The notes under the pieces: model-generated
Told to the model about the DNA's origin: nothing
Database searches by the model: none
What the model saw: the letters and a program-made list of their open reading frames with translations, nothing else
Position numbers and translations under genes: made by a program
Assembly (NCBI RefSeq): GCF_002797495.1
Contig: NZ_PGEZ01000001.1
Location: 1-64,000, forward strand
Direction: 5' to 3'
DNA: 64,000 nt
DNA from: Mumia flava
GTDB lineage: Bacteria > Actinomycetota > Actinomycetes > Propionibacteriales > Nocardioidaceae
Shown: in pieces, positions 1 through 64,000 of the stretch
How the letters are laid out: each line of letters opens with the position of its first letter
Numbering within the stretch: position 1 is the first letter of the stretch

Positions 1-204
1 GTTGAGTTCTCAAACATCACACACACAAACCCCAGCCATCCCCACCACACAGGCAGAAACACCAGAACAAAGCGCGCAAACCCCAAACCTACCAGAACTT
101 CGAGCGGCAGCCAACGGGCGCTGCTCGGTGGTCTCAGGTGAGGGAGTCGGACCGGAACCGCGGGCCCGACCTTCCGGCCTTGCCCGCCGCCGTCCTCGGC
201 GACA
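1..204 (-). promoter_or_regulatory. rRNA operon leader with boxA-like antitermination motif
   Basis: On the minus strand the segment ends at the window edge with ATGTTTGAGAACTCAAC (bases 17-1). This matches the conserved TTTGAGAACTCAA motif that precedes 16S rRNA in mycobacteria and other actinobacteria and contains the boxA antitermination element. No credible gene lies here, and the T/G-rich minus strand around 20-100 also looks like an rrn leader. The inference is that a 16S gene begins shortly to the left of base 1, outside the window. Transcription would run away from tyrS. Confidence 0.75.
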
Positions 205-210
205 GGTGAA

Positions 211-239
211 ACATTACGCGCGGGTCAACGCACGGTCAA
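211..239 (-). promoter_or_regulatory. strong sigma-70-type promoter, probably of the rRNA operon
   Basis: Minus-strand TTGACC (239-234), a 17-bp spacer and TAATGT (216-211) form a near-consensus housekeeping promoter pointing off the left edge. Transcription would begin near base 204, giving a leader of more than 200 nt before the predicted 16S gene. A second TTGACC lies inside the spacer. The promoter sits between the tyrS stop and the boxA-like motif, so it cannot serve any gene inside the window. Confidence 0.75.
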
Positions 240-311
240 ATCCGGGGGCTGTGGCCTGGCTCACAATCGCGTTTCTGCAGGTCAGAGCCACTTTGCCCGT
301 CCACGGCGCGG

Positions 312-1574
312 TCACCCGCGCGTGTCGAGCTCGACTCCGGCGACCGACCGCTTGCCGCGACGCAGGACGACCAGCCCGCCGGCGAGGAGACGCTCGTCGA
401 CGGAGCCCTCCGGGTCTGTGGCCCGGACGTTGTTCACGTAGGCCCCGCCCTCGGTCACGGCACGCCGCGCGGCCGATCGGCTGTCGACCAGGCCGGCGGC
501 CACCAGCGCGTCCACGACCGTGCTCCCCGGGGCGACCGCGACCAGTCCCGCCTCCGCCAACGCAGCACGCAGCGTCGACTCCGGCAGGTCCTCCAGCTCG
601 GCACGGCCGAAGAGAGCGGCCGACGCCTGCTCTGCCGCCCGGACCTCCGCCTCCCCGTGGACGAGCGTGGTCACCTCCGCGGCGAGACGACGCTGGGCGA
701 TCCGCAGCTGCGGCTTCTCTGCGGACTCCCGCTCGATCTGGGCGATCTCCTCCAGGTCGAGGAAGGTGAACTGGCGCAGGTACTCCCCCACCTTCGCGTC
801 CTCCGCGTGGATCCACGTCTGGTAGAACGCGTACGGCGAGAGCATCTCCGGGTCCAGCCAGAGGGCTCCCCCGGTCGACTTGCCGAACTTGGTCCCGTCG
901 GCCTTGGTGATCAGCGGCGTCGCGAGGGCGTGCACCCGGTCGCCGTCCGCACGGCGGATCAGCTCCACACCGGCCGTGATGTTGCCCCACTGGTCCGAGC
1001 CGCCCGTCTGCAGGGCGCAGCCGTAGCGTCGGTGCAGCTCGAGGTAGTCCATCGACTGGAGCAGGACGTAGCTGAACTCCGTGTAGCTGATGCCGGACTC
1101 GAGCCGACTGGCCACGACATGGCGGTCGAGCATGCGGTTCACCGGGAAGTGCTTGCCGACGTCGCGCAGGAAGTCGATCACGTTGACGTCACGCGTCCAG
1201 TCCAGGTTGTTCACCACCCGGGCGGCGTTGTCGCCCTCGAACGAGACGTACTGCTCGACCTGGCCGCGGATCCGCTCCACCCAGTCGGAGACGGTCTCGC
1301 GGCTGTTCAGGGTGCGCTCGCCCACGTCACGTGGATCTCCGATCAGACCGGTCGAGCCGCCGACGAGGATCAGCGGCCGGTGCCCGGCGAGCTGGAGCCG
1401 ACGCGCGGTCAGGATCTGGAGCAGGTTGCCCATGTGCAGGCTCGGGGCGGTCGGGTCGAACCCGACGTAGTACGTGACCGGCCCTGCCGCGAGGTCGGCC
1501 TCCAGCGCCTCGCGGTCGGTCGAGTGCGCGATCAGGCCGCGCGCGTCGAGGTCGTCCAGCACGTTCGTGGTCAC
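312..1574 (-). CDS. tyrS: tyrosyl-tRNA synthetase
   Basis: Charges tRNA-Tyr with tyrosine in the cytoplasm. This is a class I synthetase of 420 aa, the usual bacterial length. The HIGH-equivalent motif is HMGN at about residues 47-50, and the KMSKS-equivalent is KFGKS near residue 230. The C-terminal 70 residues form an S4-type RNA-binding domain ([18 protein letters not shown]). The GTG start at 1574 is chosen because GAAGGAG precedes it by about 7 nt and the protein then begins where the family does; the open frame runs further upstream without homology. It is the last gene before the rRNA promoter and is separated from the upstream transporter genes by a strong hairpin, so it probably has its own promoter. 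Confidence 0.97.
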
Positions 1575-1681
1575 GTTCGTCTCCTTCGTCCGGCCACCGT
1601 GGCCGGACCGTCGTCCGGGCGTCGGGACCGCGCCGTACGACACGGTCCCAGGCCGATTCTCGCCTAGGCGCCCGAACGCAC

Positions 1682-1723
1682 GCACGCGGCACCGCCGGGC
1701 AGGTGCCCTGCGGTGCCGCGTGC
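1682..1723 (-). terminator. GC-rich hairpin terminator after the sugar transporter operon
   Basis: A perfect 13-bp inverted repeat (GCACGCGGCACCG and its complement) surrounds an inner GGGC-AGGT-GCCC stem. It lies 17 bp beyond the permease stop codon. There is no T-tract, as is common for actinobacterial terminators. It separates the transporter transcript from tyrS. Confidence 0.7.
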
Positions 1724-1739
1724 TCGGGCGCGTCGGGGG

Positions 1740-2975
1740 CTACGCCCGCCCGCTGCTGCGCCGGGCGCGACGCGACAGCGAGTCGATGGTGACGGCCAGC
1801 AGGAGGACGAGGCCGGTCACCATGTACCGGACCTCGGCCTGCACGCCGATCAGGTTCAGGCCGCTGGTGATCGACTGGAGGACCAGCATCCCGAACAGCG
1901 CCGCGTAGGCGGAGCCGCGACCGCCGAACAGGCTCGTGCCGCCGATCACCGCGGCAGCGATCGCCATCAGGTTGGTGTCGGTGCCGCCGCTCGACTGCGC
2001 GACCGACTGGAGCCGGCCCGCGGCCAGCACGCCACCCAGAGCCGCGAACGTCGAGCACAGCGCGAACACGGTCAGGTAGACCCGGTTGACCGGGATCCCG
2101 GCTCGTCTCGCCGCCTCCTCGTTGCCGCCGACCGCGAACACGTAACGACCACCCTTGGTCCGGCGGAGCACCACGTCGACCAGCACGATCAGACCGATCC
2201 AGAGCAGCGGCAGGTAGCCGACGCCGCGGTCGATGTTGAGGTAGTACGCACCCCCGAGCATCGCCGCGACCATGAGGCCCGCCCGGACCGCGACGCTCCG
2301 CGCCGTGGGCACGGAGAGGTTCGCCGCCCGCCTGCGCGCCATCGCCCGCAGCCGGATCCCGAAGTACGCCAGGCCGATCAGGACGGCGAGGACGTACGAC
2401 GCCAGCGGCGAGAGGTACCAGAAGTTCGCGAAGTCCACGAGCTTGCTGTTCACCGGCAGGTTGACCGTGCCTCGCGGCCCGAGCACCCAGAGCTGGACCC
2501 CGAGGAACGCGAGCAGTCCCGCGAGGGAGATCACGAAGCTCGGCACCCCGAACCGGGTGTAGATCAGGCCGTACAAGGTCCCGATCGCCAGACCCGAGCA
2601 CAGCCCGGCCGCGATGGCGAGCAGCAGCGGCCAGTCCTGGTAGACCAGCAGCGTCGCCAGCACCGCTCCCCCGACGCCGCTGACCGAACCGACCGACAGG
2701 TCGATCTCGCCGAGCAGCAGCACGAGCACGATCCCCAGCGAGATCATGCCGATCGTCGCGGAGTCGAGGCTGATCTCGACCAGGTTGCGCGACGACAGGA
2801 ATCGCGGGTTCAGCAGGTAGAAGACGACCCAGATGATCAGCAGCCCGGTGATGACCGGGACCATCCCGAGGTCGCCCGAGCGCATCCGCCGGACGAACCC
2901 GCGGACCAGCGCCTGCGGCGAGTTGTCCTGCACCAGCCGCTCGTCGCTGCGGTCGTACGCGGTCGTGGTGCTCAT
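1740..2975 (-). CDS. xylose-type sugar ABC transporter permease (XylH-like)
   Basis: Membrane channel of a carbohydrate-uptake-2 family ABC importer. The 411 aa are nearly all hydrophobic, with roughly ten or more membrane segments. The family signature LLLGEIDLSVGSVSG lies near residue 85, and a C-terminal block has GGTSLFGGRGSAY. The length fits XylH (about 390 aa) rather than the shorter RbsC. The start at 2975 overlaps the ATPase stop codon as ATGA, so translation is coupled. A basic loop after residue 180 separates the two halves. The substrate is inferred from the xylose-type binding protein in the same operon; ribose or another pentose cannot be excluded. Confidence 0.85.
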   Translation of the reverse strand: MSTTTAYDRSDERLVQDNSPQALVRGFVRRMRSGDLGMVPVITGLLIIWVVFYLLNPRFLSSRNLVEISLDSATIGMISLGIVLVLLLGEIDLSVGSVSGVGGAVLATLLVYQDWPLLLAIAAGLCSGLAIGTLYGLIYTRFGVPSFVISLAGLLAFLGVQLWVLGPRGTVNLPVNSKLVDFANFWYLSPLASYVLAVLIGLAYFGIRLRAMARRRAANLSVPTARSVAVRAGLMVAAMLGGAYYLNIDRGVGYLPLLWIGLIVLVDVVLRRTKGGRYVFAVGGNEEAARRAGIPVNRVYLTVFALCSTFAALGGVLAAGRLQSVAQSSGGTDTNLMAIAAAVIGGTSLFGGRGSAYAALFGMLVLQSITSGLNLIGVQAEVRYMVTGLVLLLAVTIDSLSRRARRSSGRA

Positions 2976-3853
2976 GCGCCGTCCTCCTCGGTCGGGCGGG
3001 ACCCTTCGGTCGGGCGGACGTCGTCGCTGGAAGGGACGTCGTCGCCCGGAGGAGCCCCGTCGTTCGCGGACGCGTCGTCGCCGAGCGTCCGCGCTGCGCG
3101 CTCGGCGACCACGTTGTCGGAGGCCCCGGTGATCGCGGCGACCAGTTCCTGCGTGGTCACGTTCTCGATCGAGAACTCCGCAGCGTTGCGCCCCAGCCGG
3201 AGCACGTAGATCCGGTCGGCGACCGCCTGGACGTCCGCCATGTTGTGGCTGATCAGCACCACACCGTGGCCGCGCTCGCGCAGCCGCTCCACCAGGTTCA
3301 GGACCTCGGCCGTCTGCGCGACACCGAGCGCGGCCGTCGGCTCGTCGAGCATCACGACCTTGGGGTCGCCGACGAGGCTGCGGGCGATCGCGACGGTCTG
3401 GCGCTGGCCACCGGACAGCGAGGCCACCGGCTCGCGGACCGACGGGATCTTGGCGGACAGCTGGCGCAGCAGCTCCCACGACCGCCGCTCCATCTCGACC
3501 TCGTCGAGCACGCCGCTGCCGGTCTGCTCGTGGCCGAGGAAGAGGTTCGCGACCACGTCGAGGTTGTCGCAGAGAGCGAGGTCCTGGAAGACCGTCGCGA
3601 TCCCGAGCGTCTGGGCGGACCGCGGACCGTCCACGCTGACCACGCGGCCGTCGAAGACGATCTGGCCGCCGTCGGGTTGGTAGACCCCGGACATGATCTT
3701 GACCAGGGTGGACTTGCCAGCGCCGTTGTCACCGACGAGTGCGACGACCTCACCGGGCCGTACCTCGAGATGAACGTCGCTGAGCGCTTGCACGGCGCCG
3801 AAGCGTTTCTCGACACCGCGCAGCGACAGGATCGGCTCGCTGCCGTTGCTCAT
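2972..3853 (-). CDS. sugar ABC transporter ATP-binding protein, single nucleotide-binding domain
   Basis: Powers the sugar importer. Walker A is GDNGAGKST at residues 41-49, the signature is LSGGQRQ, Walker B is VVMLDEPT and the switch histidine lies in VVLISHN. At 293 aa it contains one nucleotide-binding domain, whereas XylG or RbsA of E. coli are about 500 aa with two, so it must act as a homodimer. The last 45 residues are a low-complexity tail rich in Asp, Pro, Ser and Thr. The ATG at 3853 is preceded by GAAGG at a suitable distance. It lies between the binding protein and the permease genes. Confidence 0.88.
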   Translation of the reverse strand: MSNGSEPILSLRGVEKRFGAVQALSDVHLEVRPGEVVALVGDNGAGKSTLVKIMSGVYQPDGGQIVFDGRVVSVDGPRSAQTLGIATVFQDLALCDNLDVVANLFLGHEQTGSGVLDEVEMERRSWELLRQLSAKIPSVREPVASLSGGQRQTVAIARSLVGDPKVVMLDEPTAALGVAQTAEVLNLVERLRERGHGVVLISHNMADVQAVADRIYVLRLGRNAAEFSIENVTTQELVAAITGASDNVVAERAARTLGDDASANDGAPPGDDVPSSDDVRPTEGSRPTEEDGA

Positions 3854-3929
3854 GTTCACACCTTCGCGGAAGGGACGTGCGTGTGCGGGCGAGGCTCGCC
3901 GCCCCGCCCGCACACGCCGGACCGATCGA

Positions 3930-4997
3930 TCAGCTGATCCCTGCGGCCGCGCACGCGTCGGCGTACTCGGCGGTGCAGATCTCGTCGACCGAGTAGAACC
4001 CGTCGGCGACGACCGTGTCAGCGATGTTGTCGGTCGTCACCACGATCGGATCGAAGATGAACGAGTCGACACCCTGGAAGTCCGTGGTCTCGCCCACGTC
4101 CTCGCCGTTGACGATCGCGACCGCGACCTCGGCGGCCTTCTCGGCCTCGACCTTGATCGGCTTGTAGATCGTCATGTACTGCTGCCCCGCAGCGATCCGC
4201 TGGATCGCCGCGAGCTCGGCGTCCTGCCCGGTCACGGGCGGCATCTGCTGGACGCCGGCCGCACGCAGCGCCGCGATCACGCCACCGGCCTGGCCGTCGT
4301 TCGCGGCGTAGACGCCGGCGAGCGAGGACGGGTCGATGTTGTTGAGCTGGCTGCTGGTGAACTTCTGGGCGTTGTCCGGGCTCCAGTCCGGGTTGTCGTA
4401 CTCCGCGACGATGTTCAGGCCGCTGCCGTCGATCGACGAGTGCGCGCCCTCCTTGAACTGTGCGGCGTTCGGGTCCGTCGGCGAGCCGTTGAGCATGAGG
4501 ATGTCGCCCTTGCCGCCGGTCGCCTCGACCAGTGCCTCACCCTGCATCTCGCCGACACGCTGGTTGTCGAACGACATGTAGTAGTCCGCGCCCTCCATGA
4601 ACCGGTCGTACGCGATCACGGGCACGTCGGCGCTCTGGGCCGACTTCACCGCACCGGCGGCCGCGTCGCCGTCGACCGGGTCGAAGACCAGCACGTCGGC
4701 GCCGTCGGTGATCGCCGACTGCGCCTGCTGCTGCTGCTTCTGCGGGTCCTGGTCCGCGTTCAGGTAGTTGACCTCGCAGTCGTCGCACAGCTCCGCCACC
4801 TTCGCCTCGAAGAGCGGCTTGTCGTGCGCCTCGTACCGGGTCGTCTTGGTCTCCGGCAGCAGCAGCGCGATCGTCTTGGTGTCGCCTCCGTCGCCGGAGC
4901 CGTCGCTGCTGTCGTCGTTCGCGCCGCATGCACCCAGTGCCCCCGCGAAGATCACGGTGACGGCCGCCCCTGCGGCGGTGCGCGCCATTCTGTTCAC
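3930..4997 (-). CDS. xylose-type sugar-binding lipoprotein (XylF-like)
   Basis: Periplasmic-binding-protein-family receptor of the importer, anchored outside the membrane as a lipoprotein: the signal peptide ends with a lipobox (GALGAC) near residue 24, followed by a Ser/Asp/Gly linker. The body resembles E. coli XylF: VIAYDRFMEGADYYMSFDN, GSPTDPNAAQF and GQDAELAAIQRIAAG with MTIYKPI. These are close counterparts of XylF segments that line the sugar site, so D-xylose is the best guess. GTG at 4997 is preferred because GGGGAGGA lies about 5 nt upstream; an ATG three codons later would be about 14 nt away. It is the first gene of the operon, with a divergent ROK regulator upstream. Confidence 0.87.
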   Translation of the reverse strand: MNRMARTAAGAAVTVIFAGALGACGANDDSSDGSGDGGDTKTIALLLPETKTTRYEAHDKPLFEAKVAELCDDCEVNYLNADQDPQKQQQQAQSAITDGADVLVFDPVDGDAAAGAVKSAQSADVPVIAYDRFMEGADYYMSFDNQRVGEMQGEALVEATGGKGDILMLNGSPTDPNAAQFKEGAHSSIDGSGLNIVAEYDNPDWSPDNAQKFTSSQLNNIDPSSLAGVYAANDGQAGGVIAALRAAGVQQMPPVTGQDAELAAIQRIAAGQQYMTIYKPIKVEAEKAAEVAVAIVNGEDVGETTDFQGVDSFIFDPIVVTTDNIADTVVADGFYSVDEICTAEYADACAAAGIS

Positions 4998-5070
4998 GCT
5001 GTCCTCCCCTGTCTTATGTGAGCCGGGTCACCGGCCCTGCTCAGAAAGTGTCGAGAGGATCAGGGCAAAA

Positions 5071-5159
5071 CGTCAAGTCGTGAACGTATCTGTGACCATT
5101 CCGAGACCTCCAGTGAAAGAATGATCACCTCTTGACGATTCTCGGGAACTGACTACGGT
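5071..5159. promoter_or_regulatory. divergent promoter region between sugar transporter and ROK regulator
   Basis: CTTGACG occurs twice in opposite orientation, at 5131-5137 on the plus strand and 5077-5071 on the minus strand. On the plus strand TTGACG (5132-5137), 16 bp and TACGGT (5154-5159) place the transcript start at about the ATG at 5167. The minus-strand copy is a plausible -35 for the transporter operon, but its -10 is unclear. The ROK protein probably binds in this region; no operator was identified with confidence. Confidence 0.5.
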
Positions 5160-5166
5160 GTTGCCC

Positions 5167-6306
5167 ATGCCGGCCCCGGGAACGACCTCAGCGCTGCGCG
5201 CCGCCAACCTCGAGCGCGTGGTCGAGACGCTGCGCGCCGGCCGCGCGATGACCCAGGCGGAGATCGCCCGGCGCACCGACCTGGCCCCGGCCACCGTGTC
5301 CAACATCGTCCGCGGCCTCGCCGCCGACGGGCTGGTCGAGACGTCCGGCAGCGGCGGGCGCGGCGGGCTGGCGGTGCGGATCGCACCCGGCGCGGGCTAC
5401 GTCGTCGGCGTCGACTTCGGCCACTCCCACCTCAGCGTCGCGCTCGGTGACCTCGCCGGGCGCACCGTCGGCGTCGTCGACGAGCCGATCGACAACGACC
5501 ACGACCACCGGTACGGGCTCGAGCGTGCCCGACGCCTGCTCAGCGGGCTCCTCGGAGACGCCGGAGCCGATCCCGCTGCCGTCCGCGCCGCCGGCCTCGG
5601 CCTCCCCGCCCCGATCGACCGTGACGGACGGGTGGTCGCCGCGTCGATCCTGCCCGGCTGGGTCGGGGTGAGCGCATCCAAGGTCGCCGCGAGCGCGTTC
5701 GGCGTCCCCGTGCTCGTCGACAACGACGCCAACCTCGGCGCCCTCGCCGAGCACCGCAGGTCCGACCCGGCGGTGGGGTCGCTCGCCTACCTCAAGGCCG
5801 GGTCGGGCGTCGGCTGCGGGCTCATCCTCAACGACGACATCTACCACGGCGGGCTGGGCACGGCGGGCGAGCTGGGTCACGTCACACTCGATGAGTCCGG
5901 CCCCCTGTGCCGCTGCGGCAGCCGCGGCTGCCTCGAGGCGTACGCCGGGGGCAGCGGCATCGTCGCCCAGCTGGAGGCCCGCGTGCCGGAGCTGTCCGTG
6001 TCCGGGATCACGGACCTGGTGGCCGACGGCGACACCGGCGCCGCGCGGCTGGTGGAGGATGCCGGACGGGCGCTCGGCCAGGGATGCGCGATCCTCGTCA
6101 ACCTCCTCAGCCCGGAGTCCATCGTCATCGGCGGTGACCTCGCATGCCCCGCTCTCCTCGACGGCGTCCGTGACGGCCTGCGGCGCCACGCCGTCGGGAC
6201 CCTCGGCAGCGACGTGAGCCTGTCCCTGTCGACCCTCGGCGACCGGGCCTCGGTGACCGGCGCCCTCATGCTCGCCCTGCGCTCCGTGCCGTTGTCGGCG
6301 GCCTGA
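5167..6306 (+). CDS. ROK-family transcriptional regulator (XylR/NagC type)
   Basis: Probable sugar-responsive repressor of the divergent xylose-type importer. Residues 15-60 form a winged helix-turn-helix (MTQAEIARRTDLAPATVSN). The rest is a ROK sugar-kinase-like fold starting with VVGVDFGHSHL, containing GLGLPAPID and the zinc-site block CRCGSRGCLEAYAGG. Length is 379 aa, typical for ROK regulators. ATG at 5167 coincides with the predicted transcript start and there is no Shine-Dalgarno sequence, so a leaderless mRNA is likely; GTG at 5158 is the alternative. The gene ends 1 bp from the stop of the convergent glycosylase gene. Confidence 0.9.
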   Translation: MPAPGTTSALRAANLERVVETLRAGRAMTQAEIARRTDLAPATVSNIVRGLAADGLVETSGSGGRGGLAVRIAPGAGYVVGVDFGHSHLSVALGDLAGRTVGVVDEPIDNDHDHRYGLERARRLLSGLLGDAGADPAAVRAAGLGLPAPIDRDGRVVAASILPGWVGVSASKVAASAFGVPVLVDNDANLGALAEHRRSDPAVGSLAYLKAGSGVGCGLILNDDIYHGGLGTAGELGHVTLDESGPLCRCGSRGCLEAYAGGSGIVAQLEARVPELSVSGITDLVADGDTGAARLVEDAGRALGQGCAILVNLLSPESIVIGGDLACPALLDGVRDGLRRHAVGTLGSDVSLSLSTLGDRASVTGALMLALRSVPLSAA

Positions 6307-6307
6307 G

Positions 6308-6874
6308 TCAGCGAGCCGGAGCGCGCGGGCTGCGGCGGTAGGCGGAGACGGTCGACTCCCCTGGCAGCCAGAGCCGCCACGGCCGGTCGGCGGCCTTCGA
6401 GACCCCGACGCGGGGACCCGTGCGCGCGCTCGCCGGCGGGTGCGACCGCCTCAGCGCGACCGGGCCGCCACGCAGGCTCGTGCCGCTGTCGGCGACGGTG
6501 AGGGCGAGCGCCTGACCGAGGCACGCCGGTCCCCGAGCGAGCGCCACGTCCGGCACCGGGCCCCGGCGCTGCCGCGCGATCGCGTGACCGTCGATCACCT
6601 CGCCGGCGCGCAGCAGGACGGCCGCAGCGTCGCCCTCGGGTCCGACCACGACGTTCGCGCAGTGATGCATCCCGTAGCTGAGGTACACGTACAGCACGTC
6701 CGGCGGGCCGAACATCACGGCGCTGCGGGGCGTCGGCCCACGCCCGGCGTGCGAGGCGGGGTCGCCCGCGCCGCCGTACGCCTCGACCTCGGTGACCCGG
6801 ACCGTCACGCCGGCGTGGGTGACCCGGGCGCCCAGCAGCGCCCGGGCCTCGGCCATGAGGTCGTGATCGTCCAC
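6308..6874 (-). CDS. DNA-3-methyladenine glycosylase (AAG/MPG family)
   Basis: Removes alkylated purines from DNA in base excision repair. The 188 aa protein shows the family blocks TEVEAYGGAGDPASHAGRG, MFGPPDVLYVYLSYGMHHCANVV with the tyrosine-rich base-flipping region, and LARGPACLGQAL. It is slightly short of the usual 190-210 aa. It follows argH by 24 bp on the same strand and is probably the last gene of the arginine transcript. The start is uncertain: GTG at 6874 has GAGG directly against it, and ATG at 6856 has no clear ribosome binding site. Confidence 0.9.
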   Translation of the reverse strand: MDDHDLMAEARALLGARVTHAGVTVRVTEVEAYGGAGDPASHAGRGPTPRSAVMFGPPDVLYVYLSYGMHHCANVVVGPEGDAAAVLLRAGEVIDGHAIARQRRGPVPDVALARGPACLGQALALTVADSGTSLRGGPVALRRSHPPASARTGPRVGVSKAADRPWRLWLPGESTVSAYRRSPRAPAR

Positions 6875-6898
6875 CCTCGCAGTGTGCCCGCCGTCCGG

Positions 6899-12212
<5,314 letters not shown>

Positions 12213-12216
<4 letters not shown>

Positions 12217-13162
12217 GACGTCTTCCTCAGTGCGGTCCGGATCTTCGTCTCGGCCTCGGGGAGCACCTGGGTGCCGACACCCTCGTCGGTGAAGATCTCC
12301 AGCAGGACGGCGTGCGACTCGCGCCCGTCGACCACGGTGGCGCGCGGCACCCCGGCACGGATCGCCTTCACGCACGCGGTCATCTTCGGGACCATGCCCG
12401 ACGCCAAGGTCGGGAGCAGGGTCTCCAACGAGTCGACGCTGATCTGACCGATCACGTCGTCGCTGTCCGGCCAGTCGCGGTAGAGCCCCTCGACGTCGGT
12501 CAGCACGAGCAGCTTCGCGGCGCCGAGCGCGCCGGCGAGCGCGGCGGCGGCGGTGTCGGCGTTCACGTTGTGCACGACGCCGTCGTCGTCGGGCGCGACC
12601 GAGGAGACGACGGGGATGCGCCCTGCCTCGATCAGGTCGAGCACCGCCTCCGGGCGGACCTCGCTGACCTCGCCGACGAGACCGAGGTCGACCTCGTCAC
12701 CGTCGACGATCGCCGTCGTACGGGTCGCGGTCAACAGGCCGGCGTCCTCGCCGGACAGGCCGACGGCCAGCGGTCCGTGCTGGTTGAGCAGCCCGACCAG
12801 CTCGCGGCCGACCTGACCGACGAGCACCATCCGTACGACGTCCATCGCGTCCGGTGTCGTGACCCGCAGGCCGCCGCGGAACTCCGAGTCGATCTGGAGG
12901 CGGTCGAGCATCGAGGAGATCTGCGGCCCTCCGCCGTGCACCACGACGGGCTTGAAGCCGGCGTAGCGCAGGAACATGATGTCCTCGGCGAAGGCCTGCT
13001 TGAGCTCCTCGTCGACCATCGCGTTGCCGCCGTACTTCACGACGATGATCTCGCCGTGGTACTGCATCAGCCAGGGCAGCGCCTCGGCGAGGATGCCGGC
13101 CTTCTCGGTCTTGCGCTTCCAGTGCGCGGGGATGTCGTTCATGCTCTCGTCCGTCGAGTCGG

Positions 13163-13166
<4 letters not shown>
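12213..13166 (-). CDS. argB: acetylglutamate kinase
   Basis: Phosphorylates N-acetylglutamate and is the usual arginine feedback target in organisms with the cyclic pathway. Amino acid kinase fold: VVKYGGNAM near residue 43, [14 protein letters not shown] near 75, and [17 protein letters not shown] near 195. The 317 aa include an N-terminal helix before the kinase fold ([19 protein letters not shown]), the segment associated with the hexameric, arginine-inhibited form. ATG at 13166 overlaps the argJ stop. Confidence 0.97.
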
Positions 13167-15390
<2,224 letters not shown>

Positions 15391-15418
15391 TCACACCGTC
15401 AGCACCTCAGGCGGGATC

Positions 15419-17911
15419 TCAGGCCCGCTGGACCGCCCCGGTCAACTCGGCCGCCCGTGCGACCGCAGCGTCACGAGCCTGCGCGGCCTCGGCCTCGGTC
15501 AGCGTCCGGTCGCCGGCGCGCAGTCGCAGGGCGAACGCCAGCGACTTGCTGCCGTCGGGCACCGGGTCGCCGGTGTAGACGTCGAACAGCCGGACGGACT
15601 CGAGCAGGTCGCCCCCGCCCTCGACCAGTGCGGCGGCGACGTCCGCGCTCGGGACGGACGCATCGACCACCAGCGCGACGTCCTCCTTCGCGACGGGGAA
15701 CGTCGAGAAGTCCGGACGAGGGCCGATCTCCGGCGACGCCGCCAGCAGCGCGCTCAGGTCGATCTCGCCGGCCACCGCGCGCGGCGGCAGGCCGTATGCC
15801 CGACAGACGCGCGGATGCAGCTCGCCGGCGTGGCCGACGACCGTCCCGTCCAGCGAGAGGACCGCGGTCCGCCCGGGGTGCCAGGGCGCTCCGACGTCGC
15901 CGGAGCTCACCTCGAGCTCGAGATGGAGCGAGCCCGCGACCGTACGGAACGCCTCCACGGCGTCGCCCCACGTCGCGCGGCGGCCCTCCCCCCACCAACC
16001 GGCACGCTCGCGTCGCCCGGTGACGGCCACCGCCAGGTGGTACGGCTGGGCCGGGAGGGCGGCGTCGAGCGCCGCGATCTCGTCGTCGCTCGGACGGGCG
16101 TCCACGCCCGGGATCGGGGCGTCGGGCTGGTCCTGCTCGGGCAGGTACACCCGTGCGGTCTCGAAGATCGACACGTCGTCGTGCCCACGCCCGACGTTGA
16201 GCGCCAGCGCACGCAGCACGCCCGTCATCAGCGTCGTGGTGAGTCCCGGCTCCTCCGCCGACAGAGGATTCTCGAGCAGCACCTGGTCGCGTCGTACGTC
16301 GTCGGGAGCGAGCCCGAGGCGGTCGAAGTCAGCCGGGCCGGCGAAGGGGAACGTCGTCACCTCCACGTAGCCCGCGCCCGCCATCACCTGGCCGACCCGG
16401 CGACGACGCCGCTGCAACGGCGTCAGGCCCCGCCCTGCCGGGGCGGGCGGGAGCACGGAGGGGACCTGGTCGTACCCGACGTGCCGCAGGACCTCCTCGA
16501 CCACGTCGTACGGGTCGGTGAGGTCCGGACGCCAGCTCGGCGCGACCACGGTCAGCAGGTCGTCGGACAGCTCGACGGCACAGCCGTTCGCCTCCAGCGC
16601 GACCACTGCGGTCTCGGCCTCGATCGGGAGCCCCGCGATCCGCTCCGGCAGGTCCGAGGCGAGGGTGATCTGCTTGCGCGCCGGCGGCCGACCGACGACG
16701 GTCACGCCCTCGTCGGCGACCGCGCCGCCGAGCTCGACCAGCAGCTCGGCGACCCGCTGGCTCGCGCGCAGCGGGAGCTCGGGGTCGGCGCCGCGCTCGA
16801 AGCGTCGCGACGCCTCGCTCGACAGCCTCTGCAGGCGGGCCGTGCGGGCGATCGTCGGCGCGTCGAAGTGCGCCGCCTCGATCACGACGTCCGTCGTGTC
16901 CGGGCCCAGCTCGGTCGTCGCGCCGCCCATCACGCCCGCGAGCCCGATCGGGCCGGAGTCGTCGGTGATGAGCAGGTCCTCGGTCGACAGGTCCCGCACC
17001 TGGTCGTCCAGCGTCGTGACCTTCTCCCCCGGCGCCGCGCGTCGGACCACGATCGGGCCCTGGAGCCGGCTCGCGTCGTAGCCGTGGATCGGCTGACCCA
17101 GCTCGAGCATCACGTAGTTGGTGATGTCGACCGCGAGCGAGATCGGGCGCATGCCCGCCAGCTCCAGGCGCCGCACCATCCAGCGGGGCGTCGGGCGGGT
17201 CGGGTCCAGGCCCCGGACCGTCCGTGTGACGAACACCGGGCACGCGACCGGGTCCTCGACGACGACCGGGTACGACGCCGCCTCGGTCTCCGGGAGCGTC
17301 ACGTCGGCGGGGTCGTGGAAGGCCACGTCGAAGCCGATCGCCGCATCGCGGGCCACGCCGCGCATCGACAGGGCGTACGCGCGGTCCGGGTTGACCTCCA
17401 GGTCGAGCACGTCGTCGCGCAGACCCAGCAGCGCGACCGCGTCCGTCCCGGGCTCCGCGCTGTCCGCCGGAAGGACGATGATGCCGTCAGGGTCTCCGGC
17501 CGTCCCCAGCTCCGCGCCCGAGCAGATCATCCCGTCGGAGACGTGACCGTAGGTCTTGCGGGCGGCGATCGCGAAGTCGCCGGGCAGGACCGATCCGGGG
17601 AGCGCCACGACCACGAGGTCGCCGGGGCCGAAGTTGTGGGCTCCGCAGACGATGCCGCGAGGTCCGCCGTCGACGCCGTGGTCGGGCCCGACGTCGACCG
17701 AGCACCAGTTGATGGTCTTGCCGTTCTTCTGCGGCTCCGGCTCCGCGCTCAGCACCCGACCGACCACGATCGGGCCGCTCAGCCCGGCGCCCGCCTCGAT
17801 GATCTCCTCCAGCTTGAGGTCGAGCATCGTGAGACGGTCGGCGAGCGCCGCCGTGCTCAGGTCCGCGGGAAGGTCGGCGTACTCGCGCAGCCACGAGGTG
17901 GGAACGCGCAT
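15419..17911 (-). CDS. pheT: phenylalanyl-tRNA synthetase beta subunit
   Basis: Large subunit of the alpha2-beta2 PheRS. The 830 aa show the usual modules in order: an EMAP/OB-type tRNA-binding domain (residues 40-150, GIVCGAHNFGPGDLVVVALPG), B3/B4 editing domain (DITNYVMLELGQPIHGYD near 265), B5 domain, a degenerate synthetase-like domain and a C-terminal ferredoxin-like anticodon-binding domain. The ATG at 17911 overlaps the pheS stop as TGATG. The gap to argC is only 79 bp and contains the ARG boxes, so read-through from pheST into arg is possible. Confidence 0.97.
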   Translation of the reverse strand: MRVPTSWLREYADLPADLSTAALADRLTMLDLKLEEIIEAGAGLSGPIVVGRVLSAEPEPQKNGKTINWCSVDVGPDHGVDGGPRGIVCGAHNFGPGDLVVVALPGSVLPGDFAIAARKTYGHVSDGMICSGAELGTAGDPDGIIVLPADSAEPGTDAVALLGLRDDVLDLEVNPDRAYALSMRGVARDAAIGFDVAFHDPADVTLPETEAASYPVVVEDPVACPVFVTRTVRGLDPTRPTPRWMVRRLELAGMRPISLAVDITNYVMLELGQPIHGYDASRLQGPIVVRRAAPGEKVTTLDDQVRDLSTEDLLITDDSGPIGLAGVMGGATTELGPDTTDVVIEAAHFDAPTIARTARLQRLSSEASRRFERGADPELPLRASQRVAELLVELGGAVADEGVTVVGRPPARKQITLASDLPERIAGLPIEAETAVVALEANGCAVELSDDLLTVVAPSWRPDLTDPYDVVEEVLRHVGYDQVPSVLPPAPAGRGLTPLQRRRRRVGQVMAGAGYVEVTTFPFAGPADFDRLGLAPDDVRRDQVLLENPLSAEEPGLTTTLMTGVLRALALNVGRGHDDVSIFETARVYLPEQDQPDAPIPGVDARPSDDEIAALDAALPAQPYHLAVAVTGRRERAGWWGEGRRATWGDAVEAFRTVAGSLHLELEVSSGDVGAPWHPGRTAVLSLDGTVVGHAGELHPRVCRAYGLPPRAVAGEIDLSALLAASPEIGPRPDFSTFPVAKEDVALVVDASVPSADVAAALVEGGGDLLESVRLFDVYTGDPVPDGSKSLAFALRLRAGDRTLTEAEAAQARDAAVARAAELTGAVQRA

Positions 17912-19014
17912 CAGATCTCCACTCCGAACGGCTCGGTGAACCGGATGTCTCCGTCGAACAGGTCACGCAGGTCCGCGATGTCGTAGCGGCCGGTGATCGT
18001 GCGGTCGAGGCCGATCCCGAAGGCGAAGCCCGAGTAGCGCTGCGGGTCGACTCCGTTCGCGATCAGCACCCGGGGATTCACCACCCCGCAGCCGCCCCAC
18101 TCGACCCAGCCCTCGCCACGGCACGTACGGCACTGCGCGACCGCGCCCGGCTCGTTGTGGCAGACGTAGCAGAGCAGGTCCATCTCGGCGCTCGGCTCGG
18201 TGAACGGGAAGTACGACGGCCGGAACCGTGTGGTCATCCCCTCGCCGTAGATCGCCTGCGCGAAGTGGTCCAGCGTGCCCTTGAGGTGTGCCATCGACAG
18301 GCCCTCGTCGATCGCCAGACCCTCCACCTGGTGGAAGACCGGCGAGTGCGTGGCGTCCATCTCGTCGGTGCGGAACACCCGCCCAGGAGCGATCACGTAG
18401 ATCGGAGGTGTGCGGGTCAGCATCGTGCGGGCCTGGACCGGCGAGGTGTGCGTCCGCAGCACCCGGGCCGCGCTGGCGGGTGAGACCCAGAAGGTGTCCT
18501 GCATCGTCCGCGCCGGGTGGTCCGGGCCGAGGTTCAGGGCGTCGAAGTTGAGCCACTCGGCCTCGACCTCGGGGCCCTCGGCGACCTCCCACCCCATCCC
18601 GACGAAGATGTCGGCGACCTTCTCCTGGACCGTCGTGATCGGATGACGGGCCCCGCGGGGCGTACGGTCGGTCGGCAGCGTGACGTCGACCGCCTCGTCG
18701 ACGAGCATCCGCGCCTCCGCCTCGGCCTCGAGCACCCCCTGGCGCTCGGCGAGCGCGGCGGCGACCGCCTTGCGGGCCTGCCCCACGCGCATCCCGGCGT
18801 CCTTGCGGGCCTGCGGGGGCAGCGCGCCGATCTCGCGGTTCGCCAGCGCCAGCGGCGACCGGTCACCGGTGTGGTCGATCCGCGCCTGCTTCAGGGCCTC
18901 GAGCGAGTCCGCAGCGGCGAGGGCCGCCAGCGCGGCATCGCGCATGGCCTCGACCTCGTCTGCGTGCAGCGGCGTGACCTCGACCGGGTCGTAGTCGCTG
19001 TTGGGTCCGGACAT
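17911..19014 (-). CDS. pheS: phenylalanyl-tRNA synthetase alpha subunit
   Basis: Catalytic subunit of PheRS. An N-terminal coiled coil (residues 15-90) is followed by the class II core: HPITTVQEKVADIFVGMGW (motif 1 region), FRTDEMDATHSPVFHQVEG (motif 2) and GFAFGIGLDRT (motif 3). Residues around 280-300 contain two CxxC pairs (CYVC, CRTC) that could bind zinc; this is familiar from other actinobacterial PheS. ATG at 19014 is preceded by AAAGG at 6 nt; a GTG two codons earlier lacks spacing. Length 367 aa. Confidence 0.97.
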   Translation of the reverse strand: MSGPNSDYDPVEVTPLHADEVEAMRDAALAALAAADSLEALKQARIDHTGDRSPLALANREIGALPPQARKDAGMRVGQARKAVAAALAERQGVLEAEAEARMLVDEAVDVTLPTDRTPRGARHPITTVQEKVADIFVGMGWEVAEGPEVEAEWLNFDALNLGPDHPARTMQDTFWVSPASAARVLRTHTSPVQARTMLTRTPPIYVIAPGRVFRTDEMDATHSPVFHQVEGLAIDEGLSMAHLKGTLDHFAQAIYGEGMTTRFRPSYFPFTEPSAEMDLLCYVCHNEPGAVAQCRTCRGEGWVEWGGCGVVNPRVLIANGVDPQRYSGFAFGIGLDRTITGRYDIADLRDLFDGDIRFTEPFGVEI

Positions 19015-19068
19015 GGTCACCTTTCGTCACGGTCTGACGGGTCAAGTCTAGGGAGCGCGTCCACCGGG

Positions 19069-20112
19069 TTACGCGGGCGGTTCGTCGCGGAGCACCTCGG
19101 GCTTGTTCTGGGGGAACCAGACCCGGACCTCGGCCCCGCCCTCGGGACCGTCGAGCACCTCGATCTCGCCCCCGTGGCCGTCCGCGACCCCCTTGACGAT
19201 GTAGAGGCCGAGACCCGTCCCGCCGCGATCCCCCGACTTCCAGAAGCGGGTGAACATCCGGTCCCGGACCTGCTCGGGGATCCCCGGGCCGAAGTCGGAG
19301 ACCGTCAGCCGGACTCCGTCACCGTCGGCAGCCTCCACCCGCACGTCGCGTACTCCCTGCCCGTGGCGCTCGGCGTTCTCCACGAGGTTCGTGACGAGCT
19401 GGGCGACCCGGTCGGGGTCGACCCAGACCGGTGGCAGCTCGTCGTCGGCCACGACCACGATCCGGCCCTCGAACCCCAGCGACAGGCCCGCCAGGATCGC
19501 ACGGACGTGCTCGGCGACGTCCGTCGGCTCGACCCGCAGGGTCAGGCGCCCCGAGTCGATCCGGGCTGCGTCCAGAAGGTCGGTGATCAGCCGGGACAAC
19601 CGGTCGGCGTCGGCGTCGACCGTCTCCAGCATCAGCCGACGCTGCCCGTCGGTGAACCGGTCCCAGTTGCGCAGGAGCGTCGCCGTGAAGCCCTTCACCC
19701 CCGTCAGGGGCGAGCGCAGCTCGTGCGCGGCGGTCGCGACCAGGTCGGAGTGGGCGCGGTCGCGGTACGCGCGGGCGTGGGCGCGCCGCAGGCTGAGCAC
19801 GAGGCGCACCACCGGCCCGCGAGGCTCCTCGCGGACCAGGCGCCCGGTCATCAGGATCTCGTCGCCGTCCGCGGTGTACCAGCCCTGCTCGCTCAGCAGC
19901 GTGCGCTGCGGGAGCCCGCCGTACGGGTCGAGGCAGGAGAACCAGTCGTGCCCCGTCAGATCGTCCAGCGCGACGGCGTCCCGCACGTGGCGACCGACCA
20001 GATCCTCCGGCCGCGCGCGCAGGACCCGGCGCGCCGCGGCGTTCACGTCGGTCACGCAGCCGTCGGCGTCGGCGACCACGACCGCGTCGGGCAGGTCGTC
20101 GTACCCGCTCAT
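19069..20112 (-). CDS. orphan soluble PAS-domain sensor histidine kinase
   Basis: Residues 1-110 form a PAS domain (VVVADADGCVTDVNAAARRVL) and there is no membrane segment, so the signal is probably cytoplasmic. The HisKA box is AAHELRSPLTG with the phospho-accepting His near residue 140. The ATPase domain has the N box LVTNLVENAERHG, G1 SDFGPGIP and G2 GGTGLGLYIV. Length 347 aa. No response regulator is present in the window. It overlaps the methyltransferase stop as ATGA and ends 54 bp before pheS, so it is embedded in a translation gene cluster. The ligand and partner are unknown. Confidence 0.9.
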   Translation of the reverse strand: MSGYDDLPDAVVVADADGCVTDVNAAARRVLRARPEDLVGRHVRDAVALDDLTGHDWFSCLDPYGGLPQRTLLSEQGWYTADGDEILMTGRLVREEPRGPVVRLVLSLRRAHARAYRDRAHSDLVATAAHELRSPLTGVKGFTATLLRNWDRFTDGQRRLMLETVDADADRLSRLITDLLDAARIDSGRLTLRVEPTDVAEHVRAILAGLSLGFEGRIVVVADDELPPVWVDPDRVAQLVTNLVENAERHGQGVRDVRVEAADGDGVRLTVSDFGPGIPEQVRDRMFTRFWKSGDRGGTGLGLYIVKGVADGHGGEIEVLDGPEGGAEVRVWFPQNKPEVLRDEPPA

Positions 20113-20960
20113 GACCCACCGCCCCCGCCGAGATCGCCCCGACCCGCCGCCGCACCGCGTCGCTGGGCCCGCGCCGAGGCGTACAGGCAGACGGCCGCGG
20201 CGGTCGCGAGGTTGAGGCTCTCGGCCCGACCGTAGATCGGCACTCCGACGACCGCGTCCGCACGGGCGCGGAGGTCGTCGGGAAGGCCCCAGGCCTCGTT
20301 GCCGAACAACCAGGCCGTCGGCCCGGCCAGCGCACCGGCGTCGTCGAGATCCACCAGGTCCTCGCCGCCGCCGTCGGCCGCGAGGACCTGCAGGCCGGCG
20401 CCGCGCACGGCGGCGAGCACCGCGACCGTGTCGCGGTCGCAGACGATGTGCGGATGGAACAGGCTGCCCACGCTCGCCCGGACCGCCTTCGGGTTGTACG
20501 GGTCGACCGAGTCGCCGGCGAAGACCACCACGTCCGCGCCCGCAGCGTCCGCGCACCGCAGGACGGCCCCGGCGTTGCCCGGGTCGCGCACGTCGGCACA
20601 GACCGCGACCAGCCGGGGCGCCGTCGACAGCGCCACGGCGAGCGGGACGTCGAGCGCGTCGCAGACCGCGACCATCCCCTGAGGGCTGACGGTGTCGGTC
20701 AGGGCCGCGACCACGTCCGCGTCGACGACGCTCCAGCGCGAGCCCGCAGCCCGCACGAGCTCCGGATGGCGCTGCGTCGCGTCCGCGGTGGCGAAGACCT
20801 CCCGGACGACCGTCGGCTCGACGCCGAGCGCCTCACGGACCGCCTGCGGGCCCTCGGCGAGGAACGCCCGCTCCCGGTCACGGAAACGACGCGTGGCGAG
20901 CCTCCGAGCAGCCCTGACACGCCCCGTACGAGGGGTCAGGACCGGCTCGGGACTCGCCAC
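20109..20960 (-). CDS. SpoU/TrmH-family RNA 2'-O-methyltransferase
   Basis: SAM-dependent ribose methylation of rRNA or tRNA. The three SPOUT motifs are clear: DPGNAGAVLRCADAAGAD near residue 125, WLFGNEAWGL near 220, and VPIYGRAESLNLATAAAVCLY near 240. An N-terminal substrate-binding domain precedes them. At 283 aa it fits the TsnR/RlmB type, and the exact target base cannot be told. The position just after rplT is conserved among actinobacteria. The start codon is GTG at 20960, without an obvious ribosome binding site. A Gly-rich tail ends the protein. Confidence 0.9.
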   Translation of the reverse strand: MASPEPVLTPRTGRVRAARRLATRRFRDRERAFLAEGPQAVREALGVEPTVVREVFATADATQRHPELVRAAGSRWSVVDADVVAALTDTVSPQGMVAVCDALDVPLAVALSTAPRLVAVCADVRDPGNAGAVLRCADAAGADVVVFAGDSVDPYNPKAVRASVGSLFHPHIVCDRDTVAVLAAVRGAGLQVLAADGGGEDLVDLDDAGALAGPTAWLFGNEAWGLPDDLRARADAVVGVPIYGRAESLNLATAAAVCLYASARAQRRGAAAGRGDLGGGGGS

Positions 20961-20984
20961 GCGTGCTCCGATCGCTCGGCTGCG

Positions 20985-21380
20985 TCAGGCAGCCGCGTCG
21001 CTGGCCTTCGGCTTGTTGACGTCGGCCGGCAGGCTCGCCTTCGCGGTCTCGACCAGGGCGGCGAACGCCGTGGGGTCGTTGACCGCCAGGTCCGCGAGGA
21101 TCTTGCGGTCGACCTCGACGCCGGCCTCGCGCAGACCCTGGATGAAGCGGTTGTACGTCAGGTCGTGCTGGCGCACGGCCGCGTTGATCCGGGTGATCCA
21201 CAGGCGACGGAAGTCGCCCTTCTTGGCCCGGCGGTCACGGTAGCTGTAGACCAGCGAGTGCGTGACCTGCTCCTTGGCCTTGCGGTACAGGCGGGAACGC
21301 TGACCGCGGTAGCCGGAAGCCCGCTCCAGCGTCTCGCGACGCTTCTTGGCGGCGTTGACGGAACGCTTGACGCGTGCCAT
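20985..21380 (-). CDS. rplT: 50S ribosomal protein L20
   Basis: Assembly protein of the large subunit. Starts [16 protein letters not shown], with the long basic helix and the [17 protein letters not shown] block characteristic of L20. The 131 aa include a short Ala/Lys-rich tail typical of actinobacteria. It is the third gene of infC-rpmI-rplT. Confidence 0.98.
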
Positions 21381-21421
21381 GGGTTACTCCTCGTTCGTGT
21401 CTGGGGTGGGGCGGGCCGGGC

Positions 21422-21619
21422 TCAGAGACCGAGCATGCGCTTGACGCGCGGGACGTCGGCCTTGGCGATCGGCTGATCGCCCTTCTCCAGACGGGTCCGG
21501 GCCGTGTTCTGCTTCTGCATCAGGTGGGTGCGACGACGACCGTGCTTGTGCACGAGCTTGCCGGTCCCGGTCGTGCGGACGCGCTTCTTCATGCCCGAGT
21601 TGCGCTTCATCTTCGGCAT
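21422..21619 (-). CDS. rpmI: 50S ribosomal protein L35
   Basis: Small basic ribosomal protein of 65 aa, MPKMKRNSGMKKRVRTTGTG followed by an HKHGRRRTHLM block. It starts 1 bp downstream of the infC stop, so translation is probably coupled. Confidence 0.98.
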   Translation of the reverse strand: MPKMKRNSGMKKRVRTTGTGKLVHKHGRRRTHLMQKQNTARTRLEKGDQPIAKADVPRVKRMLGL

Positions 21620-21620
21620 C

Positions 21621-22310
21621 TCATGCCTCCATGTCGGGGTCGAGGTTCTCGGAGCGGCGACGCGGCTTCTTGGCGCTCGGCGTCTGCTCGCTGGCTTCGC
21701 GGCGGGCCTTCTCGTAGTCGCGGTCGGCCTGCCGCTCCGCTTCCCGCTCGGCGGCCTGGCGATCCTTCGCCTGCTTGGCCTCCTGACGGGCTTCGGACTT
21801 CTTCTTGTGAGGGGCGACGACCATCGTCATGTTGCGGCCGTCCTGGCGCGGCGCGGCCTCGATGAAGCCGAGCTCCTCGATGTCGCCGGCCAGGCGCTGC
21901 AGGAGACGGAAGCCCAGCTCGGGGCGGCTCTGCTCACGACCACGGAACATGATCGTGATCTTGACCTTGTCGCCCTGCTTCAAGAACCGCTCGACGTGAC
22001 CCTTCTTGGTGTCGTAGTCGTGCTGGTCGATCTTGGGGCGGAGCTTCATCTCCTTGATGATGGTGTTCGTCTGGTTGCGCCGGGACTCGCGGGCCTTCTG
22101 GGCGGCCTCGTACTTGAACTTGCCGTAGTCCATCAGGCGGCAGACGGGCGGCCGGGCCGTGGGCGCGACCTCGACGAGATCGAGGTCGGACTCCTGGGCC
22201 AGGCGCAGGGCGTCGTCCAGACGGACGATGCCGACCTGCTCGCCGTTGGGGCCGACGAGGCGCACCTCGGATGCGCGAATCCGGTCGTTGATGCGCAGAT
22301 CTGTGCTGAT
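21621..22310 (-). CDS. infC: translation initiation factor IF-3, probable ATC start codon
   Basis: Binds the 30S subunit and checks start-codon and initiator-tRNA pairing. The IF3 N domain ([15 protein letters not shown]... [10 protein letters not shown]) and C domain ([20 protein letters not shown] ... [12 protein letters not shown]) are complete, followed by an actinobacterial charged tail of about 50 residues. Homology starts at ISTDLRIND and no ATG, GTG or TTG lies at that point. An AGGAGG sits 4 nt before ATC at 22310, so the start is read as ATC, giving 229 aa. A non-canonical start would let IF3 regulate itself, as with the AUU start of E. coli infC. Confidence 0.93.
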
Positions 22311-22367
22311 GAGTCCTCCTGGGTTCGTACCGGGTCGGTCGTACGGGTGTCGGTGCGACGACCACCG

Positions 22368-22435
22368 GGAACGAAAAGAAAATGGCCTTCGCTCGAAGCG
22401 AAGGCCACCACCAGGCACCGCGACCAGGCGCGGTG
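22368..22435 (-). terminator. attenuator-like hairpins in the infC-rpmI-rplT leader
   Basis: On the minus strand a perfect 11-bp stem (TGGCCTTCGCT, 22393-22383 and 22407-22397, 3-nt loop) is followed at once by TTTTCTTTTCG, a true intrinsic terminator shape that is unusual at this GC content. It lies 58 to 97 nt upstream of the infC start, inside its leader. Just upstream is a second perfect hairpin, CACCGCG-CCTGGT-CGCGGTG (22435-22416). Premature termination control of the operon is inferred. Confidence 0.7.
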
Positions 22436-22602
22436 TCGCCGATCAGAGCTGCGATCGACGCGGACCCGGCAACCTTCGGTCACCCAGGTGGGAGGCGGAC
22501 TCCACTTCGGCGGTCAACAGTAGCAGAGCGTCCGACAAGACCGAAATCCCGCGGCAACCCGCCCGACAACGTCCCGTCACCCGCCCCCGCCACCCTGGTC
22601 CC

Positions 22603-23634
22603 ATGCTGTACCGCGTACGGACGACCTTCCGGGACCGGCCCGGCGTCCTCGCCGCGCTCGCGACGGTCTGCGGCGACGCCGGCATCAACATCCTCAGCTT
22701 CCAGGCCTTCCCCGCCCACGACGGCGTCACCGACGAGCTGGTGGTCAGCGTCGGCGCGGGATGGACCGAGATCGGCGTCGCGCAGCTGGTCACCGAGGCC
22801 GGCGGCCGTCAGGTCAGCGTGACGCGCTGCTCCGCCCGCTCCTTGCGCGACGCACCGACGAGCTACCTCAGGGCCGCCGCCGACGTGCTCGGCGGACGCT
22901 CCTCGTTGCACGCTGCCCTGGAACGGCTGCTCGAGACCGAGGCGCCCGACGTCGCCGACTACGCCGGTCACGACACGATCGAGCTCACCGGCACCGAGCC
23001 GCTCGCGGTCAGCCGGGCCGTGCCGTTCACCGCGACCGAGCGAGCCCGCGCCTCGGCGCTCGCCGACCTCGTCGCCGCGGTGGGCCCGGCGCCCGACCCG
23101 CCGGTGCCCGCCGCGCCGCGGCCACCCGCCCAGGACCCGGTCGTACGGGATGCGACCGCCGAGGACGCCGACGACCTCGCCGCCCTGCACACGCGCTGCA
23201 GCGAGCGCACGCTCTTCCTCCGGTACAACGCACCGATGACGGGCGTGATCCATCCCCGCATGGCGCGGCGCCTCGTCGCGCCGGCCGACGGGGTGGCGGT
23301 GATCGCGACCACGGCGAGGACCGTGACCGGCCACGCCGTCGCGATCCCGACCGACGAGGACGACCCCACCCGCTGGGAGCTCGGGATCCTCGTGGAGGAC
23401 GTGTGGCAGCGCCGCGGCCTCGGCACCGCCCTGCTGCGCCACGTGACGTGGGCGGCGCGGCGCGCAGGCGCCGCGGAGGTGGAGATCGTCACCGAGCCCG
23501 GCAACGACGCGATCCTGCGGACGATCGGCCGAGCGGGGCTGCTCGCCCGGATCACCCGTGAGGGCACGGCGCTGCGGATCAGCGTGGCGCTCAGCCCGGA
23601 CGCGGTGCCCCGCTGCGCATCGCCTGTCCGGTGA
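22603..23634 (+). CDS. ACT-domain / GNAT acetyltransferase fusion
   Basis: Residues 1-70 form an ACT-type amino-acid-binding domain (RDRPGVLAALATVCGDAGIN). A helical linker follows to about residue 180, then a GNAT acetyltransferase domain with acetyl-CoA loop WQRRGLGTALL near residue 270 and a C-terminal NDAILRTIGRAGL block. Such ACT-GNAT proteins in actinomycetes (for example from Micromonospora) are amino-acid-regulated protein lysine acetyltransferases acting on acetyl-CoA synthetase, so this role is likely. ATG at 22603 is where ACT homology starts. It is divergent from infC and seems monocistronic. Length 343 aa. Confidence 0.85.
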   Translation: MLYRVRTTFRDRPGVLAALATVCGDAGINILSFQAFPAHDGVTDELVVSVGAGWTEIGVAQLVTEAGGRQVSVTRCSARSLRDAPTSYLRAAADVLGGRSSLHAALERLLETEAPDVADYAGHDTIELTGTEPLAVSRAVPFTATERARASALADLVAAVGPAPDPPVPAAPRPPAQDPVVRDATAEDADDLAALHTRCSERTLFLRYNAPMTGVIHPRMARRLVAPADGVAVIATTARTVTGHAVAIPTDEDDPTRWELGILVEDVWQRRGLGTALLRHVTWAARRAGAAEVEIVTEPGNDAILRTIGRAGLLARITREGTALRISVALSPDAVPRCASPVR

Positions 23635-23645
23635 TCCCCGACTGC

Positions 23646-23651
23646 TAGGCT
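23646..23651 (+). promoter_or_regulatory. possible -10 element of the DUF4333 lipoprotein gene
   Basis: TAGGCT lies 54 bp upstream of the TTG start and just after the acetyltransferase stop codon. The -35 (CTGTCC at 23624-23629, 16-bp spacer) is weak. The same TAGGCT hexamer is the likely -10 of pyrR. Confidence 0.35.
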
Positions 23652-23704
23652 GCCCCACCGGCCCTGGTCGGTTCGACCCTTCCCCCGAGCGTCGAGGAGC
23701 TTCG

Positions 23705-24004
23705 TTGAGGACACCGGTGTGCGCTGCCGCGCTGACGGCAGCCGGCGTCGTGCTCCTGTCCGGGTGCGCGACCGAGGTGATCGACAACACCCGGCTCGAG
23801 GAGCGGATCGGCACCGAGTACGAGAAGCGGGACCCGGGCAGCACGGTCGAGTCCGTCCGCTGCCCCGACGACATCCCGCGCGAGCCGGGGACGACGGCGA
23901 CCTGCCGGCTCACCCTCGCGTCGGGCGTCACCGGGACGATCGAGGTCGAGGTCCGCGACGACCGGAAGGTCGCCTGGCACGTCGCCACACCCGCTCCGGG
24001 CTAG
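23705..24004 (+). CDS. small DUF4333-type lipoprotein
   Basis: Secreted lipoprotein of 99 aa. A signal peptide of about 20 residues ends in the lipobox LLSGC. The mature part has the DUF4333 pattern: a pair of cysteines (VRCPDDIPREPGTTATC) in a small beta-rich domain ending WHVATP. The function of the family is not known. TTG at 23705 is chosen because it gives a proper signal peptide and is preceded by GAGGAG. It converges with the SseB-like gene with only 4 bp between the stops. Confidence 0.8.
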   Translation: MRTPVCAAALTAAGVVLLSGCATEVIDNTRLEERIGTEYEKRDPGSTVESVRCPDDIPREPGTTATCRLTLASGVTGTIEVEVRDDRKVAWHVATPAPG

Positions 24005-24008
24005 CCCG

Positions 24009-24494
24009 TCAGGCCGGCGCCTCGCCCGGGGCCGCCCACGCCCACCGGCCCGCCACGTCGACGAGGACGTCGCCGGTCGCGAGGTGCCGCAGGTCGTCGG
24101 TCTCGACCACCGCGCGCACCGGGCCGGCCAGATCGACGATCAGCGCCGTCGCACCCTCGTCGATCGCCGCCCGGGCAGCGTCGCGCGCCCGGACGGGGAC
24201 AGGGCGCGCGTCCGGACGCCAGCGCCCGAGCGTCTCGAGCGACGAGAACGCCAGCAGAGCGCGTCGGCCGTCGGCGCCGGTCAGCATCACCGTCGCCATG
24301 TCCGCTTCCTTGTCGGTCCCGGACTCGGACTCGCCCAGAACGGCCACCACCGGGACCAGCACCCGGGCATCGGACAGCGCCCCGAGCACCCCGACGAGGT
24401 CGGGCGACTGCGCCAGCGCGTGCAGCGCGGCTGCGAGCCGCGGGTCGGCTGCGCCGTCGTCGTCGGGGAAGGCAGGCTGCGCGAGTGTGCTCAC
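24009..24494 (-). CDS. SseB-family protein
   Basis: Cytoplasmic 161-aa protein matching the SseB N-terminal domain common in actinobacteria: DARVLVPVVAV, ESGTDKEADMATVMLTGADG and AFSSLETLGRWRPDARPVPV, then EGATALIVDLAGP. No catalytic residues are evident and the role in actinobacteria is unknown. GTG at 24494 has AGGAGG almost touching it, inside an 8-bp inverted repeat GCCTCCTC/GAGGAGGC (24495-24520). Confidence 0.8.
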   Translation of the reverse strand: MSTLAQPAFPDDDGAADPRLAAALHALAQSPDLVGVLGALSDARVLVPVVAVLGESESGTDKEADMATVMLTGADGRRALLAFSSLETLGRWRPDARPVPVRARDAARAAIDEGATALIVDLAGPVRAVVETDDLRHLATGDVLVDVAGRWAWAAPGEAPA

Positions 24495-24585
24495 GCCTCC
24501 TCACGCTAGCGGGAGGAGGCTGTCCACCCGCCACGTGGCCGCCAGGGGGTCGTGCTGCTGGGTGGCCTGGGGCACACTGGACGGT

Positions 24586-25017
24586 ATGACCAGCACCGTG
24601 GCGATGCTTCCTTGGGCACTCCTGCTGTCCGCGCTCGCCGGGTTCTGGGCGTGGCGGGCGTGGCAGGCCGGCCGGCGCCGCGCCGCCGTCGGGCGCCTCG
24701 GGTGGGCGCTGCTGCCGTGGGCCCTGCTCATGGTCGGCGCCCTGCGCCTGGCCGTCCGGGTCGCCGACGCGGTCGTCGACTGGGCGACCGCCCTGGTCTT
24801 CAGCCCCACGGTCTGGCTCGGCGCGGCCCTCGGGGTCGTCTCGGTCGCCCTGATCGCCTACGGCAGTCGCGGTCGAGAGCCCGGAGCCGTCGCCTCCGAC
24901 CGGTCCGACCCGAGCACGGGTCGCACGAAGCCCGCTACGCGTGCGCGCGGTCGCAGCAGCGGCGACGACGACCTCGACGAGATCGAGGAGATCCTGCGCC
25001 GTCACGGCATCCAGTGA
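24586..25017 (+). CDS. small conserved membrane protein of unknown function
   Basis: Protein of 143 aa with three hydrophobic segments: residues 5-25, 40-65 and 70-95. A charged cytoplasmic tail follows, ending DDDLDEIEEILRRHGIQ. Acidic C-termini of this kind recur in small actinobacterial membrane proteins, but I do not recognise a characterised family. It lies divergent from the SseB-like gene and convergent with the PH-domain gene, 22 bp apart. The ATG at 24586 is the only start that keeps the first membrane segment intact. Confidence 0.7.
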   Translation: MTSTVAMLPWALLLSALAGFWAWRAWQAGRRRAAVGRLGWALLPWALLMVGALRLAVRVADAVVDWATALVFSPTVWLGAALGVVSVALIAYGSRGREPGAVASDRSDPSTGRTKPATRARGRSSGDDDLDEIEEILRRHGIQ

Positions 25018-25039
25018 CGCGCCCCGGACCAGCCGCCTC

Positions 25040-25495
25040 TCAGGTCTCCCCGTCGTCCGGGCCCTCGTCGCCGCCGGCCAGCAACCTCTCACGCAGGTAC
25101 CAGACGGCCTCGCGGGCCTGTGTCCCGTCGGAGGACGGAAGCCCCAGCATCATGACGCGCCGGTCGTCACGGGTGGCCAGCGTCGGCCACGGAGCGCCGT
25201 CGGGATAGGCCACGTCCAGGATGTCCGCCCAGGCCAGATGGTGCGTCCGGTACCCGTTCGTCACGTGCACCCCGTCGTCGTCGACCACCACCCGGCTGCG
25301 CGCGATCCCCCAGAGAACCGCCAGGAAGACCCCGAGGAAGAGCAGCAGCGTGCCGGTCTGCAGCGGGGTGAACGCGGCCCGGACCTCCGGCGGGAGCGTG
25401 GCCGCGACGGCGACGAACAGCGCGACGAGGCAGGCACCCGCGACGATCGCCACCACCCGCGGCCCGACCGGACGGTAGACCCGACGGTCGCTCAC
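25040..25495 (-). CDS. PH-domain membrane protein (bPH6-like)
   Basis: Protein of 151 aa: two membrane segments (residues 10-30 and 43-62), then a bacterial PH domain (SRVVVDDDGVHVTNGYRTHH, LAWADILDV) of the type in actinobacterial low-molecular-weight antigen 6. A short acidic tail follows. GTG at 25495 overlaps the hisG stop as GTGA, so it is translated with hisG. This association is common in actinobacteria but its meaning is unknown. Confidence 0.8.
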   Translation of the reverse strand: MSDRRVYRPVGPRVVAIVAGACLVALFVAVAATLPPEVRAAFTPLQTGTLLLFLGVFLAVLWGIARSRVVVDDDGVHVTNGYRTHHLAWADILDVAYPDGAPWPTLATRDDRRVMMLGLPSSDGTQAREAVWYLRERLLAGGDEGPDDGET

Positions 25496-26337
25496 AGCCG
25501 GCACGCGGCGATCTCGGTGACGAGCGTGCCCCGGGCTCCCAGCACCCACAGCTCGTCCATCACGCGCTGCGCGGTGTCGCGCGGCACCATCGACCGGACC
25601 GCGACCCACCCCTCGCGATGCAGCGGGGACACCGTCGGCGACTCGATCCCCGGCGTCAGCGCCACCGCCTGCTCGACCTGCTCGGCCCGGATGTCGTAGT
25701 CCATCATCACGTACGACCGGGCCACCAGGACGCCGTCGAGACGTCGCAGGAACACGTCGTACCCGTCCGGCCGGTCCCCGTCGCGCGGCGTGATCACCAC
25801 CGCCTCCGAGCGCAGGATCGGCTCTCCCACGACCTCCATGCCGGCCTGGCGCAGCGTGGAGCCGGTCTCGACCACGTCCGCGATCACGTCGGCCACGCCC
25901 AGCCGTACCGACGACTCCACCGCGCCGTCGAGGCGGACCACGTGCGCGTCGAGGTCGCGCTCGGACAGCCAGGACCGGACGATGCCCGGGTACGAGGTGG
26001 CGATCCGGCGGCCGGCGACGTCACGATCGGACGGCAGGTCGCCGACCGGGGCCGCGAAGTGGAAGCTCGAGGCACCGAAGCCGAGCCCCTTCACCTCCTG
26101 CGCCGACGCACCGGAGTCGAGCAGCAGGTCACGGCCGGTGATGCCGACGTCGAGGGTGCCCTCCCCCACGTAGATCGCGATGTCACGCGGACGCAGGTAG
26201 AAGAACTCGACGTCGTTGTCCGGGTCGACGGTGACGAGGTCCCGGCTGGTCCGGCGCTGCCGGTAGCCGGCCTCGGCGAGCAGCTGCGCCGCGGCCTCGG
26301 ACAGGGCGCCCTTGTTGGGGACGGCGATTCTGAGCAT
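25492..26337 (-). CDS. hisG: ATP phosphoribosyltransferase, long form
   Basis: First and feedback-controlled step of histidine synthesis: joins ATP and PRPP. The 281 aa are the long HisG form with a C-terminal ACT-like regulatory domain (residues 205-281, ending ARGTLVTEIAACRL). The catalytic part starts MLRIAVPNKGALSE and includes GITGRDLL near 80 and DVVETGSTLRQAG near 160. ATG at 26337 has AGGAG about 10 nt upstream. The rest of the histidine pathway, apart from hisE, is not in the window. Confidence 0.97.
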   Translation of the reverse strand: MLRIAVPNKGALSEAAAQLLAEAGYRQRRTSRDLVTVDPDNDVEFFYLRPRDIAIYVGEGTLDVGITGRDLLLDSGASAQEVKGLGFGASSFHFAAPVGDLPSDRDVAGRRIATSYPGIVRSWLSERDLDAHVVRLDGAVESSVRLGVADVIADVVETGSTLRQAGMEVVGEPILRSEAVVITPRDGDRPDGYDVFLRRLDGVLVARSYVMMDYDIRAEQVEQAVALTPGIESPTVSPLHREGWVAVRSMVPRDTAQRVMDELWVLGARGTLVTEIAACRL

Positions 26338-26408
26338 GGACTGCGACTCCTGGTGAGCGCGGGACGTCGTGGGGACGGGGCACGGGCGGGTCGACGCGAC
26401 CACGCCCG

Positions 26409-26672
26409 TCAGAGATGGGCGTAGACGTCGTCGAGCGTCAGCCCGGCCGCCAGCATCATCACCTGGGCGTGGTACAGCAGCTGGCTCAGCTCCTCCGCCG
26501 CACGCTCCGCGCCCTCGTGCTCCGCGGCCATCCAGGACTCCGCGGCCTCCTCGACCAGCTTCTTGCCGATCGTGTGCACGCCGGCGTCGAGCTCGGCGAC
26601 CGTGCGCGAGCCCTCGGGGCGGTTGACGGCCTTGTCGCTCAGCTCGGCGAACAGCTCGTCGAAGGTCTTCAT
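26409..26672 (-). CDS. hisE: phosphoribosyl-ATP pyrophosphatase
   Basis: Second step of histidine synthesis, hydrolysing PR-ATP to PR-AMP. An all-helical MazG-fold protein of 87 aa with the metal-binding block [17 protein letters not shown] and [15 protein letters not shown]. It stands alone rather than fused to HisI. It starts 6 bp after ribH ends and lies 71 bp before hisG, as in other actinobacteria. Confidence 0.96.
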
Positions 26673-26678
26673 CGCGGC

Positions 26679-27149
26679 CTAGCGTACCGACGCCAGGACA
26701 GCGGCCGTCGCCACGGCTGCCTCGGCCGCCTCCCGGCCCTTGTCCTCGCGGCTCGACGCGAGGCCGGCACGGTCCAGCGCCTGGGCCTCGTCGTCGCACG
26801 TGAGCAGGCCGAAACCGACCGGCACGCCGGTCCGGGTCGCGACCTGAGCGAGGCCGTCTGTGGCCGCCGCGCACACGTAGTCGAAGTGAGGCGTGCCGCC
26901 ACGCACCACGACCCCGAGCGCCACGACCGCGTCGTAGCCCGCCTCGGCGTACGCGCCCGCGACCACCGGGAGCTCGAACGACCCGGGGACCCGTACCAGG
27001 GTCGGTTCCGCGCACCCCATCTCCGCCAGCGCGCGCAGGGCGCCGCCGACCAGCCCGTCCATCACCGTCTCGTGCCACGACGACGCCACGACCGCGACCC
27101 GCAGCCCGCTCGCGTCGCCCGCTACGCGCGGTGCGCCCTGTCCACTCAT
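26679..27149 (-). CDS. ribH: 6,7-dimethyl-8-ribityllumazine synthase
   Basis: Condenses the ribityl pyrimidine with dihydroxybutanone phosphate in riboflavin synthesis. [39 protein letters not shown] is interpreted in two blocks: the PGSFELP substrate site and the catalytic HFDYV region near residue 90. The 156 aa are typical. It overlaps the ribBA stop as ATGA. Confidence 0.96.
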
Positions 27150-28501
27150 CGTGCTTCCTCCGTGCGTTCGACAACGGTGCTCTCGGGGACGACGCCCTCG
27201 GGTTCGGTGCGGTCGAGCGCCGCGGGCTCGGGAACCGCGCGCTCGAGCGCCGGCGGCTGCGTGAGCAGCTCCGGCAGGTGGTGACCCATGCGCTCCGCCT
27301 TCGTCTGGAGGTAGCGCAGGTTGTCCGCCGTGGGCGCGATCGCCAGCGGCGCCCGCCCGGCGACCGCGACGCCGTACCGCTGGAGCGCCGCGACCTTGTC
27401 CGGGTTGTTCGTCAGCAGGCGCACGGAGCTGACCTTCAGATCGCGCAGGATCTGGGCGGCGTCAGCGTAGTGACGGGCGTCGATCGGGAGGCCGAGCGTG
27501 AGGTTCGCGTCGACGGTGTCCTGCCCGGCGTCCTGGAGCGCGTAGGCCTGGAGCTTGCCGATCAGGCCGATCCCGCGCCCCTCGTGCCCGCGCAGGTAGA
27601 CCACCACGCCGGCGCCGTGCTCGGTGATCGCGGCCATCGACGCCTGCAGCTGCGGCCCGCAGTCGCAGCGCTGCGACTGGAGCACGTCGCCGGTCAGGCA
27701 CTCCGAGTGGACCCGCACGAGCACGTCAGCGCCGTCGCCGAGATCGCCGTGCACGAGCGCGACCTGCTCACCGCCGTCGACGGTGTTGCGGTAGCCGATG
27801 GCGGTGAACGTCCCGAACTCGGTCGGCAGCCTGGTCTCGACCACCCGCTGCATCTGCGTCTCGTGGCGGCGCCGGTAGGTGATCAGGTCCTCGATCGAGA
27901 TCATCGCCAGACCGTGCTCGTCGGCGAACTCCCTCAGCTCGGGCGCGCGCATCAGCGACCCGTCGTCGTTGATCAGCTCGCCGATCACCCCGGCCGGGGT
28001 CAGCCCCGCCAGACGCGTCAGGTCCACCGCGGCCTCGGTGTGACCCGGCCGAGCCAGTACACCACCGTCGCGGGCCCGCAGCGGGAGCACGTGACCCGGC
28101 TGCACCAGCTCGTACGGCTCGGTCGCCGAGTCCGCGAGCACCCGCACGGTCCTCGCCCGGTCGGCGGCAGAGATGCCGGTCGTGACCCCGTCACGGGCGT
28201 CGACCGAGATCGTGTACGCGGTCTTGAGGCGGTCCCGGTTGTGCGGCGTCATCAACGCGATCCCGAGCCGGTCGAGCAGCTCACCGGTCACCGGCGCGCA
28301 CACGTACCCGCTCGAGTGCCGCACCATCAGGCCCATCAGCTCGGGGGTCGCCTTGCTGGCCGCGAAGATCAGGTCGCCCTCGTTCTCGCGGCCCGGGTCG
28401 TCCACCACGACGACCGCGCGGCCCGCCGCGATGTCGCTCAGGGCTCGCTCCACGCTGTCGAGCCGGATCGCGTCCAGCTCCTCCTGGGCCGTCCTGCTCA
28501 T
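27146..28501 (-). CDS. ribBA: bifunctional 3,4-dihydroxy-2-butanone 4-phosphate synthase / GTP cyclohydrolase II
   Basis: Supplies both branches of riboflavin synthesis. Residues 1-205 are the DHBP synthase domain ([18 protein letters not shown] with the acidic metal loop). Residues 210-405 are GTP cyclohydrolase II with the zinc cysteines in [15 protein letters not shown] and the [10 protein letters not shown] block. About 45 extra C-terminal residues are Pro/Glu/Val-rich low complexity. Length 451 aa. ATG at 28501 overlaps the stop of the pnuC-like gene. Confidence 0.97.
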
Positions 28502-29193
28502 GCCACCACCTCCGTACGCGGGTCCTCGATGCGCGGGCGCTCGTCGCGCGAGGCCCGCAGCCACACGACGAAGCCCCAGACGACGAACGCGGCGTACACC
28601 CCGTACAGCACCGCCGACGGGTAGTAGCCGAAGTACAGCAGCTCGGGTACGCCGACCAGGTCGACGGCGAGCCACACCAGCCAGAAGTCGACCCAGCCGC
28701 GTGCCATCGCGAACGTCGCCAGGATCGAGCCGACGAAGATCCACGCGTCGGCGAGGTAGTACCAGCCCGGGGCCGGCCATCCCGCGCCGACCTGCATGAA
28801 CAGCCATGCGCAGAACCCGATCGCGACCGCGGCACCCGTCAGGTACGCGATCCGCTCACGGTGCGTCGCCCACCGCGGCACGACCGCGGGCGCGTCCGCC
28901 GTGGTCCGCGCGGCGCGCCAGCGCACCCACCCGTACACGGCGACCGCCACGAAGAACACCTGGCGCGCGGCCTGGCCGAAGAGCGGGGCGCCGTGGCCGC
29001 CGAGCGCCGTGCCGAGGAAGACGGTGAACAGCAGCACGTTGCCGACGATGCCGACCGGCCACGCCCACACCCGCCGACGCATCCCCCCGACCGCCGACGC
29101 GAGCCCGAAGGCGTTCCCGACGATCTCGCGCCACGCGATCGGGTGCCCGCCGATCACGAGGTGGGCGTCGTACAGCTCGGTCAGGATGCTCAC
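28498..29193 (-). CDS. PnuC-family vitamin transporter, probably riboflavin (PnuX)
   Basis: Integral membrane protein of 231 aa with about seven hydrophobic segments and the PnuC layout ([46 protein letters not shown]). PnuC itself imports nicotinamide riboside. Relatives inside FMN-riboswitch-controlled operons of Corynebacterium and Streptomyces (PnuX) import riboflavin. This gene sits between ribE and ribBA, overlapping both by 4 bp, and is downstream of the FMN riboswitch, so riboflavin is the likely substrate. Confidence 0.85.
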
Positions 29194-29804
29194 GACGCCG
29201 GCTCCTGCGGTCCGAGGCGGTCACCGAGCATCCGCTCGACGTACTTCGCGAGGACGTCCACCTCGAGGTTCACGACGTCGCCGGGCTTCTTCACGCCGAG
29301 CGTCGTCAGCGCGAGCGTGGTCGGGATCAGGGAGATCGAGAAGCGGTCCTCGGAGACGTCGACCACGGTCAGGGAGATCCCGTCGACGGTGATCGAGCCC
29401 TTGGCGACGAGGTAGCGCGCCAGCTCCCGAGGGAACGCGACCTCGACGACCTCCCAGTGCTCGCTCGGCGTCCGCGAGACGATCGTCCCCGTCGCGTCCA
29501 CGTGGCCCTGGACGACGTGGCCGCCCAGCCGGGCGCCGACCCTCAGGGCCCGCTCCAGGTTCACCGTGTCGCCGACGGCGGCACGACCCAGGCTGGTCCG
29601 GTCCAGCGACTCGCGCATCACGTCGACGGTGAACGACTCGTCGTCGTGCTCGGTCACCGTCAGACAGCAGCCGTTCACGGCGATCGAGTCGCCGTGACCG
29701 GCGTCGGAGACGACCAGCGGTCCACGGACCCGCATCCGGACCGCGTCGCCCTGGTCCTCGAGGGCGAGCACGGTCCCGAGCTCCTCGACGATTCCGGTGA
29801 ACAT
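29190..29804 (-). CDS. ribE: riboflavin synthase alpha chain
   Basis: Dismutation of two lumazines to riboflavin. Two homologous lumazine-binding repeats: MFTGIVEELGTV with NGCCLTV (residues 1-90), and HVVQGHVDATGTI with VDGISLTVVDV (95-190). Length 204 aa. It starts 4 bp after the ribD stop. Confidence 0.96.
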   Translation of the reverse strand: MFTGIVEELGTVLALEDQGDAVRMRVRGPLVVSDAGHGDSIAVNGCCLTVTEHDDESFTVDVMRESLDRTSLGRAAVGDTVNLERALRVGARLGGHVVQGHVDATGTIVSRTPSEHWEVVEVAFPRELARYLVAKGSITVDGISLTVVDVSEDRFSISLIPTTLALTTLGVKKPGDVVNLEVDVLAKYVERMLGDRLGPQEPAS

Positions 29805-29808
29805 CAGC

Positions 29809-30840
29809 TCAGTCCTCCCTGTCGTGCGGTCGTGCGGTGATCCGGACGTCCGCCCCGACGACGGTCACGTCGGTGATCGTCAGGCGGTGGGCGTCGGCGA
29901 CCGTGCCGACGCCGGCTTCGGTCAGCGCGGCGTCCCCGCGGCCGAGCAGCAGCGGGGCGACGTACCCGACGACCTCGTCGACCAGCCCGTGGGCGGCGAA
30001 GGCGCCCGCCAGCCGCGGCCCGCCCTCGAGCCACACGTGCCGGATCTCACGCGCCCCGAGCTCCGCGAGAGCGGAGGGCACGTCACGGGTGCGAAGCCGC
30101 AGCGTCGGCGCGGTGTCGTCGTTGAGCCGGGCGTCGACCGGCAGGTCACGCTCGCCGAGCACGACGCGCAGCGGCTGCTGGTCGTACGGCAGCGGCGCGC
30201 CCTCGTCGTCGCGCAGCGTCAGCCGTGGGTCGTCGGCGAGCGCGGTGCCGGTCCCGACGAGGATCGCGTCGCACCGCGCCCGGAAGGCCTGGACGTCGGC
30301 GCGGGACTCGCGCGAGGTGATCCACCGGCTCGACCCGTCCGCCGCCGCGCTCCGCCCGTCGAGGCTCGCGGCGTACTTCCAGGTCACGAAGGGACGGCCG
30401 GTACGGATCGCGAAGGTCCACTCGCGGTTGAGCTCGGCGGCCTCGTCGGCGAGCAGGCCCGTCTCGACGTCGATGCCGGCGGCGCGGAGCCGGTCGGCGC
30501 CACCGGCCGCCTGAGGGTTCGGGTCGGCCTGCCCGTAGACCACGCGGCGGACCCCGGCGGCGACCAGGGCTTCGCTGCACGGTCCCGTGCGGCCCTGGTG
30601 GTTGCACGGCTCGAGCGTGACCACCGCGGTGGACCCGTCGGCGCGCGTGCCGGCGCGGGCGAGGGCGTCGGCCTCGGCATGGGCGGTGCCGGCGCCACGG
30701 TGGGCGCCCGTGGCGAGCACGGTGCCGTCCGAGGACAGCAGCACACAGCCCACGCGCGGGTTCGGGAACGTGCGGACGCACGCGTCCCGGGCAGCCTGCA
30801 GCGCCCGGCGCATCGCCTGGGTCTCGTGCTGGTCCGCCAC
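29809..30840 (-). CDS. ribD: bifunctional diaminohydroxyphosphoribosylaminopyrimidine deaminase / reductase
   Basis: Second and third steps of the pyrimidine branch. Residues 1-140 are the zinc deaminase (HAEADAL, TLEPCNHQGRTGPC). Residues 145-343 are the NADPH reductase (VTWKYAASLDGRSA, VGTGTALADDPRLT, VWLEGGPRLAGAF). GTG at 30840 is the first start after the riboswitch; GAGAGGG lies just upstream. First gene of the rib operon. Length 343 aa. Confidence 0.96.
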   Translation of the reverse strand: MADQHETQAMRRALQAARDACVRTFPNPRVGCVLLSSDGTVLATGAHRGAGTAHAEADALARAGTRADGSTAVVTLEPCNHQGRTGPCSEALVAAGVRRVVYGQADPNPQAAGGADRLRAAGIDVETGLLADEAAELNREWTFAIRTGRPFVTWKYAASLDGRSAAADGSSRWITSRESRADVQAFRARCDAILVGTGTALADDPRLTLRDDEGAPLPYDQQPLRVVLGERDLPVDARLNDDTAPTLRLRTRDVPSALAELGAREIRHVWLEGGPRLAGAFAAHGLVDEVVGYVAPLLLGRGDAALTEAGVGTVADAHRLTITDVTVVGADVRITARPHDRED

Positions 30841-30929
30841 CGCTCGCCCTCTCGTCGTCGATCGACGCGGGCTCCGGGGTGACAGGTCGTCGCTCGCCGG
30901 GCCCGGCGGACACCGGGCATCGGCGAGGG

Positions 30930-31060
30930 GCGCGTGTTCCTCCCATCCGGACTCTCACCGTCGGTCCTGGAGTTCCACCAGGTCAACCGTCGGCCCGAAG
31001 GCGTCAGGGTCGCGGACTGTCACCGCCGGCTCGGAATTTCACCGACCCCGGAGCACGCAC
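30930..31060 (-). ncRNA. FMN riboswitch (RFN element)
   Basis: The minus strand contains the conserved RFN blocks in order: GGGGTCGGTGAAATTCCGA, CCGGCGGTGACAGTCCGCGA, a variable arm, TGGTGGAACTCCAG, and GACGGTGAGAGTCCGGATGG followed by GAGGAA. These build the P1-P6 FMN aptamer. It lies about 90 nt upstream of the ribD start, between the promoter and the gene. It should lower expression of ribD-ribE-pnuX-ribBA-ribH when FMN is plentiful. Whether it acts on termination or on translation is not clear from the expression platform. Confidence 0.95.
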
Positions 31061-31074
31061 TGCTCTCGCTGTCG

Positions 31075-31104
31075 AGTGTACGACGCCCCGCGGCGGCCCG
31101 GCAC
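31075..31104 (-). promoter_or_regulatory. likely promoter of the riboflavin operon
   Basis: TACACT (31080-31075) on the minus strand is a good -10. GTGCCG (31104-31099) with an 18-bp spacer is a weak -35. The predicted start near 31068 lies just before the riboswitch. Confidence 0.5.
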
Positions 31105-31132
31105 CCAGGTCCGCGCCACGGACCGACGAGCC

Positions 31133-31804
31133 TCAGACGTGCCGGCGCGCGGCCGCCGCCGCACGATCCCGGAGCGCGTCGACCATCGCCGACGGATCGT
31201 CGGCGCCGAACACCGCGGAACCCGCCACGAACGTGTCCGCACCCGCTTCGGCGCACCGCTCGATCGTCGACTCCGACACACCGCCGTCGACCTGGAGCCA
31301 GACGTCACCGCCGTGCTTGTCCAGCAGCGCACGGGTCCTGCGGATCTTCGGGAGCATGATGTCGAGGAACGCCTGGCCGCCGAAACCCGGCTCGACGGTC
31401 ATCAGCAGCACCATGTCGAGCTCGCCGAGCAGGTCCTCGTACGGCTCGATCGGCGTCGCCGGCTTCAGCGCCATCGACGCGCGTGCGCCCTGGCCGCGCA
31501 GCTCGCGGGCCAGGCGGACCGGAGCCGCCGCGGCCTCCACGTGGAACGTCACGCTGTCCGCGCCCGCCTCGGCGTACGCGGGGGCCCACCGGTCGGGGTC
31601 CTCGATCATCAGGTGGGCATCGACGGGCGTGTCGGTCACGCCGGCGATCGCCTCGAGGACGGGCAGACCGAGCGTGAGGTTCGGGACGAAGTGGTTGTCC
31701 ATCACGTCGACGTGCACCCAGTCGGCGTTGTCGATCCGGCGGACGTCGCGCTCGAGGTTCGCGAAGTCGGCGGACAGGATGCTCGGCGAGATGCGCAGGC
31801 CCAT
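31133..31804 (-). CDS. rpe: ribulose-phosphate 3-epimerase
   Basis: Interconverts ribulose 5-phosphate and xylulose 5-phosphate in the pentose phosphate cycle; ribulose 5-phosphate is also the RibB substrate. TIM barrel of 223 aa: [52 protein letters not shown] and LQVDGGVSE hold the metal and catalytic Asp/His residues. It is upstream of ribD but a separate promoter and riboswitch lie between them. Confidence 0.97.
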
Positions 31805-31854
31805 GGGAGCAGGCTAGCGAGGAGCCGCGACGCCGACCCGCGCGGGCGTCCTCA

Positions 31855-31942
31855 CCACCCGCGACTCGCGACCACACCACCCGCGACTCGCGACCACACC
31901 ACCCGCGACTCGCGACCACACCACCGGCGACTCGCCGCCCGT
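31855..31942. repeat. 22-bp tandem repeat, three exact copies plus one degenerate
   Basis: The unit CCACCCGCGACTCGCGACCACA occurs at 31855, 31877 and 31899 with no change, and a diverged copy follows at 31921. Each unit contains the odd palindrome CGCGACTCGCG. The units abut without spacers. The array fills most of the gap between rpe and rsmB (31805-31961), where no gene is seen. Confidence 0.9.
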
Positions 31943-31961
31943 GAGTGGCCACCGCACGAGG

Positions 31962-33353
31962 TCAGCGGCGGCGCAGCTGCGCGACGAACATGGCGTCCGT
32001 GCCGTGCCGGTGCGGCCAGAGCTGGACGTACGGTCCGGTGCCGGCGAGGTCGGGAACCTGCGGGAGCGCCGCCGTGGCGTCGAGCAGCGTGACGTCCTCT
32101 CGCCCGGCGAGCACGTCCTCGACCACGCCGCGGGTCTCCGCGAGGTGCGGCGAGCAGGTGGCGTACGTGACCACTCCCCCGGGCCGGGTGAGCTCGACCG
32201 CCCGGACGAGCAGCGCCCGCTGGAGTCGCACCAGCTCGCCGACGTCCTCGGGACGACGGCGCCACCGAGCCTCCGGGCGCCGTCGGAGGGCACCGAGCCC
32301 GGTGCAGGGCGCGTCGACCAGGACCCGGTCGAACGGCGGAAGCTCGAGGGTGCGCCCGTCGTGGGTCACGACCTCGACGTCGGGCAGCCGCCGGACCGCC
32401 GCCGCGACCAGCCGGGCACGGTGCGGCGCAACCTCGTTGGCGACCAGGTGGGCGCCTCGCGGCGCGGCCAGCGCGGCCGTCAGGGCCGCCTTCCCGCCGG
32501 GACCGGCGCACAGGTCGAGCCAGCGTGCGTCCGGCCCGTCCAGCGCAGCGGACGTCGCCGCCAGCGCCACCAGCTGCGAGCCCTCGTCCTGGACGCCGGC
32601 GCGACCGTCACGCACCGCGTCGATCGCGGCCGGGTCACCGCCCTCGGTCAGCCGCACGGCGTACGGGGACCAGTGTCCGGGCTCGGCTCCCGCGACCCCC
32701 AGCTCGCCGACGTCCGCGAGGCCGGGGCGCGCGACCAGGGTGACGCGGGGCGGCTCGTTGTCGGCGGAGAGCAGCGCAGCGAGGTCGTCCAGCGCGTCGC
32801 CGTCGGTCGGACCGGCCGCGAGGGCGTCGCGCAGCGCCTCCACCACCCAGCGGGGGTGTGCGTGCTCGACGGACAGCCGGCCGATCGGGTCCTGCTCGGC
32901 CGGCGGTGCGACGCGGTCGACCCACGCGGCCTCGTCGAGCCTGTCGACCTTGCGCAGCACGGCGTTGACGAAGCCGGCCGGCCGGTGGCCCACCGCCGTG
33001 CGGACCAGATCGACGCTGGTCGAGATTGCGGCGTGACTCGGCACCCTCATCCCGAGCAGCTGGTGCGTCCCGAGCCGCAGCACGTCGCGCACCGGCGCGT
33101 CGATCCCCTTCGGCGCGAGGTGGTCGAGGATCAGGTCGTACGTCCCGGAGCGTCGGACCGTGCCGTGGGTCAGCTCGGTCGCGAACGCCGCGTCGCGTCC
33201 GGCGATCCCGCGATCGCGGAGCAGCGGCGGCAGCACCAGGTTCACGTACGCGTCGTCCTCGTCGACCGCGCGCAGGACGTCGTACGCCGCCCGGCGTGCC
33301 GGATCGACTCGTCCGCGCGGCGCGCCGCGTCGCTGCTCAGCCAAGGCGTGCAC
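31962..33353 (-). CDS. rsmB: 16S rRNA (cytosine-967-C5)-methyltransferase
   Basis: Methylates C967 of 16S rRNA using SAM. Residues 1-150 are a NusB-like RNA-binding domain ([19 protein letters not shown]). The C-terminal methyltransferase has [36 protein letters not shown] with one catalytic cysteine, and [10 protein letters not shown] with the second. The start is uncertain: GTG at 33353, used here, overlaps fmt by 17 bp and gives 463 aa; GTG at 33374 would add 7 residues. Neither has a clear ribosome binding site. Confidence 0.92.
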
Positions 33354-34260
33354 CGTCGGGTACGCGCACGCCACGGGCCCAGTCGGGCGCCGGCATCGGC
33401 TTCTTGCCGTGCGGCTGGACGTCCCCGAGCAGCACGTCGTTCGTCGCCGTGCCCACCCGGACCTCGCGTCTGCCCGCCTCGACGGAGCCGGGCGCGAGCC
33501 GGGCGTCGTCCAGCACGGTGACCGGGCCGAGCTTCAGCCGCTGCCCGTCGTACAGCGTCCACGCACCGGGAGCCGGCGTGCACCCGCGGATCCGCCGGTC
33601 GACGCCGAACGCAGGCGCCTCGAAGTCGACGCGTGCGTCCTCGGTGGTGATCTTCGGGGCGTACGAGAGGCCCTCCTCGGGCTGGGGACGGGCCTCGATG
33701 TCCCCGGCCTCGAGATGATCGACGACGTCGACGAGCAGTCCCGCTCCGGCACCGGCCAGACGATCGAGCAGCGAGCCGGCGGTGTCCTCCGGCCGGATGC
33801 GCTCGGTCAGCAGGCCGAACAGCGGGCCGGCGTCCAGCTCCTCGACGATCCGGAACGCCGTCGCACCCGTCACCTCGTCCCCGGCGATCAGGGCGTGCTG
33901 CACCGGCGCGGCGCCCCGCCACGCGGGCAGGACCGAGAAGTGCAGGTTGACCCAGCCGTGGGTCGGGATCGTGAGCAGGTCGCCCGGCAGCAGCGCACCG
34001 TAGGCGACCACCGGCACGCAGTCGGGCGCGATCGCGCGCAGTCGCGCGACGAAGTCGGGGTCCGACGGCCGCGTCGGACGCAGCACCTCGATGCCGTGCT
34101 CCAGCGCCCGTTCCGCGACCGGCGACGCCGTCAGCGTCCGGCCCCGTCCCGCACGGGCGTCCGGTCGGGTGATCACGGCCGCGACCTCGTGGCCGCTGGC
34201 GACGAGAGCGTCCAGGGAGGGCAGAGCGACCTCGGGGGTCCCGGCGAAGGCGAGTCTCAC
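33337..34260 (-). CDS. fmt: methionyl-tRNA formyltransferase
   Basis: Formylates initiator Met-tRNA. N-terminal formyltransferase fold (residues 1-205) with the catalytic block [22 protein letters not shown] interpreted around residue 105-125, and a C-terminal oligonucleotide-binding domain starting at [10 protein letters not shown]. Length 307 aa. It overlaps rsmB at its 3' end. Confidence 0.97.
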
Positions 34261-34315
34261 GCGCCCAGCCTAGGTGGACCGCACGATCCGGCCCGTCCGG
34301 GGCGTGGGCGGGTGC

Positions 34316-36382
34316 TCAGCCCAGGGCGTACGGGTCCACCTGCACGCGCACCGGGCGGCGCTTGCGCAGGCTGCGGTCGGCCTGCACGTGCCGCAGGGCG
34401 GCGGTGAGCACACGACCCCCGCTGCGCGGCACCGCCACGACCAGGCGCGCCCGGGGGCCGTCGTCGTCGGCGTCCAGCTCGATCGGCCCGAGCACCTGCG
34501 CGTGCTCGGGCCACCCGTGCCCGACGAGGTCGGTCACGGCGTCCTCCGGGCCCTCGAGCGTCGCCAGGCGGGCAGCGGGAGGCAGCCGGGCCGCTCGCCG
34601 CTCGCCCAGCTCGCGTGCAGCGAACCCGACCGGGTCGGTGCGCACCAGCGCCTGGACGACCGGCACACCGGGATCGCCGACCACCACGAGCCGTCCCCCG
34701 TCGGCCGAGCCACGGACCAGCGCCGCGGCGTTCAGCCAGCGCCGCAGCGCCTCCTCGTCGGTCCGAAGGTCCGGGCGGCTGAGGGTCGCCCAGGTGTCGA
34801 GCAGGACGGCCGCGGCGTACCCGCCCGAGGCTCGCGGCTCCGCGCCCGGCGTCGCCACGACGATCGCGGGCTCGGCGTCGACGTCACGCACCGCCGAGCC
34901 GCCCACCGACGAGCGGACGCGGACCTGCGGGAATGCGCGCCCGAGCTCCTCGACCGTGCGCCGGTCCCCCAGCAGAGGGGCCCGCAGGCGTGTGCCGCCG
35001 CAGTGCGGGCAGGACCACGGCTCCGCCTCACCGCCGCACCACCCGCACCGCGGCGGCGCACCCGGGTCGTCCTGGCGCAACGGACCGGTGCAGCGCACGC
35101 AGCGCGCCGGACGCCGGCACTCCTGGCAGGCCAGGCTCGCGCGGTAGCCCGTCCGCGGCACCTGCACGAGCACCGGACCGGCCTCCAGGCCGGCGCGCAC
35201 GGCGCGGAACGCCGCCGCCGGCAACCGCGCCGTCGACAGTGCCCGACCGGGCTCATCGGTCTCGATCCGGGGCCACGCGGCACGCCGCTGCGCCGACGGT
35301 GCCTCGATCGACGAGCACCATCCCGACTCGACCAGCTGCTGCGCCTCGGGCGTGCGTGCCCAGCCCGCGACCAGGACGCCGCACCCGCTGTCCCACGCGC
35401 GGGTCAGGAGCACCTCCCGCGTGTGGGGATAGGGGGCTCGGGGCTCGGCGAACAGATCGTCGCCGTCGTCCCAGATCGCGACCAGGCCCAGGTCCGCCAC
35501 CGGCGCGAACGCGGCCGCACGTGTCCCGATCACCACACGGGCCCGTCCCCGAAGAACGCGCAGGAACGCGGCGTACCGTGCCGCCGGGCCGAGATCGGCC
35601 GTGAGCGTCACGTGGTGGTCGCTGCCCCAGGCGGCCGTCATCGCAGCGTCCAGGCGCTCCACGTCCGCGACGTCGGGCAGGCACACGATCGCGCCGCGCC
35701 CGCCCGACAGGACCGCGGCGACCGCCTCCACCAGACCCGCCTCCGGTGCGGCCCCCGGGCGCGGGCTCCACACCGCACGTGGAGACCCACCGGTCGCGAG
35801 CGCGTCCAGGACGTCCGTGCCGCCGTCGTAGGCCGCCCACACCGTGGACCGCTCGGCCGGGACCGGCAGCGGCTCCTCGCCCTCGAGCGGCCGCTTCTCG
35901 GTCCGGGCGTGCCGCGGAGGGACCGCGAGCCGGACCACGTCGGCGAACGTCCCGGCGTAGCGGTCCGCGACCGCTCGGCAGGCGCGGGCGACGTCCGGCC
36001 GCAGCACGGGCTCGGACGACACCACCCGCGAGATCCGCCCGAGTCGACCGGTGTGCTCGGTCGTGTCGCTGCGCTCGAGGACGAAGCCGGACACGCTCGC
36101 GCCGCCGAACCGGACCATCACCCGACAGCCCGCCACGACCTGGTCGTCCATCGCCTCGGGCACGAGGTAGTCGAACGGACGGTCCAGATGAGCCAGGCTC
36201 ACCTCGATCGCCACCCGCGCGACCGGCAGGCGCTGCGCCGCGCCCGCGAACCGGTCGGCCGACGCGGACGCCGGTCCTCCGTCCGCCGCGCCACCGGCCG
36301 GGGGGCCCTGCCCACCGGCGTCGCCGACGTCGGCGGACGGCACGAGGGCCAGCTGCGTCGGCTCGGCGTCGGGATCGGTCAC
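34316..36382 (-). CDS. priA: primosomal protein N' (PriA) lacking helicase motifs
   Basis: PriA normally restarts stalled replication forks. The 688 aa retain the N-terminal 3'-end-binding domain (residues 55-160, VAIEVSLAHLDRPFDYLVP) and the zinc region with CQEC, CVRC, CGWC and CPHC pairs near 430-470. The Walker A GxGKT is absent: the corresponding stretch is GGRGAIVCLPDV. The DEEH box is replaced by WDDGDD. This degeneration is described for other actinobacterial PriA proteins, which are thought to keep a structural role without unwinding. A low-complexity Gly/Ala segment covers residues 18-45. Confidence 0.92.
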   Translation of the reverse strand: MTDPDAEPTQLALVPSADVGDAGGQGPPAGGAADGGPASASADRFAGAAQRLPVARVAIEVSLAHLDRPFDYLVPEAMDDQVVAGCRVMVRFGGASVSGFVLERSDTTEHTGRLGRISRVVSSEPVLRPDVARACRAVADRYAGTFADVVRLAVPPRHARTEKRPLEGEEPLPVPAERSTVWAAYDGGTDVLDALATGGSPRAVWSPRPGAAPEAGLVEAVAAVLSGGRGAIVCLPDVADVERLDAAMTAAWGSDHHVTLTADLGPAARYAAFLRVLRGRARVVIGTRAAAFAPVADLGLVAIWDDGDDLFAEPRAPYPHTREVLLTRAWDSGCGVLVAGWARTPEAQQLVESGWCSSIEAPSAQRRAAWPRIETDEPGRALSTARLPAAAFRAVRAGLEAGPVLVQVPRTGYRASLACQECRRPARCVRCTGPLRQDDPGAPPRCGWCGGEAEPWSCPHCGGTRLRAPLLGDRRTVEELGRAFPQVRVRSSVGGSAVRDVDAEPAIVVATPGAEPRASGGYAAAVLLDTWATLSRPDLRTDEEALRRWLNAAALVRGSADGGRLVVVGDPGVPVVQALVRTDPVGFAARELGERRAARLPPAARLATLEGPEDAVTDLVGHGWPEHAQVLGPIELDADDDGPRARLVVAVPRSGGRVLTAALRHVQADRSLRKRRPVRVQVDPYALG

Positions 36383-36426
36383 GGTCCCGTTCTACCAACC
36401 GGGGCCGACACCGCCGGCGGGTGCGC

Positions 36427-37620
36427 TCAGAGGCCGGCCGCCGCGCGCAGCGCGTCCGCCCGCGACGTCGACTCCCAGGTGAACTCGGGCAGCTCGCGGC
36501 CGAAGTGGCCGTACGCCGCCGTCTTGGCGTAGATCGGACGCTTGAGGTCCAGGTCGCGCACGATCGCGGCGGGCCGCAGGTCGAACACCTCGTCGACGGC
36601 CGATCGGATCCGGTCGACGGGCACGGTCTCGGTGCCGAACGTGTCGAGGTAGAACCCCACCGGGTGAGCCTTGCCGATCGCGTACGCGACCTGGCACTCG
36701 ACACGCTTCGCCAGACCGGCAGCGACGATGTTCTTGGCGACCCAGCGCATCGCGTAGGCAGCGGAGCGGTCGACCTTGCTCGGGTCCTTGCCGGAGAACG
36801 CACCGCCCCCGTGGCGCGCCATCCCGCCGTAGGTGTCGATGATGATCTTGCGGCCCGTGAGCCCGGCGTCGCCCATCGGCCCGCCGATCTCGAACTTGCC
36901 CGTCGGGTTGACGAGCAGCCGGTAGTCGGAGTGGTCGATCTCGAATCCGTCGAGGACCGCGTCGACGACGTGCTTCTTCACGTCCGGCGTCAGCATGGCC
37001 TCGAGGTCGATGTCGGCAGCGTGCTGCGTCGAGACCACGACCGTGTCGACCCGCAGCGCGTGGTCGTCGTCGTCGTACTCGATCGTGACCTGGGTCTTGC
37101 CGTCGGGCCGGAGGTACGGGACCGTGCCGTCCTTGCGGACGGCGGTCAGCCGCTCGGCGAGCCGGTGCGCGATCGTGATCGGCAGCGGCATCATCTCGGG
37201 GGTCTCGTCGGTCGCGTAGCCGAACATCAGGCCCTGGTCCCCCGCACCCTGGAGGTCCAGCGGGTCGACGGAGCCCTCGGTGCGCTCCTCGTAGGCCTGG
37301 TCGACGCCCTGCGCGATGTCGGGCGACTGCTGGCCGAGCGTCACCTGGACCCCGCAGGACGCACCGTCGAACCCCTTGACCGACGAGTCGTAGCCGATCT
37401 CGAGGACACGGTCCCGGGCGATCCGTGCGATGTCGGCGTACGCCGTGGTCGTCACCTCACCGCCGACGAGGACCAGACCCGTGGTCACGAACGTCTCGCA
37501 CGCGACGCGGGACGAGGGGTCCTGGGTCAGCAGGGCGTCCAGGACGGAGTCGCTGATCTGGTCGGCGATCTTGTCCGGGTGACCCTCGGTCACGGACTCG
37601 GAGGTGAACAGACGGCTCAC
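36427..37620 (-). CDS. metK: S-adenosylmethionine synthetase
   Basis: Makes SAM from methionine and ATP. All signature parts are present: [15 protein letters not shown] at residues 7-21, the ATP-site [12 protein letters not shown] near 120, and [19 protein letters not shown] near 275. The 397 aa are normal. GTG at 37620 has AAGGGA about 6 nt upstream. The gap to coaBC is 62 bp with no room for a SAM riboswitch. Confidence 0.98.
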
Positions 37621-37682
37621 AGCACATCCCTTCGCAGGAACGGTGGACGGGCACCTCAGCGTATACCCGGCCCGATCGGACG

Positions 37683-38906
37683 TCAGCGATTGTCCAGCCT
37701 GCGGGCCAGCACGTCGAGCAGGGCCCGGGCGATCTCGCTCTTGGGGCCGAGCGGGACCTCGAGCGCGCTGCCGTCGGCGCCGAGGACCACGACCTCGTTG
37801 TCCGGGCGGTCGAACGCCTTCCCGGCCGAGACGTCGTTGACGACCAGGTAGTCGCATCCCTTCCGGGCGAGCTTGGCGCGGGCGTGCTCGAGCACCGTGG
37901 CCTGCTCGTCGCCGGTCTCCGCGGCGAAACCGACCAGCAGCGGGGCCGCCGAGCCCGGCCCTCGCCGAGCGACGAGGTCGGCGAGGACGTCAGGGTTCTG
38001 GACCAGCCGGACCTCGGGGACCGAGCCGGACTCGTCCTTCTTGATCTTCGCGCCGGCCGTCGACTCCGGGCGGAAGTCCGCGGGTGCCGCCGCCATCACG
38101 ACCACGTCGCTGGCGTCCGTGCGGGCCAGCATCGCCTCGTGCAGCTGGGCGGTCGTCTCGACCTGGACGACGTCGATGCCGGCCGGGACCTCGACCGTGA
38201 CGTTCGCGGCGACGAGCGTCACCTTCGCACCACGCGCGGCCGCGGCCTCGGCGATCGCGACCCCCTGCCGCCCCGACGAGCGGTTGCCGAGGTAGCGGAC
38301 GGGATCGAGGTACTCGCGGGTGCCGCCGGCGCTCACCACGACGTGCCGACCAGCGAGGTCGGCGACCCGCGCGGCGGGCGCGTCGAGCAGCGCGAGGGCC
38401 GCGGCGTGGACGTCGGCGGGGTCGGGCATGCGCCCCTTGCCGGAGTCGGCCCCGGTGAGACGACCGACCGCGGGCTCCATCACCGTGACGCCGCGCGAGC
38501 GGAGCGTGGCGACGTTGGCCCGGGTCGCGGCGTGCTCCCACATCTCGGTGTGCATCGCCGGCACCAGCAGGACGGGACACCGGGCGGTGAGCAGGGTGTT
38601 GGTCAGGAGGTCGTCGGCGAGGCCGTGCGCGGCCTTCGCGATCAGGTCGGCCGTGGCCGGCGCGACCACGACCAGGTCGGCGCTCTGCCCGATCCGCACG
38701 TGCGGGACCTCGGGAACGGCCTCGAAGACCTCCGCGGTCACCGGCTGCCCGGACAGCGCCTCCCACGTGGGAGCGCCCACGAACCGCAGCGCCGCGGCCG
38801 TCGGAACGACCCGCACCCGGTCACCGGACTCGGTGAACCGGCGGAGAAGCTCCGCGGACTTGTAGGCGGCGATCCCGCCCCCGACGCCGAGAACGACCGA
38901 ACGCAT
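37683..38906 (-). CDS. coaBC: bifunctional phosphopantothenoylcysteine decarboxylase / phosphopantothenate-cysteine ligase
   Basis: Two steps of coenzyme A synthesis. CoaC flavoprotein domain at residues 1-180 ([17 protein letters not shown], catalytic-His block [19 protein letters not shown]). CoaB ligase domain at 185-407 ([40 protein letters not shown]). Full length. Divides the metK and rpoZ genes with short gaps, so likely one transcript with rpoZ. Confidence 0.97.
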
Positions 38907-38911
38907 GGCCG

Positions 38912-39196
38912 TCAGGCCTGCTCGTCCGCCTGCTCCTGGGGCGCGGACTCGGTCTGCAGCAGGTCGGCGTCGATCTCGCGCAGCGCGATCGACAGCGGCT
39001 TCTCCTGGACGTGGGTGTCCAGCAGAGGACCGACGTACTCGAGCAGGCCCTCGCCGAGCTGCGAGTAGTAGGCGTTGATCTGACGAGCGCGCTTGGCGCT
39101 CACGAGCACGAGCTCGTACTTCGACGACACCTTGCCGAGCAGGTCGTCGATGGGCGGGTAGGTGATGCCCTCGGGGGCTGCCTGGGTGCCGGACAC
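38912..39196 (-). CDS. rpoZ: RNA polymerase omega subunit
   Basis: Assembly subunit of RNA polymerase, 94 aa. The omega fold is visible in [19 protein letters not shown] and [19 protein letters not shown], and the [10 protein letters not shown] block ends the conserved part. GTG at 39196 has GAGG about 8-12 nt upstream. Lies between gmk (10 bp away) and coaBC (5 bp away). Confidence 0.97.
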
Positions 39197-39206
39197 GAAG
39201 ATGGCC

Positions 39207-39803
39207 TCACAGAGAAGTGGTGGGATCCCGATCGACGTCGGGCGGATTCTCGATCAATGCTACCAAGTCGGCGCACGCCTGCTCCACGTCGGCGTTGACG
39301 ATCGACACGTCGAACTCGTCGACCGCGGCCAGCTCCACGCGCGCGGTCTCGAGACGCCGCTCGCGCTCGGCCTCCGACTCCGTGCCCCGACCGACGAGCC
39401 GGTCGACCAGGTCGGAGAAGGACGGCGGCGCCAGGAACACGAACAGCGCCTCCGGCATCGCCGCCCGGACCTGGCGCGCCCCCTGGAGGTCGATCTCGAG
39501 CAGGGCCGGCACGCCCGCCGCGAGCCGTGCGACGACCGGCGCGCGCGGCGTGCCGTACCGGTGGGTGCCGTGCACCACCGCCCACTCGAGCATGTCGCCG
39601 CGTTCGACCAGCTCGTCGAACTGCTCGGGCGTCACGAAGTGGTAGTGCACGCCGTCGACCTCGCCCGGTCGCGGCGGCCGGGTCGTCGCCGACACCGAGA
39701 TCCACACCTCGGGGTGGGTCTCACGCACCCGCGCGGCCACCGTGCCCTTGCCGACCGCGGTCGGACCGGCGAGGACGACGAGCCGACGGGGCCGGTCACT
39801 CAC
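39207..39803 (-). CDS. gmk: guanylate kinase
   Basis: Phosphorylates GMP to GDP. P-loop GPTAVGKGT at residues 13-21, GMP-binding [20 protein letters not shown] near 35-55, and [12 protein letters not shown] near 100. The lid region lies around 130-150. Length 198 aa. GTG at 39803 overlaps the mihF stop. Confidence 0.97.
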
Positions 39804-40125
39804 GCTCGGCGAACTCCTGCTCGAGCGCAGCGATCTGCTTGACCCCGAGCCCGCGCACGCGACGCGAGTCGGCGATCCCGATCCGCTCCATCATCTGCTT
39901 GGCGCGCACCTTGCCGAGGCCCGGCATCGACTGGAGGAGGTCGTAGACCTTCATCTTGCCGACGACCTCGTTGGACTGCCCCTCCTTCAGCACCTCGGAC
40001 AGCGAGGTGCCCGAGGTCTTGAGCCGGTTCTTGACCGCGGCGCGCTCGCGCCGGGCGGCGGCTGCCTTCTCGAGCGCAGCCTGGCGTTGCTCAGGGGTGA
40101 GCGGAGGAAGGGCCAACGGGGTCAC
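39796..40125 (-). CDS. mihF: actinobacterial integration host factor (mIHF)
   Basis: Nucleoid-associated, sequence-independent DNA-binding protein found only in actinobacteria. 109 aa, mostly helical and basic, with the S13-like helix-two-turn-helix motif [21 protein letters not shown] near residues 64-84 (interpreted as DNA-contact region). The GTG at 40125 has a nearby promoter (TTGCCG, 18 bp, TAAGTT). Conserved position beside gmk. Confidence 0.95.
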
Positions 40126-40151
40126 CTCGTCAGATCGGGGCGGATGCTGAG

Positions 40152-40181
40152 AACTTAGCGAGGCCGCCGTGCGGGCGGCAA
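40152..40181 (-). promoter_or_regulatory. likely promoter of mihF-gmk-rpoZ
   Basis: Minus-strand TTGCCG (40181-40176), an 18-bp spacer and TAAGTT (40157-40152). The start would lie near 40145, about 20 nt before the mihF GTG. Confidence 0.55.
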
Positions 40182-40205
40182 CACGACCGTCACCGCCGAC
40201 GGGCA

Positions 40206-40227
40206 GGACCGCGACTCGGCGCGGTCC
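40206..40227 (-). terminator. hairpin after the first small lipoprotein gene
   Basis: Perfect 8-bp stem GGACCGCG/CGCGGTCC with a 6-nt loop, 69 bp beyond the lipoprotein stop and upstream of the mihF promoter. No T-tract. Confidence 0.55.
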
Positions 40228-40295
40228 CGGACCTCCTCCGCCGGTGCTGGCGCGGCGCCGACGGAGGCGGGCGACGCGGACAGCCTAGAGGGCGC

Positions 40296-40787
40296 TCAGC
40301 TCTCGCCGAGGGCGACCCCGCACTCGGACTCGACGTCGTCCACGATCGTCTGCATCGCCTCGGACATGCCGAGGTGGGCCGAGATCGCGTTCTCCAGCGC
40401 CTTGCGCTGCTTGCGCTTGAGCTGGTCGATCTTCTTCGGCTTGGTCAGGTCGCCGAGCTCGATGCCGGCGGTGGTCAGCCCGTCGTGGACCTGCTGGAGC
40501 CCGTCGGCGACGGTCGTCCACGCCTCACCCGCCTCGTCGCCGGCCTCGGCGCCGACCTCGCGGACCACCTCGATCGTGCCCGCGAAGTCGTCGGTGCTCA
40601 TCGACGGGTCCGAGCCGATCCGCGACAACGCCTCGGCGGAGTCGGCGACCGAGGCGCAGTAGGCCGAGGGTGCCGAGGCCTGCGCGCTCTCGTCACCGCC
40701 ACCGTCGGAGTCCGATCCGCTGCACGCCGCGGTGGCGACGAGCAGGCCGGTGGTCAGCAGCGAGGCGGCGAGACGGGTCCAGGGCAT
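40296..40787 (-). CDS. small secreted lipoprotein, paralogue A
   Basis: 163 aa. Signal peptide with lipobox (TAAC) near residue 20, an acidic Ser/Gly linker, then a helical domain with two cysteines: one in APSAYCASVADSAEAL near 40 and one in VESECGVAL near the C-terminus. A Lys-rich block (KPKKIDQLKRKQRK) lies near residue 125. It resembles its neighbour upstream (40950-41306) in the order of YC, AWTT and a late Cys. ATG at 40787 has GAGGAG upstream and yields the signal peptide. No known function. Confidence 0.8.
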   Translation of the reverse strand: MPWTRLAASLLTTGLLVATAACSGSDSDGGGDESAQASAPSAYCASVADSAEALSRIGSDPSMSTDDFAGTIEVVREVGAEAGDEAGEAWTTVADGLQQVHDGLTTAGIELGDLTKPKKIDQLKRKQRKALENAISAHLGMSEAMQTIVDDVESECGVALGES

Positions 40788-40896
40788 GACGGGGCTCCTC
40801 GGGGGATGCGCGTGTGCCACTCTCAGTTGCACACGGCGTACGGCTGTGGCGAGGAACACAGTAGTGCTCCGGACGCCCGCCGCCAACCCCCGAGCG

Positions 40897-40920
40897 GCAC
40901 CCGCCCCACCGGGCGGGTGC
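40897..40920 (-). terminator. hairpin after the second small lipoprotein gene
   Basis: Perfect 10-bp stem GCACCCGCCC/GGGCGGGTGC with a CACC loop, 30 bp beyond the stop of the lipoprotein at 40950. It suggests each lipoprotein gene is transcribed alone. Confidence 0.6.
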
Positions 40921-40949
40921 GCTGCTCTGGCCCGGACGCTGCCGCCGGG

Positions 40950-41306
40950 TCAGCCCAGCTCGTTGAGGTCCAGGTCGCAGTCGTCCTTGACGTTCTGCTC
41001 GATGGAGTCGGTCGCCTCCTGGATCGCGTCGGCGTCCACCCCCTCGACATCACCGTCGGCGACCGCCGCGAAGCCCTCCTGCAGCGTCGTCCACGCATCG
41101 ACGATGCCGTCCGGGGCCTCGTCGACCACCTTCTGGACCTCCTCGGCGTACGTGGACGCCTGCTCGGCGTCCAGGTCCTGCGCCGCGTCGGCGAACGCCT
41201 CGACCTGGTCGCAGTAGGCCGCGGACTCGTCACCACCGCCGCCGCACGCGGTCAGCGCCACACCGGCGAGCAGGACGGCGGGCAGGGCACGAAGCGGACG
41301 GATCAT
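40950..41306 (-). CDS. small secreted lipoprotein, paralogue B
   Basis: 118 aa. Signal peptide with lipobox ALTAC near residue 21, then GGGGDES and an acidic helical domain with AYCDQVEAFADAA, AWTTLQEGFAAV and a terminal DDCDLDLNELG. The two cysteines probably pair. The same pattern occurs in the next gene downstream, pointing to an old duplication. No family with known function is recognised. Net charge is strongly negative, unlike paralogue A, which has a basic block. Confidence 0.8.
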   Translation of the reverse strand: MIRPLRALPAVLLAGVALTACGGGGDESAAYCDQVEAFADAAQDLDAEQASTYAEEVQKVVDEAPDGIVDAWTTLQEGFAAVADGDVEGVDADAIQEATDSIEQNVKDDCDLDLNELG

Positions 41307-41326
41307 GAAGAGGCTCCTGGCGTTCG

Positions 41327-41346
41327 GGTCGGCCCCCGGGCCGACC
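41327..41346 (-). terminator. hairpin after the pyrimidine operon
   Basis: Perfect 9-bp stem GGTCGGCCC/GGGCCGACC with a 2-nt centre, 85 bp beyond the pyrF stop and 21 bp before the lipoprotein start. It could end the pyr transcript or lie in the lipoprotein leader. Confidence 0.45.
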
Positions 41347-41430
41347 GAGTCGTCGATGCGCGCCGGTTCGGCGCACCACGACCCTAGGGCACGCCGGGCT
41401 CAGGACGACGACGGGTCGGGCGTGGCCGGC

Positions 41431-42309
41431 TCAGCGAGCCGAGGCCAGGTCCTCACGGGCCTCGCGGACGGCCCCGCGCAGACCGTCGACGTCCGGTCCG
41501 CGCCCCAGGACGCCGCGCGACGAGGCCACGAGGACGTGGTCCCACACGTCGCCGAACATCCGTGCGAGGTCCTGCGACGTCCCGCCCTGCGCCCCGTAGC
41601 CGGGCACCAGGAGCGGACCGCCGATCCGGACGTCGGCGTCCAGGTCGCCGAGCGTCGCCCCGACCACCGCTCCGTACGAGCCCTGGGGTCGCACCCCGGC
41701 ATTGCGCTCCCGGATCCCGTCGAGCATCGTCTGTGCGACCGTCGCGCCGCCCTCCAGACGCGCACGCTGCACCTGGGACCCTTCGGGGTTCGACGTGAGC
41801 GCCAGCACGAAGACACCGCCGCCGTGCTCGGCGGCGCGCTGCAGGAACGGGTCCAGCGAGCCGAGCCCGAGGTACGGGCTGACCGTCACGGCATCGACCC
41901 GCAGGGGCGAGTCGGCATGGAGGTACGCGTCGGCGTAGGCCGCCGCCGTCGACCCGATGTCGCCGCGCTTCACGTCGAGCAGCACGAGCAGACCCGCGCT
42001 GCGTGCCTCGCGCACGGTGCGCTCCAGCACGGCCACCCCGGCCGCTCCGAACCGCTCGAAGAACGCGGACTGGGGCTTCACGACGCCGACCTCGCCCGCG
42101 AACGCCTCGACCGCCCGCAGCGCGAAGCGCTCCAGTCCCGCGACGTCGTCGGGCAGGCCCCAGGCGTCGAGCAGCGCCGCGTGCGGGTCGATGCCCGCGC
42201 ACAGCGGACCGTACCGCCGGGTCGCGGCCCACAGCCGCGCACCGAACGGTTCTGCGTCCCCGGGGCCCCCGGCGTCTCCTGGCTCCTGCGGACCGACCGG
42301 CTCAGACAT
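41431..42309 (-). CDS. pyrF: orotidine 5'-phosphate decarboxylase, type 2
   Basis: Last step to UMP. The actinobacterial type 2 form, 292 aa. LCAGIDPHAALLDAWGLPDD near residue 36 and the catalytic LLVLLDVKRGDIGSTAAAY near 107 (Asp-Lys-Asp) are clear, as is LLVPGYGAQGGT near 235. The N-terminal 20 residues are Gly/Pro-rich. ATG at 42309 overlaps pyrD by 8 bp. Last gene of the pyr operon. Confidence 0.96.
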   Translation of the reverse strand: MSEPVGPQEPGDAGGPGDAEPFGARLWAATRRYGPLCAGIDPHAALLDAWGLPDDVAGLERFALRAVEAFAGEVGVVKPQSAFFERFGAAGVAVLERTVREARSAGLLVLLDVKRGDIGSTAAAYADAYLHADSPLRVDAVTVSPYLGLGSLDPFLQRAAEHGGGVFVLALTSNPEGSQVQRARLEGGATVAQTMLDGIRERNAGVRPQGSYGAVVGATLGDLDADVRIGGPLLVPGYGAQGGTSQDLARMFGDVWDHVLVASSRGVLGRGPDVDGLRGAVREAREDLASAR

Positions 42310-43264
42310 GCGCCAACCCCCGTACCTCGTCCAACGATGCGAACCCGCGGACCGCGAGCTCGTCGCGCAGCTCGTCGGCGACGCGGACCGGCGCCGACGG
42401 GTCGTGGAAGATCACGGTGCCGACCTGCACCGCCGCGGCGCCGGCGAGCACCATCTCGAGCGCGTCGAAGCCCGTGCGGATCCCGCCCACGCCGATGATC
42501 GGGAGGTCCGGGAGCGCACGGCGGATCTGCCAGACCGCGCGGACCGCGACCGGGCGGACCGCGGGACCGCTCAGCCCACCGGTGACCCCGCCCAGCCGCG
42601 GACGCAGCGTGTCGGGGTCCATCGCGATGCCGAGCAGCGTGTTGATCACCGTCACCCCGTCCGCACCCGCGTCGGCCGCGGCGCCCGCCACGATCGTGAT
42701 GTCGGTGACGTCGGGCGTGAGCTTCGCGAAGACGGGGATGTCGTCGGGGATGTGGGGGCGGACCTCGCTGAGGACGCGGTACGACGAGTCGGGGTCGCAG
42801 GCGAAGACCATGCCGCGGTTCTCGACGTTCGGGCAGGAGATGTTGACCTCGATGCCCGCGACGCCCGGAGCCTGGCCCACGCGACGCGCCAGCTCGACGT
42901 ACTCGTCGGCGGTCTCCCCCGCGATCGAGACGAACGCCCGCGCGCCGCGCTGGACCAGCCAGGGCAGGTCCCGGGCCAGGAACGCGTCGATCCCGGGACC
43001 CTGGAGCCCGATGGAGTTCAGCATCCCTGACGGGGTCTCGACCATCCGCGGCGTCGGCCGACCGGAGCGCGGGCTGCGCATGATCGACTTCGTCACCACC
43101 GCGCCGATCGAGGTGACGTCGAAGAACTGGTCCAGCTCGCGACCGGCTGCCGCGCAGCCGGACGCGGTCATCACCGGCGTCGGCATCCGCAGTCCGCACA
43201 GGTCGACCGCGAGATCGACGTCGGCGGGATCGAGCGGCGCCCGGCCGCCCTCGGCCGCGCTCAT
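42302..43264 (-). CDS. pyrD: dihydroorotate dehydrogenase, class 1B catalytic subunit
   Basis: Oxidises dihydroorotate to orotate with FMN. The active-site base is cysteine in EVNISCPNVENRG (class 1), and the adjacent pyrK marks it as the NAD-linked 1B heterotetramer rather than the membrane class 2 enzyme. Other landmarks: NSIGLQGPG near 80 and IIGVGGIRTGFDALEM near 255. Length 320 aa. ATG at 43264 overlaps the pyrK stop. Confidence 0.96.
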   Translation of the reverse strand: MSAAEGGRAPLDPADVDLAVDLCGLRMPTPVMTASGCAAAGRELDQFFDVTSIGAVVTKSIMRSPRSGRPTPRMVETPSGMLNSIGLQGPGIDAFLARDLPWLVQRGARAFVSIAGETADEYVELARRVGQAPGVAGIEVNISCPNVENRGMVFACDPDSSYRVLSEVRPHIPDDIPVFAKLTPDVTDITIVAGAAADAGADGVTVINTLLGIAMDPDTLRPRLGGVTGGLSGPAVRPVAVRAVWQIRRALPDLPIIGVGGIRTGFDALEMVLAGAAAVQVGTVIFHDPSAPVRVADELRDELAVRGFASLDEVRGLAHV

Positions 43265-44102
43265 CGCGGCGCCCCCAGCGTCCCCGGCGGGATCGTCCCG
43301 ACCGCGTCCCACCGGACCCGGTCGCCCCGGAACACCGGGCCCTCCACGCAGCTGCGCACCATGCGTACCAGCCCGTCCTCTCCCTCGACCGGCAGCACGC
43401 ACGTCATGCACACGCCGACACCGCAGGCCATCGACTCCTCCACGACGCACTGGCTCCACGCGCCGGCGTCCTCGGCCAGGTCGGCGACCGCCCGCAGCAT
43501 GCCCATCGGACCGCAGGCGTAGACGACCGCCGCCTCCACGTCGTCGACCAGACCCTCGAGGACGTCGGTCACCCGACCCCGGGTGCCGGTCGACCCGTCC
43601 TCGGTGGTCACGTGCACGCTGGACCCCACCCGGTTGGCCTCCAGCACGCCGAACAGGCGCGGTGTCGTCGCCGCGCCGAGCACGAAGTGCGCGCTGCTCC
43701 CCCGCTCCCGCAGGGCGCTCGCGAGCGAGAACATCGGCGCCGAGCCGTACCCGCCGCCGACCAGGATGCAGGCGACCTTCTCCTTCGGCAGCGCGAACGG
43801 CCGGCCCATCGGGCCGACGACGTCGATCTCGTCCTCCGGGGCCAGGTCCGCCATCCAGCGGGTGCCCTTGCCGTGGGCGGCGAAGACGACCTCCACCGTC
43901 GGGCCGTAGCGCCCCGTCGTCGACGTGCGATAGATCGAGAACGCCCGACGCAGGAGCATCCCCGAGTCGGCCCCGCCCACGGCGAGCGCGACGAAGTGCC
44001 CGGGCCGGGTGTGCTCGGCGATGCCCTCGACCGCGATCACCAGGTGGTGGTAGTCGCCGACCGGCGTGCGGCTGACGACGCGGCCACGGGCCTGCGTGAC
44101 CG

Positions 44103-44106
<4 letters not shown>
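43261..44106 (-). CDS. pyrK: dihydroorotate dehydrogenase electron transfer subunit
   Basis: Passes electrons from PyrD to NAD. Ferredoxin-reductase FAD domain with [10 protein letters not shown] near residue 52, NAD-binding [13 protein letters not shown] near 113, and a C-terminal 2Fe-2S cluster site CGVGVCMTC with a further Cys in VRSCVEGP. Length 281 aa. ATG at 44106 overlaps the carB stop. Confidence 0.95.
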
Positions 44107-47461
<3,355 letters not shown>

Positions 47462-47462
<1 letters not shown>

Positions 47463-48625
47463 CAGCGCCCCCCTTCTTCGTTGCCGGCCGACCCGGCGCG
47501 GTCGGCCATGAGGTCGGCGAAGCGGTCGAACAGGTACTCGGCATCGTGCGGGCCCGCGGCCGCCTCGGGGTGGTACTGGACGCTGAACGCCAGCGGCCGG
47601 CCGTCCGGGTCGCGCAGCGCCAGGCCCTCGACGACGTCGTCGTTGAGGCACACGTGGGTGACCTCCGCGATCCCCAGCGGGGTCTCCACCGGCCGGTCGG
47701 TCGGCGCATCGACGGCGAAGCCGTGGTTGTGCGCGGTGACCTCGACCTTGCCGGTGGTCCGGTCCATCACGGGCTGGTTGATCCCGCGGTGGCCGTACTT
47801 CAGCTTGTAGGTGTCGAACCCGAGCGCGCGGCCCAGCATCTGGTTGCCGAAGCAGATCCCGAAGAACGGGATCCGGCGCCGCAGCACCTCCTGCAGCAGC
47901 GCGACGGCGCCCGTGGTCGCCGCCGGGTCGCCGGGTCCGTTGGAGAAGAACACCCCGTCGGCCCCGACCGCCAGCACGTCGTCGACGGTGGCGCCGGCGG
48001 GCAGGACGTGAGTCTCGATCCCGCGCTCGGCCATCCGGTGCGGCGTCATCGCCTTGATCCCCAGATCGACCGCGGCCACGGTGAACCGCTTCTCGCCACG
48101 AGCCTCGACGACGTACGCCGCGTCGGTGGTCACCTCGGCGGCCAGGTCGGCGCCCGCCATCGACGGGGCCTCCCGGACCTGATCGAGCAGTGCCTCGGCC
48201 GAGGTGCCGTCGGAGGCGATCCCGACCCGCATCGCGCCCCGCTCGCGCAGGTGCCGGGTGAGGGCGCGGGTGTCCACGCCGCTGATCCCGACGACGTCCT
48301 GGGCGACCAGCTCGTCCTCCAGCGTCCCGGTCGCGCGCCAGCTGCTGACGCGGCGCGCGGGGTCGCGGACGACGTACCCGGCGACCCAGATCCGGCCCGA
48401 CTCCGGGTCGTCGGCGTTGACGCCGGTGTTGCCGATGTGCGGCGCCGTCATCACGACGACCTGGCGGCGGTACGAGGGGTCGGTCAGCGTCTCCTGGTAG
48501 CCGGTCATCCCGGTGGAGAAGACCGCCTCCCCCAGCGTCGTGCCCCGAGCCCCGTAGGACTCACCACGGAACGTGCGCCCGTCCTCCAGGACGAGCACCG
48601 CGGGCGTCCGTACGACCTGGCTCAT
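47462..48625 (-). CDS. carA: carbamoyl-phosphate synthase small chain
   Basis: Glutamine amidotransferase subunit. Class I GATase triad: Cys in [16 protein letters not shown] near residue 262, His and Glu in [15 protein letters not shown] near 350. The N-terminal domain includes [14 protein letters not shown]. Length 387 aa. ATG at 48625 overlaps the pyrC stop as ATGA. Confidence 0.97.
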
Positions 48626-49923
48626 GCGGCCACCTCCTGCACCAGCGCACCGTCGAGCACCGTCGGGCGACCGCGCAGGAAGGTGGCGACGACCCGTCCC
48701 GGCAGCTCGAGCCCGGCGTACGGGATGTTGCGCGAGCGCGAGACCGCGTCGCGCGGATCGATCGTGCGGCTCGCCGCCGGGTCGTACAGCACGACGTTGG
48801 CGGGCTCGCCGACCGCGAGCGGGCGGCCGTGCGCGGCGACCCGGCCGATCCGGGCCGGCGTGGCCGACATCCGCTCGGCGACTCCCGCCCAGTCGAGCAG
48901 GCCGGTGTCGACCATCGTGTGCTGGACGACCGACAGGGCGGTCTCCAGCCCGGTCATCCCGAACGCCGCGGCCGCCCACTCGCACTCCTTGTCCTCGCTC
49001 GGGTGCGGCGCGTGGTCGGTCGCCACGATGTCGATGACCCCCTCGGCGAGCGCCTCGCGCAGGGCGGCGACGTCGTCGGCGGTCCGCAGCGGCGGGTTGA
49101 CCTTGTAGCGCGGGTCGTACGTCGCGGCGAGCGCGTCGGTGAGCAGCAGGTGGTGCGGGGTGACCTCGGCGGTCACGTCGACGCCGCGCGACTTCGCCCA
49201 GCGGACGATCTCCACCGAGCCGCGGGTCGAGAGGTGGCAGACGTGCAGCCGCGACCCGACGTGCTCGGCGAGCAGGACGTCGCGGGCGATGATCGCCTCC
49301 TCGGCGACCGCCGGCCAGCCCGTCAGCCCGAGCCGTCCGGACAGCTCGCCCTCGTTCATCTGGGCGCCCTCGGTCAGGCGCGGCTCCTGCGCGTGCTGCG
49401 CGATCACGCCGTCGAACGCCTTGACGTACTCCAGCGCCCGACGCATCAGCACCGCGTCGGAGACGCAGCGGCCGTCGTCGGAGAACACCCGGACGCCGGC
49501 CGCGGAGTCGGCCATCGCGCCGAGCTCGGCGAGCCGCTCGCCGTCGAGGCCGACGGTCACGGCGCCGACCGGTGCGACGTCGCACCAGCCGTGCTCGCGC
49601 CCCAGCCGCCAGACCTGCTCCACGACACCGGCGGTGTCGGCGACGGGGTCGGTGTTGGCCATCGCGTGCACGCACGTGAAGCCGCCGGCGGCGGCCGAGC
49701 GGGTGCCGGTCTCGACGGTCTCGGAGTCCTCGCGGCCCGGCTCGCGCAGATGGGTGTGCAGGTCGACCAGACCCGGCAGCGCGATCAGGCCCTCGGCGTC
49801 GACGACCGTGTCCGCGCCCGGATCCAGGTCGGTGCCGATCTCGGTGATCACGCCGTCGGCGATCCGGACGTCGGCGACCGTCTCGCCGAGCAGGGACGCG
49901 TGGCGGAGGAGGTAGGCGCTCAT
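48622..49923 (-). CDS. pyrC: dihydroorotase
   Basis: Closes carbamoyl aspartate to dihydroorotate. Amidohydrolase metal site: [10 protein letters not shown] near residue 55, further ligands in HVCHLSTRG near 230 and the catalytic Asp in [15 protein letters not shown] near 300. Class I long form of 433 aa. ATG at 49923 overlaps the pyrB stop. Confidence 0.97.
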
Positions 49924-50888
49924 GCCTGCCCTTCTGTCGTGGCGGAGGGGGTGCTGGCGGGGGCGGCGGCCTCGCGCGCGCCGCCGAGGAGGAGGTACAG
50001 GGCGGCCATCCGGACGGCGACGCCGTTCGTGACCTGCTCGACGATCACCGAGCGGTCGCAGTCGGCGACGTCGGCGGTGATCTCCATCCCGCGGTTCATC
50101 GGGCCGGGGTGCAGCACGATCGCGTGCTCCGGCATCCGGGCGAGCCGCTCGACCCCGAGGCCGTAGCGGCGGCTGTACTCGCGTGCGCTCGGGAAGTACG
50201 CGGCGTTCATCCGCTCGCGCTGCACCCGCAGCATCATCACGGCGTCGGTCTTCGCCAGCGCCGAGTCGAGGTCGTACGTCGTCTCGACCGGCCACGACTC
50301 CACTCCGTACGGCATCAGGGTGGGCGGAGCGACCAGGGTGACCTCGGCGCCGAGCGTGGCGAGCAGCAGGGCGTTCGAGCGGGCCACGCGGCTGTGCAGC
50401 ACGTCCCCGACGATCGTGATCCGACGACCGTCGAGATCGCCGAGGTGACGGCGCATCGTGAAGGCGTCGAGCAGCGCCTGGGTCGGGTGCTCGTGCGAGC
50501 CGTCCCCGGCGTTGAGGATCGCGGAGTCGATCCAGCCGGCGTCGGCGAGCCGCTTCGGGGCGCCGGAGGCCTGGTGGCGGATCACGACCGCGTCGGCGCC
50601 CATCGCCTGGAGCGTGAGCGCGGTGTCCTTGAGGCTCTCGCCCTTGGAGACGCTCGACCCCTTCGCGGCGAAGTTGATCACGTCCGCGCTGAGCCGCTTG
50701 GCCGCCGCCTCGAACGAGATCCGGGTGCGGGTGGAGTCCTCGAAGAACAGGTTGACGACCGTACGGCCCCGCAGCGTGGGGAGCTTCTTGATCGGCCGCT
50801 CGGCGATGTGCCGCATCTCCTCGGCGGTGTCGAGCAGCAGCACCGCCTCGTCGCGGCTCAGGTCGCCGGCCGACAGCAGGTGCCTCAT
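49920..50888 (-). CDS. pyrB: aspartate carbamoyltransferase catalytic subunit
   Basis: Commits carbamoyl phosphate to pyrimidines. [13 protein letters not shown] near residue 50 and [18 protein letters not shown] near 128 hold the substrate sites; [11 protein letters not shown] lies near 260. Length 322 aa. No pyrI regulatory gene is present, as expected in actinobacteria. Overlaps pyrR and pyrC by 4 bp. Confidence 0.97.
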
Positions 50889-51484
50889 CGCGCCTCCTCC
50901 GTCCGCGCCGACTCGATCAGGACCTCGTCGGCCCCGTCGTGGTCGGCGACGTGCACCTTCACCTGCTCCGACAACGCGGTCGGGAGGTTCTTGCCGACGA
51001 AGTCGGCCCGGATCGGCAGCTCGCGGTGGCCTCGGTCGACGAGCACGGCGAGCTGCACGGCCCGGGGCCGCCCGAGGTCGCCGAGGGCGTCGAGGGCGGC
51101 CCGGATCGTACGCCCCGAGAACAGCACGTCGTCGACCAGGACCACGACCTTGTCGTCCAGGTCGACGGGGATCTCCGTGCGCTCCAGAGCCCGCGCCGGC
51201 TTCAGCCGCAGGTCGTCGCGGTACATCGTGATGTCGAGCGAGCCGTACGGGACGGGCCGTGTCTCGACCTGGCTCATCCGGTCCGCGACGCGGCGGCCGA
51301 GCTCGACACCGCGGGTGGGGATCCCCAGGACGACGACGTCGTCGCTGCCGCGGTTCTTCTCGAGGATCTCGTGGGTGATGCGGGTCAGAGCGCGGGCGAT
51401 GTCGCCTGCGTCGAGGACCACACGGGGACGTGCGCCGGTCTCGTCGGGACCAGGGCGCGCGGAATCAGGGGTGTGCGCTGACAC
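50885..51484 (-). CDS. pyrR: pyrimidine operon regulatory protein / uracil phosphoribosyltransferase
   Basis: UMP-responsive mRNA-binding regulator with phosphoribosyltransferase fold. The PRPP motif is [22 protein letters not shown] near residue 115 (interpreted), and [11 protein letters not shown] precedes it. Length 199 aa, including an N-terminal extension of about 20 residues. GTG at 51484 has AAGGAGG 7 nt upstream; this ribosome binding site lies inside the proposed PyrR target, so PyrR would repress its own operon. Confidence 0.96.
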
Positions 51485-51534
51485 CGGCTGACCTCCTTCT
51501 CCGCCTCACGGGACGGTGGTTAAAGGACGTCTGT
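51485..51534 (-). promoter_or_regulatory. PyrR-binding leader overlapping the pyrR ribosome binding site
   Basis: The minus-strand leader reads ACGTCCTTTAACCACC then GTCCCGTGAGGCGGAGAAGG and AGGTC. The segment CCGTGAGGCGGAGAAGG fits the PyrR anti-antiterminator loop (a GAGAGG-type core followed by AAGG), and its end is the Shine-Dalgarno sequence. Mycobacterial pyr leaders are arranged the same way and act by blocking translation. A -10 hexamer TAGGCT lies just upstream at 51547-51542. Confidence 0.75.
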
Positions 51535-51541
51535 CGAGCAC

Positions 51542-51547
51542 AGCCTA
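51542..51547 (-). promoter_or_regulatory. probable -10 element of the pyr operon
   Basis: Minus-strand TAGGCT, 58 nt before the GTG of pyrR. No convincing -35 is seen. Transcription from here would include the whole PyrR-binding leader. Confidence 0.45.
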
Positions 51548-51570
51548 CAGGGCCGCGAACGACACGCCGT

Positions 51571-51817
51571 ACGGCGTCCTCCGCGGGTCGGACGGACCCG
51601 TACGGACCGGCACGACGTGATGCCGACCGAGGAGGACATCCCCATGATCCTCGGGGTCGCGGCGCCGTTCGCGCCCGCGCCCAAGGCGCACCCCGCCCTC
51701 CTCGTGCGCGACCTCGACGGGCCGGAGGGCCGCCTCAGCGCCGCAGGCCACGCGTGCGTGCGGTCCGACGGCGAGTTCGAGGGCGTCCAGCGGGGAGCCG
51801 GCGGATCCCCGGCCCCG
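51571..51817. other. intergenic stretch without a recognisable gene
   Basis: Lies upstream of the pyr promoter in the 756-bp gap between pyrR and nusB. A plus-strand frame from ATG 51644 with GAGGAGG upstream is open, but its product resembles nothing I know and runs straight through the palindromes, so it is not called. In Streptomyces the regulator gene bldD occupies this position; no helix-turn-helix coding remnant is visible. Confidence 0.5.
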
Positions 51818-51847
51818 CGTGTTTTCGTTGCCGGCAACGAAAACACG
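51818..51847. repeat. 30-bp perfect palindrome, copy 1 of the GTTGCCGGCAAC family
   Basis: The left half is CGTGTTTTCGTTGCC and the right half is its exact complement, giving 15 paired bases with no loop. It is centred between 51832 and 51833. Two related palindromes follow at centres 54 and 126 bp away. Confidence 0.9.
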
Positions 51848-51874
51848 GCGACGTCCCGGCCCGTCGCGAGCGGG

Positions 51875-51898
51875 GGTTCCGTTGCCGGCAATGGAACC
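51875..51898. repeat. 24-bp palindrome, copy 2, one mismatch
   Basis: GGTTCCGTTGCC pairs with GGCAATGGAACC with a single mismatch. It shares the GTTGCCGGCAA centre with copies 1 and 3, but the arms differ (GGTTCC instead of GTGTTTTC) and still pair with each other. That suggests selection on the structure or on symmetrical sites. Confidence 0.85.
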
Positions 51899-51947
51899 TG
51901 GCTCCGGGCACGGAGGAATCGCGCGCGCTTCCGGTGCCACGAACCAC

Positions 51948-51971
51948 TTCTTGTTGCCGGCAACGAAAACC
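51948..51971. repeat. palindrome copy 3, 12-bp perfect core with degenerate arms
   Basis: The core GTTGCCGGCAAC (51953-51964) is perfect. The right arm GAAAACC matches copy 1, while the left arm CTTCTT is changed so the arms no longer pair fully. Confidence 0.75.
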
Positions 51972-52038
51972 TGCAGGTGGGGCGTCCGATGTCCAGCCGC
52001 GGTACGGGGGCCGCGGGCGTCTGAGGGGGGAGGTGGGG

Positions 52039-52232
52039 TCTCGATCCTCGCTCCGCTCGGCCTCGACCAGCGGGGGTTGGGGTCTCGATCCTCGCTCCGC
52101 TCGGCCTCGACCATCGGGGGTTGGGGTCTCGATCCTCGCTCCGCTCGGCCTCGACCAGCGGGGGTTGGGGTCTCGATCCTCGCTCCGCTCGGCCTCGACC
52201 AGCGGGAGGTGGGGTCTCGGCCTCGACCAGCG
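52039..52232. repeat. 44-bp tandem repeat, four copies plus a deleted fifth
   Basis: Units begin at 52039, 52083, 52127 and 52171 with TCTCGATCCTCGCTCCGCTC followed by GGCCTCGACCAGCGGGGGTT and GGGG. Copies differ by one to a few bases. The fifth, from 52215, lacks the middle segment. Within each unit TCTCGA and TCGACC elements can pair across the unit on one strand. Similar GGTCTCGAT...CTCGACCA elements are widespread between genes in Nocardioidaceae-type genomes. It ends 9 bp before the nusB stop and may act as its transcript end. Confidence 0.9.
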
Positions 52233-52240
52233 CGGAGGGG

Positions 52241-52651
52241 TCAGGCGGGGAGGGCGGGCTTCTCGTCGGCGATCCGGGTCAGCAGACCCTGCACGAACGA
52301 CGGCGAGCCGTCGGTGGAGAGGTCGCCGGCGAGGTTCGCGGCCTCGGAGATCGCGACCGGGTCCGGGACGTCGTCGCGGAACAGGATCTCGTAGGCACCG
52401 ATCCGCAGCAGGTTGCGGTCGACCGCCGGCATCCGCGTCAGCGTCCACCCCTGCGCGAACTCGGTCAGCAGGGCGTCGATCCGATCGCGGTGCTCCCGCA
52501 CACCCTCGACCAGCTCGACCGTGTACGGGTTCACGGGCGGATCGCCGGCGGCGAGCCGCTCGTCCAGCGACGCGCCGACCGGCCGGTCCTGCATCTCGGA
52601 CTCGAACAGGACGTCGAGGGCGCGCTTGCGGGCCTTCGTACGCGCGCCCAT
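52241..52651 (-). CDS. nusB: transcription antitermination factor NusB
   Basis: Binds boxA in rRNA leaders with S10. The all-helical 136 aa begin [21 protein letters not shown] and contain MPAVDRNLLRIGAYEILF and VAISEAANLAGDLS, standard NusB blocks. ATG at 52651 overlaps the efp stop as TGATG. Its target type, a boxA-like motif, is present at the left end of this window. Confidence 0.97.
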   Translation of the reverse strand: MGARTKARKRALDVLFESEMQDRPVGASLDERLAAGDPPVNPYTVELVEGVREHRDRIDALLTEFAQGWTLTRMPAVDRNLLRIGAYEILFRDDVPDPVAISEAANLAGDLSTDGSPSFVQGLLTRIADEKPALPA

Positions 52652-53214
52652 CAGCTGCTGACGCGACCCAGGTAGCTGCCGTCGCGCGTGTCGACCTTGA
52701 TCTTCTCGCCCGTCGTGATGAACAGCGGGACCTGGATCTCGCGACCGGTCTCGAGCTTCGCGGGCTTCGTGCCGCCCGACGACCGGTCACCCTGCAGGCC
52801 CGGCTCGGTGTACTCGACCGTCAGCTCGACCGACGCCGGGAGCTCGATGTAGAGCGGGGTGCCCTCGTGCGTCGCGACCATCGCCTCCTGGTTGTCCAGG
52901 AGGAAGCCGGCGGCCTCGCCGACGACGTCCTCGGACAGCGGGAGCTGGTCGTACGTGGTCGTGTCCATGAACACGTAGGAGTCGCCGTCGTGGTAGAGGT
53001 ACTGCATCGTGCGCTTGTCGACCGTGGCCACGTCGACCTTCACGTCCGCCGTGAAGGTGCGGTCCACGACCTTGCCCGACAGCACGCTCTTCAGCTTGGT
53101 GCGGACGACGGCCCCGCCCTTGCCGGGCTTGTGGTGCTGGAACCACACGACGGCCCACAGCTGTCCGTCGAGGTTGAGCACCATGCCGTTCTTCAGGTCG
53201 TTCGTCGTTGCCAT
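52651..53214 (-). CDS. efp: translation elongation factor P
   Basis: Relieves ribosome stalling at proline runs. Three OB-like domains in 187 aa. The loop that reaches the peptidyl-transferase centre reads HHKPGKGGA with the tip lysine near residue 32. The C-terminal signature is [20 protein letters not shown]. No EpmA/EpmB or EarP genes are in the window, in line with the unmodified actinobacterial type. Overlaps nusB and the peptidase gene. Confidence 0.97.
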
Positions 53215-54290
53215 CAGGCGAGCTCCAGGAGTTCAGTGGTCGCGACCGTCAACAGCTCGGGCTGGCCGTCGGTCACGACGAGGGTGTCTTCGATGCGCAC
53301 GCCCCCGCGACCGGGGACGTAGATCCCGGGCTCGACCGTCAGGGCGGTGCGGCGGTCCAGTCTAGCGGGGCTCGGCGAGCTCAAGAACGGGTCCTCGTGG
53401 ATCCTCAGGCCGACGCCGTGCCCGAGGCCCGTCGTGAAGTGCTCCAGCCAGCCCGCGTCGGCCAGGCTCCCCCGGACGTCGGCATCCACCTCGTCGGTCT
53501 GTCGACCCTCCCGGCACCCCTCGACGCCGAGTGCCTGCGCCTCACGGACCGCGTCGTGGATCTCGCGCTGCCAGGCGTCGGCGCGCCCGAGGACGACCGT
53601 CCGGGTGCAGTCGGCGTGGTAGCCGTCCACACGCGCCCCGAAGTCGATCTTGAGCAGGTCCCCGGTCTCGAGCACCCGCTCGGTCGGGTCGTGGTGCGGG
53701 ATCGCGCTGTTGGGGCCGGAGGCCACGATCGTGTCGAACGCGATCGCCTCCGCCCCGGCCTCGTACATCCGCCACTCCAGGTCGCGTGCGACCGCCCGTT
53801 CCGTGCGCCCCACGAGCGGACCCTCCAGCAGGCCCGCGAGCGCCTCGGTCGAGACCCGGCACGCGACGCGCAGCGCGTCGAGCTCGACCTCGTCCTTGAC
53901 CACCCGCAGCTCCTCGACGGCGCGCCGCAGCGAGGCGACCTCGACCCCGTCGAGCGCACTCACCAGGCGCTCGTGCTCGTCGACGGACAGCGCATGCGTC
54001 TCGACGCCGACCCGGGTGGCCCCGCCCAGCCGCGCCGACAGGGTCCCGAGCAGGTCGCGGTCGACCTCGATCTGGACGTCCGGGGCCTCGGCCCGGGCCT
54101 GGTCCTGGTAGCGGCCGTCGGTCACCAGGACCGCGGTGCCGTCGGCGGCGACGCCGACCGCGCCGTTCGAGCCGGTGAACCCGGTCAGGTAGCGGACGTT
54201 GACGAGATCGGTGACGAGGGCCGTCGCGATCCCGCGAGCGCGGATCATCGCGGCCAGGCGTCCCCGCCGTGCATCGTGCTCCACAGCCAT
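53214..54290 (-). CDS. M24-family Xaa-Pro peptidase
   Basis: Cleaves Xaa-Pro bonds (aminopeptidase P or prolidase type). N-terminal creatinase-like domain (residues 1-125), then the pita-bread catalytic domain with two-metal ligands: Asp pair in [19 protein letters not shown] (interpreted), His in [14 protein letters not shown], Glu in LTVEPGIY and Glu in [11 protein letters not shown] at 54290 gives 358 aa. Overlaps efp as in other actinobacteria. Confidence 0.93.
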
Positions 54291-54327
54291 GCCCGCCACC
54301 CTAGCCCGACGGCCGGGACGCAAGCGC

Positions 54328-55422
54328 TCAGCGGCTGATCTCGGCGTACGCCGACATGAGCGTGGCGTCGTCGGGGCCGGCCAGGATCGACGTCCGCGCC
54401 AGCCCGTCGAGCACCACGAACCGCAGCTGCGAGCCCCGGGCCTTCTTGTCCAGCCGCATCCCGGCCAGCAGGTCGTCCCACGCGCCCGGCTGGTACGAGG
54501 TGGGCAGCCCGATCGCCTGGAGCAGCCACCGGTGCCGCGCCACGAGGGAGGCGTCGATCCGCCCGGACAGCCGGGCCAGCTCGGCGGCGAAGACCATGCC
54601 GATCGAGACCGCGGCGCCGTGGCGGAACGCGTACGCCTCGTGTCGCTCGATCGCGTGGCCCAGGGTGTGGCCGTAGTTCAGCGCCTCCCGCCCGATCCCG
54701 CCGCCGGCACCGGACTCACGCAGGTCCCCGGCGACGACCGCGGCCTTGACGCGGATCCCGCGGGTGACCACCTCCCGCAGCACCTCGCTGCCGACGTCGA
54801 GGGCCGCCGACGGGTTCGGCTCGAGCAGGGTCAGGATCTCCGGGTCCGCGATGAAGCCGCACTTGACGACCTCCGCGAGGCCGGAGCGGATCTCGTTGAC
54901 CGGCAGCGAGCGCAGCAACGACAGGTCGCAGAGCACGCCGGACGGCTCGTGGAACGACCCGACGAGGTTCTTGCCGTCGGCGGTGTTGATGCCGGTCTTG
55001 CCGCCGACCGCGGCGTCGACCATCCCCAGCACCGTGGTCGGGACGAGGACGAAGCGCACCCCGCGCAGCCAGGTCGCCGCGACGAAGCCCGCCAGGTCCG
55101 TCGTCGCGCCGCCGCCCACCCCCACGATCGCGTCCGAGCGGGTGAAGCCGGCACCGCCCAGCACCGACCAGCAGAACCCGGCCACGTCGGCCGTCTTCGC
55201 CGACTCCCCGTCCGGCACCTCGATCGCGTGCGCCTCCAGCCCGGTCCGCGCCAGCGCGGCCCGGACCGCCTCGCCGAGCGCGCGCAGGGCGACGGGGTGG
55301 ACCACGGCGACCCGCTCCGCCTCGGAGGGCAGCAGCGGCGGCAGGTGCGCGCTGAGTCCGTGGCCGACGACCACGTCGTACGGCTGCGCGGTCGCGACGC
55401 TCACTCGGGTCGGGTCGGACAC
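54328..55422 (-). CDS. aroB: 3-dehydroquinate synthase
   Basis: Second step of the shikimate pathway. NAD site GVGGGATTDLAGFVAATWLRG near residue 100 (interpreted), PTTVLGMVDAAVGGKTGIN near 130, and zinc ligands in GLAEVVKCGFIAD, NYGHTLGHAIE and the following His. Length 364 aa, GTG start at 55422. Downstream of aroC and aroK, as is usual. Confidence 0.97.
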   Translation of the reverse strand: MSDPTRVSVATAQPYDVVVGHGLSAHLPPLLPSEAERVAVVHPVALRALGEAVRAALARTGLEAHAIEVPDGESAKTADVAGFCWSVLGGAGFTRSDAIVGVGGGATTDLAGFVAATWLRGVRFVLVPTTVLGMVDAAVGGKTGINTADGKNLVGSFHEPSGVLCDLSLLRSLPVNEIRSGLAEVVKCGFIADPEILTLLEPNPSAALDVGSEVLREVVTRGIRVKAAVVAGDLRESGAGGGIGREALNYGHTLGHAIERHEAYAFRHGAAVSIGMVFAAELARLSGRIDASLVARHRWLLQAIGLPTSYQPGAWDDLLAGMRLDKKARGSQLRFVVLDGLARTSILAGPDDATLMSAYAEISR

Positions 55423-55478
55423 CGTGGCTCCTTGCTCCGACCGGCCGCGGCTCGGGCCTCGGTCGACGGATCGTTCGG

Positions 55479-55979
55479 TCAGTCGATCAGGGACAGCACG
55501 GCCTGCGCCACCTCGTCGGGGGTGCGGCCGTCGGTGGGGACGACATGGGCCGCCACCTCCGTGTAGACAGGACGGCGCTCGTCGAGCAGCGCCTTCATCT
55601 GGGAGCGTACGTTGCCCAGCAGCAGCGGGCGGCTCGTCGTGAGGCCGACCCTCGACGCGGCCTCGGCCAGACCGACGTCGAGGAACACGACCGGGTGGCC
55701 AGCCAGCGCCTCGCGGGTCTCGGGCCGCATCACCGCTCCCCCGCCCAGGGCGAGGACACCGTCGTGCTCGGCGAGCGCCCGGGCGACCGCCCCGGCCTCC
55801 AGGTCACGGAAGTGCGCTTCGCCCCGCTCCACGAACAGGTCGGCGATGGCCGTCCCGGTCAACGCCTCCACGTCGGCGTCGGTGTCGCGCACCGCCACGC
55901 CCCAGGCCTCGCCCAGCAGCGCCGCAACCGTCGACTTGCCGGCCCCCGGAGGGCCGACGAGGACCACCCGGGGGCTCAC
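55479..55979 (-). CDS. aroK: shikimate kinase
   Basis: Phosphorylates shikimate. P-loop GPPGAGKST at residues 9-17, shikimate-binding [12 protein letters not shown] near 31, and ALGGGAVM near 77. Lid arginine in the [11 protein letters not shown] region near 115. Length 166 aa. GTG at 55979 overlaps the aroC stop as GTGA. Confidence 0.96.
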
Positions 55980-57154
55980 GCCGGCGCGAGCTGGTCGAGG
56001 TACGAAGCCACGTTGCGGGCGGTCTCCGCGACCGAGTCGCCACCGAACTTCTCCACCACCGCGTCGGCGACGACCAGCGCCACCATCGCCTCGGCGACGA
56101 TGCCGGCCGCGGGGACCGCGGCCACGTCGGAGCGCTGGTGGTGCGCCTGGGCCGCCTCGCCGGTGCGGACGTCCACCGTGCGCAGCGCCCGCGGCACGGT
56201 CGCGATCGGCTTCATCGCGGCCCGGACCCGCAGCGCCTCGCCGGTCGACATGCCGCCCTCGGTCCCGCCGGACCGCCCGGACGTCCGCCGGATGCCGTCC
56301 TCGGTGCCGACGATCTCGTCGTGCGCCAGCGACCCCCGGGTCCGGGCGAGCTCGAAGCCGTCGCCGAGCTCGACCCCCTTGATCGCCTGGATCCCCATCA
56401 GGGCGGCCGCCAGACGGGCATCGAGCCGCCGGTCCCAGTGGACGTGGCTGCCGAGGCCCGGCGGGAGCCCGTGGACGACGACCTCGACGACCCCGCCGAG
56501 GGTGTCGCCGTCCTTGCGTGCGGCATCGACCTCGGCGACCATCGCCGCGGACGTCGCCTCGTCGAGCGTACGCACCGGGTCGGCGTCGAGGCGCTCGACG
56601 TCGTCGATCGTCGGGACCAGTCCGCTCGGCGCCCGGACGCCGCCGAACTCGACGACGTGGCTCACCACGCTCGCCCCGCAGACCTGGCGCAGGAACGCCG
56701 TGGCGACGGCACCGAGCGCGACCCGCGCCGCGGTCTCACGGGCGCTCGCGCGCTCCAGGATCGGACGCGCCTCGTCGTGGGCGTACTTCTGCATCCCGAC
56801 GAGGTCGGCGTGACCGGGACGCGGACGGGTCAGCGGAGCATTGCGCGCCACGCCCGCGAGCTCGTCCTCGTCGACCGGGTCGGCCGCCATCACCTTGTCC
56901 CACTTCGGCCACTCGGAGTTGCCGATCCGCAGCGCGATCGGGCTGCCGAGCGTCCGTCCGTGCCGGATCCCGCCGACGATCTCGAGCTCGTCGGCCTCGA
57001 ACTTCATCCGGGCGCCGCGCCCGTAGCCGAGACGCCGGCGAGCGAGCGCGTCCGAGATCGTCGTGCTCGTCACCTCGACACCCGAAGGCATCCCTTCCAG
57101 GACCGCGACCAGGGCAGGGCCGTGGGACTCCCCTGCCGTCAACCACCGAAGCAT
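55976..57154 (-). CDS. aroC: chorismate synthase
   Basis: Final shikimate step, using reduced FMN. Signatures [16 protein letters not shown] near residue 8, [20 protein letters not shown] near 108, and [21 protein letters not shown] near 295 (interpreted). Length 392 aa, normal for the actinobacterial enzyme. Start ATG at 57154. Confidence 0.98.
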
Positions 57155-57242
57155 GCGCCAAGTCTGTCATGCCGGGCACGGGGTCCCGTGCGCGTCTCGC
57201 CACGGGCGCGCACCTGCCTCGGGCGCACGCCTCCCGCCCGCC

Positions 57243-57932
57243 TCACCACCAGGAGGCGGGGAGGCCCCCGAGCAGCGCTCCGCACCACGCGCCGAGCACC
57301 ATGCTCGGCCCGAACGGGAACGTGCGGTCCGGGCGCCGCCGGACGAGGACGACGACACCGACCGCTGCGCCGACCAGGAACGCGGCGTAGGTCCCCACCA
57401 CGAGCGGCGCCCATCCCAGCATCGCCAGCGCGATCGCGAGGACGCCGGACAGCCGGACGTCGCCGTACCCGATGCCGCGGGGCGAGGCCACCCACAGCAG
57501 CAGGTAGCCGCCCGAGACCGCCAGCCACCCGACCCCGACGCGGACCAGCAGGCCGAGATCGTCCGCGACCACCGCGGCGAGCGCGGCGAGGACGAGCAGC
57601 AGCGGATAGGCGGGCAGCACCAGCCGCCGGGGCAGCAGCCGGGTGCGCAGGTCGACGTCGGCGAGCACCACCCCCAGGACGACGACCACCACCCACGCGG
57701 CGAGCACCGGCACCGGCGCGTCGGACCAGCGCCAGCCGATCGCCGCGCACCCGAGCGCCCCCAGCACCGCGTACGCCCCCGCCAGTCCGCGCCGACGTGC
57801 CAGCCGGGCGTAGGTGATCTTGTCCTCGGCCGCGTCGTCCGGCTCGGGCAGGCGAGCCAGCACCAGCGGCGCCAGCGCACCGCCGACCCCTCCGGCCACG
57901 GCCATCGACGCGGCCAGGAGAAGTTCGGACAC
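57243..57932 (-). CDS. A24-family prepilin-type peptidase, short form
   Basis: Membrane aspartic peptidase that removes leader peptides from pilin-like proteins. The 229 aa contain about six or seven membrane segments and both catalytic aspartates: ADVDLRTRLLP near residue 85 and GIGYGDVRLSG near 150. The N-terminal cytoplasmic domain lacks the CxxC pairs of full PilD, so methylation is doubtful. No pilin genes are in the window, but a prepilin peptidase between aroE and aroC is common in actinobacteria. GTG at 57932 is the likely start. Confidence 0.88.
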   Translation of the reverse strand: MSELLLAASMAVAGGVGGALAPLVLARLPEPDDAAEDKITYARLARRRGLAGAYAVLGALGCAAIGWRWSDAPVPVLAAWVVVVVLGVVLADVDLRTRLLPRRLVLPAYPLLLVLAALAAVVADDLGLLVRVGVGWLAVSGGYLLLWVASPRGIGYGDVRLSGVLAIALAMLGWAPLVVGTYAAFLVGAAVGVVVLVRRRPDRTFPFGPSMVLGAWCGALLGGLPASWW

Positions 57933-58089
57933 GGACGCACGATAGCCGTACGGCGTGCCGCGCGGCGCCGTCGTCCCCAGCCCAGGCACGACCGGGCGGT
58001 GCCCACGGACCCGCGGACTGCCGGGGTCGTCACCCGCACCGAGTCGCGGCACCGATCGACTCCGAGCGCTCGGAACGACGGCCAGACGC

Positions 58090-58902
58090 TCAGCGGTGAA
58101 GGGCCAGTGCCTCGAGCGCGGTCTCGCGGAGCAGCCCCGCCTCGATCTCGGCACCCGTCATCAGCCGCACCTGGTCGACCGCCTGGTGCGCCAACAGGTC
58201 CAGACCGCTGATCACCGGCACGGCCGCGTTGATCGCCGCGGTCGCCAGCGGCGTCGGCCAGGGGTCGTAGACCACGTCGAAGACCGCGTCGCAACGCGCG
58301 ACCAGCTCGTCGGCGAACCCGGTGACGGCCACGGTCGGGACGGTCGACACGACCACCTGGGCCGACCGGACCATGTCCGGACCCAGCCCTGCGACCTCGG
58401 TCTCCAGACCGTGGCCGGACAGACGCGCAGCCAGGGCGTCGGCCTGCTCCAGCGAACGGGCCGCGATCGTGACCCGACGGAGCCCGAGCCGGCGCAGCGA
58501 CGCCACCATCGACTCCGCCGTCGCCCCCGCCCCGATCACGAGCGCGTCGGTGACCGCGTCGACCCCGCGCTCGCGCAGCGCCGCGACCCCGCCCGTCAGG
58601 TCGGTGTTGAAGCCGTGCAGACCCTCGACGTCGCGGATCACGGTGTTGACGCCACCGACCTCCTGCGCGCCGACGTCGACGGTGTCGAGGTAGGGCAGCA
58701 CCGCACGCTTCAGCGGCATCGTCAGCGACAGTCCCCGCCACCGGTCGTCGAGGCCGGCGAGGAACACGCCGATGCCGTCCTCGTCGACGTCGAAGGCCTC
58801 GTACGTCCAGTCGGTCAGCCCGAGGTGCTCGTAGGCGCGCCGGTGCATGGGCGGGGACATCGAGTGCGCGATCGGGCTGCCCAGCACGGCGCAGCGCGGC
58901 AT
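58090..58902 (-). CDS. aroE: shikimate dehydrogenase
   Basis: NADP-linked reduction of dehydroshikimate. LGSPIAHSMSPPMHRRAY near residue 7 binds the substrate, with catalytic Lys in LTMPLKRAVLPYLD near 65 and Asp in GFNTDLTGG near 100; VIGAGATAESMVASL is the nucleotide loop. Length 270 aa from ATG 58902, overlapping the mltG stop. The 157-bp gap to the peptidase holds only a TCCGAGCGCTCGGA palindrome (58061-58074). Confidence 0.95.
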   Translation of the reverse strand: MPRCAVLGSPIAHSMSPPMHRRAYEHLGLTDWTYEAFDVDEDGIGVFLAGLDDRWRGLSLTMPLKRAVLPYLDTVDVGAQEVGGVNTVIRDVEGLHGFNTDLTGGVAALRERGVDAVTDALVIGAGATAESMVASLRRLGLRRVTIAARSLEQADALAARLSGHGLETEVAGLGPDMVRSAQVVVSTVPTVAVTGFADELVARCDAVFDVVYDPWPTPLATAAINAAVPVISGLDLLAHQAVDQVRLMTGAEIEAGLLRETALEALALHR

Positions 58903-60044
58903 CAGCAGCCCCCTTGCTCCGCGCACTTCGCCTTGAACTCCTCGACGTTCGCGAGGTGCTCGTCGTACGACGACGTGAAGGCCGACTCACCGGTCTCGGG
59001 GTCGATCACCGTGAAGTACAGCCAGTCCCCGTCCGCCGGGTTCACCGCGGCGTTCAGGGCCTTCTCACCCGGGTTGTCGATCGGACCGGGCGGAAGACCG
59101 GCGAACTTGTAGGTGTTGTACGGCGAGTCGGAGTCCCGGTCGGTCTCGCTGGTCCACACGCTGCCGTTCTTGCCGACCGCGAAGTGCACCGTCGAGTCCA
59201 TCTGGAGCGCCATGCCCTGGTCGAGCCGGTTGTAGATCACCCGGGCGACCTTGCGCATGTCGGCCGTGCCCGCCTCGGCCTGCACGATGCTCGCCACCGT
59301 GACGATCTCGGCCTGGGTGTACCCCAGCGCCTGGGCGCCCTGGCCGACGCCGACCTCCTGGCGGACCTCGCCACCGGCGGAGACCATCTGCTGGAGCAGC
59401 GACATCGCGGTGGTGTCGGGCGCGACCGTGTACGTCGCCGGATAGAGGTAGCCCTGCGGGTCGCCGTTCGCGGCGCCCGGCAGCCCGAGCTTCGGGTCGG
59501 CGAGCGCAGCCTCGACCTTCTTGCGGCCGAAGTCCGTCTGCTCGGCCACGATGTCCACCACCTGGTCGGTGCGTGCGCCCTCCGGGACCGTCACCTGCGC
59601 GTCGACGCGCGCAGCCGGGTCGAGCAGCCGCTGCACCGCGGCCTCCGCCGACATCTGCTCCCGCATGTCGTAGAAGCCCGGCTGGACCTGGGTCACCTCG
59701 CCGCCGGTGGCGTCGGCGGCCGCGAGGAACGCGTCCACGCTGGCCACCACCCCGTCGTCCTTGAGCGTGCGCCCCATCGCCGCGACCGAGTCGCCCGTGC
59801 TGATCTCCACCACGACCGATCCCGTGCCCTGCCCGGAGTAGTCCTCCGGCCCGGCGAACAGCGACTCGACGGCGGACAGGCCCCTCGTGGCGCCGAAGTA
59901 CGCAGCGACCAGGAGCCCGGCCGCGACCGCCAGGACCACCAGGCAGCTGAAGCCGCCCCGGCGCTCCTTCGACTTGCGACGCTTCTTCGAGCGGTGCCCG
60001 GGACGGCGACGCTCCTCGTCGGGCATGAGTCCGAGGTTGCTCAT
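58902..60044 (-). CDS. mltG: endolytic murein transglycosylase MltG
   Basis: Cuts nascent peptidoglycan strands. A basic cytoplasmic N-terminus (SKKRRKSKERR), one membrane segment at residues 33-52, a LysM-like region, then the YceG catalytic domain with PEGARTDQV, ASIVQAEAG near residue 255, and RVIYNRLDQGMALQMDSTVHF. The 380 aa match the family. In E. coli the equivalent motif is ASIVEKE, so the first glutamate is Gln here. In the aroE-mltG-ruvX-alaS order typical of actinobacteria. Confidence 0.94.
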   Translation of the reverse strand: MSNLGLMPDEERRRPGHRSKKRRKSKERRGGFSCLVVLAVAAGLLVAAYFGATRGLSAVESLFAGPEDYSGQGTGSVVVEISTGDSVAAMGRTLKDDGVVASVDAFLAAADATGGEVTQVQPGFYDMREQMSAEAAVQRLLDPAARVDAQVTVPEGARTDQVVDIVAEQTDFGRKKVEAALADPKLGLPGAANGDPQGYLYPATYTVAPDTTAMSLLQQMVSAGGEVRQEVGVGQGAQALGYTQAEIVTVASIVQAEAGTADMRKVARVIYNRLDQGMALQMDSTVHFAVGKNGSVWTSETDRDSDSPYNTYKFAGLPPGPIDNPGEKALNAAVNPADGDWLYFTVIDPETGESAFTSSYDEHLANVEEFKAKCAEQGGC

Positions 60045-60496
60045 CGTGCGACCTCCACCAGCTCGCCCGGAGCACGTCCCTGGGACCGCTCGGCGTCCAG
60101 CGCCGACTGCAGGATCACCACGGCCGCGGCCTGGTCGACGACGGCCCGACGCTTCTTGCCCTTGCGCCCGACCTCTCTCAGCGCGTGCTCGGCGGTCACG
60201 GTCGACATCCTCTCGTCAACGAGCCGGACCGGGAGCGGTGTGCTCCGAGCCAGCTCCTCGGCGTAGCCGCGCACCTTGTGCGCAGCCGGTCCCCAGTCCC
60301 CCGACAGTGATCGTGGCAAGCCAACCACGATCTCGACCGCACGTCGATCCTCGGCGATCGCGAGGATCGCCCGGACGGACGTCGCGCCCGCCGGCACGGT
60401 CTCCACCGGAGTCGCGAGCAGCCCCGAGGGGTCGCTGACGCTCACGCCGATCCGGACGTCGCCGACGTCGACACCGATCCGTACGCCCGCCCGCAC
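60041..60496 (-). CDS. ruvX: RuvX/YqgF-family Holliday junction resolvase homologue
   Basis: RNase H-like nuclease acting on rRNA 16S 3'-end maturation or DNA junctions, depending on species. Catalytic blocks: RIGVDVGDVRIGVSVSDPSG near residue 5, EIVVGLPRSLSGDWG near 55, VRLVDERMSTVTAE near 90, and DQAAAVVILQSALD near 120. GTG at 60496, 1 bp after the alaS stop, gives the usual 151 aa; GTG at 60523 is possible. Overlaps mltG as ATGA. Confidence 0.93.
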   Translation of the reverse strand: MRAGVRIGVDVGDVRIGVSVSDPSGLLATPVETVPAGATSVRAILAIAEDRRAVEIVVGLPRSLSGDWGPAAHKVRGYAEELARSTPLPVRLVDERMSTVTAEHALREVGRKGKKRRAVVDQAAAVVILQSALDAERSQGRAPGELVEVAR

Positions 60497-60497
60497 G

Positions 60498-63164
60498 TCA
60501 GGCCGCGCTCCCGACGGCGTCACGGACCGCCGCGACGGCGGCGGGAGCCCCCGCGACGTCGGTGCCTCCGCCCTGCGCGACGTCGGGCTTGCCGCCACCA
60601 CGACCGCCCAGGGCCGCCATCGCGGGCCTGATCAGCTCGCCGGCGGCGAGCCCGGCCTCGCGCCCGGCCTCGTTCACCGCGACCACGCAGGCCGCCTTCC
60701 CGTCGGACGTCCCCACCACCGCGACCACGCCGGGCCGCGCCGGGTCCAGCCGCCCGCGCACGTCCAGCGCGAGCGTGCGGGCGTCCTTGGCGGACAGGCC
60801 GTCGGCCACGTGCCCGACGTACGCCGTCCCGGCCACGTCCACCGCACGCGCGGCGAGGTCCGAGACGGACGACAGCAGCTCGGCCGCCCGCAGCTTCTCG
60901 ATCTCCTTCTCGGCGGTCCGCAGGCGTCCGACCAGGTCGCTGACCCGGTCGCCCAGATCCTCCGACGGCGTCTTCAGCAGGTCCCCGAGCTGCGCGACGA
61001 GGTCACGCTCGCGCGCGAGGTACGAGAAGCCCTCGAGCCCGACCACGGCCTCGACCCGGCGGTTGCCGGCACCCACCGAGGAGTCCGACGTCATCACGAC
61101 CGTGCCGATCTGCGAGGAGTGGGCGACGTGCGTGCCGCCGCACAGCTCACGCGACCACGGGCCGCCGATCTCGATCACCCGGACGTCCTCGCCGTAGGTC
61201 TCCCCGAACAGCGCGAGCGCCCCGATCTCCTTCGCCTTCTCCAGCGACATCACCGCAGCCGAGACCGGCAGGTCCTCGCGCAGAGCACGGTTCGCGGCCT
61301 GCTCGACGTCGTGCATCTGCTCCGGGCTCAGCGGGTTGCTCCAGCCGAAGTCGAGCCGCAGGTAGCCCGGACGGTTGTACGAGCCGGACTGCAGCGCGGT
61401 CGGGCCGAGAACCTCGCGCAACGCCGCGTGCACGACATGGGTGCCGGAGTGGGCCTGGCACGCACCGAGCCTCCACTGCGGGTCGACCTGCGCGTGCACG
61501 GGCGTGCCGTGGGCCAGCTCGCCGGCGAGCACACGGACCTGGTGCACCACGAGCCCTCGGACGGGGCGCTGCACGTCGAGCACCTCGGCGCGGCCGCCGT
61601 CCCACTCCAGCACGCCGGCATCGGCGTTCTGGCCACCCGACTCCGCGTAGAACGGGGTCCGGTCCAGCACGACCTCGGCGATCTCGGACTCGGCGACGAC
61701 CGCCGCCGGGCCCGACTCCTTGATCACGGTCTGCACGACCGACTCGGTGCTCAGGGTGGTGTACGCGAGCCACTCGCTCGGGCCGTTCGCGTCCAGGGCG
61801 TCGCGGTAGACGGCCGTGTCGGCGTGCCGGCCCTTCTTCGACTTCGCGTCCGCCTTCGCACGGGCGCGCTGCTCCGCCATCAGCGACCGGAAACCGTCCT
61901 CGTCGACGACGAGCCCCTGCTCGGAGGCCATCTCGAGGGTGAGGTCGATCGGGAACCCGTACGTGTCGTGCAGCTGGAAGGCCTTCTGGCCGCTCAGCGA
62001 GGGCGCGCCGGACTGCTTCGCCTCGCCGGCCGCCAGGTCGAAGATCTGCGTGCCCTTCGCGAGGGTCTGGCGGAACGCGTCCTCCTCGGCGTAGGCGACC
62101 TGCGAGATCCGCGCGAAGTCCGATCCCAGCTCGGGGTAGGACCGCTCCATCTGCTCACGGCTGACCGGGAGCAACTCGGGCAGCGCCCGGTCCTCGAACC
62201 CCAGCAGGCGCATCGAGCGCACCGCACGACGCAGCAGGCGTCGCAGGACGTACCCGCGTCCCTCGTTGCCGGGGGTCACCCCGTCGCCGATCAGCATCAG
62301 ACCGCTGCGGACGTGGTCGGCGATCACCCGGAACCGCACGTCGTCGCCGTGGTCGGCGCCGTACCGCTTACCGGAGAGCGCAGCCGCCCGCTCGATCACG
62401 GGAAACACCTGGTCGATCTCGTACATGTTCTGCTTGCCCTGGAGCAGGTACGCGACCCGCTCCATGCCCATGCCGGTGTCGATGTTCTTCTTCGGCAGCG
62501 GGCCCGCGACGTCGAAGTCCGCCTTGCTGCGGACCGCGGCGAGCTCCTCCTGCATGAAGACGAGGTTCCAGATCTCGAGGAAGCGGTCCTCGTCGACGAC
62601 CGGTCCGCCGTCCGGTCCGTACTCCGGGCCGCGGTCGATGTAGATCTCCGAGCACGGGCCGCCCGGCCCGGGCACGCCCATGTTCCAGTAGTTGTCCTCC
62701 AGGCCGCGGTCCTGGATCCGCTCGTCGGGCAGGCCCGCGACCCGCTTCCACTCCGCACGCGCCTCGGCGTCGCTCGGCAGCACCGTGACCCAGACCTTGT
62801 CCGGGTCGAAGCCGAGACCGCCGTCGTCGACGGAGCCGGTCACCAGCGACCACGCGAGCTCGATCGCGCCGGCCTTGAAGTAGTCGCCGAAGGAGAAGTT
62901 GCCGTTCATCTGGAAGAACGTGCCGTGCCGGGTGGTCTTGCCGACCTCCTCGATGTCCTGGGTGCGCACACACTTCTGCACGCTGGTGGCGCGCTCGAAC
63001 GGCGGCGTCTCCTGACCCAGGAAGTACGGCTTGAACGGCACCATGCCGGCGTTGACGAACAGCAGGTTGGGGTCGTCGAGGATCAACGAGGCCGACGGGA
63101 CCACCGTGTGGCCGTTGCGCTCGAAGTGAGCGAGGAAGCGGCGGTGGATCTCGGCAGTGTCCAT
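60498..63164 (-). CDS. alaS: alanyl-tRNA synthetase
   Basis: Charges tRNA-Ala. Full-length 888 aa: class II catalytic core (FVNAGMVPFKPYFLGQE, KCVRTQDIEEVGKTTRHGTF near 70), tRNA-recognition helices, an editing domain with the zinc motif HSGTH and a later CGGTHVAHSSQIG, and a C-terminal DHHA1 domain (GGRGGGKPDVAQGGG). ATG at 63164. First gene of the alaS-ruvX-mltG-aroE run. Confidence 0.98.
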   Translation of the reverse strand: MDTAEIHRRFLAHFERNGHTVVPSASLILDDPNLLFVNAGMVPFKPYFLGQETPPFERATSVQKCVRTQDIEEVGKTTRHGTFFQMNGNFSFGDYFKAGAIELAWSLVTGSVDDGGLGFDPDKVWVTVLPSDAEARAEWKRVAGLPDERIQDRGLEDNYWNMGVPGPGGPCSEIYIDRGPEYGPDGGPVVDEDRFLEIWNLVFMQEELAAVRSKADFDVAGPLPKKNIDTGMGMERVAYLLQGKQNMYEIDQVFPVIERAAALSGKRYGADHGDDVRFRVIADHVRSGLMLIGDGVTPGNEGRGYVLRRLLRRAVRSMRLLGFEDRALPELLPVSREQMERSYPELGSDFARISQVAYAEEDAFRQTLAKGTQIFDLAAGEAKQSGAPSLSGQKAFQLHDTYGFPIDLTLEMASEQGLVVDEDGFRSLMAEQRARAKADAKSKKGRHADTAVYRDALDANGPSEWLAYTTLSTESVVQTVIKESGPAAVVAESEIAEVVLDRTPFYAESGGQNADAGVLEWDGGRAEVLDVQRPVRGLVVHQVRVLAGELAHGTPVHAQVDPQWRLGACQAHSGTHVVHAALREVLGPTALQSGSYNRPGYLRLDFGWSNPLSPEQMHDVEQAANRALREDLPVSAAVMSLEKAKEIGALALFGETYGEDVRVIEIGGPWSRELCGGTHVAHSSQIGTVVMTSDSSVGAGNRRVEAVVGLEGFSYLARERDLVAQLGDLLKTPSEDLGDRVSDLVGRLRTAEKEIEKLRAAELLSSVSDLAARAVDVAGTAYVGHVADGLSAKDARTLALDVRGRLDPARPGVVAVVGTSDGKAACVVAVNEAGREAGLAAGELIRPAMAALGGRGGGKPDVAQGGGTDVAGAPAAVAAVRDAVGSAA

Positions 63165-63181
63165 GGGGTGAGGTGTCCTGT

Positions 63182-63520
63182 TCAGCGGGTGTCGTTCCCG
63201 GGGGTGGCCGGGAGGGCGGGGCGGGCGGCGTCGAGCGCGGCCGGCGAGGGCGGGGCGGCGAGGCGGTCCGCCGCCGCGGCGGCGACGTCGACGGAGCGGA
63301 GGTCGGCAGGGTCGATCCCGAGACGCTCGGCGATCTGGAGCTGGCGGTCGGCCATCCCGACACGCATCTCGGCCAGGAACGCGCTCGCGCCCAGCTGCAC
63401 GGCGGCCAGCTGGTCGGCCAGCCCGGTCGGGGTGAGCCGGGTCGCGAGGCGCCGTGCCTTCACGGTGCCGTAGACGCCGGCGGTCGTCCCCGCGACGAAC
63501 CACAGCATGCGGGCCCTCAT
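63182..63520 (-). CDS. small DUF6167-like protein
   Basis: 112 aa. One N-terminal hydrophobic segment (MLWFVAGTTAGVYGTVKA), then an amphipathic helical part with MRVGMADRQLQIAERLG and an Ala-rich tail. A protein of this type stands upstream of alaS in many actinobacteria; the function is unknown. ATG at 63520 overlaps the upstream stop as ATGA. Confidence 0.7.
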   Translation of the reverse strand: MRARMLWFVAGTTAGVYGTVKARRLATRLTPTGLADQLAAVQLGASAFLAEMRVGMADRQLQIAERLGIDPADLRSVDVAAAAADRLAAPPSPAALDAARPALPATPGNDTR

Positions 63521-64000
63521 CGATTCCCCTTCTCCTCGAACGTGTCGGCGGCCGGTGGCGGTGCCGGCTCCGGGCGGATCCTCGCCGCTCGCGCCGCGGC
63601 CCGGGCGGCCCGGGCACGGATCCGGCGACGGCGGCGGAACTCCCTCCGGACGATCCCGCGGATCCGGTCACGGCTCTGCGGCCGCAGCGCGTAGAGCAGC
63701 CCGTGGCTGAGCACGGCACCGCGGATCAGCGGTCGTCCCATCGTAGCCGCCACCACCTGCTCGCCCGTCGGAAGGACGACCACACGGCCGTCGCGGGTGA
63801 CCACGGCGCCGGGGTCACCCGGCACGCGCGCCGTGTGCGAGCCGCCGGGCGCGGCGATCCGACCCTCGAGGACCCCGGGCGCCGTCGACGGTCGATCCTC
63901 GGCGTCGTCGCCGTCGGCCGGGTGGTCGGCGGGCGCGGGGCGATCGGCGGGCTCCGTGCCGAGGTCACCGGCGCGTGCGCGGTCGGTCTGCAGCGCCGCC
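63517..64000 (-). CDS. C-terminal part of an unrecognised gene, cut by the window edge
   Basis: The frame is open from base 64000 to the stop at 63517, so about 160 residues are visible and the start is outside. The first 60 visible residues are an Asp/Pro/Ala-rich linker. Then comes DPGAVVTRDGRVVVLPTGEQ with a short hydrophobic patch around LIRGAVLSHGLLYAL. The C-terminus is extremely Arg-rich (FRRRRRIRARAARAAARAAR) and ends EEKGNR. I recognise no family. An alternative GTG start at 63825 would give 102 aa. Overlap with the next gene suggests it belongs to the alaS transcript. Confidence 0.55.
   Translation of the reverse strand, partial: AALQTDRARAGDLGTEPADRPAPADHPADGDDAEDRPSTAPGVLEGRIAAPGGSHTARVPGDPGAVVTRDGRVVVLPTGEQVVAATMGRPLIRGAVLSHGLLYALRPQSRDRIRGIVRREFRRRRRIRARAARAAARAARIRPEPAPPPAADTFEEKGNR

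Follow-up and report, generated by a model that had tools for sequence, protein, structure and literature searches.

An intergenic three-hairpin repeat family in Mumia flava and its relatives, resembling REPINs in form and placement

The DNA analysed here, called the window, comprises the first 64,000 nucleotides of contig NZ_PGEZ01000001.1 of Mumia flava. Between positions 51,818 and 51,971 it carries three palindromes, and the question this locus raises is what they are: operators, mobile repeats of the REP type or structures that serve the host. The initial annotation had put their centres 54 and 72 bp apart and described the first copy as perfect over 30 bp, and both statements were confirmed. 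The 12-bp cores lie at 51827-51838, 51881-51892 and 51953-51964 (start-to-start distances of 54 and 72 bp), the second of them with one mismatch (it ends in CAAT). Copy 1, a solo palindrome at 51818..51847, consists of two 15-nt arms that are 100% complementary, whereas copy 2, GGTTCCGTTGCCGGCAATGGAACC, at 51875..51898, is 94% complementary and copy 3, placed at 51949..51968, is 86% complementary over 51948-51969. Two minus-strand genes flank the locus and lie outside the repeats, a PyrR-like phosphoribosyltransferase gene (50885..51484; Pfam Pribosyltran, 7.2e-21), which we take to be pyrR from the gene order, and nusB (52241..52651; Pfam NusB, 6.6e-30). A sub-threshold Rfam match to the PyrR binding site (31.1 bits, gathering score 54) was seen at the start of the PyrR-like gene, at 51424-51530 on the minus strand.

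We found that one element of about 110 bp, with a third hairpin midway, has copies 2 and 3 as its ends, and that copy 1 is an extra palindrome 54 bp from the left core of this element. The full element occupies 51867..51978 on the plus strand, a 112-bp model span that reaches some 5 bp beyond the element in either direction, and its central imperfect hairpin lies at 51899..51946, approximately midway between the left and right end palindromes. The left arm of the central hairpin is poorly preserved; its right arm, GCTTCCGGTGCC, agrees with the arm of the end palindromes at 9 of 12 bases, in inside-out order. The covariance model R1 matched the window element with 106.9 bits on the plus strand and 83.9 bits on the minus strand; this element was among the 14 sequences from which R1 was built.

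Inside the window alone, the excess of cores with at most two mismatches is weak evidence (6 against 2.99 expected; 7 of 100 shuffles reach 6). The genome-wide search that the initial annotation had proposed found 32 exact copies of the core GTTGCCGGCAAC in the 4,402,465-base genome, so that the refuting outcome it had named, no further copies, does not hold. The letter-reversed control core, likewise a palindrome of the same composition, was found 0 times, and the abundance of the core is thus far from chance genome-wide. These copies make up a family, here called A, of 14 full elements of about 110 bp, in which the starts of the end cores are 72 bp apart in 13 elements and 73 bp apart in one. 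Two of the 28 end cores have one mismatch, which leaves 26 exact end cores; five extra cores lie 43-54 bp from a neighbouring core at four loci (51827, 778679, 919619, 919673 and 2639407), and the one remaining core belongs to a half element (L022), which accounts for all 32. The half element was counted in the orientation tally of family A and excluded from the 14, and two weak R1 matches in the same genome, at C1:49774 and C1:194267, lie outside the element counts. The 14 full elements correspond to 13 loci, as locus L019 holds two near-copies 188 bp apart. This pair was taken as one locus for orientation and as two elements in the arm tests, which are therefore slightly inflated. The near-invariant part of family A is the core with the first flanking bases, an invariance to be read with the fact that the copies were found by that core.

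The central hairpin is built from the same arm as the ends. On its right side the arm of the end palindromes, GTTTGCGTTGCC, is repeated, and because this arm (a) and its mirror arm (a') both recur in the spacer, the whole unit is composed of one arm of about 12 nt in the order a a' / a' a / a a'. The best match to arm a in the spacer lies at offset 27 in 13 of the 14 elements and at offset 28 in the element with the one-base-longer spacer. With two of the 14 elements oriented beforehand according to their loop sequence, arm a reached 132 identities out of 168, whereas dinucleotide shuffles averaged 94.8 (sd 3.2) and never exceeded 105. The signal of the mirror arm was weaker, 110 identities against 94.7 in shuffles (maximum 106). 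The central palindrome lies about midway where it is detectable, which is the case in 6 of 14 family A elements when at least 8 of 12 near-centre pairs are demanded, a count made without a null model.

It had also been proposed that the arms of the palindromes change in a compensating manner. Three copies are too few to judge this, and across whole families the proposal stood for the end palindromes, to a modest degree, and not for the complete structure. Within the end palindromes of family A, 158 of 252 cells pair, compared with 142.3 (sd 5.0) when partners were dealt between elements, and 2 of 1000 such permutations reached 158; the alternative, end-to-end pairing, gave 144 against a permuted value of 152.5. 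Similarly, in family E, one of the sister families described below, 106 of 130 cells pair within palindromes against 94.4 (6 of 5000 permutations reach this value), the total for end-to-end pairing being 86, a figure without a permutation control. When single positions were compared over 34 palindromes, only the second flanking base paired more often than in shuffles (19 of 34 against 13.1; 56 of 2000 shuffles reach 19). Pairing over all three hairpins of family A was far above that in slid registers (77.9% against 32-47%), but it showed no excess over its shuffles (76.9%; 99 of 500 shuffles reach the observed value), and the covariation score of the whole structure was reached by 62 of 500 shuffles. 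The compensation is therefore modest and confined to the end palindromes. We conclude that the local end palindromes are modestly maintained by selection or by copying, and that the central hairpin is looser.

Folding predictions gave a different picture of the pairing. The minimum-energy fold predicted for the window copy is one long hairpin and not three, and the RNAalifold consensus on the family A alignment A1 is also one long hairpin, with no both-sided change. With regard to cruciform sites, which the initial annotation had also named as a possibility, the sequences folded as single strands (plus strand as RNA, minus strand as DNA, and the palindrome of copy 1 as DNA with z -3.16) are more stable than their shuffles, with z values from -3.2 to -3.6. 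Pairing between the ends is thus what energy predicts, whereas the co-variation of the arms favours local over end-to-end pairing.

The position of the elements among genes was then compared. None of the 14 full family A elements touches a predicted ORF, whereas among 100-bp placements in the window 4.3% are free of ORFs; genes were called with a home-made codon score trained on the window genes, and Pfam supported 53 of the 55 proteins checked. Among 46 loci of all families (39 of families A to D and 7 of E and F), the flanking genes are convergent at 23, tandem at 21 and divergent at two (sign test for 23 versus 2, 1.9e-5), one of the divergent cases, L081, depending on an open-ended ORF call. 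We relied on the comparison of convergent with divergent loci because the background orientation count (2 of 77 convergent) is biased, since the loci were picked for the elements they contain and most genes of the window point in the same direction. A stop codon is found within 60 bp at 34 of the 46 loci (A, 8/14; B, 12/16; C, 7/7; D, 2/2; E and F together, 5/7). At L117, 62 bp of a family E element overlap the end of a predicted ORF.

Placement close to stop codons and between convergent genes (23 of 46 loci) is what one would expect of RNA or DNA structures that serve the host and are kept by selection, such as bidirectional terminators or stabilisers of mRNA 3' ends, and the folding of both strands beyond shuffles and the co-variation of arms in families A and E would fit them as well. 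We nevertheless think this explanation unlikely. Full family A elements occur at just 13 loci of a 4.4-Mb genome, no T-run follows their hairpins (the arms end in GCAAAC), the stop codon closest to the window copy is 271 bp away, and one family A locus lies between divergent genes. In addition, no R1 match was found beside nusB in five congeners, where the nusB-adjacent stretch contains pyrR in only one (G003) and the gap is too different to align, and the exact core pair was found in none of 57 other genomes of relatives.

The initial annotation had listed operators among its possibilities. Binding sites for a dimeric regulator or a nucleoid protein that reads the 12-bp palindrome would explain a core that is perfectly two-fold symmetric and near-invariant, even if the search by that same core favours invariance, but we give them very little credence: the sites come as a fixed three-palindrome unit, the core changes between sister families while the build stays, and divergent placement is seen at only one of 14 family A loci and two of 46 overall. 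Moreover, the flanking genes have no common theme. A scan of 55 flanking proteins, 53 of them assigned to Pfam families, covered all family A loci other than that of the window, whose neighbours are named above, and part of the B, C, D and F loci, and showed neither a transposase nor a shared function; outside the scan were L081, L089 and L105-L108 of family B, L093, L095, L098 and L110 of family C, L096 of family D, L116 of family F and all five family E loci. The family A neighbours, 24 of 25 with Pfam families, are unrelated and include transporters, acyl-CoA dehydrogenase, amidase, P450, helicase, ubiE, NADH-dehydrogenase chain 3 and dus.

As for conservation in relatives, the exact core pair is not conserved, as noted above, but the architecture is. 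Using R1, we found the same build with other sequences in the M. flava genome itself as well as in three congeners and two genomes from a different genus, the sister-family ends being 60-62 bp apart compared with 72 bp in family A. Family B, in the M. flava genome, has the core GTAGCCGGCTAC (18 exact copies); in 5 of 12 elements both ends were detected at 62 bp, and one end is degenerate in the rest. These 12 entered the alignment and the palindrome count; a second copy at L080 and the elements at L088, L089, L105, L106 and L108 stayed outside the alignment, their loci being included in the orientation tally. Family C was found in G001, with one further copy found by pattern in G005; its ends have the form TTTGCGGTG-4-CACCGCAAA and are 62 bp apart in 6 of 7 elements, and in its central hairpin the same arm recurs in inside-out order, for example CACCGCAAATTCGCGGTG in L092. 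Family D occurs in G003 (E 1.1e-7) and, as a weak match, in G005 (E 0.013), with the ends 60 bp apart in one of two elements. Outside the genus, family E in G024 reads GTTTGCGTGGGG|CCCCACGCAAAC with ends 61 bp apart in 5 of 5 elements, and in family F, in G090, the central palindrome is perfect in both elements and the ends are imperfect. By the same count without a null model as in family A, the central hairpin is present in 2 of 12 elements of B, 7 of 7 of C, 2 of 2 of D and 2 of 2 of F, and was detected in none of the five of E. Families A and B were seen only in the M. flava genome and C and D each in two species. The central arms of A, C, D and E are alike by eye (TTGCGGTG-like), which suggests a common descent of these four families; those of B and F differ more. 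The comparison of families also suggests that geometry is conserved more than sequence.

Each sequence family has a narrow range. An R1 search at E <= 1e-4 matched 4 of 100 genomes drawn from the bacterial family, with stricter filters by which G003 was lost. Six R1 matches (L091, L109, L111, L112, L113 and L114) were rejected as elements since they are without the three-hairpin build, and so was a single GTAGCCGGCTAC in G005 (L115). Among GTDB representatives, the exact core-pair pattern gave nine stretches, judged by eye to be unrelated: a CRISPR-like array, arrays of repeats, and isolated pairs whose spacers are different. A palindrome stood at the midpoint in 2 of 10 core pairs checked, with 10 of 12 pairs in L042 and 12 of 12 in L046. 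The latter, from a Thermoanaerobaculia MAG, has two exact cores as ends, 62 bp apart, with a perfect palindrome at their midpoint, and was taken as unrelated because its core pair sits in an array of units of about 21 bp with the motif GTTGnCGnCAAC (4758-5101). The CRISPR-like array is that of a Hyphomicrobiales MAG (L044, 1487-1705); its repeat contains GTTGCCGGCAACG and is unrelated to the element. No core-pair element was found in IMG/VR, and window positions 51810-51985 gave no match in phage and plasmid collections.

We also looked for the enzyme that might move these repeats. The initial annotation had thought of a distant Y1-type transposase, which the genomes do not bear out: Pfam Y1_Tnp (PF01797) gave no match over the cut-off in the M. 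flava genome (0/1), the genus (0/6) or the element-bearing genomes (0/6), in a search that did find matches in E. coli and other controls. Two sub-threshold matches of 12 bits, in G024 and G090, look like chance. As far as profile searches can tell, the spreading enzyme is not a recognisable Y1/RAYT transposase of the element-bearing genomes; it may have been lost, may belong to another class, or the spreading may be done by host replication and repair. That the elements are mobile at all we infer from their dispersal. No insertion sequence adjoined an element among the loci examined. The inverted ends, the dispersal and the size of about 100 bp would also agree with a MITE-type element of a DDE or other double-strand transposase, its palindromes being terminal inverted repeats, yet this seems quite improbable to us. 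No convincing target-site duplication was seen at the 14 family A elements, where the longest flanking direct repeat is 5 bp in one and 3-4 bp in the rest with no shared register; no transposase is encoded among the 55 flanking proteins; and all 32 exact cores are elements, their neighbours or the one half element.

Known classes of small repeats resemble the elements to different degrees. Core sites of integron attC have the form GTTRRRY/RYYYAAC and occur in cassette arrays; this candidate was rejected, the core here reading GTTGCCG and the loci being dispersed. ERIC/IRU-type repeats are intergenic, MITE-like mobile sequences of about 100-170 bp, and the elements are like them in size, intergenic position and MITE-like character, but unlike them they have three evenly spaced hairpins of one arm and no target duplication was seen. 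The BIMEs of enterobacteria consist of regularly spaced palindromic units in alternating orientation, whereas the dispersed entity here is a three-palindrome unit with symmetric ends; the regular spacing and alternating orientation are shared, as far as the portions of PMC2817692 considered describe them. Rfam gave no match over the gathering score at the window element, L047, L049, L082, L116 or L117, and the matches around elements were sub-threshold or unrelated only. Just downstream of the family F element of L116, a cobalamin riboswitch was found (1666-1780, 37.8 bits).

The closest likeness is to REPs and REPINs. A short palindrome in many dispersed intergenic copies, as in REPs, is found here, with 32 exact cores and none of the 14 full elements inside a predicted ORF, and so is the fixed end spacing of REPINs. 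According to the portions of PMC3116915 considered, REPINs likewise have two inverted palindromic ends at a fixed spacing (71 bp in the published GI doublets, 72 bp here), a pairing spacer (predicted here by folding energy, while the arm co-variation favours local pairing), an intergenic position, solo remnants and clusters; family A differs from them by a third, looser hairpin midway made of the same arm inside-out, by near-perfect palindromes as ends with no unpaired GTAG tag, by the lack of a RAYT over the cut-off and by having 14 copies instead of hundreds. More than 100 copies are usual for REPs in what PMC2817692 reports, against only 14 full elements of family A. GTAG and CGTC REPs are described in the considered portions of PMC3733652 as short palindromes lying mostly between convergent or co-directional genes and near 3' ends, the placement pattern seen here, but the present elements have no conserved unpaired terminal tetranucleotide: inspection of the family A alignments by eye showed no conserved GTAG or CGTC beyond the arms, and in family B the letters GTAG are part of the paired stem (GTAGCC|GGCTAC). 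The elements are thus REPIN-like in form and placement, and membership among REPs or REPINs fails for want of the tag and a RAYT. The same portions of PMC3733652 state that the transposase of CGTC REPs is not known either, and the phyla they name for GTAG/CGTC REPs do not include Actinobacteria. They do mention untagged REP-like families for Mycobacterium tuberculosis, which like the present elements are palindromic, untagged and actinobacterial; what is new is therefore the three-hairpin architecture and its repeated occurrence, and not an actinobacterial REP-like repeat as such. In the literature searched, from which subscription papers were largely absent, no description of a three-hairpin repeat was found.

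We consider it probable that the palindromes terminate a small non-autonomous repeat of the REP/REPIN-like kind, dispersed among intergenic sites, that spreads as hairpin DNA, and the REP-type reading of the initial annotation fits the dispersed, intergenic and mostly 3' position of these palindromic units, their fixed spacing and their solo and tandem derivatives. The unit would spread as a single-stranded hairpin recognised via its end palindromes, its insertion would leave no target duplication, and it would be retained at sites where an insertion does no harm, in many cases directly behind a stop codon. The low copy number, the lack of a Y1 transposase over the cut-off, the loose central hairpin, the one-hairpin fold, pair counts that stay at the level of shuffles for the whole structure and for most single positions, and the distance of the window copy from a stop codon weigh against this explanation, as does the fact that no transposition event, insertion polymorphism or empty site came to light. 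A further step is more doubtful and we put it forward tentatively: the families may form an undescribed class of hairpin triplets in an actinobacterial family (a a'/a' a/a a', ends 60-73 bp apart, palindrome midway) whose sequence is renewed between species while the geometry is kept, spread by an enzyme of a kind other than Y1/RAYT that gauges how far apart the palindromes lie. A partner Y1 transposase accounts for REPs of the GTAG type, and here are several strictly spaced families without a recognisable one. How REPs without a transposase spread, a question raised for CGTC REPs in the portions of PMC3733652 considered, becomes testable in a few actinobacteria.

Several minor features were seen next to the elements. 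Directly adjoining the window element, a 44-bp unit (GTCTCGATCCTCGCTCCGCTCGGCCTCGACC...) is repeated in tandem four times (52028-52220); a GTCTCGA...CTCGAC-like sequence as in this array adjoins repeats in L082 and L084 too, with a looser version in L018. This is perhaps another dispersed repeat family. Five family B elements are clustered within about 22 kb of contig C2 of G000 (912.9-934.5 kb; L082 2903-11753, L080 2315-2529). Solo palindromes and tandem units are presumably products of decay or slippage. Tandem duplications that include an end palindrome were found at L018 (3612-3815, a 54-bp partial unit of family A) and L095 (2079-2286, a 53-bp partial unit of family C), and at L107 a whole 101-bp unit of family B is duplicated (1340-1555), as if elements had grown by slippage.
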